Of a stretch of 64,000 bases of DNA, positions 1 through 64,000 are shown piece after piece (the stretch's first letter is position 1; the number at the start of each line of letters is the position of its first letter). Both the position numbers and the translations under genes were made by a program. The stretch is taken from assembly GCA_004213885.1 (NCBI GenBank), contig SGYL01000001.1, positions 62,001 to 126,000 of the forward strand. Reading direction: 5' to 3'. Below the pieces are notes generated by a model. That model was not told where the DNA came from. It did no database searches and was given only the letters and a program-made list of their open reading frames with translations. Origin of the DNA: Alphaproteobacteria bacterium. Its GTDB lineage: Bacteria; Pseudomonadota; Alphaproteobacteria; Puniceispirillales; Marisalimonadaceae.

Positions 1-1
1 A

Positions 2-193
2 GAAAAACCAATAGATATTTTTTTTGGCATAGGTGAAGGAAAAGTTTATGTAGAAGAGGGTAGATTTAATTCTGAAGATGAAGGTAAAAAAAAACTTTTA
101 GATGATAATGGTTACTTAATTGATAATCCAAATTATAGATTTAAAGAGTTTGAAAAAAATCACGAGCTATTTAGATTTTGCAAATTAGGGTGA
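2..193 (+). CDS. C-terminal end of an unidentified protein (partial)
   Basis: An open frame enters from the left edge and runs 63 codons to a TGA at 191-193. The visible tail is acidic and lysine-rich, with FFGIGEGKVYVEEG near the cut and FRFCKLG at the end. I see no domain I can name and no membrane segment. It converges on the DUF4177 gene on the other strand. The lack of stops and the ordinary residue mix support a real coding tail, but the function is unknown because the N-terminal part lies outside the window. Confidence 0.55.
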   Translation, partial: EKPIDIFFGIGEGKVYVEEGRFNSEDEGKKKLLDDNGYLIDNPNYRFKEFEKNHELFRFCKLG

Positions 194-251
194 AAAAATT
201 GAAATTATATAAAATTTATATTAACCTTCCTTCTGAAGCGTTTGAAATGTA

Positions 252-443
252 TTATTCTAATGGTCTCTTAAATATCAAATAATTATTATTAATCCCATCA
301 TTTAAACCTTGTCCAACAAATTCCCAACCTTCTTGACCAGGTTTATTGATATCTTTTTCAAATTTTTCATCTCTTACCCCTTTGAAAAATCCTTTGTAGT
401 CGTCTCTAGCTGCCTTAAATGTTTTATATTCCCATCTCTGCAT
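252..443 (-). CDS. DUF4177 family small protein
   Basis: This 63-residue protein begins with WEYKTF and ends with a conserved-looking block GQEGWEFVGQGLN followed by a hydrophobic strand (YLIFKR). That arrangement, an N-terminal WEYK and a central EGWE motif, is what I know from DUF4177 proteins, small alpha-beta proteins of unknown function. No signal peptide is visible, so it is probably cytoplasmic. It stands alone between convergent and unrelated genes. Family assignment is fairly safe; the function is not known. Confidence 0.7.
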   Translation of the reverse strand: MQRWEYKTFKAARDDYKGFFKGVRDEKFEKDINKPGQEGWEFVGQGLNDGINNNYLIFKRPLE

Positions 444-526
444 TAAAAATCTCCATTTAAATTTATTTAAGTCTATAAAATTATATTTAATTTTTAAAAA
501 TAAATAAATATTAAGTGTGATTAAAT

Positions 527-1330
527 TTAATTAAAATGAATTTTTTTTAAAAAATGTAATACTTTATAATTAAAAGCTTTTGGGTTCTCTATATTAGTAA
601 GATGACCAGCTTCTTTAATTATTGAAAATTCACTATTTTGAATTAATTTGTGAATTTCTAATGCCATAGATGGTGGTGTTAATGTATCCTTTTCTCCAAC
701 TAAAATTAAAGTTGGAACAGCAATTTTTGGAAAGATATGGTCATGAAAAGTAGACATAGAAGTGTCTATAGTTTTTAAATAGCTCTCTTTGTGTAATTTA
801 CTCATAGAACTAACTAATTCTTCAATAGCTACTTTATTATTTAAATTACCTACTAAGGACTTTGTTACTGGGAGGGCAATATCTTTAGGTTGTAATCCTT
901 CCAAAAGAGGTTTTTTTCTACTATTAATAAATTTGTCAATTTCATCCTTTTCTAAATTTCCAAGGCCGAAATGAGTATCACATAACACCATAGATTTAAC
1001 TTTTTCAGGATGTTTTTCATAAAATAAACATGCAATTTGCCCACCCATAGACAAACCGATGATATGTGCTTTATTTCTATCAAAATATTTATAGATACTT
1101 AGTAGATCATTTATGACATCATCGAAAAAAAGTTCACCTTTATAATCTTCACTTTCACCATAACCACGGGTGTCCCAAGCAACACACAAAAAATGTTTTG
1201 ATAATATAGGAAAATTTAAATCCCAATTATCTTTATTCCCACCTATTCCATGTAAAAAAATTAGCATATCGCCTGTCCCATCATGTTTAATGCTTATTTT
1301 AGGTTTATTAGATACAAAAGTTTTTTCCAT
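527..1330 (-). CDS. alpha/beta hydrolase (3-oxoadipate enol-lactonase-like)
   Basis: A 267-residue alpha/beta-hydrolase fold enzyme of usual family length. The oxyanion-hole segment HGIGG lies at about residues 27-31, the nucleophile elbow GLSMGG puts the serine at about residue 94, the acid is likely in GEKDTLTPP near residue 215, and the histidine is in EAGHLTNIENP near the C-terminus. The elbow and spacing resemble PcaD-type enol-lactone hydrolases and related esterases. No signal peptide is seen, so it should be cytoplasmic. It has no pathway neighbours here, so the substrate cannot be named. The small-gene island starts directly upstream on the other strand. Confidence 0.75.
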   Translation of the reverse strand: MEKTFVSNKPKISIKHDGTGDMLIFLHGIGGNKDNWDLNFPILSKHFLCVAWDTRGYGESEDYKGELFFDDVINDLLSIYKYFDRNKAHIIGLSMGGQIACLFYEKHPEKVKSMVLCDTHFGLGNLEKDEIDKFINSRKKPLLEGLQPKDIALPVTKSLVGNLNNKVAIEELVSSMSKLHKESYLKTIDTSMSTFHDHIFPKIAVPTLILVGEKDTLTPPSMALEIHKLIQNSEFSIIKEAGHLTNIENPKAFNYKVLHFLKKIHFN

Positions 1331-1406
1331 AAATTATTAAACATCTTTTTAATTTCAAATTATTAAAAAACTATATATTATAACTATAAATTTTTATAAA
1401 ATTAAA

Positions 1407-1622
1407 ATGAATTTATTTAAATTAAGCAGAATCATATCTTTAGTGAGTTTTTTTTGTATAATAATATCATTTTACTTATTAATTTTTGAAAAAAAAAGTG
1501 CCACAGCAGATGAATTAGTTTTAGTCGTATTAGTATCAGTTGTATATTTGGTGCCAATTTTGATTTTTAATTATATTTGTTTTAGAGAAATTACTTTCTG
1601 GATAAAAAAGACTAGAGACTAA
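1407..1622 (+). CDS. small two-helix membrane protein
   Basis: The 71-residue product has two long hydrophobic segments, roughly residues 9-28 and 38-57, joined by a short charged loop (EKKSATADE) and ending in a basic tail (WIKKTRD). This is the layout of a small inner-membrane hairpin protein. I do not recognise the family. Its last bases overlap the end of the convergent 127-aa gene by 11 nt, which is usual for this compact genome. It could be a stress or assembly factor, but nothing in the context shows this. Confidence 0.5.
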   Translation: MNLFKLSRIISLVSFFCIIISFYLLIFEKKSATADELVLVVLVSVVYLVPILIFNYICFREITFWIKKTRD

Positions 1623-1995
1623 TAGTATTTAAATACATTTTAATTTTTTTTTCATAAGAAAAACATGAATTATTTTTAAACTTTTGAAAATATTTTTCCG
1701 TTTCACCTTGAATTTCATAGTTAATAAAATCTACACAGCTTTTTATATAATTATTTATTTCAATAAGTAAAATTTTATTTATACCATCAATTGTTTCATT
1801 ATTTGTGAGTTTAATCAATTGCAACAATTCATTTTCTGCAAAGGTATTAAAAACAAAACTCAATTGTAAATAAGTATCTTCATACATATAATCGTGGGGA
1901 ATTTCTTCGTTCCATATTTCGTTAGGTAATGTCCAATTTTGATTTAAATTAAATTTTAGAAGTTTAAGTTTTAATTCTTGAAAAGTATCTATCAT
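1612..1995 (-). CDS. hypothetical 127-aa protein
   Basis: A 127-residue soluble-looking protein with alternating acidic and aromatic stretches (WTLPNEIWNEEIPHDYMYEDTYLQL) and a lysine-rich C-terminus. It looks mainly helical, with no signal peptide, membrane segment or metal motif. I do not recognise it. No Shine-Dalgarno precedes its ATG. Instead an inverted repeat with 9-base arms (2011-2030) sits 16 bases upstream, followed further upstream by a tiny ORF with a very strong ribosome site. It may therefore be the second gene of a two-gene transcript whose first ORF is a leader peptide; this is inference. Confidence 0.45.
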   Translation of the reverse strand: MIDTFQELKLKLLKFNLNQNWTLPNEIWNEEIPHDYMYEDTYLQLSFVFNTFAENELLQLIKLTNNETIDGINKILLIEINNYIKSCVDFINYEIQGETEKYFQKFKNNSCFSYEKKIKMYLNTISL

Positions 1996-2010
1996 GTAAT
2001 ATTCAAAATC

Positions 2011-2030
2011 ATGGGGAATAAATTCCCCAT
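2011..2030. repeat. inverted repeat with 9-base arms before the 127-aa gene
   Basis: ATGGGGAAT and ATTCCCCAT form perfect 9-base arms around a 2-base centre. The GGGG/CCCC core stands out in such AT-rich sequence. It lies between the tiny ORF and the 127-aa gene on the minus strand. No T-tract follows on that strand, so it is more likely an operator or RNA element than a simple terminator. Confidence 0.5.
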
Positions 2031-2046
2031 ATTAATTTTAAGTTTG

Positions 2047-2075
2047 CACTTTCCTATATTTGACTATAGGAAGTG
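2047..2075 (-). repeat. hairpin overlapping the stop of the tiny ORF
   Basis: CACTTTCCTATA and TATAGGAAGTG pair with a single bulged base around a 6-base loop. Read on the minus strand, the stem starts inside the last codons of the 15-codon ORF and continues past its stop. A ribosome finishing the ORF would melt the stem, which is the geometry seen in attenuators. No poly-U follows directly, so a termination role is not shown. Confidence 0.5.
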
Positions 2076-2101
2076 GTAACTAATAAAATTATATTAGACA
2101 T
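2054..2101 (-). CDS. 15-codon ORF with near-consensus Shine-Dalgarno (possible leader peptide)
   Basis: An ATG at 2101 opens a frame encoding MSNIILLVTTSYSQI and ending in TAG. Upstream on the minus strand is AAGGAGGTGGTC, which matches the full anti-Shine-Dalgarno complement at 11 of 12 positions with ideal spacing. In this window only strongly expressed genes such as hup and the btuB-like gene carry a site of this kind. The peptide is hydrophobic and rich in Ile, Leu, Val and Thr, a bias seen in leader peptides of ilv and thr operons, but the downstream gene is not a recognisable biosynthetic gene. The start and ribosome site are seen directly; function as a leader or a tiny membrane peptide is inference. 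Confidence 0.5.
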   Translation of the reverse strand: MSNIILLVTTSYSQI

Positions 2102-2125
2102 AGACCACCTCCTTTCTAAAGTTAA

Positions 2126-2148
2126 ATTATTTTAGAGACTAAAATAAT
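2126..2148. repeat. perfect 10-base-arm inverted repeat upstream of the tiny ORF
   Basis: ATTATTTTAG, a 3-base loop, then CTAAAATAAT. It lies about 25 bases upstream of the tiny ORF start on the minus strand and could be the 5' hairpin of its transcript or a dimer-binding operator. From here to about 2361 I see no gene, only AT-rich sequence. Confidence 0.5.
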
Positions 2149-2361
2149 AAATATTAACTTAAATCTAAGATTATAAAATGACAAGAATATTAATATATTT
2201 TAAGAATAAAAATAAATTAAGTATTTATTTACTTTTAATTTTAATTGATGATTTCAAATTCAAATTAAGTAAATTTTATAAGAAGTTTAAGGTAAATTTA
2301 TTTAAGTCTTTGTATTAGATTAAATATAGCTGTTTCTTTTTTTTTGAATTCTTTATTTATA

Positions 2362-2585
2362 TTATTTTAAAATTTCCTTTTGTTTTTCTTCTAAAATTTT
2401 TTTTGTAATTAATCCTTCTTTATATAATTTTTTTAGTTTATTAAGTTCTTTTTAATTTTATTATCAGTCGGATTTTTTTCTTTAATTATAGTTTTATTGT
2501 GATTTTTGTTTATAAAATTTACAACTATTACAATTACAGAAATTATAATTATTCCAAAGAATAAAAAACCAAAAATTTCTGTCAT
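2362..2585 (-). CDS. SHOCT-domain membrane protein, split by a -1 frame change
   Basis: From the ATG at 2585 the first frame encodes a single membrane helix (FLFFGIIIISVIVIVVNFI) and then a lysine-rich linker, and stops after 50 codons. In the -1 frame the sequence continues as KELNKLKKLYKEGLITKKIL and ends in a lysine-rich tail with TAA at 2362-2364, which is a clear SHOCT domain (short C-terminal helical hairpin, usually attached to membrane proteins). The frames join at ATT AAA AAG AAC, about 2431-2442. One extra A would restore one frame, and AAA AAG is also a tetramer on which ribosomes slip by -1. So it may be a sequencing or assembly error, a fresh frameshift mutation, or programmed slippage. 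Confidence 0.6.
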
Positions 2586-2601
2586 GAGAAAATTTAAAAT
2601 T

Positions 2602-2790
2602 CTATAAAGTGCATGTCATGTCTTGTCCACAGCATAAAGGTGATTTAATTTTTCCATGCCCATTTGGACATTTTGATATTTGCACTGAACCATTTTCAAT
2701 TTCCAGCGTATCATTTAACAGCTTTTCATCACATTTTCCGCATGTGGCATTAACAGACATTCCACATTTATTACATTCATAAGTTGCCAT
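2602..2790 (-). CDS. small zinc-ribbon protein
   Basis: The 62-residue protein has CNKC at residues 6-9, CGKC at 17-20, a CPNGH motif at 41-45, CCGQDM at 53-58 and a final cysteine at 60. The paired CxxC motifs indicate a zinc ribbon, and the CGQDM-like end resembles that of rubredoxin-like and rubrerythrin-associated zinc ribbons. It has no signal peptide. The molecular role is unknown. It sits 16 bases upstream of the split SHOCT gene on the same strand and may share its transcript. Confidence 0.6.
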   Translation of the reverse strand: MATYECNKCGMSVNATCGKCDEKLLNDTLEIENGSVQISKCPNGHGKIKSPLCCGQDMTCTL

Positions 2791-2882
2791 AATTAACTCC
2801 TTAACAATATCTTATATAAAAAATTGTATTTTTTAAGTTAAAATTGTAAATTTAATAAATAATTTTATATATAGGATCACTT

Positions 2883-3260
2883 ATTAGTGAATTTTTTGAA
2901 TTAAGAATATACCGAGTTTATCCAGGAAAAATGATTGAATGGTTGGAACTAATGGAGAATATTATCATTCCATTTCAAGTTTCTAAAGGAATGATAATAC
3001 ATGGTAGTTTTACAGAAAATAGTTTTGATAGATTTCATTTAAGTAATGGAAAACGTGAAATGGAGACTTTAGAAGATAGAAATCTATACATATGGATCAG
3101 AAGATTTAAAAATTTAGATCATAAACAAAAATTGTATAAAGATGTTTATGAAAGTGATGAATGGATAAATAACATTGCTCCAAAAGTTGAAAAACTAATT
3201 GATAGGAATACTATAGTTGTACATAACGTATCACCAACTGCATCATCAATAATGAAATAA
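2883..3260 (+). CDS. NIPSNAP family protein (start codon unusual or frame-shifted)
   Basis: The product is a ferredoxin-like-fold NIPSNAP protein. The family's first strand ELRIYRVYPGKMIEW is encoded only if translation begins upstream of the ATG at 2931, because that ATG is the M of PGKMIEW. The frame is open back to 2859 but has no ATG, GTG or TTG there. The best in-frame candidate is an ATT at 2883, six bases after AGGA (2873-2876). Alternatively, one missing T in the run at 2892-2897 would join a GTG at 2887 to give MNFFELRIYR. The family is safe, the start is not. The protein is cytoplasmic and of unknown enzymology; the C-terminal half is ordinary. Confidence 0.65.
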   Translation: MSEFFELRIYRVYPGKMIEWLELMENIIIPFQVSKGMIIHGSFTENSFDRFHLSNGKREMETLEDRNLYIWIRRFKNLDHKQKLYKDVYESDEWINNIAPKVEKLIDRNTIVVHNVSPTASSIMK

Positions 3261-5381
3261 TTAAAATAAAGAATTTAACCCATAATCTCCTAAGTTTTTA
3301 AGACTTAAAGTTAAAAAGATGGAATTTTCTGGTAGGATATCTCGGTCGGGTGCTCCATCTTTATTTTTATAACTAAGTTTTAATGATAGACAATCTTGGA
3401 ACATATATTCACCAACATAATCTAAAAGAATTTCTTCTTCGATTAATTCTGCATCATTGTTATTCAAATCATATTTATTAGTATAACTTAATTTCCAGTT
3501 ATCTATTTTTTTACCAATAGAGAATTGAATTTCTTCTCTATCAGAATTATCACTCATCAAATTATTATTTACAGACCTATGAATTAAATTATAGTAAAAA
3601 TTCGAATACTCTCCAGATAACTCTAAATTTGTATAGTTGGTTTCTAAGTTATGATGATCGAAAAGTGCGTTATAAGATAAATTAAATTCTTTAGAGCTCA
3701 TCCATTGGATTTCAGTGATAAAGTCTGATTGTCTATTAGAAGTAGTATCTATAATATTTTGGTTTGTTCCACCAATTTTCTGACTTTGCCCAAAGAAAAG
3801 CGAAAAAGATCCAATATCTGTATCGAGATCATTATCAATACCAAAGTTTAATCTTTGATTTGTTTGGATGTTATCTCTACCTTGGTATTGATTGATTAAG
3901 AATAAATTAGCATGGTCAACTCTAAAATCTGAAGAGTCACGATTAGGAACATCATTTTTTCTATTTGTACTATGCATTGAAACGATTTGTACCTTTGGTG
4001 TCATTAACAAATCATGTTGACCAATATTAAAAATAAAATCTTTTTTTGATAGAACACTTACACCTAATGACAATCTGTCCAGATATTTATTATTATTAGT
4101 ATCTGAAGATGGTCTATTATTAATAGCATAAAGATCAAGTCCTGTTTCTGCACTTAACATTAAATCTATAAATTTATTATTAACTTTATGTTCTAATATT
4201 CCAGAGCCTGACCATCTTTGAATATCATAGCCTTCATCATCCTTGATTTCATGAGCATTTAAAGAAATTTCAGAGTTAATGTTTTTATCGTTTAAAAATA
4301 TTTTATGTTTTATAGATGGTTGAAGGTTTGGTTGATTGTTTTTTGTATCAACTTCTAGGTTTTTATATTTATACCATTCAATTTCAGAAAAGGAATTATT
4401 TGAAATTTTATTTGTTTTTATAAAATTTTTATAACTTGTCGAATCGTCGAAATTATATCTCCTCATAAAAGTATCTTGATCTGAATATTTCCCTGAAGCA
4501 TTAATGTTCCAATTACTTTCAAGTTTACCATCAAAATATAAATTTCCTGAAAAAACTTTATCTTCATCTTCGTTACTAGTATCTACTTGACCTTGAAATA
4601 AATTTGTTTCTAAGAAACCAGATGGATATTTTTTTCTAACATTTAATTGGTTTATATATCCATTTTTTCCTTTAAAGTGATTTGTAAAAGTAGAGTCCCA
4701 ACTTTCATCTTCAGTTGTGAAATAATATGGTATTGTTGATTCTAGACCATTTCTATTTGAATAACCAATTGAAGGCACAAGAAAACCACTTTTTCTTCTA
4801 ACTGACGGATCAGGAGTACTCAAATAAGGAATATAAAAAAGAGGATAATCCATAATTTTTAAAACAACATTTTTAAAATAAATCATTTTTTCTAATTTAT
4901 CGTGAGTTATTTCACTTGTGTTAAGTTGCCAAACTGGTTTTTCTCCATTTTTAAAATCACAATTACATGGAGTATATTCACCATTAAAAAATACAAATCT
5001 GTCTGATGTTTTTGAGAGTTTTGAAGCTTTTAATTTTGAATTATCTTTAAATTTAGTAAACAAAGTTAAAGCTAATATATCTTTAAATTCATTTGTTAAA
5101 ATTATTTCTGATGTCTCAATAATTGTTCCGTCATTGCTAATAATTGATATATTTCCAGATGCTGTTGCTTTGTCTAAAGATTTATCATATTTGACTTTGT
5201 CTGCTTTAATTGTTTCTTTTTTAGATTTAATTACCACATTTCCTTTAGCAATCATTAAATTTTTATTCTCATCAACCTCTAGACTATCGCTAGTAAATTC
5301 AACATTATTATTGGTATTATCTTGGGAATAAGAAGACACTGAAAAAAGAAAAAGAGATAATATTAAAATTATAAATTTCAT
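3261..5381 (-). CDS. lptD: LPS-assembly protein LptD
   Basis: This 706-residue outer-membrane protein inserts lipopolysaccharide into the outer leaflet together with LptE. A signal peptide covers about residues 1-19 (hydrophobic core, then SVSSYSQ). Residues about 28-130 form the periplasmic OstA/LptA-like beta-jellyroll, with repeats such as IAKGNVVIKSKKETIKADKV. The rest is a long beta-barrel rich in alternating aromatic and polar strands. A CNC cysteine pair lies near residue 138 (YTPCNCDF) and a further cysteine near the C-terminus, so disulfide pairing between the jellyroll and the barrel end is possible. It ends next to the convergent NIPSNAP stop. The usual neighbours surA, pdxA and rsmA are absent. 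Confidence 0.9.
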   Translation of the reverse strand: MKFIILILSLFLFSVSSYSQDNTNNNVEFTSDSLEVDENKNLMIAKGNVVIKSKKETIKADKVKYDKSLDKATASGNISIISNDGTIIETSEIILTNEFKDILALTLFTKFKDNSKLKASKLSKTSDRFVFFNGEYTPCNCDFKNGEKPVWQLNTSEITHDKLEKMIYFKNVVLKIMDYPLFYIPYLSTPDPSVRRKSGFLVPSIGYSNRNGLESTIPYYFTTEDESWDSTFTNHFKGKNGYINQLNVRKKYPSGFLETNLFQGQVDTSNEDEDKVFSGNLYFDGKLESNWNINASGKYSDQDTFMRRYNFDDSTSYKNFIKTNKISNNSFSEIEWYKYKNLEVDTKNNQPNLQPSIKHKIFLNDKNINSEISLNAHEIKDDEGYDIQRWSGSGILEHKVNNKFIDLMLSAETGLDLYAINNRPSSDTNNNKYLDRLSLGVSVLSKKDFIFNIGQHDLLMTPKVQIVSMHSTNRKNDVPNRDSSDFRVDHANLFLINQYQGRDNIQTNQRLNFGIDNDLDTDIGSFSLFFGQSQKIGGTNQNIIDTTSNRQSDFITEIQWMSSKEFNLSYNALFDHHNLETNYTNLELSGEYSNFYYNLIHRSVNNNLMSDNSDREEIQFSIGKKIDNWKLSYTNKYDLNNNDAELIEEEILLDYVGEYMFQDCLSLKLSYKNKDGAPDRDILPENSIFLTLSLKNLGDYGLNSLF

Positions 5382-5418
5382 TTAGTTATAATAGCTAATA
5401 TTTAAAATAATGAACACT

Positions 5419-6870
5419 TTATATTAGAATTTTCCCTGGGTTCATAATATTTTTTGGATCAATCATATTTTTTATATTTTTCATTAAATCATATGCTACT
5501 GGGTCTTTAAAAAATCTTAGATTATCTTTTTTTAATTGTCCAATGCCATGTTCTGCAGAAAAAGATCCATTTAATTTTTCAATAATTTTATAGATGTTTT
5601 CAGTTATATTTTGTGATTGGTTTTCAAATCCATCATCTCCTTTGCCATTCCCAAATATATTGTAATGCAAGTTTCCATCCCCCAAATGACCAAAGAAAAT
5701 TGTTCTTGTATTTTTTATTTTTGTGGAGATCATTTTTTGAGTTTCTTGATGAAATTTTTCTATATTATTTATTGGCAAAGAAATATCATGTTTAAGACAT
5801 TTTTTGGCATGAGAATTTATTAATTCTTTTTTTTCATTTTCAGCGGCATTTTCTCTAATTTCCCATAATTTATTTCTTTCTAAGTCATTTTTACAAATTA
5901 TTGCATCCTCAATCCATTCTTCATCTAATGCTTTTGATAGAAGATGTTCAAGTTTTTCGTGCAGAAATGTTGTCCCTTCGTTATTGACCAAAGTATCATT
6001 TGTAGATGTTGTTGTTAATTCTAACAAAACGCCCATTTCGGGCATTTTGTTAAATGGAAGTGACAAGTTTTTTGTATTATTTGATGCCACTTCCCAAAAA
6101 ACTTTTGGCATAAGTTCAAACGCTTCCAGTTCGTTTTTTAATTCTTGTTCAAAAAGGTTCAAAAGTTTTATTGCATTATTTATTGAGAGCGTTTCAACAA
6201 AAGAAGTAATACTTAATTTTGATTTTGGAAATAATTTCATGGTAGCAGCTGTAATTATTCCAAGAGTTCCTTCAGCGCCAATAAAAATATTTTTCAAATC
6301 GTAACCAGTGTTATCTTTTTTAAGTATTTTTAACAAGTCCATTATATCACCGTTAGGTAAAACAACTTCTAAACCTAAACATAGATCTCTTGTGTTGCCA
6401 TATTTTAAGACATTTATACCCCCAGCATTTGTAGATAAGTTTCCACCAATTGTACATGAGCCTTTAGCTCCTAAACTAAGTGGGAAAAAAAGACCATTCT
6501 TTTCAACTTGTTCATGAATGATACTTAAAATAACTCCTGGTTCTAAAGTTATTGTCATTGATTCTTTATCTATAGCAATAATATTATTCATTTTTTCAGT
6601 ACTTATAATAATTGAAAAAGAATTTTTAAGAGGGGTTGCACCACCACAAAGGCTTGTATTTCCTCCTTGGGGAACAATTGAAATTTCATTATCATTAGCA
6701 AACTTTAAAATCTTTGATACTTCATATTTATCATGAGGTTTTAAAATTGCTATTGCATCTCCAATATACTGTTCTCTCCAATCTTTGGTATATTTAAGAT
6801 GATCTTCAATATCAAAAATAGGTTTAGATTTTAAATTCAAAGAAGTTATTATTTTTTTATAATCATTCAT
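5419..6870 (-). CDS. FAD-linked D-2-hydroxyacid dehydrogenase (GlcD/D2HGDH family)
   Basis: A 483-residue flavoprotein of the VAO/PCMH fold. The N-terminal FAD-binding half contains VPQGGNTSLCGGATP near residue 68, TLEPGVI near residue 108 and LSTNAGGINVLKYGNTRD near residue 145. The C-terminal FAD-oxidase domain ends with FFGHLGDGNLHYN and AEHGIGQLKKD, which carry the metal- and substrate-binding histidines of this family. The full-length D2HGDH-like pattern suggests oxidation of D-2-hydroxyglutarate or D-lactate, passing electrons to an electron-transfer flavoprotein or quinone. It overlaps the CysQ-Sua5 gene by 8 bases, so the two are probably co-transcribed. The exact substrate is not shown. 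Confidence 0.85.
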   Translation of the reverse strand: MNDYKKIITSLNLKSKPIFDIEDHLKYTKDWREQYIGDAIAILKPHDKYEVSKILKFANDNEISIVPQGGNTSLCGGATPLKNSFSIIISTEKMNNIIAIDKESMTITLEPGVILSIIHEQVEKNGLFFPLSLGAKGSCTIGGNLSTNAGGINVLKYGNTRDLCLGLEVVLPNGDIMDLLKILKKDNTGYDLKNIFIGAEGTLGIITAATMKLFPKSKLSITSFVETLSINNAIKLLNLFEQELKNELEAFELMPKVFWEVASNNTKNLSLPFNKMPEMGVLLELTTTSTNDTLVNNEGTTFLHEKLEHLLSKALDEEWIEDAIICKNDLERNKLWEIRENAAENEKKELINSHAKKCLKHDISLPINNIEKFHQETQKMISTKIKNTRTIFFGHLGDGNLHYNIFGNGKGDDGFENQSQNITENIYKIIEKLNGSFSAEHGIGQLKKDNLRFFKDPVAYDLMKNIKNMIDPKNIMNPGKILI

Positions 6871-8638
6871 TAAAAGATGCTCTTTTTAATCTATCATTTA
6901 AAGCCTTTCCAATTCCTATGCTTGGAATAGGTAAAACTTGAATAAATTTTAAGTCTAATTTATCTAAATACCTTAACCCTTCATAAAGTAAATGGGAAGC
7001 CTCAAATAAATTTTCAGATAAGCTTAAATTGAAAATATGTTTACAATTTTTAAAAGCTATTGGAAGTTTGCCAAAACTTAAACAAGCTGAACCAGTTATA
7101 TATTTTTTTTGGTTTAATAAAACTTTAGTTTTAGGAGCATAATGTTTTTGTAACATGCCAGGCGATATTAATTCATCTGAGAAATTTTTATTTGTTACTT
7201 TAATACCCAAAACGTCTTCTATGTTTTTTAGTGTAATAAATCCCTCTCTTAAAATTACAGGAAGTTCATTTCTACAATCCAAAACTGATGATTCAATACC
7301 AACTTCACACCCATTAAAATCTAAAATATCAGAAATTTCCCAAGTTGGGCCATGTAATTTTTTAAAGTCTTGTTTCACATGTTCAGCAGAAGTTGGGCTA
7401 ATGCCTCCAGATTTATTTGCACTAGGCGCTAAAATAGGGAGTTCACATTTTGATATTAAGTCTAAAGCTACTGGATGAGAAGGAATTCTTACTGCAAGTG
7501 TATTTTTTCCTCTTGATAAAGTTTTTGAAAATCGATTTTTTTCATTAACATTTAGAACCATTGTTAAAGGACCAGGCCAAAAATTAGCAGCGAGTCTATT
7601 AGCTAGATCTGTAAAAATTACATATTTTTTTACTTGCTCTAGGGAAGAAAAATGTGCAATTAGTGGATTGTTTTGTGGTCTATTTTTTGCTGCATAAATT
7701 GCAGAGATAGCGTTTTCACTAGTGCCGATGGCTCCCAATCCAAAAACTGTTTCAGTAGGGAAAACAACAAGTTTTCCATTTTTTAAGGAGCTTGATGCAG
7801 TTTCAATTCTTTTTAAATAAAACTTATAATCTTCAATATTTTCTAAAAAATATTTGGATAATGGAAAGTTTTTATAATTACTAAAAGCTATGAAGTTATC
7901 ATTTTTAAAATGATTTTTCCCATAATATAATTCTAATCCGTTAATAGTAAAAATATTACCGCCACTTGCTTTTAAAATACTATGTCCTGCAGCTGTGTCC
8001 CACTCCATTGTTGGTATCGATCTTGGGTAAATATCATACTTACCCTCCGCAAGATAACAAAATTTAAGACTTGATCCTATATGTGAAATTTTTAATGGAT
8101 TAATCACATTTAGCCAATTTTTTATACCTGATTTTAAGTTTGTAGAACTACAAATCATATTGAGTTTATTGTAATTTATAGTTTTAGGTTGTAATTCTTT
8201 AGCATCTAAAATGTTATATGTTTTTTTAATTTTATATGCTTTATTATTGTTGTTAAACCAAACAGAAGAAGTTGTTGGTTGACATATAATTCCAAAAACA
8301 GGTTTGTTATTTGATATTAATGCAAAATTAATTGTAAAAAAACCACTTTTAGTTATGAATTCTTTAGTCCCATCTATAGGATCAATAAGCCAATATTTAG
8401 TCATATCAACTTCATTTAAATTAGTTATGTTTTCCTCAGATATTATTTTATCATTAGGAAACATTTCAGAAAGTTTATTAGTTGCGATTCTACTAATTTC
8501 TAAATCAGCTTTTGTTACAGGTGAGTTATCATCTTTAATAGATACTTCAAGTTTTTTTTGTTTATAAAAAGTTAATGCAACAGCACTGCATTCTTCAATT
8601 ATTTTGATAATGTTTTTGATTTCTTCGTATTTAATCAT
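6863..8638 (-). CDS. fusion of CysQ-type 3'(2'),5'-bisphosphate nucleotidase and Sua5 threonylcarbamoyl-AMP synthase
   Basis: One 591-residue frame carries two enzymes. Residues 1-265 are an inositol-monophosphatase-family domain of the CysQ type, with the metal motif DPIDGTKEF near residue 86 and WDTAAGHS near 213; CysQ hydrolyses adenosine 3',5'-bisphosphate from sulfate assimilation. Residues about 275-591 are Sua5/YrdC, with KNGKLVVFPTETVFGLGA near 286, KNRPQNNPL and APSANKSGG, plus the Sua5 C-terminal signature SPGMLQKHYAP; this enzyme makes threonylcarbamoyl-AMP for tRNA t6A37. No methionine lies between the domains, so no separate ATG start is available. The gene overlaps its upstream and downstream neighbours by 8 bases each. 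A real fusion is the simplest reading. Confidence 0.85.
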   Translation of the reverse strand: MIKYEEIKNIIKIIEECSAVALTFYKQKKLEVSIKDDNSPVTKADLEISRIATNKLSEMFPNDKIISEENITNLNEVDMTKYWLIDPIDGTKEFITKSGFFTINFALISNNKPVFGIICQPTTSSVWFNNNNKAYKIKKTYNILDAKELQPKTINYNKLNMICSSTNLKSGIKNWLNVINPLKISHIGSSLKFCYLAEGKYDIYPRSIPTMEWDTAAGHSILKASGGNIFTINGLELYYGKNHFKNDNFIAFSNYKNFPLSKYFLENIEDYKFYLKRIETASSSLKNGKLVVFPTETVFGLGAIGTSENAISAIYAAKNRPQNNPLIAHFSSLEQVKKYVIFTDLANRLAANFWPGPLTMVLNVNEKNRFSKTLSRGKNTLAVRIPSHPVALDLISKCELPILAPSANKSGGISPTSAEHVKQDFKKLHGPTWEISDILDFNGCEVGIESSVLDCRNELPVILREGFITLKNIEDVLGIKVTNKNFSDELISPGMLQKHYAPKTKVLLNQKKYITGSACLSFGKLPIAFKNCKHIFNLSLSENLFEASHLLYEGLRYLDKLDLKFIQVLPIPSIGIGKALNDRLKRASFNE

Positions 8639-9248
8639 TTTTTTTACTGTAGTAATGCCATAACAACAAAGCAGCAGACCCCCTAAAAGGTCTCCATTTT
8701 TCTGCTATATTATTTGCTTCATTTTCATCAGGCCTTAAATCTAAATTTTTTAAACTTTTAATGGCTTCTTGAACGGCTAAATCACCACCGGGCCAAGCAT
8801 CACAATCTTCTAATACAAATAATTGATAATTATTAATTGTCCATTTGCCAATACCTTTAATTTTTATAAGAGAATTATATACAACATCTGAAGATGATTT
8901 TTTAAACTCATTTAAGTTAATTTTTTTTTCATTAATATTTTTTGCTAAGTCTTTAATGTATATAATTTTTCTAAATGATAAACCTAGATTTTTTAAATAT
9001 TTGTTATCAGTGTTCAAAAAGTTTTTATCTGTAGTGATCTTTTTTTCTTTAAGTTTTTGATATATACTTTCAGCTGCTTTTCTAGAAATTTGTTGGCCAA
9101 TTATTATTCTCATTAAAGTTTCAAAAGTGTTACTTTCCTTTCGTGAATCTGGGAGGTTGTGTGTGTTAATTATATATTTCAAGTCGTTATCTAATTCACT
9201 TAGTTCTTTAAAACTATTTAAAATTTTTAGGGACCAGTTTTTTTTCAT
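8631..9248 (-). CDS. DNA-3-methyladenine glycosylase (AlkA/HhH-GPD family)
   Basis: A 205-residue base-excision glycosylase that would remove alkylated purines from DNA. It shows the family entry FETLMRIIIGQQISRKAAES near residue 43, the helix-hairpin-helix LIKIKGIGKWTINNY near 130, and the catalytic aspartate in CDAWPGGDLAVQ near 151, followed by EKWRPFRGSAALLLW. The lack of FeS cysteines excludes endonuclease III. It heads a three-gene leftward operon with the CysQ-Sua5 fusion and the FAD dehydrogenase, overlapping the former by 8 bases. Its length is that of the short bacterial AlkA forms without an Ada-like domain. Confidence 0.85.
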   Translation of the reverse strand: MKKNWSLKILNSFKELSELDNDLKYIINTHNLPDSRKESNTFETLMRIIIGQQISRKAAESIYQKLKEKKITTDKNFLNTDNKYLKNLGLSFRKIIYIKDLAKNINEKKINLNEFKKSSSDVVYNSLIKIKGIGKWTINNYQLFVLEDCDAWPGGDLAVQEAIKSLKNLDLRPDENEANNIAEKWRPFRGSAALLLWHYYSKKND

Positions 9249-9290
9249 TTTTTTTATATATTAGTTTCAAAATCTATTTAATAATAAACT

Positions 9291-9929
9291 ATGATTTGGG
9301 ATTTAAACATTAGAATTTTCCATTTAATGTTAATCATAACAATAATTATATCAATAATATCAGGAAAATTTTCTTATTTCTATATTCATGAAATTTCAGG
9401 AATAACTTTATTTTTTTTAATTTTATATAGAATTTATTGGGGTTTTTTTGGTGGCTATTATTCAAAGTTTAAAAATTTTAATTTTAACAAGAATTCTTTA
9501 TTCAATTATTTTAAAAATAAAGAGAAAAAATATTTTGGACATAATCCACTTGGTTCATTATCTATATTTTCAATTTTTGTATTAATTTTATTAACATCTT
9601 TGTCTGGTATGTTTTCTTCAGATGATATTTTTTATGATGGGCCATTTGTAAAATTGGCACCTCAATTAGTTGGAATTTTTACAAATATTCATGATATTTT
9701 GCATTATTTTTTATACTTATTAATAATTCTTCATTTAAGTGCTGTAAGTTATTATCAATTTTTTTTAAAAGAAAAAATAATTAATCAAATGATTGATGGA
9801 AAATCTAAGGATAAAAATTTTATACAAAAAGATCATCCATCAAAAAAAAATGGTTATGCGTTATTATTTCTAATTTTAATTTTTATTGGGCCATCTATTT
9901 TTTACTATTTAACCAATATCTGGAATTAA
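9291..9929 (+). CDS. cytochrome b561-type dihaem membrane protein
   Basis: A 212-residue integral membrane protein with four or more hydrophobic helices. Histidines fall where haem ligands are expected: IRIFHLML in the first helix, YIHEISG in the second, and NIHDILHYF with ILHLSAV in the third and fourth. A final helix lies near the C-terminus. This is the cytochrome b561/Ni-Fe hydrogenase b-subunit fold, which passes electrons between the quinone pool and periplasmic partners. No c-type cytochrome lies next to it. Its last 21 bases overlap the convergent GlcG-like gene, also a putative haem-binding protein. The partner is unknown. Confidence 0.75.
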   Translation: MIWDLNIRIFHLMLIITIIISIISGKFSYFYIHEISGITLFFLILYRIYWGFFGGYYSKFKNFNFNKNSLFNYFKNKEKKYFGHNPLGSLSIFSIFVLILLTSLSGMFSSDDIFYDGPFVKLAPQLVGIFTNIHDILHYFLYLLIILHLSAVSYYQFFLKEKIINQMIDGKSKDKNFIQKDHPSKKNGYALLFLILIFIGPSIFYYLTNIWN

Positions 9930-10340
9930 ATTTACGCTTTCAATACCGTAAATAGCAGCACTTTCATCATTATCAGATGTATCTCCAGATATTCCTATAG
10001 ACCCAATGATGTCCTTATTATTGTTTCTGATCAAAATACCTCCTGGTACTGGAACTAAGTTTCCATCTGTCAAAGCATTTACAGCATTGATAAAATAAGC
10101 TTGTTGTTCTGCTCTATTAAATAAAGCTCTTGAACCCATCCCCATCTGAAATGCTCCATTTGCTTTTCCATAAGCAATGCTAAACCTTAATGGACTTGTC
10201 CCATCTTCTGCTACACATGCTTTTACAGCACCTCTGTTGTCAAGAACTACAACCATTAATGGATTAAGTTTTAATTCACGACCTTTCTCAAATGATTTTT
10301 CAATTATTTTTTGTGCTGTGGTTTTATCTATGTTATTCAT
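9909..10340 (-). CDS. GlcG/HbpS family protein (haem-degrading family)
   Basis: The 143-residue product matches the small GlcG/HbpS fold: VVVLDNRGAVKACVAEDG near residue 29, IAYGKANGAFQMGMGSRAL near 55, a glycine-rich VPVPGGILIR near 97 and IGSIGISGD near 112. Members bind haem or cobalamin or act as accessory proteins in glycolate and other pathways. No signal peptide is present, so this copy should be cytoplasmic. It converges with, and overlaps, the cytochrome b561 gene. Family membership is clear, the ligand is not. Confidence 0.8.
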   Translation of the reverse strand: MNNIDKTTAQKIIEKSFEKGRELKLNPLMVVVLDNRGAVKACVAEDGTSPLRFSIAYGKANGAFQMGMGSRALFNRAEQQAYFINAVNALTDGNLVPVPGGILIRNNNKDIIGSIGISGDTSDNDESAAIYGIESVNLIPDIG

Positions 10341-10390
10341 CTTAACTCCTAAAGTAACAATTGTTATATGATAAGGTTTAGTAAAAGATT

Positions 10391-11365
10391 ATGTCATTAA
10401 ATCAAAATTTACAAAATTATCTAAATACAAATAACTTTACACTAGATAAATACATCATTTCAACTTTTTACAAATTTTTAGTATTAGAAAATTATAAAGA
10501 ATTAAAAATTAAATTTGATAAATCTTTAAGTAAAACAAATATAAAAGGCACAATATTATTAGCAAAGGAGGGGGTTAATGGAACTATTGCTGGTTCAGAA
10601 AGTGATCTAAAAAAATTTTTTATATATATAGATAAATTTAGTCAATTTAAGGACATTACTCCAAAATTTTCTTCTAGTAATAAAAATCCTTTTTTGAGAA
10701 TGAAAGTAAGAATCAAAAAAGAAATAGTCACAATTGGTATACCTGAAGTAAGTCCATCTAATCTAGTAGGGAAATATTTAAATGTAGAAGAATGGAATGA
10801 GTTTTTAAATGAGAGTGATAGTATGATAATAGATACTAGAAATAATTATGAAGTATCCATTGGAACTTTCAAAAACAGTATTAACCCTAAAATTAAATCT
10901 TTTAGAGATTTTCCAAAGTGGGTTCAAAAAAATTTAATTGATAAAAAAATTTCAAAAAAATCAAAAATTGGAATGTTCTGTACAGGTGGTATTCGTTGTG
11001 AAAAATCCACATCATACTTGAAACAACTTGGGTTTGAAAATGTTTTTCATTTGGATGGAGGAATTTTAAAATATTTAGAAAATGTTAAATCTGATGAAAA
11101 TGAATGGAAGGGTGAATGCTTTGTTTTTGATTATCGTGTTTCTTTAAATGATTCACTGGAAAAGGGCGAATATGATATGTGTTATGCTTGTAGAATGCCA
11201 TTGAGTAAGGAAAATAAAAAAAACAAACATTTTTTAAAAGGTCAAAGTTGTGAATATTGTTATGACCAAACAACAATTAAACAAAAAAAGAGATTTAATG
11301 AAAGAGAAAAGCAAATAAAGTTATTAAAAGTTAAGAATTTAAAACATTTAGGTCCTAAGGATTAG
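10391..11365 (+). CDS. trhO: tRNA U34 hydroxylase TrhO (rhodanese-like)
   Basis: This 324-residue protein is TrhO (YceA), which hydroxylates uridine 34 of tRNAs in an oxygen-dependent step of mo5U/cmo5U synthesis. The N-terminal alpha-beta domain contains GTILLAKEGVNGTIAG near residue 54. The rhodanese domain carries SMIIDTRNNYEVSIGTF near 144 and the catalytic loop MFCTGGIRCEKS near 195. The C-terminal zinc-ribbon-like part has CYACRMPL and CEYCYDQ. Length and motif order match the family. It has an ATG start after a short intergenic space divergent from the GlcG-like gene. No operon partner is seen. Confidence 0.88.
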   Translation: MSLNQNLQNYLNTNNFTLDKYIISTFYKFLVLENYKELKIKFDKSLSKTNIKGTILLAKEGVNGTIAGSESDLKKFFIYIDKFSQFKDITPKFSSSNKNPFLRMKVRIKKEIVTIGIPEVSPSNLVGKYLNVEEWNEFLNESDSMIIDTRNNYEVSIGTFKNSINPKIKSFRDFPKWVQKNLIDKKISKKSKIGMFCTGGIRCEKSTSYLKQLGFENVFHLDGGILKYLENVKSDENEWKGECFVFDYRVSLNDSLEKGEYDMCYACRMPLSKENKKNKHFLKGQSCEYCYDQTTIKQKKRFNEREKQIKLLKVKNLKHLGPKD

Positions 11366-11372
11366 ATAAATT

Positions 11373-12365
11373 CTATTTTATCAAACCACCAACTGATAAT
11401 TCATTGAGATTAGAATTTTTAAAATTAATATTACATAGAATACGCCACAATACCCAGTCCAAACCATTTTCTTTTGGAGATTTTGCACAACTTGGCATGC
11501 CAATAATATAAATATCTTTATTAGTGGATTTAAATTTAGATAATAACAATAAATTTCCTGGTTCAACAGGAATGCCAAATCTGATTATTTTTGCTCCACT
11601 TTTTGAAATGGCCTTTGGGATTACATCTTTAATGTGCGTTATAGCATGTGGACCAATGATTAAAATAATATCAACATTTCGATTTATGCAAATTTGTATT
11701 TTATTACATAAAATATTTTCTTTATGAGGGATTGTAATCTCTTCGATTTTTTTTATACCACATAATTCCAATCGTTTTTGCGTAACATTTCTAGACTTAA
11801 CTATGAGTTTTTCATTAATTTTATTATCAAATGTTTGAATTAAAGTGATACTTTTCTTTTGGAAAGGTGCCACTCTAAAAGAGTCTTTTAGTCTTAAACT
11901 ATTTTTTTGTAAGAGTTTTTTATCAATTCCATAAGGTATTACTTTGGCTGTAATCAGTTCTTGGTATTGTTTAACTTTAGAAAATGGTCTTATTGCACTT
12001 ATGGCAATTTTTGAATTATTATTCAATTTTATTAAATTGTTTGCGTTATAAATAAATAATCCTGATTTAGTACTGTAAATATTACTTCTTCCAGTATTAA
12101 GATTTTTATAATTTAAATTATTTAATTTATTTCTACATATACTTCTAGCTATTAGATCTGATGCTTTATTTTCATCAAAATCATTTTCACTAAGTAAAAA
12201 ACCACTAATTTGTTTAAAACCATTTCTTATAAGAATATTCTTAATTTGTTGGTTAATTTTAGTTCCTTTAGAAAGCTTAACTTTTTTTCCATTGTTAATA
12301 ACAAAAATATTTTCTGGTAATATGTAACCAACACATTTTTGTATATGAACAGTTTTAAATATCAT
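11373..12365 (-). CDS. molybdopterin-binding (MoCF-domain) protein
   Basis: A 330-residue protein with a C-terminal molybdopterin-binding domain of the MoaB/MogA/MoeA type. The segment VDIILIIGPHAITHIKDVIPKAI near residue 229 resembles the family's glycine-rich substrate loop, and FGIPVEPGNLLLLSKF near 265 with IGMPSCAKSPKENGLDW near 289 resembles the rest of the pocket. The N-terminal part (VGYILPEN and the following region) fits the alphaproteobacterial MoeA-like proteins that act with XdhC/MobA-type cofactor enzymes. No molybdoenzyme lies nearby. Role in cofactor maturation is inferred from the family. Confidence 0.65.
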   Translation of the reverse strand: MIFKTVHIQKCVGYILPENIFVINNGKKVKLSKGTKINQQIKNILIRNGFKQISGFLLSENDFDENKASDLIARSICRNKLNNLNYKNLNTGRSNIYSTKSGLFIYNANNLIKLNNNSKIAISAIRPFSKVKQYQELITAKVIPYGIDKKLLQKNSLRLKDSFRVAPFQKKSITLIQTFDNKINEKLIVKSRNVTQKRLELCGIKKIEEITIPHKENILCNKIQICINRNVDIILIIGPHAITHIKDVIPKAISKSGAKIIRFGIPVEPGNLLLLSKFKSTNKDIYIIGMPSCAKSPKENGLDWVLWRILCNINFKNSNLNELSVGGLIK

Positions 12366-12454
12366 TTAAGTAATATCTCAATATTTGGTCATAATATATA
12401 TGATAAATTACTTGACGTAAATCTTAGTTAGTTATATCACGAATATATATTAAT

Positions 12455-12530
12455 GGGGCTGTAGCTCAGTTGGGAGAGCGGGTGCTTTGCAAGCATCAGG
12501 TCGTCGGTTCGATCCCGTCCAGCTCCACCA
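12455..12530 (+). tRNA. tRNA-Ala (anticodon UGC)
   Basis: A 76-base cloverleaf with encoded CCA. The acceptor GGGGCTG pairs with CAGCTCC (one G-T pair), the D arm is GCTCAGTTGGGAGAGC, the anticodon loop reads TTTGCAA with TGC, and the T arm is GTCGGTTCGATCCC. An upstream TTGACG at 12412-12417 may be part of its promoter. It stands alone rather than in an rRNA operon spacer. Confidence 0.97.
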
Positions 12531-12557
12531 TTAATTATATTTAGTAGAGAGAAAAAA

Positions 12558-12743
12558 ATGGCTGTTCCTAAAAGTAAAATAACTAAGTCAAGACGTGGAA
12601 TGAGAAGATCTCATGATGCTATTGATAATGATACGTATGTTGAAAATAAGGACACTGGTGAGTTACATCGTCCTCATCACATTGATTTAAAAACAGGTAT
12701 GTATAATGGGAAACAGATATTAAAAATCAAAACAAAAAATTAA
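12558..12743 (+). CDS. rpmF: 50S ribosomal protein L32
   Basis: The 61-residue basic protein begins [20 protein letters not shown], the standard L32 start that gives MAVPKxKxSxxRRxxRRxHxxL. The C-terminal part ([19 protein letters not shown]) fits alphaproteobacterial L32, which lacks the zinc-binding cysteines of the longer form. L32 sits near the peptidyl-transferase exit side of the large subunit. It follows tRNA-Ala by 27 bases. The common neighbours plsX and fabH are absent here, and hspQ follows. Confidence 0.95.
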
Positions 12744-12806
12744 TATTTTCTTCAATTTAATATTATTAAAATATTTCCTTTTGATATTTGATATTAGGTG
12801 ACGGGT

Positions 12807-13151
12807 ATGAGTGATAAAAAAAAAGTTTCCAAAAATCCAATGTTTAACATTGGTGATATTGTTAAACATAGAATATATCCATTTAGAGGTGTTATTGTTG
12901 ATGTTGACCCAGTGTTTTCAAATACAGAAGAGTGGTATCAATCAATTCCAGCAGATTTAAGACCTTCAAAGAAACAACCATTTTATCATTTAATGGCGGA
13001 AAATTCTGAAACATTTTATTCTGCGTATGTTTCTCAACAAAATATTATTATGGATAGTGATAATGGTCCAGTTGATCATCCTGATCTTGAACAAATGTTT
13101 AGTGGGATTCAAAAAGGTAAATATTTATTAAAGCCTCAGGTTAGGAATTAA
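12807..13151 (+). CDS. hspQ: heat-shock protein HspQ
   Basis: HspQ is a small DNA/protein-quality factor that in Escherichia coli acts as specificity enhancer for Lon. The sequence shows FNIGDIVKHRIYPFRGVIVDVDP and the highly typical WYQSIPADLRPSKKQPFYHLMAE, followed by YVSQQNI. I place the start at the ATG at 12807, because AGGTG lies six bases upstream of it; the in-frame GTG three codons earlier has no ribosome site. The resulting 114-residue length is normal. Lon is encoded about 40 kb away in this window. A heat-shock promoter was not identified. Confidence 0.9.
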   Translation: MSDKKKVSKNPMFNIGDIVKHRIYPFRGVIVDVDPVFSNTEEWYQSIPADLRPSKKQPFYHLMAENSETFYSAYVSQQNIIMDSDNGPVDHPDLEQMFSGIQKGKYLLKPQVRN

Positions 13152-13249
13152 TAATTTATTAAATGTTCTTTAATTAATGTTATATAATACTATATATATC
13201 AATATAGATATAATGAAATCAGCAATATTTTCAAATAAGGTATTTTAAA

Positions 13250-14701
13250 GTGGTAGCAACAACTGAAACTATTAATCAAGTAAAATCAACTACAGATAAA
13301 TATAAATACGGATTTTCCACTAAGATTGAAGTTGATAAGGCTCCAAAAGGACTCAATGAAGATATTATAAGATTTATTTCTCAAAAAAAAGACGAACCAA
13401 AATGGATGTTAGATTGGAGATTAGAAGCTTTTAAAAAATGGAAAAGTATGGAAAAACCTAATTGGGCAAAAGTTTCTTTCCCAGATATAGATTTTCAAGA
13501 TATTTATTACTATGCTGCTCCAAAAGCCAAAAAAAAGTTAAATAGTTTAGAGGAAGTTGATCCTGAACTATTAAAAACATATGAAAAATTAGGAATTCCG
13601 TTAAATGAACAAAAAATGTTAGCTGGTGTTGCGGTTGATGCTGTTTTTGATTCTGTTTCTGTGGCTACAACTTTTAGAGAAAAGCTTTCAGAAGTTGGAG
13701 TGATTTTTTGTCCAATTTCCGAAGCAATAAAAAATCATCCAGATTTGGTAAAGAAATATATTGGTTCTGTAGTACCAGTAACTGATAATTATTACACAGC
13801 ACTTAATTCTGCAGTTTTTACTGATGGTTCATTTGTATATATTCCAAATGGAGTTAAATGTCCTATGGAGTTATCTACTTATTTTAGGATTAATGAAAAA
13901 AATACTGGTCAATTTGAAAGAACATTAATAGTTGTTGAGGATGAAGGTTATGTATCTTATTTGGAAGGATGTACAGCTCCACAAAGAGATGAAAATCAAT
14001 TGCATGCTGCTGTAGTCGAACTAGTTGCTATGAACAAATCACAGATAAAGTACTCAACTGTACAAAATTGGTACCCAGGAGATGAACAAGGTAAAGGTGG
14101 AATATATAATTTTGTTACTAAAAGAGGTAAATGTTTAGGTGAAAATTCTAAGATATCTTGGACACAAGTTGAGACAGGTTCTTCAATTACGTGGAAGTAC
14201 CCATCTTGCATTCTTATGGGGGATAACTCAATTGGAGAATTTTATTCAGTAGCAATTACTAATAATGCTCAACAGGCGGATACCGGTACTAAAATGATAC
14301 ATATTGGTAAAAACACAAAATCTACAATTATTTCAAAAGGTATTTCAGCAGGAAAGTCACAAAATACATACAGAGGACAAGTTCAAATACAAAAAGGTGC
14401 TTACAATGCACGCAATTTTACTCAGTGCGATTCTTTACTCATTGGTGACACCTGTTCAGCACATACAGTACCTTATATTAATCAACATTTATCAAATGCT
14501 AAGGTTGAGCATGAGGCAACCACTTCAAAAATATCAGAAGACCAACTGTTTTATTGTATGCAAAGGGGGCTAGATGCCGAACAAGCAACTTCTATGATTG
14601 TTAATGGATTTTGTAAAGAAGTCATGAAAGAACTTCCTATGGAATTTGCTGTTGAGGCTCAAAAATTAATAGGTATTAGTCTAGAAGGTTCAGTAGGATA
14701 A
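13250..14701 (+). CDS. sufB: Fe-S cluster assembly scaffold SufB
   Basis: SufB forms the SufBC2D scaffold on which Fe-S clusters are built during iron or oxidative stress, or as the only system in many alphaproteobacteria. The 483-residue length is normal. Landmarks are the conserved [20 protein letters not shown] near residue 201, [20 protein letters not shown] near 240, and [12 protein letters not shown] with the later [20 protein letters not shown] near 418. The start codon is GTG. It is the first gene of a seven-gene operon. No IscR or SufR gene precedes it, so its regulator lies elsewhere. The AT-rich leader (13152-13249) has no motif I could assign. Confidence 0.95.
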
Positions 14702-14707
14702 AGCCTT

Positions 14708-15463
14708 ATGCCTATACTTAAGATTAAAAATGCTGAATTAAGCATTAATAATAAAAAGATATTAAAAGGATTATCATTAAACGTAAATGAGGGAGAAACT
14801 CATGCGATTATGGGTCCAAACGGATCTGGAAAAAGTACGCTTTCATATATGTTAGCCGGAAGAGATGGTTATGAATTAGATAATGGAAGCATTTCATTTG
14901 ATAATACTGATCTTACTCAACTTTCACCAGATGAAAGATCAAATTTAGGGCTTTTTTTAGCTTTCCAATATCCAGTAGAACTACCTGGTGTATCAAGCAC
15001 AAATTTTTTAAGAGAAATTTTTAACTCTAGAAAAAAATATTTAGGTGAAAATGAATTATCACATCTTGATTTTATAAAGCATTTAAGAAAAGTTGCTGAA
15101 AATCTTAGTATTAAAGATGAAATGTTAAAAAGATATGTAAATTTCGGCTTTTCTGGTGGAGAGAAAAAAAGATTTGAAATACTTCAGATGGCTCTTTTAA
15201 ATCCAAAAATATCTGTTCTAGATGAGACTGATTCTGGTTTAGACGTAGACGCACTAAAAATAGTTTCTGAAGGTGTTAATAACTTAAAAGATAAAAAAAA
15301 TGCTGTAGTTGTAATCACTCATTATCAAAGATTATTGGATTATATAAAACCAGACATTGTCCATATAATGTCAGACGGTAAAATTATTAAATCTGGAGAT
15401 GCAGACCTAGCTTTGTACGTAGAAAAAAATGGTTATTCTGAGATTTTGAATGAAAAAAGCTAG
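14708..15463 (+). CDS. sufC: Fe-S cluster assembly ATPase SufC
   Basis: SufC is the ABC-type ATPase of the SufBC2D complex; its ATP-driven dimerisation opens SufB-SufD for cluster assembly. The 251-residue sequence has Walker A GPNGSGKSTL near residue 36, the Q-loop in FLAFQYPVELPG near 88, signature FSGGEKKRFEI near 148, and Walker B with the Suf-specific VLDETDSGLDVDALK near 173. The H-loop is VVVITHYQRLL. It follows sufB by 6 bases and overlaps sufD by 14 bases, so translation is coupled. No transmembrane part exists, as usual for this ABC protein. Confidence 0.96.
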   Translation: MPILKIKNAELSINNKKILKGLSLNVNEGETHAIMGPNGSGKSTLSYMLAGRDGYELDNGSISFDNTDLTQLSPDERSNLGLFLAFQYPVELPGVSSTNFLREIFNSRKKYLGENELSHLDFIKHLRKVAENLSIKDEMLKRYVNFGFSGGEKKRFEILQMALLNPKISVLDETDSGLDVDALKIVSEGVNNLKDKKNAVVVITHYQRLLDYIKPDIVHIMSDGKIIKSGDADLALYVEKNGYSEILNEKS

Positions 15464-16712
15464 AAATGACCAATTCTTTTCAAATTTAGAAAAATTTGTT
15501 AATAAAGTTTATCCAAATCAACTTCAAAGACAACCTTATTTGAGTTTAAAGTCTTGGCCTTCTCCAAGAGATGAAGCTTGGAAATTTAGCCGATTAGGTA
15601 AGCTAGCTAGAAAAAATATTTTACCACTAAATTTGGAAAATCAACAAGATTTCAGTATTAATAAATTAATAAAAGATTCTATATCTTTAGTTTTTGTTAA
15701 TGGAAAATTTGAAAAAAAATTATCAGATAAATTACTTTCAGAAATTGTAATTGAAGAAGTTCAAATAGAAGATTTTAAAGAGATAATTAATAAGTTTGAT
15801 AACTTATCTGTAAAAAATCATCCAACATTAAATTCTACCCTTTCATGTTCTCAGAAGTTTTTTAAAATTAAATTTAAAAATGATATAAAGTTTTATAAAC
15901 CAATTGAAATTTTTAATTTAGGAGGAAGTGAAAACACTTCAATACATCCTTTTATTTTTATTCATTTAGAAAAAAATGCAGATGTTCAAGTTTTTCAACA
16001 TTACTCAACCTATGCCGGATTATTAGCTCCTTTTGAAATTATAAATTTATCAGAAAACTCAAATTTAGAAATTATTAAAATATATGATGATAAAATAAAT
16101 TCACATAATCTATCATTGACACTTTCTGTAATAAAGGAAGAAGCTAATTTAAGAAGTTTTGCACTTATTAAAGGTGGTGAATTCACTAGATCGGAAATGC
16201 ATACTTTGTTAGAAGGGGAATACTCAAATGCAGATATTAATGGCATTTATTTATCATCGGGAAGTCAGCATCATGATTTAACTTCATGTGTTTATCATAA
16301 TGTACCTAATTGCAAATCTTCTCAAATTGTTAAAGGTGTACTAGGAGAAGAATCAACTGCAGTCTTTCAAGGGAAAGTCAGAGTTGAAAAACTTGCACAG
16401 AAAACTGAAGCTAAACAAATGAGTAGGGCTATTATGTTATCAGATAAAGCTGTATCTAATTCTAAGCCTGAACTTGAAATTTATGCAGATGATGTGATAT
16501 GTGGGCATGGAGCAACAGTTGGCGAATTAGATGAAGATCAAATTTTTTATCTTTCAAGTAGAGGTATATCAAAACAAAAAGCTAAAGTTATTCTTATAGA
16601 TGCATTTTTAAATGAGATGATTTCTTTATCAATTAGTGATAAATTTCATGACATAATTTATAATGAAACTAAAACTAAAATTAATAAATTATTAGCTAAT
16701 GAATATGAATGA
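15450..16712 (+). CDS. sufD: Fe-S cluster assembly protein SufD
   Basis: SufD is the paralogous partner of SufB in the scaffold and is needed for iron entry. The 420-residue product is diverged at the N-terminus, which includes SWPSPRDEAWKFSRLGKL, and typical at the C-terminus: GKVRVEKLAQKTEAKQMSRAI near residue 309, DDVICGHGATVGELDEDQIFYLSSRGI near 347. The HGATVGELDE block is diagnostic. It starts inside sufC and ends inside sufS (14-base overlaps each side), showing tight co-translation. Confidence 0.93.
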   Translation: MKKARNDQFFSNLEKFVNKVYPNQLQRQPYLSLKSWPSPRDEAWKFSRLGKLARKNILPLNLENQQDFSINKLIKDSISLVFVNGKFEKKLSDKLLSEIVIEEVQIEDFKEIINKFDNLSVKNHPTLNSTLSCSQKFFKIKFKNDIKFYKPIEIFNLGGSENTSIHPFIFIHLEKNADVQVFQHYSTYAGLLAPFEIINLSENSNLEIIKIYDDKINSHNLSLTLSVIKEEANLRSFALIKGGEFTRSEMHTLLEGEYSNADINGIYLSSGSQHHDLTSCVYHNVPNCKSSQIVKGVLGEESTAVFQGKVRVEKLAQKTEAKQMSRAIMLSDKAVSNSKPELEIYADDVICGHGATVGELDEDQIFYLSSRGISKQKAKVILIDAFLNEMISLSISDKFHDIIYNETKTKINKLLANEYE

Positions 16713-17937
16713 TATACATAAGAATTTTGATACACAAAAAATTATTAATGAATTTCCAGCATTAAAACAAAAAGTTTGGGATAAATCATTAGTATATTTA
16801 GATTCAGCAGCATCAATGCAAAAGCCAAAAGATGTTATTGATGTAATTAATAATAACTACTCTAAGGAATATTCGAATGTACACAGAGGATTACATTTTT
16901 TATCAGAAAAAGCCACAGAGAGTTATGAAGAAGCCAGACGAAAAGTTGCAAAATTTATAAACGCAGATGAAAAAGAGATTATCTTTACGTCAGGTGCAAC
17001 TGCATCAATAAACCTAGTTGCTTATAGTTGGGGGATGGAAAATCTAAGTCCTAATGATGAAATAATTTTAACAATTGCAGAGCATCATGCTAATTTTGTA
17101 CCTTGGCAATATATTGCTGGAATAAAAAAAGCTAACATAAAGGTTGCTTATTTTGATCCTGATAAAGATTTTGATATAAATATAATTAAATCACTTATAT
17201 CAGATAAAACTAAAGTCATAACTTTTCCTCACGTTTCAAATGTTTTAGGGACAATATTTCCAATTAAAGAAATTTGTGATTTAGCCAAATCTGTTAATGC
17301 TATTTCTTTGGTAGATGGATGCCAGGGAATAAATCACTTCCCTGTTGATGTTAAAAATATTGGTTGTGATTTTTATTGTTTTTCTGGACATAAATTATAT
17401 GGACCAACTGGAATTGGTATTCTCTATGGAAATTATAAATTACTAGAAAACATGCCTCCTTTTTTATGTGGGGGTGATATGATTGACGTAGTAAGCATTG
17501 ACAAAACTACTTTTGCGGACCCACCTCTAAAATTTGAAGCTGGGACCCCTCCTATTGTTCAAGCAATTGCATTAGGAAAAGCTATTGATTGGATTAATAA
17601 ATATGGAATTGAAAATATTGGTAATCATGAACAAAAATTGATTTCTTATGCATATGATAAACTCCAAAAAATAGATGGTGTAAATATTTTCGGAAAAAAT
17701 AAGAATAAAGCAGGGGTAATATCCTTTACAATGGACTGTGCACATTCTCATGACATTGCTACAATAATTGATAGAGAAGGTGTGGCCGTTAGAGCTGGTC
17801 ATCATTGTGCACAACCACTTTTAGATCATTTTAATTTAAGTTCTACAACTAGAGCATCAGTTGGAGCTTATTCTACATATGAAGATTTTGATAGATTAGT
17901 ATTATCTTTGGAAAAAGTTAAGAAGATTTTTAAATGA
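16699..17937 (+). CDS. sufS: cysteine desulfurase SufS
   Basis: SufS is a PLP enzyme that takes sulfur from cysteine as a persulfide for Fe-S assembly. The 412-residue sequence has YLDSAASMQKP at the N-terminus, the cofactor lysine in FSGHKLYGPTG near residue 230, and the catalytic cysteine in RAGHHCAQPLLDHF near residue 365, the type II (SufS/CsdA) pattern. TFADPPLKFEAGTPP is also typical. It overlaps sufD by 14 bases and the next gene by 4. Its usual activator SufE is not in this operon. Confidence 0.95.
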   Translation: MNMNDIHKNFDTQKIINEFPALKQKVWDKSLVYLDSAASMQKPKDVIDVINNNYSKEYSNVHRGLHFLSEKATESYEEARRKVAKFINADEKEIIFTSGATASINLVAYSWGMENLSPNDEIILTIAEHHANFVPWQYIAGIKKANIKVAYFDPDKDFDINIIKSLISDKTKVITFPHVSNVLGTIFPIKEICDLAKSVNAISLVDGCQGINHFPVDVKNIGCDFYCFSGHKLYGPTGIGILYGNYKLLENMPPFLCGGDMIDVVSIDKTTFADPPLKFEAGTPPIVQAIALGKAIDWINKYGIENIGNHEQKLISYAYDKLQKIDGVNIFGKNKNKAGVISFTMDCAHSHDIATIIDREGVAVRAGHHCAQPLLDHFNLSSTTRASVGAYSTYEDFDRLVLSLEKVKKIFK

Positions 17938-18344
17938 TGAATAAAGATACAAAAACGCTTTATGATTTTATACCAAACTACCCAAAAGGTTCAACAAAAC
18001 CATTTATTGTAAAGTTAGGGAGTAAAAATACTTTTGACAAAATTTCAATATGTGAAAATGATATAATTTCTAATTTAACAAATGTTTATGATCCAGAGAT
18101 ACCAGTCAATATTTATGATTTAGGTCTTATATATGACATAAATATATCAAAAGGTAATAATGTGTTTATAAAAATGTCTTTAACATCACCTGGGTGTCCT
18201 GTTGCAGGTGAATTACCAAAACAGGTTGCAGATGAGTTGACTAAAATTAAAAATATAGGTCTAATTGAAGTAGAGCTTGTGTGGGATCCACCATGGACAA
18301 AAGAAAGAATGAGCGAGGACGCTAAATTAGCGTTAGATATATAA
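17934..18344 (+). CDS. sufT: SufT-like (MIP18/DUF59) Fe-S assembly factor
   Basis: A 136-residue protein with the MIP18/DUF59 domain: YDPEIPVNIYDLGLIYDI near residue 42, then KMSLTSPGCPVAGELPKQV near 78 and VWDPPWTKERMS near 115. The single conserved cysteine in SPGCP is the family's active or cluster-binding residue. Genes of this type lie in many suf operons and help to mature Fe-S proteins. The ATG-ATG start overlaps the end of sufS by 4 bases and the stop abuts the A-type carrier gene, so it is a true operon member. Confidence 0.88.
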   Translation: MMNKDTKTLYDFIPNYPKGSTKPFIVKLGSKNTFDKISICENDIISNLTNVYDPEIPVNIYDLGLIYDINISKGNNVFIKMSLTSPGCPVAGELPKQVADELTKIKNIGLIEVELVWDPPWTKERMSEDAKLALDI

Positions 18345-18695
18345 ATGGAAAATAACAAACAAATTTTGACTATTACGGACGCTGCATTAAATAGGGTCAA
18401 ATTCCTCATGAAAAAAACAGGCAATGATATCGTTGGATTAAGAGTTGGTATTAAAACAGCTGGTTGTTCAGGTTTGAAATATAATATTGAGTACGCTAAA
18501 GAAGTAAAACCATTTGAAGAAAAAGTAATTGTTGATGACGTACTTATTTTAGTAGATCCTGCAGCAACAATGTTTTTAATTGGATCAAAAATGGATTATA
18601 AAGAAAGTAAATTTAGTTCAGGCTTCGAATTCGAAAATCCAAATGAAATTTCGAGATGCGGATGTGGTGAAAGTTTCACAGTATCAAACTCTTAA
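18345..18695 (+). CDS. sufA: A-type Fe-S carrier (SufA/IscA/ErpA family)
   Basis: This 116-residue carrier accepts Fe-S clusters from the SUF scaffold and hands them to target proteins. The three cluster cysteines are present: GIKTAGCSGLKYNI near residue 39 and CGCGESF near residue 105. Family length is normal. Its ATG directly follows the sufT stop. Whether it is SufA, IscA or ErpA by descent cannot be told from motifs; the operon position favours SufA. Confidence 0.92.
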   Translation: MENNKQILTITDAALNRVKFLMKKTGNDIVGLRVGIKTAGCSGLKYNIEYAKEVKPFEEKVIVDDVLILVDPAATMFLIGSKMDYKESKFSSGFEFENPNEISRCGCGESFTVSNS

Positions 18696-18701
18696 TTTTC
18701 A

Positions 18702-20516
18702 ATGAAAAAAAATGTTAATGAAACAATAAATCCAAGTACATTGGATTTTCTTTCTATATTCAAACAACTTTATGACTTTGTTATTCCAAAAGGTAATATT
18801 GAAATTCCAGTTCGAATCTTTATAGCTGTTTTTTTTCTTTTTTTGGGAACATTAACTAATATATTGATTCCATTTTTATATGGATATTCTGTTGATTTAG
18901 TAAATAAAAAAGAATTTTCAAACTTTTATTTTATAATTGTATTAATTGGTTGTTATGGTTTTGCTCGCTTTGCCAAGGTGTTTTTTGATGAAGCTAAACA
19001 ATTTGTTTTCATAAAAGTTGCTCAAAAATCTGTAAGAGCTGCGGCATTATTTGCCTTTCAACATCTGCATAACTTATCTTTAAATTTTCACCTTAATAGA
19101 AAAACAGGAGGATTATCTAGAGCTCTCGATAGAGGTGCTAAAGGAATAGAGCTTTTATTAAGATTCAGTATTTTTGAAGTTATCCCTGTTGTTTTAGAGG
19201 TGATAATGGTAGGCGTGGTACTCTGGACAACGTTTGGTTTTTTTTATTGTGCTGCTACATTGTTAACTGTTTTTCTTTACGGTGTTTTCACCTTTAAACT
19301 GACTGAATGGAGAATCTTAATCAGAAAAAAAATGAATGAATCTGATGAAAATGCAGGAACCAAAATGGTTGATAGTTTACTTAATTATGAAACAGTGAAA
19401 TATTTTAATTCTGAAATTAAAGAAATAAATTCTTATAACAATGCTCTCAAAGATTATGAAGACAAAGCTGTAAAAACAAGATTGTCACTTACAGCGGTAA
19501 ATCTAGGACAAGGTTTAATTATTTCTTTAGGTTTATTTTCCATTATGTCTATGGCTGCATATGATATTTACCATGAAAAAATGAGCCTTGGTGATTTTGT
19601 TGTCGTAAACACATTCTTGCTTCAATTATATGTTCCATTAGAATTCTTAGGATATGTTTATAGGGAGATAAGACAATCAATTTTTGATATGAAAAAAATG
19701 TTTGAATTAATGAATGAAAAGTTAGATATATTTGATCAAGATAATGCCAAAAATTTTAAATTTCATAATGGTGAAATAAACATTTCAAACTTAGGTTTCA
19801 ACTATAATTCCAGAAATATCATTAAAAATTTAAATCTTGAAATAGAAGGAGGTAAAAGTACAGCAATTGTCGGACCAACAGGTTGTGGAAAATCTACTTT
19901 AACTAAGTTACTTTTTAGATTTTATGATCCTCATAAAGGTGAAATTTCAATAGATAATCAAAAATTAAAAGATTGTAAAATGGACTCTATAAGATCAATT
20001 ATTGGTGTTGTTCCTCAAGATACCATCATGTTTAATAATACAATAGGTTATAATCTTTCTTATGGAAACCCAAACGCCTCTATAAAAGAAATCAGAAAAG
20101 TAGTTGAACTTTGTAATTTAGATGACTTTATTGAATCTTTAGATTTAAAATATGAAACTATTGTTGGTGAAAGAGGTTTAAAATTATCAGGTGGAGAAAA
20201 GCAAAGGATAGCAATCGCTAGAATGATGTTAAAAAAACCAAAAATTTTAATTTTAGATGAAGCAACGTCAGCTCTTGATTCTAAAACAGAGAAATTAGTT
20301 GTGGACTCAATAGATGGATATTTTAAAAATAGTACAAAAATTATAATTGCTCATAGATTAACGACCATTCGTAACTCTGATAAGATCGTAGTTATGTCTA
20401 AAGGAAAAATAATTGAACAAGGAAAACACAGTAATTTGATAAAAAATAAAGGATTATATTATGAAATGTGGAACAAGCAAAAAGAGATAAAAAAACAAGT
20501 TAATCTAGTCAATTAA
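18702..20516 (+). CDS. atm1: Atm1-type ABC exporter
   Basis: A 604-residue fused ABC transporter: six membrane helices (about residues 35-325) followed by an ATPase domain with GPTGCGKSTLTKLLFRFYDP near 390, the signature LSGGEKQRIAIAR near 496 and LILDEATSALDSKTE. The TM region contains the Atm1-like LSLNFHLNRKTGGLSRALDRG near residue 126 and LNYETVKYFNSE near 226. Mitochondrial Atm1 and its alphaproteobacterial relatives export glutathione-linked sulfur or metal species needed for Fe-S and heavy-metal balance. Standing 6 bases after the A-type carrier, at the end of the suf operon, agrees with that role. Its stop overlaps the convergent nadK stop by 12 bases. Confidence 0.9.
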   Translation: MKKNVNETINPSTLDFLSIFKQLYDFVIPKGNIEIPVRIFIAVFFLFLGTLTNILIPFLYGYSVDLVNKKEFSNFYFIIVLIGCYGFARFAKVFFDEAKQFVFIKVAQKSVRAAALFAFQHLHNLSLNFHLNRKTGGLSRALDRGAKGIELLLRFSIFEVIPVVLEVIMVGVVLWTTFGFFYCAATLLTVFLYGVFTFKLTEWRILIRKKMNESDENAGTKMVDSLLNYETVKYFNSEIKEINSYNNALKDYEDKAVKTRLSLTAVNLGQGLIISLGLFSIMSMAAYDIYHEKMSLGDFVVVNTFLLQLYVPLEFLGYVYREIRQSIFDMKKMFELMNEKLDIFDQDNAKNFKFHNGEINISNLGFNYNSRNIIKNLNLEIEGGKSTAIVGPTGCGKSTLTKLLFRFYDPHKGEISIDNQKLKDCKMDSIRSIIGVVPQDTIMFNNTIGYNLSYGNPNASIKEIRKVVELCNLDDFIESLDLKYETIVGERGLKLSGGEKQRIAIARMMLKKPKILILDEATSALDSKTEKLVVDSIDGYFKNSTKIIIAHRLTTIRNSDKIVVMSKGKIIEQGKHSNLIKNKGLYYEMWNKQKEIKKQVNLVN

Positions 20517-21272
20517 AAATTGTTCTTTTAAATGTCTGTTTTCCATATTATCTTCAGGATCGTGTAAAAGTTTTATATTAATATCTTTTCTCAATTTAAT
20601 TATTACTTTTTTAATGTTTTTAACTTCTTCTGAATCTGCACTAGCATTAACTGGTCTATATTCTGGATTTTTTATTGTAAATGTTACAATTGAACTATTA
20701 TTTAGTAAAGCCCCTTGCCAATTTCTTGGCCTGAACGGACTTATTGGCGTTAATGCAAGTATATCGGATTTAAGTGGTATAATTGGCCCTTTTGCAGAGT
20801 AATTATAAGCTGTTGACCCTACTGGAGTAGAAACTAAAATTCCATCACAATATAAATCTCTTAGTCTTTCCACTCCATCAACTGAAATAGAAATAATTGA
20901 GCTTTGATTTGTATTTCTAAACAATGAAATTTCATTTATTCCAAGAAATGTTTGTTTTTTTCCTTTATGATCAAAACACTCCATCTCGAGAGGATGGACA
21001 TTTAATTGACTGGCTTTATTAATTCTCTTAATCAAATTTGTTTTATTAATTTTATTCATCAAGAAACCAATATGACCTTTATTTAAACCAAAAACAGAAG
21101 AGTTATTTTTAATTGCCAGTCTTAAAGCTTTTAACATTTCTCCGTCACCACCTATTGCCACAATTACATCTGCTTCTCTCAAATTAGCTTGATTGTAAAG
21201 TTCACAATATTTAGATTTAAGAGAGAGAGCTTCTTTACTATTCGATGATGTGAAGTGTATTTTCATTGTCAT
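20505..21272 (-). CDS. nadK: NAD kinase
   Basis: NadK phosphorylates NAD to NADP. The 255-residue sequence has the catalytic GGDGEMLKALR near residue 40, GFLMNK near 69, and the NAD-binding VSTPVGSTAYNYSAKGPIIP near 147, all diagnostic. This is the short alphaproteobacterial form without N-terminal extension. It is divergent from kdsD and convergent with atm1. No regulation signal is visible. Confidence 0.94.
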   Translation of the reverse strand: MTMKIHFTSSNSKEALSLKSKYCELYNQANLREADVIVAIGGDGEMLKALRLAIKNNSSVFGLNKGHIGFLMNKINKTNLIKRINKASQLNVHPLEMECFDHKGKKQTFLGINEISLFRNTNQSSIISISVDGVERLRDLYCDGILVSTPVGSTAYNYSAKGPIIPLKSDILALTPISPFRPRNWQGALLNNSSIVTFTIKNPEYRPVNASADSEEVKNIKKVIIKLRKDINIKLLHDPEDNMENRHLKEQFLID

Positions 21273-21319
21273 ATCAATAAATTAATTATATACATAGTTA
21301 ATCAAAAAAAGGCCAATAA

Positions 21320-22255
21320 GTGCAAATAAAAGAAACATTTCTAAATTTAACAAAAACTTATAAAAATGCAATTGATAGACTCGAAAAACTTTTTGATCCA
21401 GAATTTGAAAAAACTGTAAAGTTAATTAATTCTTCAGATGGTCATATTGTTGTTTGTGGAATGGGAAAATCTGGGTTAGTTGGAAGAAAAATTTCTGCTA
21501 CTTTAGCATCAACTGGAACGCCAAGTTATTTCTTGCATCCTGGTGAGGCCATCCATGGCGATTTAGGTATAGTTCAATCAAAAAGCATTATTATTTTAAT
21601 ATCATATTCAGGTGAAACTGATGAGATTTTAGCACTTTTACCTGCATTAAAGAGATTGAAAGTTAAAATAATTGCAATGACAGGTGAATTAAATTCTAAT
21701 CTAGCAAAAAATTCAGACATTGTTTTAAACATATCTGTAGATAAAGAAGCTTGTCCATTAAATTTGGCTCCAACTACATCAACTTTAACAACTTTAATAA
21801 TTGGTGATGCTTTAGCTGTTTCTTTAATGAATTTAAAAAACTTTAAACAAGAGGATTTTGCATTAACTCATCCTGGTGGATCTTTGGGTAGAAGATTGTT
21901 ATTGAGTGTTAAGGATGAAATGATTACTCAAAATTTACCTTTTGTGAACAATAATGGAACTATGAAAGAAGTTGTTCTAAAAATGACAGAAAGTAGATTA
22001 GGATTAGCATTAATTGGATATGAAGAAAAACTTGAAGGCATTATTACAGATGGTGACCTTAGAAGATCTTTATTAATGTCAGATGATTTTACTAAAATAG
22101 AAATAAAAGATATTTTGAATAAATCACCTATGACGGCATATGAGAATGATAACTTACAAGTTGCTCACGAGAGAATGAAAGAGGCCAGATTACAATCATT
22201 AGTTGTAAAAAATAATGATGAAAAGATAGTTGGTGTAATTCAAATATTTAAATAG
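21320..22255 (+). CDS. kdsD: arabinose-5-phosphate isomerase KdsD
   Basis: KdsD converts ribulose 5-phosphate to arabinose 5-phosphate, the first step to Kdo of lipopolysaccharide. The 311-residue protein has the SIS sugar-phosphate domain (VVCGMGKSGLVGRKISATLASTG near residue 48, with HPGEAIHGDLG) and two C-terminal CBS motifs from about residue 205 (VVLKMTESRLGLALI, ILNKSPMTAYEND). The start is GTG with AAGG upstream. lptD in this window shows that the cell assembles LPS, but the usual neighbours kdsC and lptC are absent; queA follows after 3 bases. Confidence 0.92.
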   Translation: MQIKETFLNLTKTYKNAIDRLEKLFDPEFEKTVKLINSSDGHIVVCGMGKSGLVGRKISATLASTGTPSYFLHPGEAIHGDLGIVQSKSIIILISYSGETDEILALLPALKRLKVKIIAMTGELNSNLAKNSDIVLNISVDKEACPLNLAPTTSTLTTLIIGDALAVSLMNLKNFKQEDFALTHPGGSLGRRLLLSVKDEMITQNLPFVNNNGTMKEVVLKMTESRLGLALIGYEEKLEGIITDGDLRRSLLMSDDFTKIEIKDILNKSPMTAYENDNLQVAHERMKEARLQSLVVKNNDEKIVGVIQIFK

Positions 22256-22258
22256 ACA

Positions 22259-25458
<3,200 letters not shown>

Positions 25459-25459
25459 T

Positions 25460-25801
25460 TTAAGACAAAGCATCATTTCCTGTTTCACCAGTTCTGATTC
25501 TAGTGGCGCTTTTGATATCAAATACAAAGATTTTTCCATCGCCGATTTGACCAGTGTTTGCGCTCTTGTTTAAGGTTTCTAAAACTTTCTCCTCTAATTC
25601 ATCTGGAACAGCTAATTCAATTTTTAGCTTTGGTACAAAAGAAACGCTATACTCGGTTCCTCTGTAAATTTCAGTTTGGCCTCTTTGTCTACCAAAACCT
25701 CTTACTTCTGAAGCTGTTAACCCTTCAACTCCAATTTGAGTTAAAGCTTTTCGAACATCATCAAGTTTAAAAGGTTTAATAATAGCAATAAAATATTTCA
25801 C
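25460..25801 (-). CDS. nitrogen regulatory protein PII (GlnK/GlnB family, separate copy)
   Basis: A 113-residue PII signal protein, which senses ATP/ADP and 2-oxoglutarate and controls nitrogen assimilation. I start it at the GTG at 25801, giving VKYFIAIIKPF, because all PII proteins begin KxIxAIIKPF; the longer open frame adds 29 unlikely residues. The T-loop GRQRGQTEIYRGTEYSV includes the uridylylated tyrosine, and the end shows [22 protein letters not shown]. It is not next to glnA or amtB, unlike the copy at 46856-47194. Whether it is GlnK or a specialised PII cannot be decided. It is divergent from the solute-binding gene. Confidence 0.92.
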   Translation of the reverse strand: MKYFIAIIKPFKLDDVRKALTQIGVEGLTASEVRGFGRQRGQTEIYRGTEYSVSFVPKLKIELAVPDELEEKVLETLNKSANTGQIGDGKIFVFDIKSATRIRTGETGNDALS

Positions 25802-25863
25802 AATTTGATTGTATTTTAAAAATATATAATAACAATAGTTTTTTAGATGTTTTGGAGATTGAA

Positions 25864-26592
25864 ATGACATATGACATAAAACAAACAATAGCGCCGAAGG
25901 GATATTTAAGAGTTGGAATTAACATGAGTAATTTTTTACTTGTTGTGGGTAAAAATGAAGATGGTGATCCAATTGGTGTATCACCTGATATTGCAAAATT
26001 AATTGCCAAAAAAATTGATGTTAAATGTAAATTTATTTTATTTGAAAGACCAGGACAGTTAGCTGATGCTGTAAATGATGATGTTTGGGATATAGGTAAT
26101 ATCGCTTTTGAACCCGAAAGAGGTAATTCAATAGATTTTTGTAATCCATATATTTTAATAGATGCAAATTTCTTAGTTAAAAATGAATCTGGTCTTCTTA
26201 CAAATCAGGATATTGACAAAAAAGAAAATACCATTGTTGTTGCAGATAGAAGCGCTTATGATTTATGGCTCAAATCAAATTTTAAATTTTCTAAAATTGT
26301 TAGAGTTAAAATGATTGACGATTCACATGCTTATTATAGGACTGGTAAAGCAAATGTGTTAGCTGGTTTAAGACCAAAGTTAATTGATGAAATGCAATTG
26401 AAAAATAATGACAGGATTATTAATGAACCATTTACATATATAAAGCAATCGGTTGGGTTTAAAAAGAATTATCCTGAAGTTATTGAATTTATTAATTCAA
26501 TAATATTTGAAGCTATAGAGGATGGATATATTAAAAATTCTTTACAAAAGCATAATGTAGATAAAAAATTAAGTATTCCAAAATCAAATTAA
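25864..26592 (+). CDS. solute-binding-protein family 3 protein without signal peptide
   Basis: The 242-residue product is a periplasmic binding-protein fold of the amino-acid (SBP_bac_3) type: GYLRVGINMSNFLLVV near residue 13, PIGVSPDIAKLIAKKI near 38, VWDIGNIAFEPERGNSIDF and a later VGFKKNYPEVIEFIN. I use the ATG at 25864, since GGAG lies six bases upstream; the earlier in-frame TTG is unsupported. There is no hydrophobic leader, so it looks cytoplasmic, and no permease or ATPase follows. It may therefore be a soluble ligand-binding or sensing protein, or an enzyme. An EamA transporter lies 5 bases downstream. Confidence 0.75.
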   Translation: MTYDIKQTIAPKGYLRVGINMSNFLLVVGKNEDGDPIGVSPDIAKLIAKKIDVKCKFILFERPGQLADAVNDDVWDIGNIAFEPERGNSIDFCNPYILIDANFLVKNESGLLTNQDIDKKENTIVVADRSAYDLWLKSNFKFSKIVRVKMIDDSHAYYRTGKANVLAGLRPKLIDEMQLKNNDRIINEPFTYIKQSVGFKKNYPEVIEFINSIIFEAIEDGYIKNSLQKHNVDKKLSIPKSN

Positions 26593-26597
26593 TTTTG

Positions 26598-27455
26598 ATG
26601 ACCGTAAAACCTTTTTTTTATCTTTTAATAACAATTTTAGTCTGGGGATCATCTTTCCCAGCAATGTCATACCTTTTAAAAGATTTAAACCCTATGGAGC
26701 TGGCTTTAGGTAGATTTTTATTACCTAGTATTTTGGGGTTATTATACTTGTTTAAAACAAAGTTAAATATTTCAATAAGAGATTATCTTCGTTTTTTTTT
26801 TGCAGGCTTTTTTGGAATATTTTTATATAATTTTTTTTTAAATACCGGACAAACTTCAATTAGCGCAGGGGCAAGTAGTTTCATAGTTAATTGTAATCCA
26901 CTTTTTGCATTTTTAATTGGTTTCTATGTATTAAAACAAAAGATAAAAGCTTACTACTGGGTTGGTATTATTATATGTATTGTAGGTGTGTTTATAATTT
27001 CATTAGAAAGACAATTAAACACTATTCTGAATAAGGGTGCATTTTTAATATTTTTTGCTGCTTTTTTGACTGCAAGTTATTTTCATATTGTAAAACCATT
27101 AATTGACAAATATGGTGTTGCTATTTCATTGTCTTTAACTCTAGTTTTTGGAACAATTCCAATGTTATTCTGGTTCAATTCAACTTTAAACTCGGTCAGT
27201 GTTTTAGATGAAAAGAGTATATTTGCTCTTGTTTGGTTAACTTTATTTCCAACACTTTTAGGTTACTATACTTGGACATGTTCAATTGGTTATTTTGGTG
27301 CAAATAAAGCATCGTTTTTTTTATTTTTGATACCTGTTTTTTCAATAATAATTGATTATTTATTTCTTGAAAATCTGCCAAGTTTAACAACTTTATGGGG
27401 GGGGGCTTTAATTATATCAAGTGTATCCGTAATACTTTATTTAAATTTTAAATAA
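26598..27455 (+). CDS. EamA-family (DMT) transporter
   Basis: A 285-residue inner-membrane protein with ten hydrophobic segments in two EamA repeats. The first starts LVWGSSFPAMSYLLKDLNPMELALGRFLLPS, a typical DMT opening with the WGSsF motif; the second repeat begins near residue 148. The family exports amino acids or other metabolites. The ATG at 26598 follows an in-frame TTG that I consider unlikely. It lies just after the signal-less solute-binding protein, so the two may act on the same small molecule, but this is only suggested by spacing. Confidence 0.82.
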   Translation: MTVKPFFYLLITILVWGSSFPAMSYLLKDLNPMELALGRFLLPSILGLLYLFKTKLNISIRDYLRFFFAGFFGIFLYNFFLNTGQTSISAGASSFIVNCNPLFAFLIGFYVLKQKIKAYYWVGIIICIVGVFIISLERQLNTILNKGAFLIFFAAFLTASYFHIVKPLIDKYGVAISLSLTLVFGTIPMLFWFNSTLNSVSVLDEKSIFALVWLTLFPTLLGYYTWTCSIGYFGANKASFFLFLIPVFSIIIDYLFLENLPSLTTLWGGALIISSVSVILYLNFK

Positions 27456-27471
27456 AAAATTATATCTTTTA

Positions 27472-27545
27472 TGGAGCGGGTAGCGAGAATCGAACTCGCG
27501 TCATCAGCTTGGAAGGCTGAGGTCTTACCACTACACAATACCCGC
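27472..27545 (-). tRNA. tRNA-Gly (anticodon UCC)
   Basis: A 74-base cloverleaf on the minus strand with encoded CCA. The acceptor is GCGGGTA pairing with TACCCGC, the anticodon loop reads CTTCCAA with TCC, and the T arm is GCGAGTTCGATTCTCGC. It is the only gene between the EamA transporter and hemH. Confidence 0.97.
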
Positions 27546-27555
27546 ATGTATTGGT

Positions 27556-27583
27556 AATATACAATCTTTTTAAAAAATGTAAA
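27556..27583 (-). promoter_or_regulatory. putative promoter of tRNA-Gly
   Basis: On the minus strand TTTACA and TATATT are separated by 16 bases, and the -10 lies 10 bases before the mature tRNA end, the usual place for a tRNA promoter. Sequence-based inference. Confidence 0.5.
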
Positions 27584-27605
27584 TATTGGTTTAATCAAAT
27601 TAAGA

Positions 27606-28622
27606 TTAATTCCATCCTTTAATATTATTTTGAATTAATTTAGATAATAATGAAATACCTTCTTCCCCATCATTTAAGCAATTTATATACTTTAAATCTT
27701 TTCCACCATGCTCTTGAAAAGTTTCCAAAGCTTCATTTTTAATTTCATCAAGTGTTTCCAAACAGTCTGTAACGAAACCAGGAGAAATTATACTAATTTT
27801 TTTTGTGCCATTTTTGGCAAGTTCTATTAAGGTTTCATCAGTATAAGGTTTTAACCACTCTTCAGGGCCAAATCTAGATTGAAAAGAAACAGTAAATTTA
27901 TTATCTGGCCATTTAAGTTTTTCTTTTATTAATCTTCCAGTTTTTTGGCAATGACAATGGTAAGGATCACCTAATAATAAATATCTACGAGGAACACCAT
28001 GAAAAGAAACCATAAGATGTTCAGGTTTTCCTGTTTTTTTAAATGACTTCTTAATTGAATTTACAATATTAGTAATATATTTATTATCATCAAACCAAGG
28101 GGCTATAGTTCTAATGGATGGTTGCCATCTTTTTTTTAATAGCCATTTAAACACTTCATCTTGTACTGATGCCGTGGTACTTGCGGAGTACTGAGGATAA
28201 AGCGGCAAAATCAATAATTTAGAACAACCTTTTTTAAATAGAAGTTCAAGTTTTTCATCTATTGATGGTTTACCATATCTCATCGAATAATCAAATATTA
28301 GTGTATCATTTGATTTAAATTTATCTTGTATTTTTTTTAATTGGCTTTCTGTGATGTATCTAAGTGGTGACCCTTTTTTTTCATCCCAAATTCGTTTATA
28401 AGCTTTACCAGATTTTTGAGGTCTGAAGGCTAAGATAGGTCCATTTAAGATTAACCACCAAAGTGGTTTAAAAACATCTATTACACGTCTATCGCTTAGA
28501 AATTGTTTAAGGTATTTTCTCATTGACCAATAATCAGTGTTTTCAGGTGTACCCAAGTTTATTAAAAGGATACCTATTTTATCAAACTTTGTTTTTATAT
28601 GATCTGAGGGTTTCTGTATCAT
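27606..28622 (-). CDS. hemH: ferrochelatase HemH
   Basis: HemH inserts ferrous iron into protoporphyrin IX, the last step of haem synthesis. The 338-residue sequence has ILLINLGTPEN near residue 18, FLSDRRVID near 42, PLYPQYSASTTAS near 140, the catalytic histidine in MVSFHGVPRRY near 197, and ISPGFVTDCLETLDEI near 278. The HCHCQKTGR segment near 220 is typical of proteobacterial forms. It lies 5 bases downstream of hemA, so the first and last enzymes of haem synthesis form one leftward operon. Confidence 0.96.
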   Translation of the reverse strand: MIQKPSDHIKTKFDKIGILLINLGTPENTDYWSMRKYLKQFLSDRRVIDVFKPLWWLILNGPILAFRPQKSGKAYKRIWDEKKGSPLRYITESQLKKIQDKFKSNDTLIFDYSMRYGKPSIDEKLELLFKKGCSKLLILPLYPQYSASTTASVQDEVFKWLLKKRWQPSIRTIAPWFDDNKYITNIVNSIKKSFKKTGKPEHLMVSFHGVPRRYLLLGDPYHCHCQKTGRLIKEKLKWPDNKFTVSFQSRFGPEEWLKPYTDETLIELAKNGTKKISIISPGFVTDCLETLDEIKNEALETFQEHGGKDLKYINCLNDGEEGISLLSKLIQNNIKGWN

Positions 28623-28627
28623 TTCAT

Positions 28628-29857
28628 TTACACGACATTAATAATGGTTTTTGTGAAATTAAATTTTCTAAATGTTTCTTTTAAACTATCAACTAAATCT
28701 AACATCATCTTTTTATTATGAAATGGTCCTGGTGTAACTCTTAATCTCTCTTCTCCTTTTTTTACAGTTGGGTAGTTAATTGGTTGAATATAATGACCAT
28801 AGTTATCAAGTAAGTGTTTACTTATTTCATTACATAATTCAGCATCTCTAATCATCACTGGGATAATATGGGTTGTATTTTTAAGTATCTCTATATCATG
28901 TTTTAAAAGTTCGTTTTTTAAAAATTTAACGTTTTCTTGCTGTTTGATTCTTAATTCACTGTTAGATTTAAGATATTCAATAGATGCTCTTGCACTTTCA
29001 GCCACTAATGGAGGTAACGAAGTGGTGAAGATAAAGCCACTTGCTGTAGATCTAATAGCATCACAGACAAGATCATCAGATGCTATATAGCCTCCTATTG
29101 TTCCAAAAGCCTTGGCAAGTGTTCCTTGAATAATATCAATGTCATTTTGCAAATTAAATTTTTCTGAAATTCCTGCACCTGTTTTTCCGTACATGCCAAC
29201 TGCATGAACTTCATCAACATAAGTGAAAGCATTATATTTTTTGGATAAATTAACTATACCAGCTAAGTCTCCTATACTTCCATCCATTGAATAAATAGAT
29301 TCAAATATAATTATTTTAGGACGATTAATATCTACTAAAGATAATTTATTTTCTAAGTCAATCATGTCATTATGTTTAAAAATATATTTTTCACATTTAT
29401 TTTTTTTTATTCCAGAAATGATTGATGCATGGTTTTTTTCATCAGAAAATATAATCGAATCCTTAAATATAGTTGTCAATGCACCGATTGTACTTTCATT
29501 TGCTACATATCCAGATGTAAAAACCAACGCTTTTTGTTTACAATGTAAATTAGCTAAATCATCTTCTAATTTAACTATAGGCGAATGTGTTCCAGATATA
29601 TTTCTTGTTCCTCCTGAACCAATTCCATAATTATTTAGACATTCCTTTGCTCTTTTTATGGATAATGTATTTCTACTCATTCCCAGATAATCATTTGAAC
29701 ACCAAATGAGTATATCTTTAAATTTATTTTTATAAGCTTTTTTGGCAAGTGGAAAAGAATCATCTTTCTTAATTTCATTAAAAATTCTATATCTGTTTTC
29801 TTTTTTTATTTTTGTCAATTCATTAGCAAGTAAATTTTTATATAGTTGTTTATTCAT
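28628..29857 (-). CDS. hemA: 5-aminolevulinate synthase
   Basis: ALAS condenses glycine and succinyl-CoA into 5-aminolevulinate, the C4 entry to tetrapyrroles found in alphaproteobacteria and mitochondria. The 409-residue protein has [12 protein letters not shown] near residue 51, [19 protein letters not shown] near 76, [18 protein letters not shown] near 213, the PLP lysine in [14 protein letters not shown] near 245, and the family end TPGPFHN. The short N-terminus lacks any targeting extension. It is the first gene of the hemA-hemH pair and is divergent from dksA. Confidence 0.96.
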
Positions 29858-29982
29858 AAAAGTTGTCTTTGTTGATTATTTATTTGGCATCTCTTAGTAT
29901 AATTATTTTTTTTTAAAAAATATGTTGAACTTTCATAGGTTTCATTATAAGCCTACATACAATTTATATAAGGTGTTTTTAA

Positions 29983-30462
29983 ATGAATTCTATAGATAAA
30001 AATAAAATAAATAATGAAACTTCAAATAAGTCTGGCATTCAAGGATCTAGAATTGTATTACCTGAAAATTATGTGCCTACAGACATTGAAGAATATATGA
30101 ATGAAAATCATTTAGAGTTTTTTAGACAAAAACTTTTAATTTGGAAAAAAGAGTTATTAAATGAGGCTTCAGATACTAAAGATGATCTATCTGAAGATGG
30201 ATTGCAGAGACCTGATATTGCTGATAGAGCCCAAGTTGAAAGTAATGCTGCTATTCAATTACGTACAAGAGATAGAGAAAGAAAATTAATCAGTAAAATT
30301 GACTCTGCTTTGAGAAGAATCGATTTAGGTACATACGGTTATTGTGAAGAAACAGATGAGCCTATTGGTATTAAAAGATTAATCGCAAGGCCAATAGCAT
30401 CTTTATGTTTGGATGCTCAAGAAAGGCACGAAAAAATGGAAAGAATACATAAAGACGATTAA
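29983..30462 (+). CDS. dksA: RNA polymerase-binding transcription factor DksA
   Basis: DksA binds the RNA polymerase secondary channel and, with ppGpp, adjusts rRNA and amino-acid gene transcription. The 159-residue product has LPENYVPTDIEEYMN near the start, the coiled-coil with DDLSEDGLQRPDIADRAQVE near residue 66 (including the tip acidic residues), and the globular end GTYGYCEETDEPIGIKRL with ASLCLDAQERHE. Only one cysteine is left at each half of the zinc knuckle, so it is a two-cysteine form. Upstream AAGGTG gives a good ribosome site. It precedes recA. Confidence 0.93.
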   Translation: MNSIDKNKINNETSNKSGIQGSRIVLPENYVPTDIEEYMNENHLEFFRQKLLIWKKELLNEASDTKDDLSEDGLQRPDIADRAQVESNAAIQLRTRDRERKLISKIDSALRRIDLGTYGYCEETDEPIGIKRLIARPIASLCLDAQERHEKMERIHKDD

Positions 30463-30465
30463 AAA

Positions 30466-30480
30466 GAACAAAATGTGAAC
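30466..30480 (+). promoter_or_regulatory. SOS box (LexA site) upstream of recA
   Basis: GAACAAAATGTGAAC is a perfect GAAC-N7-GAAC, the LexA site of alphaproteobacteria (GTTC-N7-GTTC on the other strand). It ends 5 bases before the -35 element, so bound LexA would block polymerase. The site is seen directly; LexA itself is not in the window. Confidence 0.88.
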
Positions 30481-30485
30481 ATTTG

Positions 30486-30514
30486 TTGACATAAGAACAA
30501 AACATGAATATTAT
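30486..30514 (+). promoter_or_regulatory. recA promoter with a second, imperfect SOS box
   Basis: TTGACA (30486-30491) and TATTAT (30509-30514) are separated by exactly 17 bases. Between them lies GAACAAAACATGAAT (30495-30509), which fits GAAC-N7-GAAC except for the last base. Two LexA sites, one upstream and one inside the promoter, suggest firm repression. The AGGAG ribosome site follows just before the recA ATG. Confidence 0.8.
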
Positions 30515-30543
30515 ATTCTTATAAATTTTTTAGGAGTATAAAA

Positions 30544-31617
30544 ATGAATGCTGAGGTACTTGACTTTTCCATGGATAATGAGAATAAAAATTTAGCACTA
30601 GAAGGTGCTATTTCACAAATTGAAAAGAACTTTGGTAAAGGTTCTGTAATGAAATTAGGAGAAAATGATCAAAATATTGATATTCAATCAATTTCTACAG
30701 GATCACTTGGGTTAGACATTGCTCTTGGAATAGGCGGTTTTCCAAAAGGTAGGATAATTGAAATTTATGGTCCAGAAAGTTCTGGTAAGACGACTTTAGC
30801 TCTTCATGCTATTGCTGAAGCACAAAAGCAAGGTGGTTCCTGTGCTTTCGTAGATGCAGAACATGCCTTAGATCCCGTTTATGCTAAAAAATTAGGTGTG
30901 AATATTGATGAATTACTTATTTCACAACCAGATGCTGGTGAACAAGCATTAGAGATTGCTGATACATTAGTTAGATCAGGTGCTATATCAGTAATGGTTA
31001 TAGACTCAGTTGCTGCTTTAGTACCACGAGCTGAATTAGAGGGAGACATGGGAGATACACATGTTGGGCTTCAAGCTCGATTAATGAGTCAAGCATTACG
31101 AAAACTTACTTCATCAATATCTAAATCTAATTGTCTAGTTATATTCATAAATCAAATCAGGTTAAAGATTGGAGTTATGTTTGGAAGTCCTGAAACTACG
31201 GCAGGTGGAAATGCTCTAAAATTTTATTCATCTGTAAGACTTGATATAAGAAGAATTGGAGCTATAAAAGATAAGGATGAAATAGTTGGAAATCAAACAA
31301 GAGTCAAAGTTGTTAAAAACAAAGTTGCACCTCCTTTTAGAACTGTAGAATTTGATATTATGTACGGAGAGGGAATTTCAAAACATGGAGAACTTATAGA
31401 TTTAGGTGTTGCAGCAGATATTATTGATAAGGCAGGTGCTTGGTTCTCTTACAATGATCAAAGAATTGGTCAAGGTAAGGAAAATGCAAAAAAGTATTTA
31501 AAAGATAATCCAGATACTGCATTGGAAATAGAAAATAAAATTAGAAGTAATTCTGGATTAGTTGATAATATTATGATGAACCCAGAGGTTTCTGAAGAAA
31601 AAAATACAGAAGAGTAA
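30544..31617 (+). CDS. recA: recombinase RecA
   Basis: RecA forms filaments on single-stranded DNA, drives strand exchange and triggers LexA cleavage. The 357-residue sequence has the Walker [20 protein letters not shown] near residue 78, [18 protein letters not shown] near 103, [20 protein letters not shown] near 154, loop L2 in [23 protein letters not shown] near 202, and an acidic C-terminal tail. Full length. Its promoter carries two SOS boxes. alaS follows, a common alphaproteobacterial order. Confidence 0.98.
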
Positions 31618-31685
31618 TTTTTTATTATTTAAACTTGCTTTAATATTAACAAAATAATTAAATATATTTTTTAATTGGTTTTGTT

Positions 31686-34337
31686 ATGAAAAATATGAAT
31701 CTTTCAGAAATAAGAAATACTTTTATAGAGTATTTTAAGAAAAATAATCATAAAGAAATTAAATCTAGTAATTTAGTACCTGATAACGATCCAACTTTAT
31801 TATTTACGAATTCAGGTATGGTCCAATTTAAAAATATTTTCACTGGAGTAGAAAAAAGAGAATATGATAAAGCTGTTACTTCTCAAAAATGTCTAAGAGC
31901 GGGTGGAAAGCATAATGATTTAGAGAATGTAGGACATACAGCACGTCATCACACATTTTTTGAAATGCTAGGAAACTTTTCATTTGGGGATTATTTTAAG
32001 GAAAAAGCAATACATCAATCATGGGATTTACTTACTAAAGTATTTGAAATTCCTAAAAATAAATTATTAGTAACTATATTTCATGAAGATGAAGAAGCTG
32101 AACGTCTATGGAAAAAAATTGGTAATCTTGACGAAAGCAAAATTATTAAAATTAAAACAAGTGATAATTTTTGGAGTATGGGTGATACTGGACCATGTGG
32201 CCCATGCTCAGAAATTTTCTTTGATCATGGTGAAAGTGTTAAAGGCGGCCCACCTGGGTCAAAGGATGAGGATGGAGATAGGTTTATAGAAATTTGGAAT
32301 CTTGTTTTTATGCAATTTGAGCAAATTGATGCTAAGACAAGAGTAAATTTACCAAAACCTAGCATAGATACAGGGATGGGTTTAGAAAGAATATCAGCTT
32401 TACTACAAGGTACACATGATAACTATGAAACAGACTTATTTAAAAATCTAATTAAAGCATCATCCGAAGTCACTAAGTCTAAGGTTACGATAAATAACGC
32501 TGCTTCGCATAGAGTAATAGCAGATCACATTAGATCAAGTGTATTTTTAATCTCTGAAGGAGTACTTCCTAGCAATGATGGAAGAGGTTATGTGCTAAGA
32601 AGAATATTGAGAAGAGCTATTAGACATTCAAATATCTTAGGTTACCAAAAACCATTTATGAATGAATTATCTGATTACCTTGTAGATGAAATGGGTATCG
32701 CATATCCTGAGTTATATGAAAATAAAGATTTTGTTAAAAATATTATTCTGAATGAAGAACTAAAATTTAGAGAAACTTTAGATAGAGGTTTAGAAATATT
32801 AAATAGTGAGATGTTACAAAAAAATAATAAAAAAATATTTTCAGGTAAAAAAGCTTTCGAATTATATGACACATATGGTTTTCCATTAGACTTAACTCAA
32901 GACGTTTTAAAAGGTCATGGATGGAAAGTAGATGAAGAAAACTTTGAAATAGAAATGAAAAAACAAAAAAGTAGAGCAAGAGCAGCATGGACTGGATCAG
33001 GAGATAATGAAATAAGTTCAGAGATAATAAAGATATTAAATGATTACTCATCAACGAAATTTATTGGTTATAAAAATTTAAAATGTGAAGGAAAATGTTT
33101 GAATATCATAAAAAATAATAAAATTTCTAATAGTTTACAAGAATCTGAAAAAGGAGACATAATTTTTGAAACTACTGTATTTTATGCTGAAAGTGGTGGT
33201 CAGAAAGGAGACACTGGTTATATTAATTCTAAAAATGCAAAGATAAAAGTTTTAGATTGTAAAAAAATTAATGTATCAGATAAAATTATGTTTTTGCATA
33301 AAGTAGAAGTAATAAAGGGCTGCATAAATACAGATGATGTATTTAATTTAGAAGTAGATACAGAAAACAGAAAAGAAATTTCTTCCCATCATACCTCTAC
33401 ACATCTTCTTCACGAAGCTCTTAGAGAGGAGTTTGGGACAAATGTTAAACAAAAAGGATCATTAGTTAGCAATGAAAAATTAAGATTTGATTTTAATTTA
33501 AATCATCCAATTCAATCAAATATTTTAAAAAAGATAGAAGATGTTGTTAATCAAAAAATATATCAAAATGACAAAGTAAATACTGAAATTATGGATCAAA
33601 AGTCAGCAATGGAAAAAGGTGCTATAGCTCTTTTTGGTGAAAAATATGGAGATGAAGTTAGAGTTGTTTCTATGGGAAAATCAATAACAAAAAAAAGAAT
33701 GGCGTGGTCAGTTGAATTATGTGGTGGCACTCATTTAAAATCAGTTGGTGAAGCTATCAGATTTAAAATTATTGGGGAAAGTGGAGTAGCATCTGGGGTA
33801 AGGAGAATTGAAGCTGTTACAAGAAAAAGTGCAATGTTGTATTATGAGGATAAAAATGAAATTATTAAAACAATTACATTAAAATTAAATATAAATTCAT
33901 CAAATATAATAACAAAAATTGACCAATTAATAGAAGAAAATACAAAATTAAAAAAAATAAAAAAAGAGGTAAAGTCTGATGAAAATGACTTTCTAGTGAA
34001 CTCAGAGATTATAAATGGTTTTAAATTTTTTTCAGTTGTTAGTGAAGAATTACAACCTAAAGAATTAAGATCTTATGCTGAAAAAATGTTAAAAAAAAAT
34101 AAGTTAGATGTTGTTTGTATAATTTCAACAATTAATGAAAAGGTTTCTTGTGTTGTAAATATAAAAAAAGAAATAACAAATAAATTAAATGCAGTAGAAT
34201 TAGTTAATTTAATTTCTACTAAAGTTGATGGTAAGCCAGGAGGAGGAAGACCAGATATGGCTCAGTCTGGTGGACAAAATGTTAAAGGTGTACAAAACGC
34301 AATCAACCAACTAAAAAAATATTTGATTAATAAATAA
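31686..34337 (+). CDS. alaS: alanyl-tRNA synthetase
   Basis: AlaS charges tRNA-Ala and removes mischarged serine or glycine. The 883-residue protein has the aminoacylation core with TSQKCLRAGGKHNDLENVG near residue 64 and HHTFFEMLGNFSFGDYF near 87, the editing domain zinc site HTSTHLLHEAL near 563 and CGGTHLKSVGEA near 680, and the C-Ala domain ending GGGRPDMAQSGGQ. Length is normal. A second ATG three codons in (31695) gives the more usual MNLSEIR start; no clear ribosome site decides between them. It is followed after 4 bases by an aminotransferase. Confidence 0.97.
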   Translation: MKNMNLSEIRNTFIEYFKKNNHKEIKSSNLVPDNDPTLLFTNSGMVQFKNIFTGVEKREYDKAVTSQKCLRAGGKHNDLENVGHTARHHTFFEMLGNFSFGDYFKEKAIHQSWDLLTKVFEIPKNKLLVTIFHEDEEAERLWKKIGNLDESKIIKIKTSDNFWSMGDTGPCGPCSEIFFDHGESVKGGPPGSKDEDGDRFIEIWNLVFMQFEQIDAKTRVNLPKPSIDTGMGLERISALLQGTHDNYETDLFKNLIKASSEVTKSKVTINNAASHRVIADHIRSSVFLISEGVLPSNDGRGYVLRRILRRAIRHSNILGYQKPFMNELSDYLVDEMGIAYPELYENKDFVKNIILNEELKFRETLDRGLEILNSEMLQKNNKKIFSGKKAFELYDTYGFPLDLTQDVLKGHGWKVDEENFEIEMKKQKSRARAAWTGSGDNEISSEIIKILNDYSSTKFIGYKNLKCEGKCLNIIKNNKISNSLQESEKGDIIFETTVFYAESGGQKGDTGYINSKNAKIKVLDCKKINVSDKIMFLHKVEVIKGCINTDDVFNLEVDTENRKEISSHHTSTHLLHEALREEFGTNVKQKGSLVSNEKLRFDFNLNHPIQSNILKKIEDVVNQKIYQNDKVNTEIMDQKSAMEKGAIALFGEKYGDEVRVVSMGKSITKKRMAWSVELCGGTHLKSVGEAIRFKIIGESGVASGVRRIEAVTRKSAMLYYEDKNEIIKTITLKLNINSSNIITKIDQLIEENTKLKKIKKEVKSDENDFLVNSEIINGFKFFSVVSEELQPKELRSYAEKMLKKNKLDVVCIISTINEKVSCVVNIKKEITNKLNAVELVNLISTKVDGKPGGGRPDMAQSGGQNVKGVQNAINQLKKYLINK

Positions 34338-34341
34338 CATA

Positions 34342-35505
34342 ATGAATTCAATAAATAAAAATATTTTACAAATTAAAGAAACTCCAATTATGGAAATTGC
34401 AAACTATGGTAGAAATTTTACAAAGGAAACTGGAAAAGTAGTTTATCCAGCTTGGTTTGGAGAAGGTAACATTTCAACAGACAAATTAATTTATAATGAA
34501 ACAATTAATGCACTTAAAGCAGGTGAAACTTTTTATACTTATCAGAATGGAATTCCTGAGGTTAGGGAAGAAATATCCAAATATATGAATGATATGTTTG
34601 ATGTTAAAACATCACCTTATCAACATTCTATAGTAAATGGTGGTATGCTTGGCATTAAAATTTGCTGTGAAATAATTCTTGAAAAGGGTGATGAAGTTGT
34701 AATAGTTGGCCCAGTTTGGCCGAATATTAGATCATCTGTAGTTCTAAGAGAAGCTGTAATAAATGAAGTTAGTTTAGATTTTGATCAAACATGGACTTTA
34801 GATCTAAATAAACTTTTAAATGCGATTACTGATAAAACAAAATTAGTTTTTATAAATAGTCCAAATAATCCAACAGGGTGGATGCTTAATTCAAGTGAAC
34901 AACAAATTATTTTAGATCACGTGAGAAAGAAAAATTGTTGGTTATTAGCAGATGAAGTTTATCATAGAATTGTCTACAAAGGTAATGCATCTTCAAGTTT
35001 TTTATCTTTAAGTGAACCAGAAGATAAATTATTAGTTATAAATTCATCTTCTAAAAGTTTTAATATGACAGGATGGAGAGTAGGTTGGATTACACATCCT
35101 GAACATTTAGGTGAGCATATAGCGAAATTGGTTCAGATATCTACAACAGGAGTCCCAGAATTTATACAAAAGGGTTTTATAGAGGCATTAAAAAATCATG
35201 AGTTTTTAGTTGCAGATGTTATGAAGAATCTTCATGTTTCTAGAGATTTTGTTTATAACAAAATGAAACATTGGACTAAATTAAAAATAAATAAACCAGT
35301 TTCAGCTTTTTATTTTTTCTTTAAAGCAAATGATGCTAAAGATTCTATTAGTTTTTGTAAAAATCTTATTAAAAAAACTCAAGTTGGTTTGGCTCCAGGA
35401 GTTGCATTTGGAAAAACTGGAGATAACTTTTTACGTCTTTGTTTTGCTGCAGATGTTAAATTTCTTAAAAATATTTTAAATAGATTAGAAGAAGAGTTTA
35501 ATTAA
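34342..35505 (+). CDS. class I PLP aminotransferase
   Basis: A 387-residue fold-type I aminotransferase. It has TYQNGIPEVREEISKYM near residue 67, NSPNNPTGWMLN near 173, DEVYHRIVYKG near 204, and the PLP lysine in SSSKSFNMTGWRVGWITHP near 233, with the family's carboxylate-binding arginine in FLRLCFA near the C-terminus. It resembles aspartate/aromatic aminotransferases of subgroup I-gamma. The 4-base spacing to alaS hints at co-transcription and perhaps an alanine-related role, but the substrate cannot be read from sequence. Confidence 0.85.
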   Translation: MNSINKNILQIKETPIMEIANYGRNFTKETGKVVYPAWFGEGNISTDKLIYNETINALKAGETFYTYQNGIPEVREEISKYMNDMFDVKTSPYQHSIVNGGMLGIKICCEIILEKGDEVVIVGPVWPNIRSSVVLREAVINEVSLDFDQTWTLDLNKLLNAITDKTKLVFINSPNNPTGWMLNSSEQQIILDHVRKKNCWLLADEVYHRIVYKGNASSSFLSLSEPEDKLLVINSSSKSFNMTGWRVGWITHPEHLGEHIAKLVQISTTGVPEFIQKGFIEALKNHEFLVADVMKNLHVSRDFVYNKMKHWTKLKINKPVSAFYFFFKANDAKDSISFCKNLIKKTQVGLAPGVAFGKTGDNFLRLCFAADVKFLKNILNRLEEEFN

Positions 35506-35506
35506 A

Positions 35507-36877
35507 CTACCAATGAGTAATATTTTCTTTGAGTAATTTATAACCTTCAATAAAACCTGGTCTTGTATCACCATAAATATCATCAAACTTTTTTAAAGTT
35601 ATATCGAACCATTCTGTAAGTTCTTGGTTGTTAGGATTTGCATCCAAATATGCATCTCTTATTAAAACAAAATGAATTCTTGGGTCATAGGGTTGCTTTG
35701 TTCCTCCCATGCTTTCATCTCCATCTAATAGTCGTAGTAACATTGCATCAGCTGAACCAAGTGTTTGTTCATGTATTGGCGGACCATCCATTCTGTGCAT
35801 CACTGAAGTCATGTCTCTTCCATTACCAGTTGTGTAACCTAATTCATTCCATAATGTATTCATTTTTTTATCATGATTAATATGATTTAGAATGATATCA
35901 CCAAATCGTCTTAATGGATCTGATATATCTGCGAGAAGGTCAGTCAGTCTATCTCCGTCTAAGTCAGTTGCTAAAACTACACATTCTTTCTTTTCGATCA
36001 AATCCCACACCAAAAGACCATAATTTGTATCAGATATATGTTGTTCGATTTGTCCAGTCCAATTTTCCATTCCTGATTTAAAATCTTTAGGAAGTAAATT
36101 TATAATTTTATTGATACTCTCTTTATGCTCTTCATATGCATTAACTGCCCATTTTCTACCTATTTTAAATTTTGTACCTTCAAGCAACCAAGTTATAATT
36201 CCCGCATTAATGCCATCTTCCATTGCCTGAGTTGGTTTAAACGCAATTCTACCAAGCTTACCAGTTTCACTAATCATTTTTAAAAAAAGCCTTCCTGCAT
36301 AAGCCATTTGTATTCCAGGTGTATTCATTTCTGAATGAATAATGCCTGTATCTTTGCTAACTTCAAACTTTTGCTTATTTTGAGAATATGGTAGACAAGG
36401 CATACATCTTACAACGGTGATTGGGCCATATGGTCTAACATTACAGTATACACCTGCTTGTGTTCTTAAAGGAGCATTGCCAGACTTTCCCATCACAACT
36501 ACTCTAGATCCATTTTTATCATTGACATAAGCATCACCTGCGGTAGACCATTTTATTGATGTCATAGGCATATTTCCAAACCAACTCAAGGGCTCTAAAT
36601 TTTTGTCATGTCTAATTTGAGACCACATTGGAACTGCGTAAAATGGTAAATTTAAAATATCAATTGCTGCAATTGTACCTAAAAGAGCATAAGCATCAGT
36701 TAATGAATGTGCTATTGGATTAATATTTTTATCAAAGTTTCCACCTTCCCAAACTATAGCATTTGGATATCCTTTTGGTCTTATATCAGATGACTTATAT
36801 AACGAAGATATTAATTTTAAAAGATCATTTCCATCAGCCTCTGTTTTGGCAATATTTAATAAATCAAGCATATTCAT
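35507..36877 (-). CDS. unrecognised 456-aa protein
   Basis: I cannot place this 456-residue protein in a family. It has no signal peptide or clear membrane helix and is rich in Trp, Gly and Asp. Motif-like blocks are NAIVWEGGNF near residue 40, IAHSLTDAYALLGTIAA near 55, MWSQIRHDKNLEPLSWFGN near 83, VVVMGKSGNAPLRTQAGVYCN near 125, VRCMPCLPYS near 157, LATDLDGDRLTDLLADISDPLRRFGD near 304 and MHRMDGPPIHEQTLGSADAMLLRLLDGD near 355. Conserved-looking His, Asp and Cys clusters suggest an enzyme. It is convergent with the aminotransferase (1-base gap) and stands alone. Codon use and AT content look like its neighbours. Confidence 0.75.
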   Translation of the reverse strand: MNMLDLLNIAKTEADGNDLLKLISSLYKSSDIRPKGYPNAIVWEGGNFDKNINPIAHSLTDAYALLGTIAAIDILNLPFYAVPMWSQIRHDKNLEPLSWFGNMPMTSIKWSTAGDAYVNDKNGSRVVVMGKSGNAPLRTQAGVYCNVRPYGPITVVRCMPCLPYSQNKQKFEVSKDTGIIHSEMNTPGIQMAYAGRLFLKMISETGKLGRIAFKPTQAMEDGINAGIITWLLEGTKFKIGRKWAVNAYEEHKESINKIINLLPKDFKSGMENWTGQIEQHISDTNYGLLVWDLIEKKECVVLATDLDGDRLTDLLADISDPLRRFGDIILNHINHDKKMNTLWNELGYTTGNGRDMTSVMHRMDGPPIHEQTLGSADAMLLRLLDGDESMGGTKQPYDPRIHFVLIRDAYLDANPNNQELTEWFDITLKKFDDIYGDTRPGFIEGYKLLKENITHW

Positions 36878-36930
36878 CCCTTACAATTCAAGTAATTATA
36901 AAATAAGGTATAGACTATTAAAAAAAATTT

Positions 36931-37476
36931 TCAAAAACTTTTTAATAAAGTTTTTAATTTATTTAAATCATTTAATTCAATTAAATCTGAATAAAAATTA
37001 TCATTCATAAATTTTTCTTTTTTCATCTTTTCAAGAAGCTTAATTAAGAAATCCCAATAATTTTTGTAGTTAAATATAATTATTTTTTTTTCTTTTATTT
37101 GTTTTAACTGAATAAGTGTTAATACTTCAACGCATTCATCGAGAGTACCAATGCCGCCAGGTAAAATTATAAACAAAGACGCTTTTTTATACATTATTGC
37201 CTTTCGAGATCGCATTGTAGTTGTAAATCTTGTATTGATACCATCCAAAGGTTTTTCAACTCTAGCAAGAAAGTTTGGCATTACACCAAATACTTTAGCT
37301 CCAGATTGCTTGGCAGATTTTGCGCACGCTCCCATGAGTCCAGTACTACCAGCACCATAAATTAGATTGAAATTATTTTCTCCAATTATTTTCCCAATTT
37401 TTTCTGCTAGAGTAATGAAGTCAGATGAAGATCCTGAAGAAGCTCCACAAAATACACAAATATTTTTTTTTACCAT
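36931..37476 (-). CDS. LOG-family (TIGR00730) Rossmann protein, likely nucleotide phosphoribohydrolase
   Basis: The 181-residue protein matches the Lonely Guy/YgdH-like family: CVFCGASSGSSSDF near residue 7, IYGAGSTGLMGACAKSA near 39, the arginine in TTMRSRKAIMYKKA near 86, and the catalytic PGGIGTLDE motif near 105. LOG enzymes cleave nucleoside monophosphates into base and ribose 5-phosphate; they were long annotated as lysine decarboxylases, which is wrong for this motif set. Monocistronic by appearance, divergent from the LysM gene. Confidence 0.85.
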   Translation of the reverse strand: MVKKNICVFCGASSGSSSDFITLAEKIGKIIGENNFNLIYGAGSTGLMGACAKSAKQSGAKVFGVMPNFLARVEKPLDGINTRFTTTMRSRKAIMYKKASLFIILPGGIGTLDECVEVLTLIQLKQIKEKKIIIFNYKNYWDFLIKLLEKMKKEKFMNDNFYSDLIELNDLNKLKTLLKSF

Positions 37477-37548
37477 TTTTTAAGTCTTTGATTTAAATTT
37501 GTAGTGATGTTAAATTATATAATTATTTTATAAAGAAAGATAAATATT

Positions 37549-38565
37549 TTGTCTAAAATTACATACTTACTTTTTTTAGGAACTTTTTTAGCTGTTGGGG
37601 CTATAACTTATAACATTTATCAACCAACAAATATTCAAGAAAAAAAAATAGATGTACCAGTAGTTAATAAAATTAAAGAAGCAAAACCTCTAATAGAAGA
37701 GGATAAAAAAGTAGACAATCTTAAAAGTGAAAAAATTTTAAACATACAAACAATCCGTGTAAATCCTGGTGGTGATGTTCTAATAGCTGGAAAAACGGTA
37801 CCTAATTCAGAGTTGAATGTAATTTCAAATGGAAAAACAATCGCTAAAACTTTATCAGATAATGTTGGAGAATTTGTAATTGTTACTGAAAATCCACTTA
37901 GTATTGGAGATCATATTTTAGCTTTTAAAATAACTTCATCTGAAAAAAAAATTATAATTTCAAATGACGCAATAGCAATTAAAATTGATAATAATAAAGA
38001 GACAGTTCCAATAGTAGCTATTATTGATACAGATGGTGTTAAAGCTACTAAAATAATTCAGTCTCCAAAATTAAACAAAAAGAAACAAAAACTAAAATTA
38101 ATTTCCCAAAACTCTGTAAGTAATTTAAATCCAGAAATTTCAATCTTATCGCTTACAAATGATTTAGAATTAAATCAATTGCAAATATCGGGTTATTCCA
38201 TAAAAGGTGTTAAGGTAGAAGCAAGAATATTAGGGGGCAAAGTATTTAGTGGATCAATTCTAGATAATGCTTGGAATATTACATTGCCAAATTCCTTAAT
38301 ATCTGGTGAACAAGTTTTAATAGCAAATCTCATTGATAAAGAAGGTAAAATTGTTGCAAAAGATCAAATCAACATTTATGGAGAAATTCTAAAAAATGCT
38401 GTAAACAAAACTCTTTTAGTCGTTCAAAAAGGAGACGCATTGTGGAAAATTGCTTATCAAAGGTTGGGTGGTGGGGAAAAATACGTAGATATTATTAAAT
38501 TAAATAAAAACAAAATAAATAATCCAGATTTAATTTTCCCAAAACAATTATTCATATTACCTTAA
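37549..38565 (+). CDS. LysM-domain envelope protein
   Basis: A 338-residue protein with an N-terminal hydrophobic anchor (about residues 4-23), a charged lysine-rich linker, and beta-rich Ig-like segments, the first near residue 68 (NPGGDVLIAGKTVPNSELNVISNG). A C-terminal LysM domain is clear: LLVVQKGDALWKIAYQRLGGG near residue 285, then NKINNPDLIFPKQLFILP. LysM binds peptidoglycan, so the protein probably faces the periplasm. The likely start is TTG, with a weak purine-rich site before it. This architecture is common in alphaproteobacteria; the function in the wall is unknown. Confidence 0.8.
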   Translation: MSKITYLLFLGTFLAVGAITYNIYQPTNIQEKKIDVPVVNKIKEAKPLIEEDKKVDNLKSEKILNIQTIRVNPGGDVLIAGKTVPNSELNVISNGKTIAKTLSDNVGEFVIVTENPLSIGDHILAFKITSSEKKIIISNDAIAIKIDNNKETVPIVAIIDTDGVKATKIIQSPKLNKKKQKLKLISQNSVSNLNPEISILSLTNDLELNQLQISGYSIKGVKVEARILGGKVFSGSILDNAWNITLPNSLISGEQVLIANLIDKEGKIVAKDQINIYGEILKNAVNKTLLVVQKGDALWKIAYQRLGGGEKYVDIIKLNKNKINNPDLIFPKQLFILP

Positions 38566-38572
38566 AAAAAAT

Positions 38573-39184
38573 ATGTTAGACCAAAAGTTGAATTTTTTTT
38601 TAAAACCAGTTTTAACCAAATTTGCGAGTGTTCTCCTAAAATATCAAATTTCACCAAATCAAATTACGTTATTTAGTTTCATTTTAGGTGTTTTTTGTTT
38701 TATTTTTTTATCTTTAGGAATGATATACATTGCTTTAATTTTTTTCATATTAAATAGATTTTTTGATGGTATTGATGGAACTTTGGCTAGGTTAAAAAAA
38801 CCAACAGATCTAGGTGGTTTTTACGATATAGTTTCTGATTTTTTAATTTATGCTTTGTTACCTTTTGGCTTTATTTTATTTGATAATGATAATTTCCTTT
38901 CAATGTCATTATTACTAACATCCTTTATAGGAACATGTGCCACTTTTTTAACAACAGCTTGGATTTTTGAAAAAAAAAAAATTAAAATTGAACAACATTC
39001 AAAAAAATCATTTTTTTACAGCGAAGGTCTTGTTGAGGGAACAGAAACTATTATTTTATTTATATTAATGTTTGTATTTTATGAAGTAGCAAGTTTTATA
39101 GCTTGGATATTTGCATTGTTATGTTTTTTAACTGCAATAATTAGAGTAGTTAAAGTTAGTAAAATATTAAATTCATTAAATTAA
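38573..39184 (+). CDS. CDP-alcohol phosphatidyltransferase family membrane protein
   Basis: A 203-residue integral membrane enzyme. The family motif D-x2-D-G-x2-A-R-x8-G-x3-D-x3-D is complete in DGIDGTLARLKKPTDLGGFYDIVSDF, read from about residue 65 to 90. Five to six hydrophobic helices surround it, and the N-terminal ISPNQITLFSFILGV is typical. Such enzymes join a CDP-alcohol to a second alcohol, as in phosphatidylglycerol-phosphate or phosphatidylcholine synthesis. Which lipid it makes is not evident. It lies 7 bases after the LysM gene. Confidence 0.85.
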   Translation: MLDQKLNFFLKPVLTKFASVLLKYQISPNQITLFSFILGVFCFIFLSLGMIYIALIFFILNRFFDGIDGTLARLKKPTDLGGFYDIVSDFLIYALLPFGFILFDNDNFLSMSLLLTSFIGTCATFLTTAWIFEKKKIKIEQHSKKSFFYSEGLVEGTETIILFILMFVFYEVASFIAWIFALLCFLTAIIRVVKVSKILNSLN

Positions 39185-39236
39185 ATTAAAGTACTAGTAT
39201 ATTGTAAATTTATGTAATTTTCTATATGGATTAAAA

Positions 39237-39611
39237 ATGAATAAAAATAAATTATCTCAAGATCAATATTATATTACTCAACAACATGGAACCGAACCAC
39301 CTTTTTCAGGTGAATATTTACATAATAAAGAAAAGGGTATTTATAAATGTGTTTGTTGTGATTCTAATTTGTTCTCAAGCGATACAAAGTATGAATCTCA
39401 TTCTGGGTGGCCTTCATTCTTTGACACATTTGATTTAAATGCTGTAAGCTCTTCTAAAGATGAGACACTTGGAATGGTTAGAACTGAAGTACATTGCACT
39501 AAATGTAAAGCTCATTTAGGCCATGTTTTCCCAGATGGACCAAAACCAACTGGTTTAAGATATTGTATAAATTCTTTAGCTTTAAATTTTAGTAAAGAAA
39601 AATTAAAATGA
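39237..39611 (+). CDS. msrB: peptide-methionine (R)-S-oxide reductase MsrB
   Basis: MsrB repairs oxidised methionine. The 124-residue protein has GTEPPFSGEYLHNKEKGIY near residue 19, the zinc cysteines in CVCCDSNLF and CTKCKAHLGHVF, HSGWPSFFDTF near 55, and the catalytic cysteine in RYCINSLAL near 113. It overlaps the aroE-like gene by 4 bases, so the two are co-translated, though the functions are unrelated. Cytoplasmic, with no leader. Confidence 0.95.
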   Translation: MNKNKLSQDQYYITQQHGTEPPFSGEYLHNKEKGIYKCVCCDSNLFSSDTKYESHSGWPSFFDTFDLNAVSSSKDETLGMVRTEVHCTKCKAHLGHVFPDGPKPTGLRYCINSLALNFSKEKLK

Positions 39612-40399
39612 AAGCTAATACTAAAATTTTTGGTTGTATAGCTGATCCTATTAATCATGTAAAAGCACCAACACTTTTTACAAAAATATTTCAAGAACAA
39701 AAAGTAAATGCAATAATGATCCCAATAAATGTAAGTAATGATAATTTAGAAAATTTTTTTTCTGGGATTAAGAGTATTAAAAATTTTGCTGGCATGACTG
39801 TAACAATACCTCATAAAACTAATGTTCTTAAATATTGTGATCATCTAGAAAATGAAGCAATAGATACACAATCAGTTAATTGGATCAAAATTGAAAATGA
39901 AAAACTTATTGGAACGAATTTTGATGGTATAGGTTTTGTAAATGGTTTAAAAAACAAAAATTTAATCGTAGAAAATAAAAATTTTGCAATTTTTGGAATT
40001 GGCGGAGCTGGTACATCTATTTGTTACTCTTTAATAAAAGCTAAAGCAAGTAGATTAAAGCTGATTAACAGGAATACTTCTAAACTAAATTTATTAGTTA
40101 ACAAACTTGAAAATCTAAAATCTAATACAGAAATTTTAATTGATGATTTTAAAGACTATGATATTTCAGAATATGATTATGTTATAAATGCAACTAGTCT
40201 AGGCCTTAAAGACAATAAAGATTTAATTTTTGATGTAAAAAAAACAAGAACTAATTGTACTATTATTGATATTGTCATGGATCCTGAAGAAACAGTTCTA
40301 ATTAAAGAAGCAATTAAATATAAAAGAAATTATCACTTAGGAAAAAATATGTTAGTGTCACAAATTAAATTAGCTGGAAATTTTTTCAATTTATGGTAA
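39608..40399 (+). CDS. aroE: shikimate dehydrogenase family protein
   Basis: The 263-residue protein has the AroE fold: substrate-side GCIADPINHVKAPTLF near residue 9, catalytic lysine in TVTIPHKTNV near 64, TNFDGIGFVNGL near 102, NADP loop FGIGGAGTSI near 128 and NRNTSKLN near 151. In classical AroE the first motif is SxS with GNPxxHSxSP and the third is VNT; here they read NHVKAP and SVNWI. Those changes match a divergent subfamily rather than standard AroE, so the substrate may be shikimate or quinate, or a relative. It overlaps msrB upstream and precedes gcrA. Confidence 0.75.
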   Translation: MKANTKIFGCIADPINHVKAPTLFTKIFQEQKVNAIMIPINVSNDNLENFFSGIKSIKNFAGMTVTIPHKTNVLKYCDHLENEAIDTQSVNWIKIENEKLIGTNFDGIGFVNGLKNKNLIVENKNFAIFGIGGAGTSICYSLIKAKASRLKLINRNTSKLNLLVNKLENLKSNTEILIDDFKDYDISEYDYVINATSLGLKDNKDLIFDVKKTRTNCTIIDIVMDPEETVLIKEAIKYKRNYHLGKNMLVSQIKLAGNFFNLW

Positions 40400-40408
40400 G
40401 AAAATTAC

Positions 40409-40810
40409 ATGACAAAAAAAAATACATGGGATGATTTAAAACTTAAAAATTTAGAAGATTTATGGAACCAAGGCCATCCAATTTCTAAAATTGGTGAGAT
40501 GCTTGGCGTTTCACGAAATTCTGTTGCTGGCAAAGCGCATAGAATGGGTTTGGCCAAAAGAACCTCACCTATATCCTCAGAAAAAAAACAAAGTGTAACT
40601 GGTGTAAAAGATGATGAAATTTCTAATAAAATTATACCTTTAAAAATTAAGTTAAGAGAAGTGCAGTGGTCTAGAACAAAATGTTGTTGGCCAGAAGGGG
40701 ATACAAAGCAAAATGACTTTAAGTTTTGTGGTCAAGAAATTTTTCCTGGTAGACCATATTGTGATAAACATTCATTATTGGCTTACACTAATACTCGAGA
40801 AAATTCTTAA
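40409..40810 (+). CDS. gcrA: cell-cycle regulator GcrA
   Basis: GcrA is an alphaproteobacterial transcription factor that binds sigma70-RNA polymerase and methylated GANTC sites. The 133-residue sequence has the DNA-binding half with TWDDLKLKNLEDLWNQGHP and the helix-turn-helix SKIGEMLGVSRNSVAGKAHRMGL near residues 25-47, and the C-terminal CCWPEGD with FCGQEIFPGRPYCDKHSLLAY. The final cysteines fit the family's zinc-like end. A CcrM methyltransferase would be expected elsewhere in the genome. Confidence 0.94.
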   Translation: MTKKNTWDDLKLKNLEDLWNQGHPISKIGEMLGVSRNSVAGKAHRMGLAKRTSPISSEKKQSVTGVKDDEISNKIIPLKIKLREVQWSRTKCCWPEGDTKQNDFKFCGQEIFPGRPYCDKHSLLAYTNTRENS

Positions 40811-40813
40811 TAA

Positions 40814-45403
<4,590 letters not shown>

Positions 45404-45424
45404 TTAATAAAATAGATTATAAAA

Positions 45425-45440
45425 TCAAGTTTTAACTTGA
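45425..45440 (-). terminator. probable glnA terminator
   Basis: TCAAGTTTTAACTTGA forms 7-bp arms at the end of glnA on the minus strand, followed by TTTTATAATCTATTTTATT. The stem is short and AT-rich, so strength is uncertain. Confidence 0.45.
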
Positions 45441-46841
45441 GTAATACATTTTAAATTCAACAGGATGAGGTGAATGTTCGAAATTGATCACTTCTTCCAT
45501 TTTTAAATCAATGTATGCTTCAATTTGATCTTCTGTAAATACATTACCTTGCGTTAAAAAACTCATATCATTCCTTAATGCTTCTGTTGCTTCTCTCAAT
45601 GAGGCACAAACTGTTGGTATGTTTTGAAGCTCATTTTCTGGAAGCTCATATAAGTCTTTATCCATTGGGTCACCAGGATGAATTTTGTTTTTAATACCAT
45701 CTAAACCTGCCATTAACATTGCTGAGAAAGCAAGGTATGGGTTTGCAGTCGCATCTGGGAAGCGTACTTCAACTCTTTTTCCATTTGGACTATCTACAAA
45801 TGGTATTCTACATGAGGCAGATCTATTTCTTGCTGAGTAAGCTAGCAAAACTGGAGCTTCAAACCCAGGTATTAGTCTTTTATATGAATTAGTAGAGGGG
45901 TTTGAAAAACAGTTTATTGCTTTTGCATGTTTAATTATGCCACCAATATAATAAAGACAAGTTTCTGAAAGTCCAGAATACTGATCACCAGCAAAAACAG
46001 GTTTTCCATCTTTCCAAATAGATTGATGGGTATGCATCCCAGTACCATTATCACCAGCAACAGGCTTTGGCATAAATGTAGCCGTTTGTCCAAAAGAATG
46101 TGCAACATTGTGAACTGCGTATTTATAAAGTTGGACATTATCTGCGGTAGAAATTAAGGTGCCAAATTTAATACCTAATTCATGCTGAGAGGGAGCCACT
46201 TCATGATGATGTTTTTCCATTGGCACTCCCATTTCAGTAAGAGATAAAACCATTTCGCTTCTGAGGTCTTGCCCTGAATCAACTGGGGGTACTGGAAAAT
46301 AACCTCCTTTGATGCCAGGACGATGTCCCATATTACCTTCTTCATAATTTTTGCCAGTATTGTAAGGCCCTTCACTGCTATCAATTTTATAAAAAGATGA
46401 GTTCATTTCAGCCTCATACCTGACATCATCAAATACAAAAAACTCAGGTTCAGGTCCAAAATATGCTGTATCACCAATACCCATACCTTCCATGTATTTA
46501 AGTGCTTGTTTTGCAGTAGATCTAGGATCTCTTTCATATGGTTGACCAGAAATTGGATCTAAAACATCACAGAATATTGCTAATGTTGGTTGTGAGTAAA
46601 ATGGATCGACAACAGATCTAGAACAATCTGGCATTAATTTCATATCAGATTCATTGATAGCTTTCCATCCTGCAATAGATGAGCCATCAAACATGAAGCC
46701 TTCTGCTAAAGAATCTTCATCAATTGTACTTACATGTTGGGATACATGTTGCATTTTTCCTCTTGGATCAGTAAAACGCAAATCTACAAATTGTATTTCT
46801 TTTTCTTTTATCGTTTTTAAAATATTTTGAACATTAGACAT
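45432..46841 (-). CDS. glnA: glutamine synthetase type I
   Basis: GlnA makes glutamine from glutamate and ammonia. The 469-residue GSI protein has [17 protein letters not shown] near residue 18, FDGSSIAGW near 51, [12 protein letters not shown] near 129, [14 protein letters not shown] near 209, [15 protein letters not shown] near 262 and the adenylylation tyrosine in [11 protein letters not shown] near 400. It is thus the adenylylatable beta type. An AAGGAGTG ribosome site precedes it. It lies 14 bases after the PII gene glnB, the standard alphaproteobacterial glnBA operon. Confidence 0.97.
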
Positions 46842-46855
46842 TTATCACTCCTTAT

Positions 46856-47200
<345 letters not shown>

Positions 47201-47296
47201 TCACACGAATAGTCTATATATTAAGCAAAAATGATTTAAAGTGTTTATTGTCAAATATTAATTTATGAAAAATAAATGCCTAAATTTTAAGCTAAT

Positions 47297-48463
47297 TTAT
47301 AGTTTAGATAATAATAAAGACAATTTTTCAATAGCTCTTTTTATCGATTCTTCAGAGCTGGCGCATGAAAAACGTAAATATCCTTCACCAAATTCACCAA
47401 AAGAAGTACCAGCAATGGCCGCAATTCCTGTTTCGTTCAATAGTTTATTTTGAAAACTTAACGAACTTAAATTTAATTCTGATATATTTGGGAAACAATA
47501 AAAGGCACCTTGTGGGTCATTACAAGAAATTAAATCTAACTTATTTAATTGTTCAAACATAATTTTTGATCTTTTTTTAAATGCATTATTCATTATAGTT
47601 ACGCAATCTTGTGGGCCATTTAAAGCTTCTAAAGCGGCATATTGTGCGCTTGCATTTACACATGAGTGAATATTTACAGCGAGTTTGTCTGCTGCATCAA
47701 TAAGTGTATCTGGAAAAACTCCATAACCTAATCTCCAACCTGTCATGGCATATGTTTTTGACCAGCCATTTAATATTATTAATCTATCTCTAATAGAAGG
47801 ATAATTTAAAAGAGAAGTGAAAAGTGTCTCTCCAAAACAAAATTGATCATAAATCTCATCACTCATTAACATTGTATTGGGATGATTTTCTAAACCCTTT
47901 ATTAATTTATCTATTTCATCTTTCGGAATAATTCCCCCAGTTGGGTTACTAGGACTATTAATAATTATAAGTGAAGTTTTTTTTGTTAATTTATTTAGTA
48001 TATCATCAGCTAAGAAGGAAAACCCAATATTTTCTTTCAAGCGGTATGGGACAGGTTTTGCGCCAGAAAATCTTATGGCTGATTCATATATTGGAAACCC
48101 AGGATTTGGGTACAAAATTTCTCTATCACAATCCCCAAGAAGCATTGATGAGAAGAAAATTATAACTTTTCCTCCGGGAACGATCAAAATATTATCTGGT
48201 GATATTTCAACATTGTGTCTTCTAAAAATATCTGAACAAACAGCCTCTCTTAATTTTGGAATTCCAGAAGCTTGGGTATAACCATGATGACCATCTCTTA
48301 ATGCTTTTATTCCAGCTTCTACGATATGTTCTGGTGTTAAAAAGTCAGGTTGCCCTATGCCAAGATTTATTATTTCTTTGCCTTGCTCGGCAAGTTTATT
48401 AGCTTTTGCTAAAACTGAAAATGCAGTTTCTGTACCTAAATTTAAGCTTCTATTTGTTATCAT
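47297..48463 (-). CDS. class I PLP aminotransferase (aspartate aminotransferase-like)
   Basis: A 388-residue fold-type I aminotransferase. It shows IINLGIGQPDFLTPEHIV near residue 34, SPSNPTGGIIPKDEID near 169, DEIYDQFCFGE near 201, and the PLP lysine in NGWSKTYAMTGWRLGYGVFP near 234, with the carboxylate-binding arginine in GYLRFSCASSEES near 364. The set resembles the AspC/AatA group. It is not the same as the enzyme at 34342. Monocistronic by spacing; the substrate is inferred only as aspartate or alanine-type. Confidence 0.85.
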   Translation of the reverse strand: MITNRSLNLGTETAFSVLAKANKLAEQGKEIINLGIGQPDFLTPEHIVEAGIKALRDGHHGYTQASGIPKLREAVCSDIFRRHNVEISPDNILIVPGGKVIIFFSSMLLGDCDREILYPNPGFPIYESAIRFSGAKPVPYRLKENIGFSFLADDILNKLTKKTSLIIINSPSNPTGGIIPKDEIDKLIKGLENHPNTMLMSDEIYDQFCFGETLFTSLLNYPSIRDRLIILNGWSKTYAMTGWRLGYGVFPDTLIDAADKLAVNIHSCVNASAQYAALEALNGPQDCVTIMNNAFKKRSKIMFEQLNKLDLISCNDPQGAFYCFPNISELNLSSLSFQNKLLNETGIAAIAGTSFGEFGEGYLRFSCASSEESIKRAIEKLSLLLSKL

Positions 48464-48533
48464 CTTTAAACATTACAACATTTACATACAAATAAAAAAA
48501 ACAAAAGTTTTTTATATTATTTGTACATATAGT

Positions 48534-48562
48534 TTGATTTCAGATCAGTCTTACTTTATTAA
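48534..48562 (+). promoter_or_regulatory. putative promoter of tRNA-His/tRNA-Leu
   Basis: TTGATT and TATTAA are separated by 17 bases; the -10 ends 12 bases before tRNA-His. Both tRNAs are probably read from here. Sequence-based inference. Confidence 0.5.
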
Positions 48563-48574
48563 AGAAAATGATAT

Positions 48575-48652
48575 GGCGAGTGTAGCTCAGCTGGTTAGAG
48601 CGCTAGACTGTGACTCTTGAGGCCGCCGGTTCAATTCCGGTCACTCGCCCCA
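48575..48652 (+). tRNA. tRNA-His (anticodon GUG)
   Basis: A cloverleaf with encoded G at position -1 paired to C73, the His identity element, and encoded CCA. Acceptor GCGAGTG pairs with CACTCGC, the anticodon loop is CTGTGAC with GTG, and the T arm is GCCGGTTCAATTCCGG. G34 makes it a queuosine target for the queA-tgt-queG products. Confidence 0.97.
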
Positions 48653-48702
48653 ATTTAATATTGATTATTTTGACATATACATATATTAGATAGTTATTAA
48701 GT

Positions 48703-48787
48703 GCGGGCGTGGCGGAACTGGTAGACGCGCATGGTTTAGGTTCATGTACTGTAAGGTGTGGGGGTTCAAGTCCCTCCGCCCGCACCA
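48703..48787 (+). tRNA. tRNA-Leu (anticodon UAG)
   Basis: An 85-base class II tRNA with a variable arm (TACTGTAAGGTGT region) and encoded CCA. Acceptor GCGGGCG pairs with CGCCCGC, and the anticodon loop TTTAGGT carries TAG. It lies 50 bases after tRNA-His and just before tig. Confidence 0.97.
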
Positions 48788-48810
48788 TAAATTAAATTCA
48801 GGAAGTTGAG

Positions 48811-50205
48811 ATGGAAATAAAAGAAATAAAAACCACTGGGTTAAAAAGAGAGTTTGAGATTACGATTACTAATAAATCAATTGATCAACTTGTTCAAAAC
48901 AAAATTTCAGAGCTTGCTCCCAAAGCTAGTATACCAGGTTTCAGGATAGGAAAAGTTCCTCATAACATTATTAAAATGAGATTTGGAAAACAAATTTTTG
49001 GTGAGGTAGTTAATGAAAGTTTAAACAATGCCTCAAAGAAAATTGTTGATGACTTTAAAATTAATGCTGCAACGCAACCTAAGATGGATATCAAGTCACT
49101 TGATGAAGGAAAAGATATTAAAGTGAATTATTCAGTTGAAGTGATGCCAGATTTCAAAGTCCCTGATTTAACAAAATTAAAAATTACTCGTCCAATTGTA
49201 AAAGTCGAAGAAAAACAAGTTGAAGAGTCAATAGAAAGGATTGCGAAACAAAACTCAAAGACTCAAAAAGTTGATAAAGATAGAAAGACTAAATTAAACG
49301 ATACAGTTGTTATCGATTTTGAAGGAAAAATAAATAATCAAGTTTTTGAAGGAGGTGCTGCAAAAGGCCATCATTTAAAGATTGGGTCTAATTCTTTTAT
49401 ACCTGGTTTTGAGGATAAATTAATTGGTAAAAATTCAGGCCAAAATTTTGATATAGACCTAAACTTTCCAGATACTTATCAGGCTAAAGAATTAGCAGGA
49501 AAAAAAGTTGTTTTCAATGTAACTGTTAATGAAATAAGAGAAGACATAAAAACAGAAATTAATGATGATTTTGCTAAATCACTAGGTTTAGAAAATTTAG
49601 CATCCTTAAAGAAAAGTGTCAAAGAACAGATTGTCAATCAACATTCAATTCAAACTAGATCTAAGATGAAAAGAGAAATATTAGATTTGTTAGCTGATTC
49701 ACTAGACTTTGAACTTCCAAATACACTTGTTGAAGATGAATACCAAAGTGTTTGCATGGCTATGAAACCAAATCAAGAGCCTCTTAATGTTAAGAAAGAG
49801 AAAGCTTATGATGAAGGCATGTCTAAGACTGAAAAAGATGACGCATTAACCATTTCAAAAAGAAGAGTAAGATTAGGGTTAATACTTGCAGAGATCGGAA
49901 GACTTAATAATATTAAAGTTGAAGAAAAAGATACTCAAAACGCAATGATGCAAGAATTACAAAGATATCCTGGAAGAGAAAAAGAAATCTTAGATTATTT
50001 CAAGAAAAATCCAGATGCTCAAAATCAACTTTCTGGGCCAGTTTTTGAAGATAAAATTATTGATTTTATTGTCGAATTAGCAGAAGTTAAGGAGAAAGTT
50101 GTTAATGTAGATGATCTTTATAAGGAAGATAATGTTGATATAAAAGATGAATTAACAAAAGAGAAAAATAATAATTCAAAACCTAAAGTTTTAAAAAAAA
50201 AATAA
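48811..50205 (+). CDS. tig: trigger factor
   Basis: Trigger factor is the ribosome-bound chaperone and prolyl isomerase. The 464-residue protein has the ribosome-binding signature [19 protein letters not shown] near residue 41 (the G-F-R-x-G-K loop), the PPIase domain [19 protein letters not shown] near 164 and [18 protein letters not shown] near 191, and a long helical C-terminal domain. It is the first gene of tig-clpP-clpX-lon. A GGAAG site precedes the ATG. Confidence 0.95.
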
Positions 50206-50224
50206 ATTAGTAAAGGAAGTTTTA

Positions 50225-50857
50225 ATGAGTAAATTTGATATAAATGTTGGTAACGCTTTGTCGGCACTTGTGCCTATGGTTGTAGAGCAAACTAATAGGG
50301 GTGAAAGATCTTATGACATTTATTCTAGGCTTCTTAAAGAAAGAATAATTTTTCTTATTGGACCTATAGATGATAATATTGCTTCTTTGGTGTGTGCTCA
50401 ATTATTATTTTTAGAAGCAGAAAATCCTTCCAAGGATATTTCAATGTATATCAATTCTCCTGGAGGTGTAGTAACATCAGGTTTATCAATCTATGATACA
50501 ATGGAATATATAAAGCCAGATGTTTGTACAGTTTGTTTTGGTCAAGCAGCAAGTATGGGTTCGCTTTTATTGACAGCAGGTTCTAAAAATAAAAGATTTT
50601 GTTTGCCTAATTCAAGAATAATGACACATCAGCCTTCGGGAGGTTTTCAAGGTCAAGCAGCTGATATTGAAATTCATGCTAAAGAAATAATGAACTTAAG
50701 AAGTCGATTAAATCAAATCTATGTGAAACATAGTGGCAAGAAACTTGCAGACATAGAAAGTTTAATGGATAGAGATACTTTTATATCACCTGAGGATGCT
50801 GTTAAATTAGGACTTATTGATAAGGTTGTAAACAAGAGAGACGAAGTAAACAAATGA
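50225..50857 (+). CDS. clpP: ATP-dependent Clp protease proteolytic subunit
   Basis: ClpP forms the double-heptamer peptidase chamber. The 210-residue sequence has [12 protein letters not shown] near residue 38, [19 protein letters not shown] near 76, the nucleophile serine in [15 protein letters not shown] near 103, and the histidine in [17 protein letters not shown] near 128; the aspartate of the triad is in [13 protein letters not shown] near 179. GGAAG precedes the ATG. Standard neighbours clpX and lon follow. Confidence 0.97.
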
Positions 50858-50902
50858 TAAAATTGTTGTTGCAATTCTAAATGAAATAAACAAAAGTTAA
50901 GT

Positions 50903-52165
50903 ATGAGTAAAGTCGATAAAAATAATTCTACACTATATTGTTCATTTTGTGGTAAGAGCCAACATGAAGTTAAAAAACTTATTGCAGGACCTACTGTTTT
51001 TATATGTGATGAATGTGTTGAACTTTGTATGGATATTATTAAAGAAGAGCATAAACAAAATTCATCTAAAGGATCTAGGGGAGTTCCTACACCTTCAGAG
51101 ATTTTTAAAGTTCTTGATGAATATGTGATTGGACAATCAAGTGCAAAAAAAGTTTTATCTGTCTCTGTTCATAATCACTACAAAAGACTGAATTCATCAA
51201 ACGAAATTGATGATGTAGAAATATCTAAATCAAACATTTTGTTAGTTGGTCCAACTGGATGTGGAAAAACATTGTTAGCTCAAACTTTGGCTAAAATAAT
51301 TGATGTACCATTTACAATTGCAGATGCTACTACTTTGACAGAAGCAGGTTATGTTGGAGAAGACGTTGAAAATATAATATTAAAGTTACTTCAAGCTTCT
51401 GATTATAATGTAGAGCGAGCTCAAAAAGGTATTGTGTACATAGATGAGGTTGATAAAATTTCTCGTAAATCAGAAAATCCATCCATAACTAGAGATGTAA
51501 GTGGTGAAGGTGTACAACAAGCATTGTTAAAAATTATGGAAGGGACAATAGCTTCTGTGCCACCTCAAGGTGGAAGAAAGCATCCACAACAAGATTTTTT
51601 ACAGGTTGACACAACAAACATTCTATTTATATGTGGTGGAGCATTTGCAGGTATTGATAAAATAATCACTGATAGAAGTAAAAACTCATCTATGGGTTTT
51701 GAAGCTGAAATAAAAGACAAAGATGAAAGACTTTCTAGTGAGATATTAAAAGAAATTCGTCCAACAGATCTTGTTAAATATGGACTTATACCAGAATTTG
51801 TTGGTAGATTGCCAGTCTTGGCAACCTTAGAGGACCTAGATGAGGATGCATTAGTTAAAATATTAACTGAACCCAAAAATGCTTTAACAAAACAGTACAA
51901 GAAACTTTTTCAAATGGAAAATACAAAGCTAGATTTTAGAAAAGAGGCTTTAACTGCAATAGCAAAAAAAGCTATAGAGCTTGATACTGGTGCACGTGGT
52001 TTAAGATCTATTATTGAAAAAATGTTAATGGATACTATGTTTGAATTACCATCTCAATCAAATATCGATGAAGTTGTTATTAATGAAGATGTTGTCATTA
52101 AAGATAAAAAACCAATAACTGTTCATTCTAAAAATAAAAAAAGTATATCACAAACAATTTCATAA
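50903..52165 (+). CDS. clpX: Clp protease ATP-binding subunit ClpX
   Basis: ClpX unfolds substrates and feeds ClpP. The 420-residue protein has the N-terminal zinc finger [18 protein letters not shown] with CDECVELC, Walker [17 protein letters not shown] near residue 114, [16 protein letters not shown], Walker [11 protein letters not shown] near 180, and the sensor and lid region [16 protein letters not shown] near 366. The ClpP-contact IGF loop here reads MGF near SSMGFEA. In alphaproteobacteria ClpXP degrades CtrA; no CtrA is in the window. Confidence 0.97.
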
Positions 52166-52220
52166 AAATCTTTTCAGATAAAATACTTGAATTTAATTTG
52201 TTGAGGCATATTTTATAATT

Positions 52221-54602
52221 ATGAATGAGCCTGTATTACCTTTAAGAGATATAGTTGTATTCCCTCAAATGATTGTTCCTTTATTTGTTGGAAGAAGAAA
52301 ATCTGTTAAAGCTTTAGAAACAGCTATGTCTCATAATAAGGATATAGTTTTAGTTACTCAAAAAGTTGCAAAAGTTGAAGATCCCAAGCCCAAAGATCTC
52401 TATTCAATAGGAACAATATGCAAAATTCTTCAACTGTTAAAGCTTCCTGATGGAACTTTGAAAGTTCTTGTTGAAGGGAAAAAAAGAGTTGAAATTGATT
52501 TTTTACCAGAAACTAATAACATAAACCATTTAAATTGTAATTTTAAAATTCTACCAAACTTAGGATTATCTAAAGTTGATATTACAAAAATTAACGTTCT
52601 TCACACTGTATTTGAAGATTATTTAAATCTTAATAAAAAAACTAATAATGAAATCATAAATTTAATAACTGATATAAAAGATCCATCTAAATTATGTGAT
52701 ACTATAATTTCACACTTGACACTCACAATAGATGAAAAGCAAGAATTTTTGAAATTAAATAATGTTTCTTTTAGAATTGATAAACTAATTTCAAAACTAG
52801 AAAATGAAGTTGATAGTCTTCAAATTGATAAAAAAGTTAGAAATAGAGTTAAAACGCAAATGGAAAAAACTCAAAGAGAATATTATTTAAATGAACAATT
52901 AAAGGCAATACAAAAAGAACTTGGAAATGATGAAGACGGTAAAGATGAATTTCAAGAGATTAAAGAGAAAATTAATAAAGCTAAGCTTTCAAAAAATGCA
53001 CTAGAAAAAGTTAATTCAGAATTCAAAAAACTAAAAAACATGAGTCCAATGAGTGCTGAATCTGGAGTTGTAAGAAGTTATATTGATTGGATACTTGGCC
53101 TTCCCTGGAAAAAACTTTCTAAAATTAATTATGATTTATCTTTAGCAAAGAAAATTCTTGATGAAGATCATTATGGATTAAAAAAAGTTAAAGAAAGAAT
53201 ATTAGAGTTTTTGGTAGTTCAAAAAAGATCAAAATATTTGAAAGGACCTATTCTATGTTTAGTAGGGCCACCTGGTGTCGGCAAAACATCGTTAGGCAAA
53301 TCCATTGCTAAAGCTACGGGTAGAACTTATTTAAGAATGGCATTAGGTGGCGTAAGAGATGAAGCCGAAGTTAGAGGTCATAGAAGAACATATATAGGAT
53401 CTTTGCCAGGCAAAATTATTCAGGGATTAAAAAAATCTAAATTTAATAATCCTCTATTTCTTTTAGATGAAATTGATAAGATTGGTTCAGATTATAGAGG
53501 TGACCCTTCTTCAGCCTTACTAGAAGTATTAGATCCTGAGCAAAATAATAGTTTTCAAGATCATTATTTAGAAATTGATTATGATTTGTCAAAAACAATG
53601 TTTATAACAACTGCTAACACTCTTAATATTCCTGATGCACTTTTAGATCGTATGGAAATAATTAGATTACCTGGCTATACAGAAAATGAAAAACTACAAA
53701 TAGCCAAAAGCCATTTAATATCAAAGTTAATAAAAGAGAATAATGTTAAAGATGGTGAGATATTTATATCCGATGAAATTTTAAAAGAAATAATTCAAAA
53801 ATATACAAAAGAAGCTGGTGTTAGATCACTTGAAAGAGAAATTTCAAAATTAATAAGAAAAATTATTACGGATATTGAAATTAATGGAAGTAAACCAAAA
53901 AAAATAGATCATAAAAGTCTGTTAGAGTATCTTGGCCCAGCAAAATATAGTAGATTAGGCAAAGAAAATATAAATTTAGTAGGTGTAACAAACGGTTTAG
54001 CTTGGACACAAGTTGGTGGTGAAATTCTTTCTATTGAAGTAGTAAAAGTGCCTGGTAAAGGTAGGTTTTCATCAACTGGTAAACTTGGCGATGTGATGAA
54101 AGAATCTATTAAAGCAGCTGAATTTTATATTAAATCTAATTACTTAAAATTAGGAATCGAACAAAAAATCATTAATAGCTTTGATATCCATGTTCATGTA
54201 CCTGAAGGTGCTACACCTAAAGATGGACCCTCAGCTGGAGTTGCTATGATTTCCAGTATCGTATCTGCATTCACTGATAATAAAGTTAGATGTGATGTAG
54301 CCATGACTGGTGAAATAACTTTAAAAGGAAAAGTTCTTCCTATAGGTGGACTTAAAGAAAAATTGTTAGCTGCAATACAAAATGGAATTAAAAAAGTATT
54401 AATTCCGCATGATAATAAAAAAGATCTTATTGAAATTGAAAAAGAAATCTTAAATAAAATAAATATAAAGACTGTAGAATATGTAGACGAAATATTATCA
54501 GAAACATTAGAAAATAAAATTGAATCATTAATCGACGTCAAGCCAGAAATTGGTCCAGAAATTAAGAATGACCAAATAGAGCCATCCACACAGACACATT
54601 AA
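52221..54602 (+). CDS. lon: ATP-dependent protease Lon
   Basis: Lon is a fused AAA+ serine protease that removes misfolded and regulatory proteins. The 793-residue protein has the substrate-binding LON domain (VLPLRDIVVFPQMIVPLFVGR at the start), Walker A GPPGVGKTSLGKSIAKATGR near residue 351, Walker B PLFLLDEIDKIG near 413, and the proteolytic Ser-Lys dyad with the serine in PKDGPSAGVAM near 674 and the lysine in GGLKEKLLAA near 717. HspQ, encoded earlier, may act as its specificity factor. Confidence 0.97.
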   Translation: MNEPVLPLRDIVVFPQMIVPLFVGRRKSVKALETAMSHNKDIVLVTQKVAKVEDPKPKDLYSIGTICKILQLLKLPDGTLKVLVEGKKRVEIDFLPETNNINHLNCNFKILPNLGLSKVDITKINVLHTVFEDYLNLNKKTNNEIINLITDIKDPSKLCDTIISHLTLTIDEKQEFLKLNNVSFRIDKLISKLENEVDSLQIDKKVRNRVKTQMEKTQREYYLNEQLKAIQKELGNDEDGKDEFQEIKEKINKAKLSKNALEKVNSEFKKLKNMSPMSAESGVVRSYIDWILGLPWKKLSKINYDLSLAKKILDEDHYGLKKVKERILEFLVVQKRSKYLKGPILCLVGPPGVGKTSLGKSIAKATGRTYLRMALGGVRDEAEVRGHRRTYIGSLPGKIIQGLKKSKFNNPLFLLDEIDKIGSDYRGDPSSALLEVLDPEQNNSFQDHYLEIDYDLSKTMFITTANTLNIPDALLDRMEIIRLPGYTENEKLQIAKSHLISKLIKENNVKDGEIFISDEILKEIIQKYTKEAGVRSLEREISKLIRKIITDIEINGSKPKKIDHKSLLEYLGPAKYSRLGKENINLVGVTNGLAWTQVGGEILSIEVVKVPGKGRFSSTGKLGDVMKESIKAAEFYIKSNYLKLGIEQKIINSFDIHVHVPEGATPKDGPSAGVAMISSIVSAFTDNKVRCDVAMTGEITLKGKVLPIGGLKEKLLAAIQNGIKKVLIPHDNKKDLIEIEKEILNKINIKTVEYVDEILSETLENKIESLIDVKPEIGPEIKNDQIEPSTQTH

Positions 54603-54674
54603 AAATTATTTATTTGCAATTACTTCATTTCTTAAGGTAATATGTATTGTTTTTATTATTTATTGGAGGTTTGC

Positions 54675-54947
54675 ATGAATAAAAATGAATTAATCACTAG
54701 TGTATCTGAAGCATCGGGTTTGTCAAAATCAGATGCAAGCAAAGCCGTTGACGGTGTGATAGGTGCAATCACAGGTGCTTTAAAATCAGGAGGTGATGTA
54801 AGAATTGTTGGTTTTGGGACATTTTCAGTAGCCCACAGAAAAGCAACAACTGGCCGTAATCCTAGAACTGGTGAACCAATTCAAATTAAAGCTTCTAAAA
54901 TGCCGAAATTTAAACCTGGAACTCCACTTAAGGAAGCAGTGAATTAA
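54675..54947 (+). CDS. hup: nucleoid DNA-binding protein HU
   Basis: HU bends and packs DNA. The 90-residue protein starts MNKNELITSVSEASGLSKSD at the ATG at 54675, with GGAGG five bases upstream; the earlier in-frame ATG lies before that site and is discarded. The DNA arm reads GFGTFSVAHRKATTGRNPRTG near residue 46, and the end is FKPGTPLKEAVN. It sits after lon as in many alphaproteobacteria and is followed by a strong terminator. Confidence 0.95.
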   Translation: MNKNELITSVSEASGLSKSDASKAVDGVIGAITGALKSGGDVRIVGFGTFSVAHRKATTGRNPRTGEPIQIKASKMPKFKPGTPLKEAVN

Positions 54948-54958
54948 TAACTTTTTTT

Positions 54959-54995
54959 AAAATTAAAGTAGCTATTAATAGCTACTTTAATTTTT
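54959..54995 (+). terminator. Rho-independent terminator after hup
   Basis: A 30-base perfect palindrome, ATTAAAGTAGCTATT with AATAGCTACTTTAAT, extended by further A-T pairs and followed by a short T-tract. It is well placed after the hup stop. Confidence 0.85.
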
Positions 54996-55058
54996 ATATC
55001 TAAACAAATCAAATTAAGATTTTAATTATTTAAATTGCCATTAATACTAACTTTTTAT

Positions 55059-55086
55059 TTGACAACTAATTATATATTAATAGTTT
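55059..55086 (+). promoter_or_regulatory. putative promoter of tRNA-Val
   Basis: A perfect TTGACA, a 16-base spacer and TAGTTT end 8 bases before tRNA-Val. Sequence-based inference; the -10 is a weak match. Confidence 0.5.
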
Positions 55087-55094
55087 AGTTTCAA

Positions 55095-55170
55095 GGGCGG
55101 TTAGCTCAGTTGGTAGAGCATCTCGTTTACACCGAGAATGTCGGGAGTTCGAGCCTCTCACCGCCCACCA
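55095..55170 (+). tRNA. tRNA-Val (anticodon UAC)
   Basis: A 76-base cloverleaf with encoded CCA. Acceptor GGGCGGT pairs with ACCGCCC, the D arm is GCTCAGTTGGTAGAGC, the anticodon loop reads TTTACAC with TAC, and the T arm is CGGGAGTTCGAGCCTCTC. Its position after hup is the common alphaproteobacterial one. Confidence 0.97.
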
Positions 55171-55174
55171 ATAA

Positions 55175-55942
55175 TTAACCTACAAAAGCTTTTTCTAAAA
55201 CAAATGTGTCAGGTCTATTTGTAGCTCCTTCTTGAAATCCTTTTTCGATAAGTAGATTTTTTAATTCATTGTTAAAGTCTAAAGATCCACAAATCATTGC
55301 ACAATCAGTTGAGAAATTTAGATCATCTAATTTTAAGTCAATATAGAATGATTTATTTTGAATGTTATTTGTAATTCTTCCAGTATATTCTGATTTTTCT
55401 TGAGTTGTCGATTTGTAATATATTAATTTGTCTTCAATAAAACTTTTTAACATTTCATTATTAATGCATTCATTAATTATTTTTTCACTATAATGTAACT
55501 CATTTTTGAATCTACAGGTGTGAGTTACTATAATTTTTTCAAATTTATCATATGTTTCGGGATCTCTTATAATTGAAGAGAAAGGAGCAAACCCAGTACC
55601 TGTTGAAAAAAGAAAAAGTCTTTTTCCAGGTTTTAATGCGTCTAAAATTAATGTTCCAGTAGATTTAGACATTAATATAATTTCATCATTAATTTTAATA
55701 TTTTTTAATTTAGATGTTAATGGACCATTTTCTACTATTATTGAATAAAATTCTAACTTTTCATCCCAACTTGGGGAACAAATTGAGTAAGCTCTTAAAA
55801 TAGGTTTATCACTATTTGGTAGTCCAATCATTACAAATTCTCCAGATTTAAATTTAAAATCTTTTGGTCTTTCAATTTGAAATGAAAATAAAGTATCAGT
55901 CCAATGTGTTATTGATAAAACTTTTAGTAAAAATTTGCTCAT
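55175..55942 (-). CDS. fpr: ferredoxin-NADP reductase
   Basis: A 255-residue FAD enzyme exchanging electrons between NADPH and ferredoxin or flavodoxin. The FAD site is RAYSICSPSWDEKLEFYSI near residue 50, the NADP loop is LFSTGTGFAPFSSIIRD near 110, and the C-terminus ends RPDTFVLEKAFVG, matching the bacterial Fpr ending with a terminal aromatic-glycine pattern. It overlaps the upstream epimerase-like gene by 4 bases. In this cell it could supply Fe-S assembly or cobalamin reduction (inference). Confidence 0.93.
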   Translation of the reverse strand: MSKFLLKVLSITHWTDTLFSFQIERPKDFKFKSGEFVMIGLPNSDKPILRAYSICSPSWDEKLEFYSIIVENGPLTSKLKNIKINDEIILMSKSTGTLILDALKPGKRLFLFSTGTGFAPFSSIIRDPETYDKFEKIIVTHTCRFKNELHYSEKIINECINNEMLKSFIEDKLIYYKSTTQEKSEYTGRITNNIQNKSFYIDLKLDDLNFSTDCAMICGSLDFNNELKNLLIEKGFQEGATNRPDTFVLEKAFVG

Positions 55943-56760
55943 AATTTTAATTCTTTTTTTAATAATGAATTTAAAAATTTATCAACCTTTGGATGAATGA
56001 ACTTATAACCTAAATCATCGCTCAATCTATTGCTATATACTTTTTTTGACACTTGATAAAAGGACTTAATATTTTTCTTTATTGATTTATTGTCATAACT
56101 AATCTTTGTTGGTTTAGGTATAGAGAATTTTTTGCTTAATTTATCAATAAGATCAAAATTATCAATAAAAAAACTATCAGTTGCATTTATTATACCATCA
56201 ATATTTTTAGCTTTTATGATACTAAAAATTATTCCTACGAGATCTTCTATATGAATTCTATTAGTGAAGTGATTTTTTTTAAAAATAATTTTATGATCAC
56301 CCTTTAAGAATTTTGTTAAAATGTTACTTGAATTACTATAGATACCACCCGATCTAATAATAACAGTTTTGTCACTTATATTCTGCCACTGTTTCTCAAT
56401 TGATAATCTCCTAATTCCAAGTTCTGTTGTTGGCTTAGCTATTGTCAATTCATCTACATTTCCACTTTGGTAAACAGATGTTGATGAAATATATATGATC
56501 CTAGAAAATGAATTTAAGTTTGATATTGGTATATTTTTTAATATAAAATCTTCACCTTTTTCGTTAGGTGGTACAGTAGAAATTAATATTGAATCAGAAA
56601 GATTTAATTTATTTTTAAAAAAATCTATTTTTAAAAATTCATAATTTAAAAAGTTACGAGTATTTCTAGAAACAATCTTAAAATTTATATTTTTATCATT
56701 TGAAAGTTTTTTTGCTAGCTCTTTACTAACTTGACCAAAGCCAAAAATAAAAATTGTCAT
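55939..56760 (-). CDS. NAD(P)-dependent epimerase/dehydratase-like protein
   Basis: A 273-residue extended short-chain dehydrogenase. The N-terminal dinucleotide loop reads IFGFGQVSKELAKKL near residue 4, which is a GxGxxxxxL variant typical of the YeeZ subgroup. SSTSVYQSG near 91 provides the active-site serine, but the usual YxxxK is replaced by a RRLSIEKQW region near 133. VIIRSGGIYSNSSN and the HIEDLVGII segment are typical. The substrate is unknown. Its start overlaps nothing, and its stop overlaps the fpr start by 4 bases. A B12 riboswitch lies on the other strand. Confidence 0.75.
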   Translation of the reverse strand: MTIFIFGFGQVSKELAKKLSNDKNINFKIVSRNTRNFLNYEFLKIDFFKNKLNLSDSILISTVPPNEKGEDFILKNIPISNLNSFSRIIYISSTSVYQSGNVDELTIAKPTTELGIRRLSIEKQWQNISDKTVIIRSGGIYSNSSNILTKFLKGDHKIIFKKNHFTNRIHIEDLVGIIFSIIKAKNIDGIINATDSFFIDNFDLIDKLSKKFSIPKPTKISYDNKSIKKNIKSFYQVSKKVYSNRLSDDLGYKFIHPKVDKFLNSLLKKELKL

Positions 56761-56805
56761 AATTTTATTTACTTTTTAAATCTTATATATTTATAATTAA
56801 CTAAT

Positions 56806-57010
56806 GTATAGGTGCTTTGAACTTATGTTCAAGCTTAAAATGGGAAATTGGTAATGTCATTGACGAAGCCAATACTGTACCCGCAACTGTATGTGAAGCG
56901 TTAAAACAAAAACCACTGAGCAATCGGGAAGGTGTTTTAACTGGATCACAAGTCAGGAGACCTGCCTTACATTGTCGCTTATTAAATTGTCGGGATAACA
57001 ATTTATGCGT
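56806..57010 (+). ncRNA. cobalamin (B12) riboswitch
   Basis: Conserved blocks appear in order: GGGAAATTGGT (56842), GACGAAGCC (56862), ACCCGCAACTGT (56879), CCACTG with CGGGAAGG (56916 to 56933) and the B12 box AGTCAGGAGACCTGCC (56951-56966). P5 can form from ATAC and GTAT around TGTACCCGCAACT. A 7-bp hairpin AAATTGT/ACAATTT at 56984-57004 shows loop CGGGATA, whose CGGG can pair with CCCG in loop L5, the L5-L13 kissing pair known for this class. No poly-U terminator follows, so control of translation is more likely. It lies in front of the btuB-like gene; two small ORFs inside it are artefacts. Confidence 0.95.
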
Positions 57011-57056
57011 AGATATCGTTTAGCGACGTCAAACATGATTGAGCTAGGAGGTATTA

Positions 57057-59009
57057 ATGTTCAAATACATTTTCTTAATTTTTATTTTTATTTTTACAAA
57101 TTTCAATGTTTATTCAAAAAGCTCTGATGAAAACCTAATTAACATAAGGGTTACTCCTAGTAGAATTGACAAAGGTATAATAGGTGCAAATACAAAAATT
57201 ATTACGCAAAAGGATATTAATAAAAAATCATACAGTGATTTAAATGATATATTATCTCGCGAAAGCGGAATTCAGCTAGAAAGTCTATATGGTGGAATTG
57301 ATGGTGCAAAGTCATCTGTTAAATTAAGAGGATTTGGAGAATATGCATCAAGAAATGTTTTATTTTTATTAAATGGAAGAAGATTTACAGATATTACTCT
57401 AGGAAAAGTAAATTTGGCAAGAATACCAATCAATACTATAAAAAGAATTGAAATAATTAAGGGTGGTGTTGCTTCCACATTGTTTGGTGACGGCGCATCA
57501 GGTGGTGCAGTAAATATTATTACTGATGCAAAATTTTTCTTTAAAAATAAAGTTGACGTAATTGCTGGATCTGGATCACTCAATAGTAATAAACAGTCAG
57601 TAATATTTAACCAAAATTACAAAGACTTATACTTGAATGGAAATTTTATAAGCTCAAAAAGTGATGGTTACAGAGATAATAACGAATATGATTTTAAAAA
57701 TGAAAAATTTTCTGTTACTAAAATTTTTGATTTATATAATCTTTTTACTATTGAAGTGGAAACAGCAAACCAAAAAGTACGTTTACCTGGGGGTTTGTCG
57801 TTAACAGATTATTATTTAAATCCAAAAAAAACAAATAAACCAACTGAATATGCAAATGAGAATATTAGAAATATTGGTTTAACGTTTGAAAAAAAAATAA
57901 ATAGTAATCATTTTTTTAAGTCAGATTTATATCTAGAGGATAAAAAACAACAAACTTTTCAAGCTCTATTTGGGAATGATTACATGATAAATTATGGTAT
58001 AAATTCTTATAATTTAAAAAATGAATTACAAATTCCATATAAGCTTTTAAATAAAAGGATAGTTTCTAAATTAGGCTTAGACATTAATAAAGCATTTTAT
58101 AAAAAAAAGCAGATTATACCTTCTACTTACTTTAATACAGTCAATCAATTGATATTAGAACCCTGGATTAGTTCAAATTTAGCGTTTAATAAAACTTTAA
58201 AATTTAATTTAGGATATAGATTTCATAATTATAAATTAAATGTTTATGACAAAACTAATGAAAGAAACAAATTATTAGATAAAAATCAAACTTCTAATGC
58301 ATGGTCAATAGGGGTAACAAATCGCATAAATAATAGTTCTTCAATTTTTGGTAATTTATCAAATTCTTACAGGGCGCCTAGAGTTGATGAAATTGTTAAT
58401 ACTAGTGCTACTCCAACAGTAAATCATATACTTCATCAAAGGTCTGAAGAATTAGAACTAGGTCTAAAACAAAACTTTAAAACATTAGATTCAAAATTAT
58501 CAATTTTTAGAAAAAATATAAAAAATCAAATTTATATGAATCCATCTACATTCAAAAATGAAAACTATGATCCTTCTACACATGAAGGCATAGATTTTGA
58601 AGTTAATAAAAAGTTTTTTGAAGATAAAATTAACGTATCATTCAACTTTTCATTAAATGATTCTTATTTTAGTGAAGGAAACTTTAAAAATAAAAAAGTC
58701 CCAAATGTAGCAAAATTTACTTCAAATGGGCAAGTTGAATATAACCTAGATCCTGATTTAAAAATATATTTAGATCATAAATATGTTGGTAATAAGTTTG
58801 AGCTTGGTGATGAAGCTAATACAAAATCAAAAAAAGCAAAGTCATATTCAATTTTTAATCTTGGAATCAATGGAATTTATAGTGGCTTCGACACAAAACT
58901 AAATATCACAAATGTTTTTGACAAAAAATATTATGATTTCAAAACATATGGTCAAGTCTATCCTTTACCAGGGAGAGGAGTTATGTTAACTCTTAAAAAG
59001 GAATTTTAA
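57057..59009 (+). CDS. btuB: TonB-dependent outer-membrane receptor, probably for cobalamin (BtuB-like)
   Basis: A 650-residue TonB-dependent receptor that uses proton-motive energy from TonB-ExbBD to import a large ligand. A signal peptide covers about residues 1-21. The plug shows IDKGIIGANTKIITQKDI, the SGIQLESLYGGIDGAKSSVKLRGFG block near 72 and IKRIEIIKGGVASTLFGDGASGGAVNI near 128. The rest is a 22-stranded-type barrel ending in LTLKKEF with terminal phenylalanine. The riboswitch upstream makes cobalamin or a related corrinoid the likely ligand. AGGAGG precedes the ATG. A DUF6580 gene follows after 1 base. Confidence 0.88.
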   Translation: MFKYIFLIFIFIFTNFNVYSKSSDENLINIRVTPSRIDKGIIGANTKIITQKDINKKSYSDLNDILSRESGIQLESLYGGIDGAKSSVKLRGFGEYASRNVLFLLNGRRFTDITLGKVNLARIPINTIKRIEIIKGGVASTLFGDGASGGAVNIITDAKFFFKNKVDVIAGSGSLNSNKQSVIFNQNYKDLYLNGNFISSKSDGYRDNNEYDFKNEKFSVTKIFDLYNLFTIEVETANQKVRLPGGLSLTDYYLNPKKTNKPTEYANENIRNIGLTFEKKINSNHFFKSDLYLEDKKQQTFQALFGNDYMINYGINSYNLKNELQIPYKLLNKRIVSKLGLDINKAFYKKKQIIPSTYFNTVNQLILEPWISSNLAFNKTLKFNLGYRFHNYKLNVYDKTNERNKLLDKNQTSNAWSIGVTNRINNSSSIFGNLSNSYRAPRVDEIVNTSATPTVNHILHQRSEELELGLKQNFKTLDSKLSIFRKNIKNQIYMNPSTFKNENYDPSTHEGIDFEVNKKFFEDKINVSFNFSLNDSYFSEGNFKNKKVPNVAKFTSNGQVEYNLDPDLKIYLDHKYVGNKFELGDEANTKSKKAKSYSIFNLGINGIYSGFDTKLNITNVFDKKYYDFKTYGQVYPLPGRGVMLTLKKEF

Positions 59010-59010
59010 T

Positions 59011-59490
59011 ATGAAGAATGTAATTTTAATTTTTTTATGTATTTTATCTATAATATTTTTTTCTAGAGTTTTACCGCACCTTCCAAATTTTACTCCAGTT
59101 ATTTCATTAGCCATATATTCGTCATTTTTCTTGAAACGACTAGGTATGATTTCATTTTTAATTTCATATTTATTTGTAGATATGTATTTAGGGCTCAATT
59201 CAATTTTGATTTGGACGTGGGGTTCTTTTTTAATTATTTTATATTTATCAAATTTTATAAAAAATATAAATCATAGAATTTTAGCAATATTTTCTATGCC
59301 AACAATCTTCTTTTTGATAACAAATTTTGGTGTTTGGACTACCGGATATTATGATTTAACTTTTCAGGGTTTATTAAAATGCTACACTATGGCTTTACCA
59401 TTTTATGCAAATACATTAGTAAGTACAGCTTTCTTTAGTTTGTTAATTGAATTTATAATTTTATTTAAAAAAAGAATTTTCCAAACTTAA
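59011..59490 (+). CDS. DUF6580-family membrane protein, candidate inner-membrane corrinoid transporter component
   Basis: A 159-residue protein with five to six hydrophobic segments. The pattern SRVLPHLPNFTPVISLAIYS near residue 19, FVDMYLGLNSILIWTWGSF near 55, and FLITNFGVWTTGYYDLTFQG with CYTMALPFYANTLVS near 100-140 matches the DUF6580 membrane family, whose size and shape recall substrate-binding S components of ECF transporters. It begins 1 base after the btuB-like stop and so is under the B12 riboswitch. No BtuCDF genes are in the window. A role in moving cobalamin or a precursor over the inner membrane is inference. Confidence 0.75.
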   Translation: MKNVILIFLCILSIIFFSRVLPHLPNFTPVISLAIYSSFFLKRLGMISFLISYLFVDMYLGLNSILIWTWGSFLIILYLSNFIKNINHRILAIFSMPTIFFLITNFGVWTTGYYDLTFQGLLKCYTMALPFYANTLVSTAFFSLLIEFIILFKKRIFQT

Positions 59491-59509
59491 TTTATTAAAT
59501 TTCTTTTTC

Positions 59510-59538
59510 TTGACCTTGAAACAACTTATATATATTTT
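59510..59538 (+). promoter_or_regulatory. putative promoter of tRNA-Asp
   Basis: TTGACC and TATTTT with a 17-base spacer; the -10 ends 13 bases before tRNA-Asp. Sequence-based inference. Confidence 0.5.
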
Positions 59539-59551
59539 CAAACTAATTAAC

Positions 59552-59629
<78 letters not shown>

Positions 59630-59647
59630 TTAATTGAATTACTATAT

Positions 59648-60661
59648 TTAATAAGTCTTATTTTTAACATAATAATTCATTCTGTCTTTAGAACTAACTT
59701 TAAAGTCAATTTTTTTTCCATCTCTCAATACTATAACATCAATCAAAGCTTCACTTTTGCCAATATTCCATAAATATAAATAAAAATTTTGCAAACTTTT
59801 TATCAAATTTCCATTTATTGATACTATAACATCATTTTTTTTTATTCCTGCAATATCAGATGGTCCATCTATACTTACTCTCGATACAATAATTTTGCCC
59901 TTGTTTTCAATTGGTGATAAGCCGATATAGGGTTTTAAATCTGACTTTCTATGTCCATATTTTTTTAAATCTTTAAGTATTGGCTTTAATAGGTTCACAG
60001 GTACAAACATATTGCCAGGTGAAAAAATACCAGGGCTTGTCGCATCTCTAATGAAAAGTGAACCTATTCCTAAAATTTCACCCTTTATATTTGTTAATGC
60101 TGAACCTGCCCATGATTGATTTGTTGGAAAAGTATAAATTGGATTTTCTAAATAATATTCCCACCAGCCAAAAAAAGGTCTTCTAGATACTAATTTTACT
60201 TCAGAACCTGGCCCTTGTTTTTGAGAAGGAAGAATAAAAAGTTTTTCATCTATATCAATTTTATCTGAGTTACCAATTTTTAAAGGCTTTAATGCTGTTG
60301 GTATTATTGGAGATACAATGCCAAATCCAGTAATAGGGTCGTATCCAGTTAATTTTCCAGGAATTTTTTTTTCATTAAATAAACCAATTGTTATTTCCTT
60401 AGCCTCCAAAACAAGATAGCCAATTGTTAGTATATTTTTACTATCAATTACAACTCCGCTGCCTTCACGAAATTTTCCTAATGTATTCGATGTTCTAGCT
60501 TCTTCTGGAATTTTTGCTTCAATATTAACAATTGATTCAAAAATTTTTTTTAACATTTGTTTCTGGTTTATTGAATTTTCTGCTGATGTAAAAAAAGGGA
60601 AAAATAAAAATATTACAAAACATAATAATTTTAAATTAATAAGGTTGAGTTTTAAAATCAT
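59648..60661 (-). CDS. HtrA/DegP-like protein with PDZ domain but no catalytic triad
   Basis: A 337-residue exported protein. A signal peptide covers about residues 1-27 (ending TSAEN). The trypsin-like fold aligns with HtrA: REGSGVVID near residue 69, then ILTIGYLV where ILTNxHVV is expected, DPITGFGIV where DxxTDLAVL is expected, and NQSWAGSALTN where NPGNSGGPLxN is expected. His, Asp and Ser of the triad are therefore replaced. A PDZ domain follows (VSIDGPSDIAGIKKNDVIVSINGNLI near 259). It probably acts as a chaperone or binding protein in the periplasm. Confidence 0.8.
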   Translation of the reverse strand: MILKLNLINLKLLCFVIFLFFPFFTSAENSINQKQMLKKIFESIVNIEAKIPEEARTSNTLGKFREGSGVVIDSKNILTIGYLVLEAKEITIGLFNEKKIPGKLTGYDPITGFGIVSPIIPTALKPLKIGNSDKIDIDEKLFILPSQKQGPGSEVKLVSRRPFFGWWEYYLENPIYTFPTNQSWAGSALTNIKGEILGIGSLFIRDATSPGIFSPGNMFVPVNLLKPILKDLKKYGHRKSDLKPYIGLSPIENKGKIIVSRVSIDGPSDIAGIKKNDVIVSINGNLIKSLQNFYLYLWNIGKSEALIDVIVLRDGKKIDFKVSSKDRMNYYVKNKTY

Positions 60662-60788
60662 ATTTTCCTTTAAAAGAGCTAAATTAATAATAGTTCAAAT
60701 TTATATTTTCAAGCAAGTTATTTGAACTTAATAATATAATCTAATATAGTTTTTAAAATATGATCTTATTAACTGATTGAGGATTAAA

Positions 60789-62330
60789 ATGAATGAAAAT
60801 GCATCATTATTTTTTGTAGATAGACATGTTGATAGTCATATAAAGGAAAAAAAAGCTTTTATAGAGTATGGTTCTAATCAAAAGTTCATTACTTATGCTG
60901 ATTTGCATGAACAATCTTCAAAATTAAGACACTTCTTTTCAAAATTTAAAATAAACCGTGAGGATAGGGTTATAATTTTAATGCAAGATGTTATTTCCTA
61001 TCCAATTATTTTTTGGGGATGTTTAAAATCAGGAGTTGTTCCCGTATTGCTTAATACTTTATTATCTTCGGAGGTCGTTAATGATATAATAAATAATAGT
61101 AGAGCTAAAGCGGTATTTATATCATCTGGATTGTTAAGTTCCTTTGAAAATTCAGTAAAAAAAAATATTAATATAAAACACGTTATTGAAGTTGGTACAA
61201 GGAAATCTAATAATATAAATTTTGAAGAGGAAATTCAAAAATGTTCCTTTCAAGATACTATAAAGTGTAGCAAAGATGAAATAGCATTCTGGTTATATTC
61301 TTCTGGTTCTACAGGTCAGCCAAAAGGTGTTAAACATGTCCATGGAAGTCTTGAATATACTTATAAAACTTATGGTAAACAAGTTTTAAAAATTCACCAA
61401 AATGACATTATTTTTTCTGTAGCAAAATTATTTTTTGCTTATGGATTAGGAAATGCTATGACCTTCCCTATGTCAGTTGGTGCCACTACTATTTTACTTC
61501 CTGAAAGACCGACGCCAGAAGTTGTTTCTACATTATTAAATAAATTTGATGTAACAACTTTTTTTGCAGTTCCTACTATATTTTCAGCCATTTTAGATTT
61601 TACAACATCAAATAACTTTGATGGATTTAAAAATTTAAAACTTTCTGTTTCAGCTGGGGAGGCATTACCGGAAAATATTGGTAAAAAGTGGCATGAATTA
61701 ACCTCAACGCATATTTTAGATGGGATTGGGTCAACAGAAATGTTGCATATATTTTTATCTAATAAAGTTGATGATATTGAGTATGGAACAACTGGTATAG
61801 CTGTTCCAGGCTATGAGTTAAGATTATTAGATGAAAATAACAACATAATTGAAAACGATGAAATTGGAGAGTTACTTGTAAAAGGAGAAAGTTCTGCAGA
61901 TGGTTATTGGAATATGAGAAATAAGAGCAGAAAAACATTTGAAGGTGAATGGACAAGAACTGGGGACAAATATATTAGAAATAAAAACGGTAAGTACGTA
62001 TATTGTGGTAGAACAGATGATATGTTTAAAGTAAGTGGGATATGGGTTTCACCTTTTGAAGTTGAGCAAGCTATTCTAAATCATGATGAAGTTTTAGAAT
62101 CTGCAGTGGTGCCAGAAATTGATCATGAAGGTCTTGTAAAATCAAAAGCTTTTATAATTCTCAAAACAGAACAAAACCAAAAAGAAAAATTAAAAGAAAT
62201 TGAAAAAACAATAAAAGAGATTGTAAAAGAAAAAATTGGTTTATGGAAATATCCAAGATCTATTGAGTTTGTAAAAACATTGCCTAAAACTGCTACAGGT
62301 AAAATTCAAAGATTTAAATTAAGAAAATAA
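60789..62330 (+). CDS. benzoate-CoA ligase family enzyme
   Basis: This 513-residue acyl-CoA synthetase would activate benzoate, or a close aromatic acid, with ATP and CoA. The AMP-binding motif is WLYSSGSTGQPKGVKHVH near residue 163, followed by the benzoate-CoA ligase-like AKLFFAYGLGNAMTFPMSVGATT near 212 and RPTPEVVS. GSTEMLHIFLSN, RTGDKYIRNKNGKYVYCGRTDDMFKVSGIWVSP and the catalytic lysine in KTATGKIQRF complete the set. I start at the ATG at 60789, six bases after GAGG. It is the first gene of a cluster with a hydrolase and boxC. Confidence 0.88.
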   Translation: MNENASLFFVDRHVDSHIKEKKAFIEYGSNQKFITYADLHEQSSKLRHFFSKFKINREDRVIILMQDVISYPIIFWGCLKSGVVPVLLNTLLSSEVVNDIINNSRAKAVFISSGLLSSFENSVKKNINIKHVIEVGTRKSNNINFEEEIQKCSFQDTIKCSKDEIAFWLYSSGSTGQPKGVKHVHGSLEYTYKTYGKQVLKIHQNDIIFSVAKLFFAYGLGNAMTFPMSVGATTILLPERPTPEVVSTLLNKFDVTTFFAVPTIFSAILDFTTSNNFDGFKNLKLSVSAGEALPENIGKKWHELTSTHILDGIGSTEMLHIFLSNKVDDIEYGTTGIAVPGYELRLLDENNNIIENDEIGELLVKGESSADGYWNMRNKSRKTFEGEWTRTGDKYIRNKNGKYVYCGRTDDMFKVSGIWVSPFEVEQAILNHDEVLESAVVPEIDHEGLVKSKAFIILKTEQNQKEKLKEIEKTIKEIVKEKIGLWKYPRSIEFVKTLPKTATGKIQRFKLRK

Positions 62331-63115
62331 TGAAAAAAAATAATTATTTTCAAAATGTTTTTGATCAACAATTAGAAGTTTTATTAATAGGTGAATTCGA
62401 AAATAATACCCCAACAATTGTGCTTTTGCATGAGGGTTTAGGATCATTAGAAATGTGGAAAGATATTCCTGAGAGATTATTTAAGGAGTTAGGTTTAAAT
62501 ATTTTTGTTTACTCCAGAGCAGGATATGGAAAATCATCAACTATAAATTTGCCAAGACCTATAAATTATATGAATTTAGAGGCAGAAAAATATCTTCCTA
62601 AATTGTTGTCAGAATTTAATTTAAATAAAGTATTCCTATTAGGTCATAGTGATGGCGCAACAATTGCAGCAATTAACTCCACTTTAGACAATAATAATTA
62701 TGACATTTTGGGGACAATCCTAATTGCACCGCATTTCTTTATTGAAGAAATGAATATTGTGTCAATTAGAGAAATTAGAAATATTTATGAAGATAATTTA
62801 AAGAAAAAATTATCAAAATATCATAACAATCCAGATATAGCATTTTATGGATGGAATGATGTATGGTTGGATGATAAATTCAAAAATTGGAATATTACCA
62901 ATATTTTAAAAAACATAAAAATTCCAATTTTAGCAATTCAAGGTAAAGATGATCCATATGGAACCTTATCTCAAATTGAAATTTTAGAAGAAAATTTAAA
63001 AGGTAAATTAAAAAAGTTAATTTTGAATAATTGCGGGCATAATCCTTTGATTGACAAACAAAAAGAGTCTATAAATAAAATTAAAGAATTTATCAACCAA
63101 ATTGAAATTAAATAA
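62330..63115 (+). CDS. alpha/beta hydrolase of the benzoyl-CoA (box) cluster
   Basis: The 261-residue product has HEGLGSLEMWKDIP near residue 28 as oxyanion loop, the elbow LLGHSDGATIA with the serine near residue 103, the acid in GKDDPYG near 205, and the histidine in NNCGHNPL near 234. No signal peptide is seen. Its ATG shares one base with the ligase stop (TAATG), so the two are translationally coupled, and boxC begins 15 bases after it. Hydrolases of this type occur in many box clusters, perhaps to clear stalled CoA esters or lactones; the substrate is not established. Confidence 0.82.
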   Translation: MKKNNYFQNVFDQQLEVLLIGEFENNTPTIVLLHEGLGSLEMWKDIPERLFKELGLNIFVYSRAGYGKSSTINLPRPINYMNLEAEKYLPKLLSEFNLNKVFLLGHSDGATIAAINSTLDNNNYDILGTILIAPHFFIEEMNIVSIREIRNIYEDNLKKKLSKYHNNPDIAFYGWNDVWLDDKFKNWNITNILKNIKIPILAIQGKDDPYGTLSQIEILEENLKGKLKKLILNNCGHNPLIDKQKESINKIKEFINQIEIK

Positions 63116-63130
63116 GGCTAATTGTCATTT

Positions 63131-64000
63131 ATGAAAAAAATTGATTTTAATGTTAACCCAAAAAGTTATAAGCATTGGAAAATTGAAATAGAAAAGAACA
63201 TTTGTAATTTAATTTTTAATGTTGATGAAGATAAAGGATTGATAGGAGATTATAAGTTAAAATTAAATAGCTATGATCTTGGTGTTGACATTGAATTATA
63301 TGATGTTCTACAAAGACTTAGATTTGAATATCCATTTGTGAATTTAATTATAATTAAATCAGGTAATGAACGGGCTTTCTCTGCAGGAGCAAATATTAAA
63401 ATGTTAGCTGAGGCTTCTCATGCTCACAAGGTAAACTTTTGTAAATATACCAATGAAACTAGAAATTTTATAGAGTCTTCATTACTAGAGTCAGGACAAT
63501 ATTTTATTTGCTCGATTGAAGGTGTTTGTGCAGGAGGAGGGTATGAATTAGCACTATCTTGTGATCATATTTTGCTCTTAGACGATGGTTCATCTAGCGT
63601 GTCTTTACCTGAGGTTCCTTTATTAGCTGTTTTACCTGGAACAGGTGGGTTAACAAGAGTAACTGATAAAAGAAAAGTAAGAAAAGATTTAGCTGACGTT
63701 TTTTGTACTATGGAAGAGGGTGTAAAGGCGCAAAAAGCACAAGAATGGAAATTAGTAGATACAATAACTAAAAAATCAAATTATAATGAGACTTTAACAA
63801 AAATAATTGAACAAAATGTTAAGAATGATAATTCCTCTAAAAAGGGAATTATATTGAATGAAATAAACAAACAAATTATAAACGAGGATCATATCAAGTA
63901 CACTACAGTAGAATTGTTAATAGATAGATCAAAGAAGAATGCAAAAATTGTAATAAAATCACCTGAACTGTTAAAAATAGATGATGAAAATGACATTATA
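63131..64000 (+). CDS. boxC: benzoyl-CoA-dihydrodiol lyase BoxC (partial, cut by window end)
   Basis: BoxC opens the ring of the 2,3-epoxide-derived dihydrodiol of benzoyl-CoA, without oxygen, giving a 3,4-dehydroadipyl-CoA semialdehyde plus formate. The first 290 residues are present. KLNSYDLGVDIELYDVLQRL near residue 44, SAGANIKMLAEASHAHKVNF near 85, CAGGGYELALSCD near 136 and SLPEVPLLAVLPGTGGLTRV near 158 match BoxC and its crotonase fold almost block for block. There is no stop before the edge; the full protein is about 550 residues in known cases. BoxA and BoxB, the epoxidase parts, should lie just beyond the window. Confidence 0.93.
   Translation, partial: MKKIDFNVNPKSYKHWKIEIEKNICNLIFNVDEDKGLIGDYKLKLNSYDLGVDIELYDVLQRLRFEYPFVNLIIIKSGNERAFSAGANIKMLAEASHAHKVNFCKYTNETRNFIESSLLESGQYFICSIEGVCAGGGYELALSCDHILLLDDGSSSVSLPEVPLLAVLPGTGGLTRVTDKRKVRKDLADVFCTMEEGVKAQKAQEWKLVDTITKKSNYNETLTKIIEQNVKNDNSSKKGIILNEINKQIINEDHIKYTTVELLIDRSKKNAKIVIKSPELLKIDDENDII

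Follow-up and report, generated by a model that had tools for sequence, protein, structure and literature searches.

A small-RNA gene with an extended Shine–Dalgarno site in a SAR116 bacterium and its relation to the CC2171 family

A compact unit on the minus strand

On the minus strand of the window (the whole stretch of 64,000 nucleotides analyzed here, 28% GC), a short unit opens with an exceptionally long Shine–Dalgarno (SD) site, AGAAAGGAGGTGGTCT (2117-2102), a 16-bp complement, G.U pairing included, of the 3' tail of 16S rRNA. With the tail GGAUCACCUCCUUUCU, as read in a same-genus SAR116 genome, the site pairs over 16 bp at -26.3 kcal/mol, when the best of the 58 window ORFs of at least 100 aa reaches -12.7 kcal/mol and their median is -3.8 kcal/mol. 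The first-pass annotation, made from the letters alone, had pointed here to a near-perfect ribosome site, matched at 11 of 12 bases and an outlier in its genome; both observations hold, the single mismatch being a G.U wobble. The sequence AAAGGAGGTGGTCTATG occurs exactly once and, with up to three mismatches, gives 2 matches against 0.07 expected, and chance is not a reasonable explanation for the site. Its core, AAAGGAGGTG[AG]TC, is the signature of the family described below.

The site is followed by a 15-codon ORF, MSNIILLVTTSYSQI, which starts with the ATG at 2101 and ends with a TAG at 2054, and whose frame is conserved when its amino acids are not. Upstream, promoter-like hexamers (TTAATA-17-TAAAAT, 2157-2129) match at 9 of 12 positions, a weak score at about chance level for the region; their position agrees with the layout of the family, where a TTGAA-N17-like promoter lies some 45-50 nt before the SD, and the transcript is predicted to start at about 2122. 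The ORF and the three inverted repeats listed by the annotation are all present on the minus strand. The first of these, ATTATTTTAG-TCT-CTAAAATAAT (2148-2126, 10-bp arms at 2148-2139 and 2135-2126), overlaps the -10 hexamer at 2134-2129 and is kept within the genus and absent from the wider family. The second forms a hairpin over the stop codon, with arms CACTTCCTATA (2075-2065) and TATAGGAAAGTG (2058-2047) and one bulged A. The third, with arms ATGGGGAAT and ATTCCCCAT (2030-2011), lies within a terminator-like hairpin, TATGGGGAATTTATTCCCCATG followed by the short and weak T tail ATTTTGAATA (2031-2010), which has the form of a terminator (0.0 expected by shuffling) and is conserved at loci L002-L007.

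The 118-nt RNA of the window folds better than 200 of 200 shuffled sequences (z = -3.9). Its predicted fold, together with covariation across the family, supports a helix, P1, between codons 3-6 (AATATAATTTTA, 2095-2084) and a segment immediately 5' of the terminator hairpin (TAAAATTAATAT, 2040-2029); in the window, this helix is A+T-rich and weak (-3.0 kcal/mol as a duplex). The ORF also contains an internal anti-SD, ACCACTTCCT (2077-2068), which can form 10 bp, one of them G.U, with AGGAGGTGGT at 2113-2104 (z = -4.1) and which the hairpin over the stop codon is predicted to be able to sequester.

The annotation staked its proposal on conservation of the ORF, the site, and the stems in close relatives, and seven same-genus SAR116 genomes do keep the whole unit, at 83-96% identity. 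The name SAR116 comes from GTDB records of same-genus loci. Other SAR116 genera yield short matches to the SD and start, where the locus is unrelated and neither the ORF nor the hairpins are the same. About 15 nt past the terminator-like hairpin begins a 127-aa ORF (1995-1612, minus strand) with no obvious SD and no Pfam match; the order of the unit and this ORF is conserved in the same-genus genomes.

A class-wide family and its link to CC2171

Searching 84,980 named genomes for the pattern AAAGGAGGTGGTCN{1,2}ATGTC, which is silent on the presence of an ORF, returned at least 118 loci. Among the matches listed, about six fall outside the Alphaproteobacteria and the rest come from Sphingomonadales, Caulobacterales, Pelagibacterales, SAR116, Rhodospirillales, and other groups of the class; every alphaproteobacterial locus among them carries an ORF of 15-33 codons, except one in Skermanella (56 aa). 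In SAR116, Sphingomonadales, Caulobacterales, and Pelagibacterales, a genome has about one copy of the signature; reversing the pattern as a control gave 0 matches, and the exact pattern was not found in about 136 other proteobacterial genomes. At the family loci inspected, a terminator hairpin follows and a promoter-like TTGAA often precedes the SD by about 45-50 nt. Different orders have no neighboring genes in common, and the next downstream ORF lies about equally on the same strand (61 loci) and on the opposite one (43), which argues for a free-standing gene.

As a measure of prevalence, the exact pattern AAGGAGGTGGTCN{1,3}ATGTC (13 of 377 good genomes) proved misleading, since it passes over the many members with GGTGATC and GTG starts, and it was replaced by two covariance models, R1, built from an alignment (A1) of 49 MSHC-type members, and R2, built from 32 diverse members; neither model includes the SAR116 family of the window (f1). 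The search with R1 recovered GTG-start members with AAAGGAGGTGATCCA. With R2, matches at E<=1e-4 were found in 109 of the 377 good alphaproteobacterial genomes, nearly all with exactly one; within the order of the window, 27 of 38 good genomes were matched, and, when all 387 genomes searched are counted by genus, so were 86 of 264 genera. The Rfam model RF01867 (CC2171), for its part, matches 56 of 250 genomes at E<=0.001 and only 9 of 250 over the Rfam cut-off, so that the family appears several times commoner than this cut-off shows. Two copies per genome were seen in Sphingomonas montanisoli (L062 and L165) and in the genome G446, and one elsewhere; at one locus, less than 0.5 kb separates the member from an SRP RNA gene (L187:974-1070).

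The link to CC2171, for which Landt 2008 is said to be the source, comes from members that the Rfam model itself recognizes: L184, L191, L193, L197, and L200 pass its cut-off of 75 bits, Sphingomonas-type members score 62-73 bits, below it, and other classes 30-54. Family and Rfam entry have in common the 5' block (consensus GAAAGGAGGUGAUCCAGUGUCUCAUuGuC), the helix P1 (CAUUGUC/GACAAUG), and the terminator. They differ in that CC2171 has the Rfam type "Gene; sRNA" and is treated as non-coding, and in that its description holds neither the ORF, nor the full complementarity to the 16S tail, nor the SAR116/Pelagibacterales branch. Indeed, the RF01867 model misses the window copy: in the genome of the window, it has no match at E<=1 or E<=0.001, and the nearest relatives also fall below the cut-off. 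That copy is nevertheless the sole match in its genome of both R1 (E=5.3e-5) and R2 (31.7 bits, E=5.6e-6), the match being carried mainly by the SD/start block. The 5' block of RF01867, GAAAGGAGGUG[AG]UC and then [AG]UGUC, is found exactly at 2116-2097, a P1 of the RF01867 type (codons 3-6 with the pre-terminator segment) is predicted, and the terminator hairpin is present directly after it.

Taken by its sequence, the unit (minus strand, from about 2122 to about 2010) is thus a free-standing small-RNA gene and a divergent representative of a family that spans the Alphaproteobacteria and has the CC2171 sRNAs as its canonical members. Genes of this family are laid out as a 5' complement of the 16S tail, then a start codon, an ORF usually of 15-36 codons, P1, and a terminator hairpin. 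The RNA family is a known one, of which the window copy forms a new, diverged branch. Neither this class-wide family nor its link to CC2171 was visible to the first-pass annotation, whose interpretation is partly supported. Two other identities were considered and rejected. Meyer 2009 (PMC2704228) described four candidate motifs in Pelagibacter, none of which is this RNA to judge by their text description and by negative Rfam matches; a partial 16S fragment is ruled out since similarity of the plus strand to the 16S end extends over no more than about 14 nt, and since other copies of the unit come with the ORF, P1, and terminator. As for earlier work, Rfam 15 uses CC2171/RF01867 and reports one further covarying pair (PMC11701678), and a Mesorhizobium survey assigns MH_s33 to CC2171 and gives 215 nt for its RNA-seq product (PMC5596092). 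The literature found gives no function for CC2171, and a search by sequence and keyword, in which subscription journals are poorly covered, found no description of the ORF.

Frame, peptide, and fold across the family

Among 189 members, the start is ATG in 158, GTG in 28, and TTG in 3, with no other codon at this position, the loci fetched by pattern or by R1 being biased to ATG; all three stops are used (TGA 90, TAA 69, TAG 30). From the test of the frame, the part concerning stops located before the terminator was left out, as it is circular through the filter. The amino acids tell another story. Over 139 close pairs, which are not independent, differences are spread evenly over the three codon positions (346, 358, 291), single changes are synonymous at a fraction of 0.257, versus 0.255 under neutrality, and no purifying selection on amino acids was detected; peptides of different classes have only their initial MS/VS in common. 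With frame and ends kept when amino acids drift, an sRNA catalogued as non-coding looks like a mini-mRNA, and these patterns suggest that the act of translation may matter where the peptide does not. Of the "highly translated micropeptide" proposed by the annotation, the translation is therefore supported by the conserved start, stop, and frame, whereas the functional peptide is not borne out. In the Skermanella-type lineage (L130 and L243), the ORF is longer (56 aa, MSHGAKPVIA...ACPSHTTHS) and signal-peptide-like, and the mini-ORF may there have grown into a real small protein.

Compensatory changes, of the kind for which the annotation proposed to look, are found in P1. On alignment A3, its covariation is 0.537 versus 0.205 in shuffled alignments (sd 0.025; 0 of 500 as high), and slid partners reach at most 0.127; for 22 members with distinct 5' strands, swapped pairing equals or beats the cognate one in 0 of 10,000 permutations. 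The paired strands are indeed as diverse as CATTGTC/GACAATG, CATGGT/ACCATG, CATGAAT/ATTCATG, and AGTGAT/ATCAC, with the strands given above in the window. In the common predicted form, the 5' site is followed by a long rod starting at codon 3 and by the terminator directly after it, part of the SD being paired in several members; the sequence of the rod is not conserved between orders. A conserved switch in which the internal anti-SD sequesters the SD was considered and set aside: striking in the window, the complementarity is weak across the family against control probes (z -0.71 for the own SD vs. -0.44 for the reversed probe, paired p=0.08), and is at this level suggestive only. A recurrent apical hairpin, GGAG-CA[AG]C-CTTC, lies inside the ORF (peptide ..EQPS/EQPL) of L214, L222, L223, L231, L235, and the SAR116 g2 loci, and is a possible second conserved RNA element.

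What looks new here is the conservation of start, stop, and frame, the strong covariation of a helix, and the neutral peptide in an RNA catalogued as non-coding, and, on comparative grounds, the CC2171 family needs to be re-read as translated: it appears to be a conserved mini-mRNA with nearly the strongest ribosome site that an organism can encode. In Caulobacter, Schrader 2014 (PMC4117421) reports that most ncRNA regions are untranslated, although 2 of 27 earlier ncRNAs are translated, and that 75% of genes have no SD.

Proposed capture of ribosomes and rival readings

The best explanation, to which we give a probability of about one half, is that the RNA of the window and of its family is a mini-mRNA that would capture ribosomes. 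Its 5' site would recruit 30S subunits very tightly, initiation and elongation would unfold the rod and P1, as well as the internal anti-SD hairpin in the case of the window, and the ribosome would leave at a stop inside the rod, upon which the RNA would refold. Ribosome occupancy would thereby determine how the RNA folds and how long it lasts, and the RNA could sense or buffer free ribosomes, the output being the RNA or the bound ribosome rather than the peptide. Against this explanation count the lack of an RF01867 match in the genome of the window, the R1/R2 match there being mainly one of the SD/start block, the weakness of P1 in the window, the weak family-wide enrichment of the internal anti-SD, and the untranslated state of most Caulobacter ncRNA regions in Schrader 2014 (PMC4117421). 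In Staphylococcus aureus, cryo-EM showed that an extended SD-aSD helix guides initiation (PMC13009471), and such pairing can therefore be productive. A bolder and more tentative version is that CC2171-type RNAs form a dedicated alphaproteobacterial class, translated only for the act of translation, which, by a near-complete duplex with the 16S tail, would occupy 30S subunits or count them, and would report or buffer ribosome availability. If ribosome capture were genuine, it would give bacteria an RNA-based sensor or buffer of free ribosomes, and this could be directly tested in Caulobacter, where most genes have no SD (PMC4117421).

Several other readings compete with ribosome capture. The RNA might be a non-coding, trans-acting sRNA with an incidental ORF, the GGAGG block being a seed for anti-SDs, either the 16S tail without initiation or sRNAs with a CCUCC loop such as ar14. 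Anti-SD sRNAs of the ar14 type are, like the CC2171-like family, alphaproteobacterial small RNAs built around SD/anti-SD pairing; unlike them, the family carries an SD rather than an anti-SD alone, as well as a start codon and an ORF. The Rfam type, the invariant single-stranded block that coincides with the SD, and an ar14 gene convergent with one member (L059:3157-3276) speak for this reading, but ar14 lies nearby at that locus alone among 18 scanned at the gathering threshold, and the start is restricted to ATG, GTG, or TTG at a fixed distance, with three stops in use and the frame kept, which makes it rather unlikely. An RNA that is translated and also base-pairs with mRNAs through its rod or the 3' strand of P1, at an availability gated by translation, is likewise improbable: these parts and the terminator resemble those of trans-acting sRNAs, and internal CCUCC/CUUC segments, which translation would expose, could target SDs, yet no common target is visible, because the rod is not conserved between orders.

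Less probable still is the leader-peptide attenuator proposed by the annotation, here of the 127-aa ORF. The proximity of this ORF, its lack of an obvious SD, the weak T tail of the hairpin, and a gene order kept within the genus would fit, and amino-acid leader attenuators such as the alphaproteobacterial trpL likewise combine a strong SD before a short ORF with alternative hairpins and a terminator. Elsewhere in the class, however, the same unit stands free, with promoter-like sequences and a strong terminator of its own and unrelated neighbors in both orientations, and has neither a regulated gene conserved downstream of it in the same orientation nor conserved regulatory codons in its peptide. 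Least probable, and very much so, is a functional micropeptide: the strong SD, the conserved frame, and the longer Skermanella-type ORF would agree with it, but neutral drift and the dissimilarity of peptides between classes stand against it.

Other features of the window were noted in passing. The minus strand encodes a 62-aa Cys-rich, zinc-ribbon-like small protein with weak Pfam matches only (2602-2790) and a 591-aa ORF (6863-8638) that by eye is a putative fusion of CysQ/inositol-monophosphatase-like and Sua5/YrdC-like parts, and the plus strand carries a Cobalamin riboswitch (Rfam RF00174, 92 bits) at 56792-56983.

Follow-up and report, generated by a model that had tools for sequence, protein, structure and literature searches.

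Vitamin B12 limits many marine microbes, and we know of no carrier assigned to the inner-membrane step of its uptake in most auxotrophs without BtuCDF. The closest described systems are small membrane proteins related to the S-components of ECF transporters. BtuM, as portrayed in PMC6072759, binds and chemically alters cobalamin, and its gene is described there as pairing with btuR; ECF-CbrT (PDB 6fnp) is described as B12-specific in PMC5997447, and cobinamide is a further substrate of both BtuM and CbrT (PMC6072759, PMC5997447). In marine sequences, B12 riboswitches have been described before btuB and before genes of unknown function (PMC2211319), and some SAR116 subclades without cobalamin synthesis are reported to have cobalamin transport (PMC12262181). 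A literature search retrieved no paper containing the name DUF6580.

Here we analysed a 64,000-nucleotide stretch of DNA (hereinafter the window) from an alphaproteobacterial genome, G000 (1.41 Mb, 16 contigs, 84% complete; absences there are provisional). A first-pass annotation had placed a TonB receptor and a DUF6580 membrane protein under one B12 riboswitch. The locus is likely a minimal operon for B12 uptake in a SAR116-type bacterium that requires cobalamin but does not synthesise it, and in which DUF6580 serves as the inner-membrane corrinoid carrier replacing BtuCDF. This reading draws on the operon layout, the linkage to riboswitches, the replacement of btuFCD at one locus, the lack of both cbiC and an ECF T-component, and the predicted fold.

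Results

Organisation of the riboswitch-receptor-DUF6580 locus

The locus comprises five features in the window:

56792-56983, + strand: cobalamin riboswitch aptamer, RF00174 (cmscan 92.1 bits, cut-off 31.5; model positions 1-189, complete)
57007-57060, + strand: likely expression platform hairpin (MFE structure of 56984-57062, z -2.59)
57057-59009, + strand: BtuB-like TonB-dependent receptor, 650 aa (Pfam Plug and TonB_dep_Rec)
58998-59002, + strand: AAGGA, Shine-Dalgarno-like, inside the end of btuB, 8 bases before the DUF6580 ATG
59011-59490, + strand: DUF6580 (PF20221), a membrane protein of 159 aa with six helices that resembles S-components and is proposed to carry corrinoids

The riboswitch, the single RF00174 match in a whole-genome search of G000, does precede the receptor and DUF6580 genes as annotated; the start assigned to the feature, 56806, falls 14 bases inside the aptamer. 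The hairpin between aptamer and btuB sequesters most of the Shine-Dalgarno sequence AGGAGG (57046-57051) together with the btuB start codon, and an equally good folding arose in 1 of 200 shuffles. Because it takes up both elements, the modelled hairpin suggests that it is the switch and that control is translational. The best NCBIfam model for the receptor is the TonB-dependent B12 receptor (TonB-B12), whose score of 112.8 bits lies below the curated cut-off of 599.7, so that the label BtuB-like is right and BtuB is not certified.

The DUF6580 product matches PF20221 with an E-value of 3.8e-27 (95.9 bits, cut-off 27) and is the sole copy in G000. The reported spacing of 1 base between the two genes is correct, the btuB-like stop ending at 59009 and the DUF6580 ATG beginning at 59011, and the AAGGA motif makes translational coupling from btuB to DUF6580 possible. 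No terminator-like site lies between the receptor and DUF6580 genes, the one match (58572-58588) being inside the receptor gene. G000 encodes methylmalonyl-CoA mutase, and a demand for cobalamin therefore exists. Upstream of the riboswitch lies a divergent epimerase gene (55939-56760), whose product is 26-27% identical to the kind of epimerase found in two relatives described below (G059 and G053).

Linkage and exclusion patterns among related genomes

Whole-genome searches of 61 relatives detected PF20221 in 32 and RF00174 in 51. Each of the 32 DUF6580 genes shares its contig with a riboswitch and lies 1.9-2.8 kb from the riboswitch end; 29 follow it on the same strand and three, all from one family, are convergent with it, btuB and a tonB-like gene intervening in the one of the three that was examined in full (L148). 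Location within 3 kb of a riboswitch, observed in 32 of 32 cases, would be expected by chance at about 0.4% per genome. The proposed joint control by cobalamin gains computational support from this linkage and from the lack of an intergenic terminator-like site.

The 51 riboswitch genomes divide without overlap into 32 with DUF6580, 13 with cbiC, four in which a FecCD permease follows at a distance of about 3 kb and two whose contigs stop just past btuB or tonB. DUF6580 and CbiC never occur together, cbiC being found in 0/32 genomes with DUF6580 versus 14/29 without it (Fisher p 3e-6, a value that overstates independence since the relatives are kin and many are incomplete). The 24 relatives that are at least 90% complete include six with DUF6580, 12 with CbiC, four with the permease and two (G021, G039) with none; in G039 (99% complete), a riboswitch and btuB occur without DUF6580 or a strong FecCD permease, and the contig ends 19 bases past btuB. 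Searches for an ECF T-component (CbiQ/EcfT, PF02361) gave 0 hits in the 61 genomes and were positive in 10 of 14 controls. DUF6580 therefore probably acts alone, by analogy with BtuM.

Wider distribution of DUF6580 in bacteria

DUF6580 scores over its cut-off in six of 397 proteobacterial genomes, G000 included. In four of the other five (G290, G490, G383 and the SAR11-like G415, where the riboswitch score is sub-threshold), the gene lies about 2 kb behind a same-strand cobalamin riboswitch; in the fifth, G480, no riboswitch is nearby and the riboswitches are on another contig. Cobalamin riboswitches over the cut-off are common in this sample (359/397), so it is the position of DUF6580 relative to the riboswitch that counts. 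The predicted enrichment of DUF6580 near B12 riboswitches is thus borne out in SAR116 relatives (32/32) and in other proteobacteria (4/5). G490 carries an extended operon, riboswitch-btuB-DUF6580-Dph6/DUF71-like-BtuF-like (Peripla_BP_2)-PduO adenosyltransferase, and the presence of DUF6580 and an adenosyltransferase in one operon recalls the btuM-btuR pairing.

A species-wide scan identified at least 568 relatives, of which the best 80, nearest to the SAR116 profile and hence biased, were taken. A TonB receptor lies within 1.5 kb of DUF6580 in 67 of these best 80 (of at least 568) genome loci, and in 61 of them it immediately precedes DUF6580 on the same strand. These counts come from a general TonB-receptor profile that was built from 15 receptors, the counted loci having supplied several, and that does not imply a B12 ligand. 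No receptor was detected within 1.5 kb at the other 13 of the best 80, some of which are cut or have the riboswitch on the opposite strand; the receptor-less loci include Bacteroidota (L074, L112), WWE3 (L113) and SAR86 (L099). Among 12 non-alphaproteobacterial loci searched with Rfam, a cobalamin riboswitch lies within 4 kb in six. In three Omnitrophota, it coincides with the end of DUF6580 or follows closely, with a same-strand TonB receptor downstream (one confirmed by Pfam), and in three Neomarinimicrobiota it lies on the strand opposite DUF6580; the Bacteroidota, WWE3 and SAR86 loci have no cobalamin riboswitch within 4 kb (Rfam). Some DUF6580 genes are therefore outside a B12 context, and not every DUF6580 need have a corrinoid substrate.

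Replacement of btuFCD by DUF6580

Four relatives carry btuFCD behind btuB, two of them (G059 and G048) in the order riboswitch-btuB-btuF-btuC-btuD. In G059, whose permease has BtuC as its best NCBIfam model, below that model's cut-off, the series continues with an epimerase and an aldolase gene. G053 has the order riboswitch-btuB-DUF6580-epimerase-aldolase, the epimerases of the two genomes being 56% and the aldolases 77% identical, and no FecCD permease match was found in this 100% complete genome. At this one locus, a single DUF6580 gene takes the place of btuFCD.

No strong FecCD permease was found in 23 of the 32 relatives with DUF6580 (G000 and G053 included); nine have one elsewhere in the genome. 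In the two of these nine examined, the permease has zinc/iron-type operon neighbours; the FecCD permease of the nine could in principle move corrinoids. The refuting condition named at the outset, btuCDF under another B12 riboswitch of the same genome, did not arise: G000 has one riboswitch, and its best FecCD match (21.2 bits) is below the cut-off and lies in a ZnuB-like gene. Weak FecCD matches (18-41 bits) were taken to be permeases of ABC-3 type, from this one example.

Riboswitch control would fit any role in B12 supply, and the uptake of cobinamide by BtuM and CbrT makes mixed substrates plausible, so that the cargo of DUF6580 might be not cobalamin but cobalt, or else a precursor or a product of salvage (cobinamide, alpha-ribazole, DMB). 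We regard this as unlikely, since DUF6580 occupies the btuFCD position of sister genomes and has a TonB receptor beside it in 67 of the best 80 (of at least 568) genome loci. The DUF6580 genomes, none of which has cbiC (0/32), would gain little from cobalt alone, and the riboswitches examined in cbiC relatives precede genes that we take to be cobW/cobN, HupE-like and CbtA-like, not DUF6580. Of the inner-membrane transport functions suggested by the first-pass annotation, that for a corrinoid is supported by computation; cobalt and DMB are the weaker candidates because cbiC is absent and btuFCD is replaced.

Predicted fold and conserved residues of DUF6580

When the AlphaFold model of the window protein (mean pLDDT 90.7) was compared in VIA, the best 12 rows were all ECF S-components (Z 11.8-13.3) and the next row scored 6.0. 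The best 22 rows for the G490 protein (pLDDT 92.5) were S-components or CbiM (Z 10.4-14.8), with the next unrelated row at 8.4, and BtuM with cobalamin was matched at Z 14.7 and 14.6 (8ovv: Z 14.7, rmsd 2.7, 162 residues). According to the VIA scale notes, helical bundles can reach a Z of about 13, and the gap to the next rows is therefore a stronger argument than Z itself; the Foldseek E-values of the two models, 1.1 (window) and 0.045 (G490), are not significant. A six-helix S-component fold is supported by these predictions, and the resemblance to S-components noted at the outset is backed by two models with clear matches to S-components only.

At the sequence level, neither the window protein nor a first profile (A1) matched the PDB. 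A second profile (A2) from 28 diverse DUF6580 sequences retrieved one PDB sequence at E<=10, 6fnp_A, with a marginal E-value of 0.0079, and hhalign gave a likewise marginal 71% over 59 columns for CbrT. Six residues (R19, D57, N105, Y114, P130 and F131) are invariant in 166 sequences (165 distinct ones and the window protein), H23 is kept in 165 and C124 in 164. Most conserved residues map to three loops of the model (1, 3 and 5) or to their edges; by analogy with S-components, these would be the outward loops. The C124 position is occupied by Ala in G290 (L122) and Ser in L194, and a role for C124 as a required cobalt ligand is weakened by these substitutions.

The near-invariant Cys (164/166) and His (165/166) could touch cobalt, BtuM itself chemically alters cobalamin, and nine DUF6580 relatives carry another FecCD permease; each of these points would suit a membrane-bound cobalamin handler, such as a decyanating or chaperone factor or a receptor helper, with transport left to another permease. 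Such a role seems quite improbable, given that 23 of the 32 DUF6580 relatives, including G000 and G053, have no strong FecCD permease, that the predicted fold is that of carriers and that the G290 gene with Ala at the Cys position still lies behind a B12 riboswitch.

AdoCbl-II riboswitches in SAR11 and phage operons

In SAR11, btuB-DUF6580 is preceded by a different riboswitch class, AdoCbl-II (RF01689, listed as a marine motif in PMC2864571), at nine of 12 loci (Rfam). RF00174 also matches SAR11 genomes weakly (21.7-33.6 bits); these matches resembled decayed riboswitches, a reading that was rejected, as they coincide with AdoCbl-II where coordinates were compared (L066). A riboswitch model (R1) was built from 14 RNAs, nine from SAR11 and five viral, which match it by construction; it is found in 30 of the best 80 (of at least 568) genome loci at E<2e-5, nine of them training sequences.

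DUF6580 is also encoded on viral contigs (99 of 119 pattern matches, 80 of which were kept). AdoCbl-II lies right before DUF6580 in six of 24 viral loci according to Rfam, and model R1 matches 16 of the 80 at E<1e-8, five being training sequences. By the general TonB-receptor profile, 28 of the 80 have a same-strand receptor gene next to DUF6580 (20 after, eight before), and none was detected within 1.5 kb in the other 52. The 80 loci form 53 clusters at 90% identity; a riboswitch occurs in 10 of these (in the case of L238 with E 0.01 only), a receptor in 17 and both in seven. Contigs of T4-like marine phages contain riboswitch-DUF6580-receptor operons, in which the gene order is reversed relative to bacterial btuB-DUF6580; Pfam identifies Plug and barrel domains in the receptor. 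On contigs L228 and L188, the operon stands beside genes for terminase, single-strand binding protein and UvsX-like recombinase, or for primase and DnaB-like helicase; the L228 protein has no match among 50,697 isolate phage records. In L259, one of the 16 riboswitch matches, DUF6580 is joined to a prepilin-like stretch; this contig may be bacterial and was left out of the phage argument.

A marine myophage with a glutamine riboswitch, whose OM43 host has a cobalamin riboswitch before btuB (PMC9004378), and a marine megaphage with a SusC-type receptor (PMC9723777) have been described. Our search of the literature on phage AMGs, TonB receptors and cobalamin riboswitches found no description of a phage operon of the present kind.

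Were DUF6580 merely carried on the btuB transcript with an unrelated role, one might expect family members outside any B12 context, and part of the family is indeed found there. The pairing, nevertheless, recurs independently in four contexts (behind RF00174 in SAR116 and further proteobacteria, with AdoCbl-II in SAR11, in Omnitrophota and in phages) and persists though gene order and riboswitch class change, which leaves very little room for a bystander.

Discussion

With DUF6580 as the inner-membrane corrinoid carrier, the operon would work as follows. At low cellular cobalamin, the riboswitch would free the btuB start, and the BtuB-like receptor would pass cobalamin through the outer membrane. 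DUF6580, translated right after the receptor, would move cobalamin through the inner membrane instead of BtuCDF, binding the corrinoid in a periplasm-facing pocket of loops L1, L3 and L5, like BtuM, and turning over in the membrane with no ATPase to drive it. Intracellular trapping could keep uptake net inward, either through adenosylation or through capture by enzymes and by a BtuF-like protein of the cytosol. From the genomic patterns and models we infer transport itself, its substrate, the pocket, the trapping and the lack of energy coupling.

With somewhat less confidence, we favour a broader reading in which DUF6580 is a second family of solitary B12 carriers, with no detectable sequence kinship to BtuM, and the two-gene module is the inner-membrane route of SAR116 and SAR11. 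Marine T4-like phages would have adopted it as a riboswitch-controlled accessory operon, apparently raising the cobalamin of the infected cell; the operon suggests that viruses manipulate host vitamin uptake. If true, two lineages that rank among the most abundant in the ocean would have a named inner-membrane B12 carrier, a family that Pfam lists without a function would gain a testable role, and a third S-component-type solution to B12 uptake would stand beside BtuM and CbrT.

BtuCDF occupies the same operon position as DUF6580, behind riboswitch and btuB, and is replaced by it in G053. The two differ in fold and composition, BtuCDF being an unrelated, ATP-driven system of three subunits and DUF6580 one protein without ATPase or binding protein. 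CbrT (Lactobacillus delbrueckii, 6FNP) shares the S-component fold with DUF6580, is the one PDB sequence that profile A2 retrieved, at a marginal E-value, and belongs to Pfam ECF_trnsprt, not DUF6580. It needs an ECF module, its solitary form giving no growth support in the account of PMC5997447, whereas EcfT/CbiQ is found in 0 of the 61 related genomes. Solitary BioY, described in PMC6072759, is a precedent for S-component transport without an ECF module, for biotin and in a sequence family other than DUF6580.

BtuM (Thiobacillus denitrificans; 6FFV, 8C7P, 8OVV) is, like DUF6580, a small six-helix solitary S-component-like protein from a host without an ECF module, and shares its B12 context, being co-localised with btuB or an adenosyltransferase. 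Profiles A1 and A2 retrieved no BtuM chain from all of PDB at E<=10. A search of 20 riboswitch-led stretches from other proteobacteria yielded no BtuM sequence, so the two proteins are compared by fold only. BtuM overlays on predicted DUF6580 over 162-164 residues at 2.7-2.8 Å with about 14% identity. The conserved residues set them apart: BtuM has an invariant Cys in loop 3, as given in PMC6072759, where no Cys is conserved between TM3 and TM4 of DUF6580, whereas DUF6580 has a near-invariant Cys in loop 5 (TM5-TM6) and a nearly invariant R..PH..N in loop 1.

Phage-borne DUF6580 operons

On T4-like marine viral contigs, an AdoCbl-II riboswitch, a DUF6580 gene and a TonB receptor gene form one operon, which is a putative B12-uptake module carried by phage. 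Phage contig L188 also encodes a ferredoxin reductase-like protein with 40% identity to a counterpart near the window's operon.

about 5785-8360, viral contigs L228, L188, L197, L237 and L221: AdoCbl-II/DUF6580/TonB receptor operon
8637-9440, L188: ferredoxin reductase-like protein
55175-55942, window: ferredoxin reductase-like protein

A Rieske-type oxygenase subunit is likewise encoded on L188. By eye, the DUF6580 surroundings on a 153-kb contig binned as Neomarinimicrobiota (L104, 1-11751) have a phage-like look.

Binding proteins, importers and other DUF6580 settings

Three loci encode BtuF-like Peripla_BP_2 proteins, with DUF6580 adjoining the gene in one case and sharing its operon in one. 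No obvious N-terminal signal peptide was seen by eye in these three proteins, which may possibly serve as a corrinoid trap in the cytosol.

646-1431, L178 (genome holding the window)
6483-7277, L116
3829-4752, L174

Two DUF6580-bearing SAR116 genomes have a second FecCD importer, probably devoted to metal uptake; judging by sequence, the genes next to it would encode a Fur/Zur-like protein and a GTPase of the COG0523-like type.

5056-8272, L176: FecCD importer locus
5289-8505, L177: FecCD importer locus

Two further settings are an ORF fusing DUF6580 to a prepilin-like C-terminal part, preceded by a weaker AdoCbl-II match, and an IMES-1 RNA near DUF6580.

6004-7284, L259: DUF6580/prepilin-like ORF
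8045-8237, L099 (SAR86 contig): IMES-1 RNA

AdoCbl-II leads the btuB-DUF6580 operons of SAR11 (about 3540-4020 in loci L050, L055, L057, L102, L059, L071, L054, L066 and L061), whereas the SAR116 counterparts use the RF00174 class instead.
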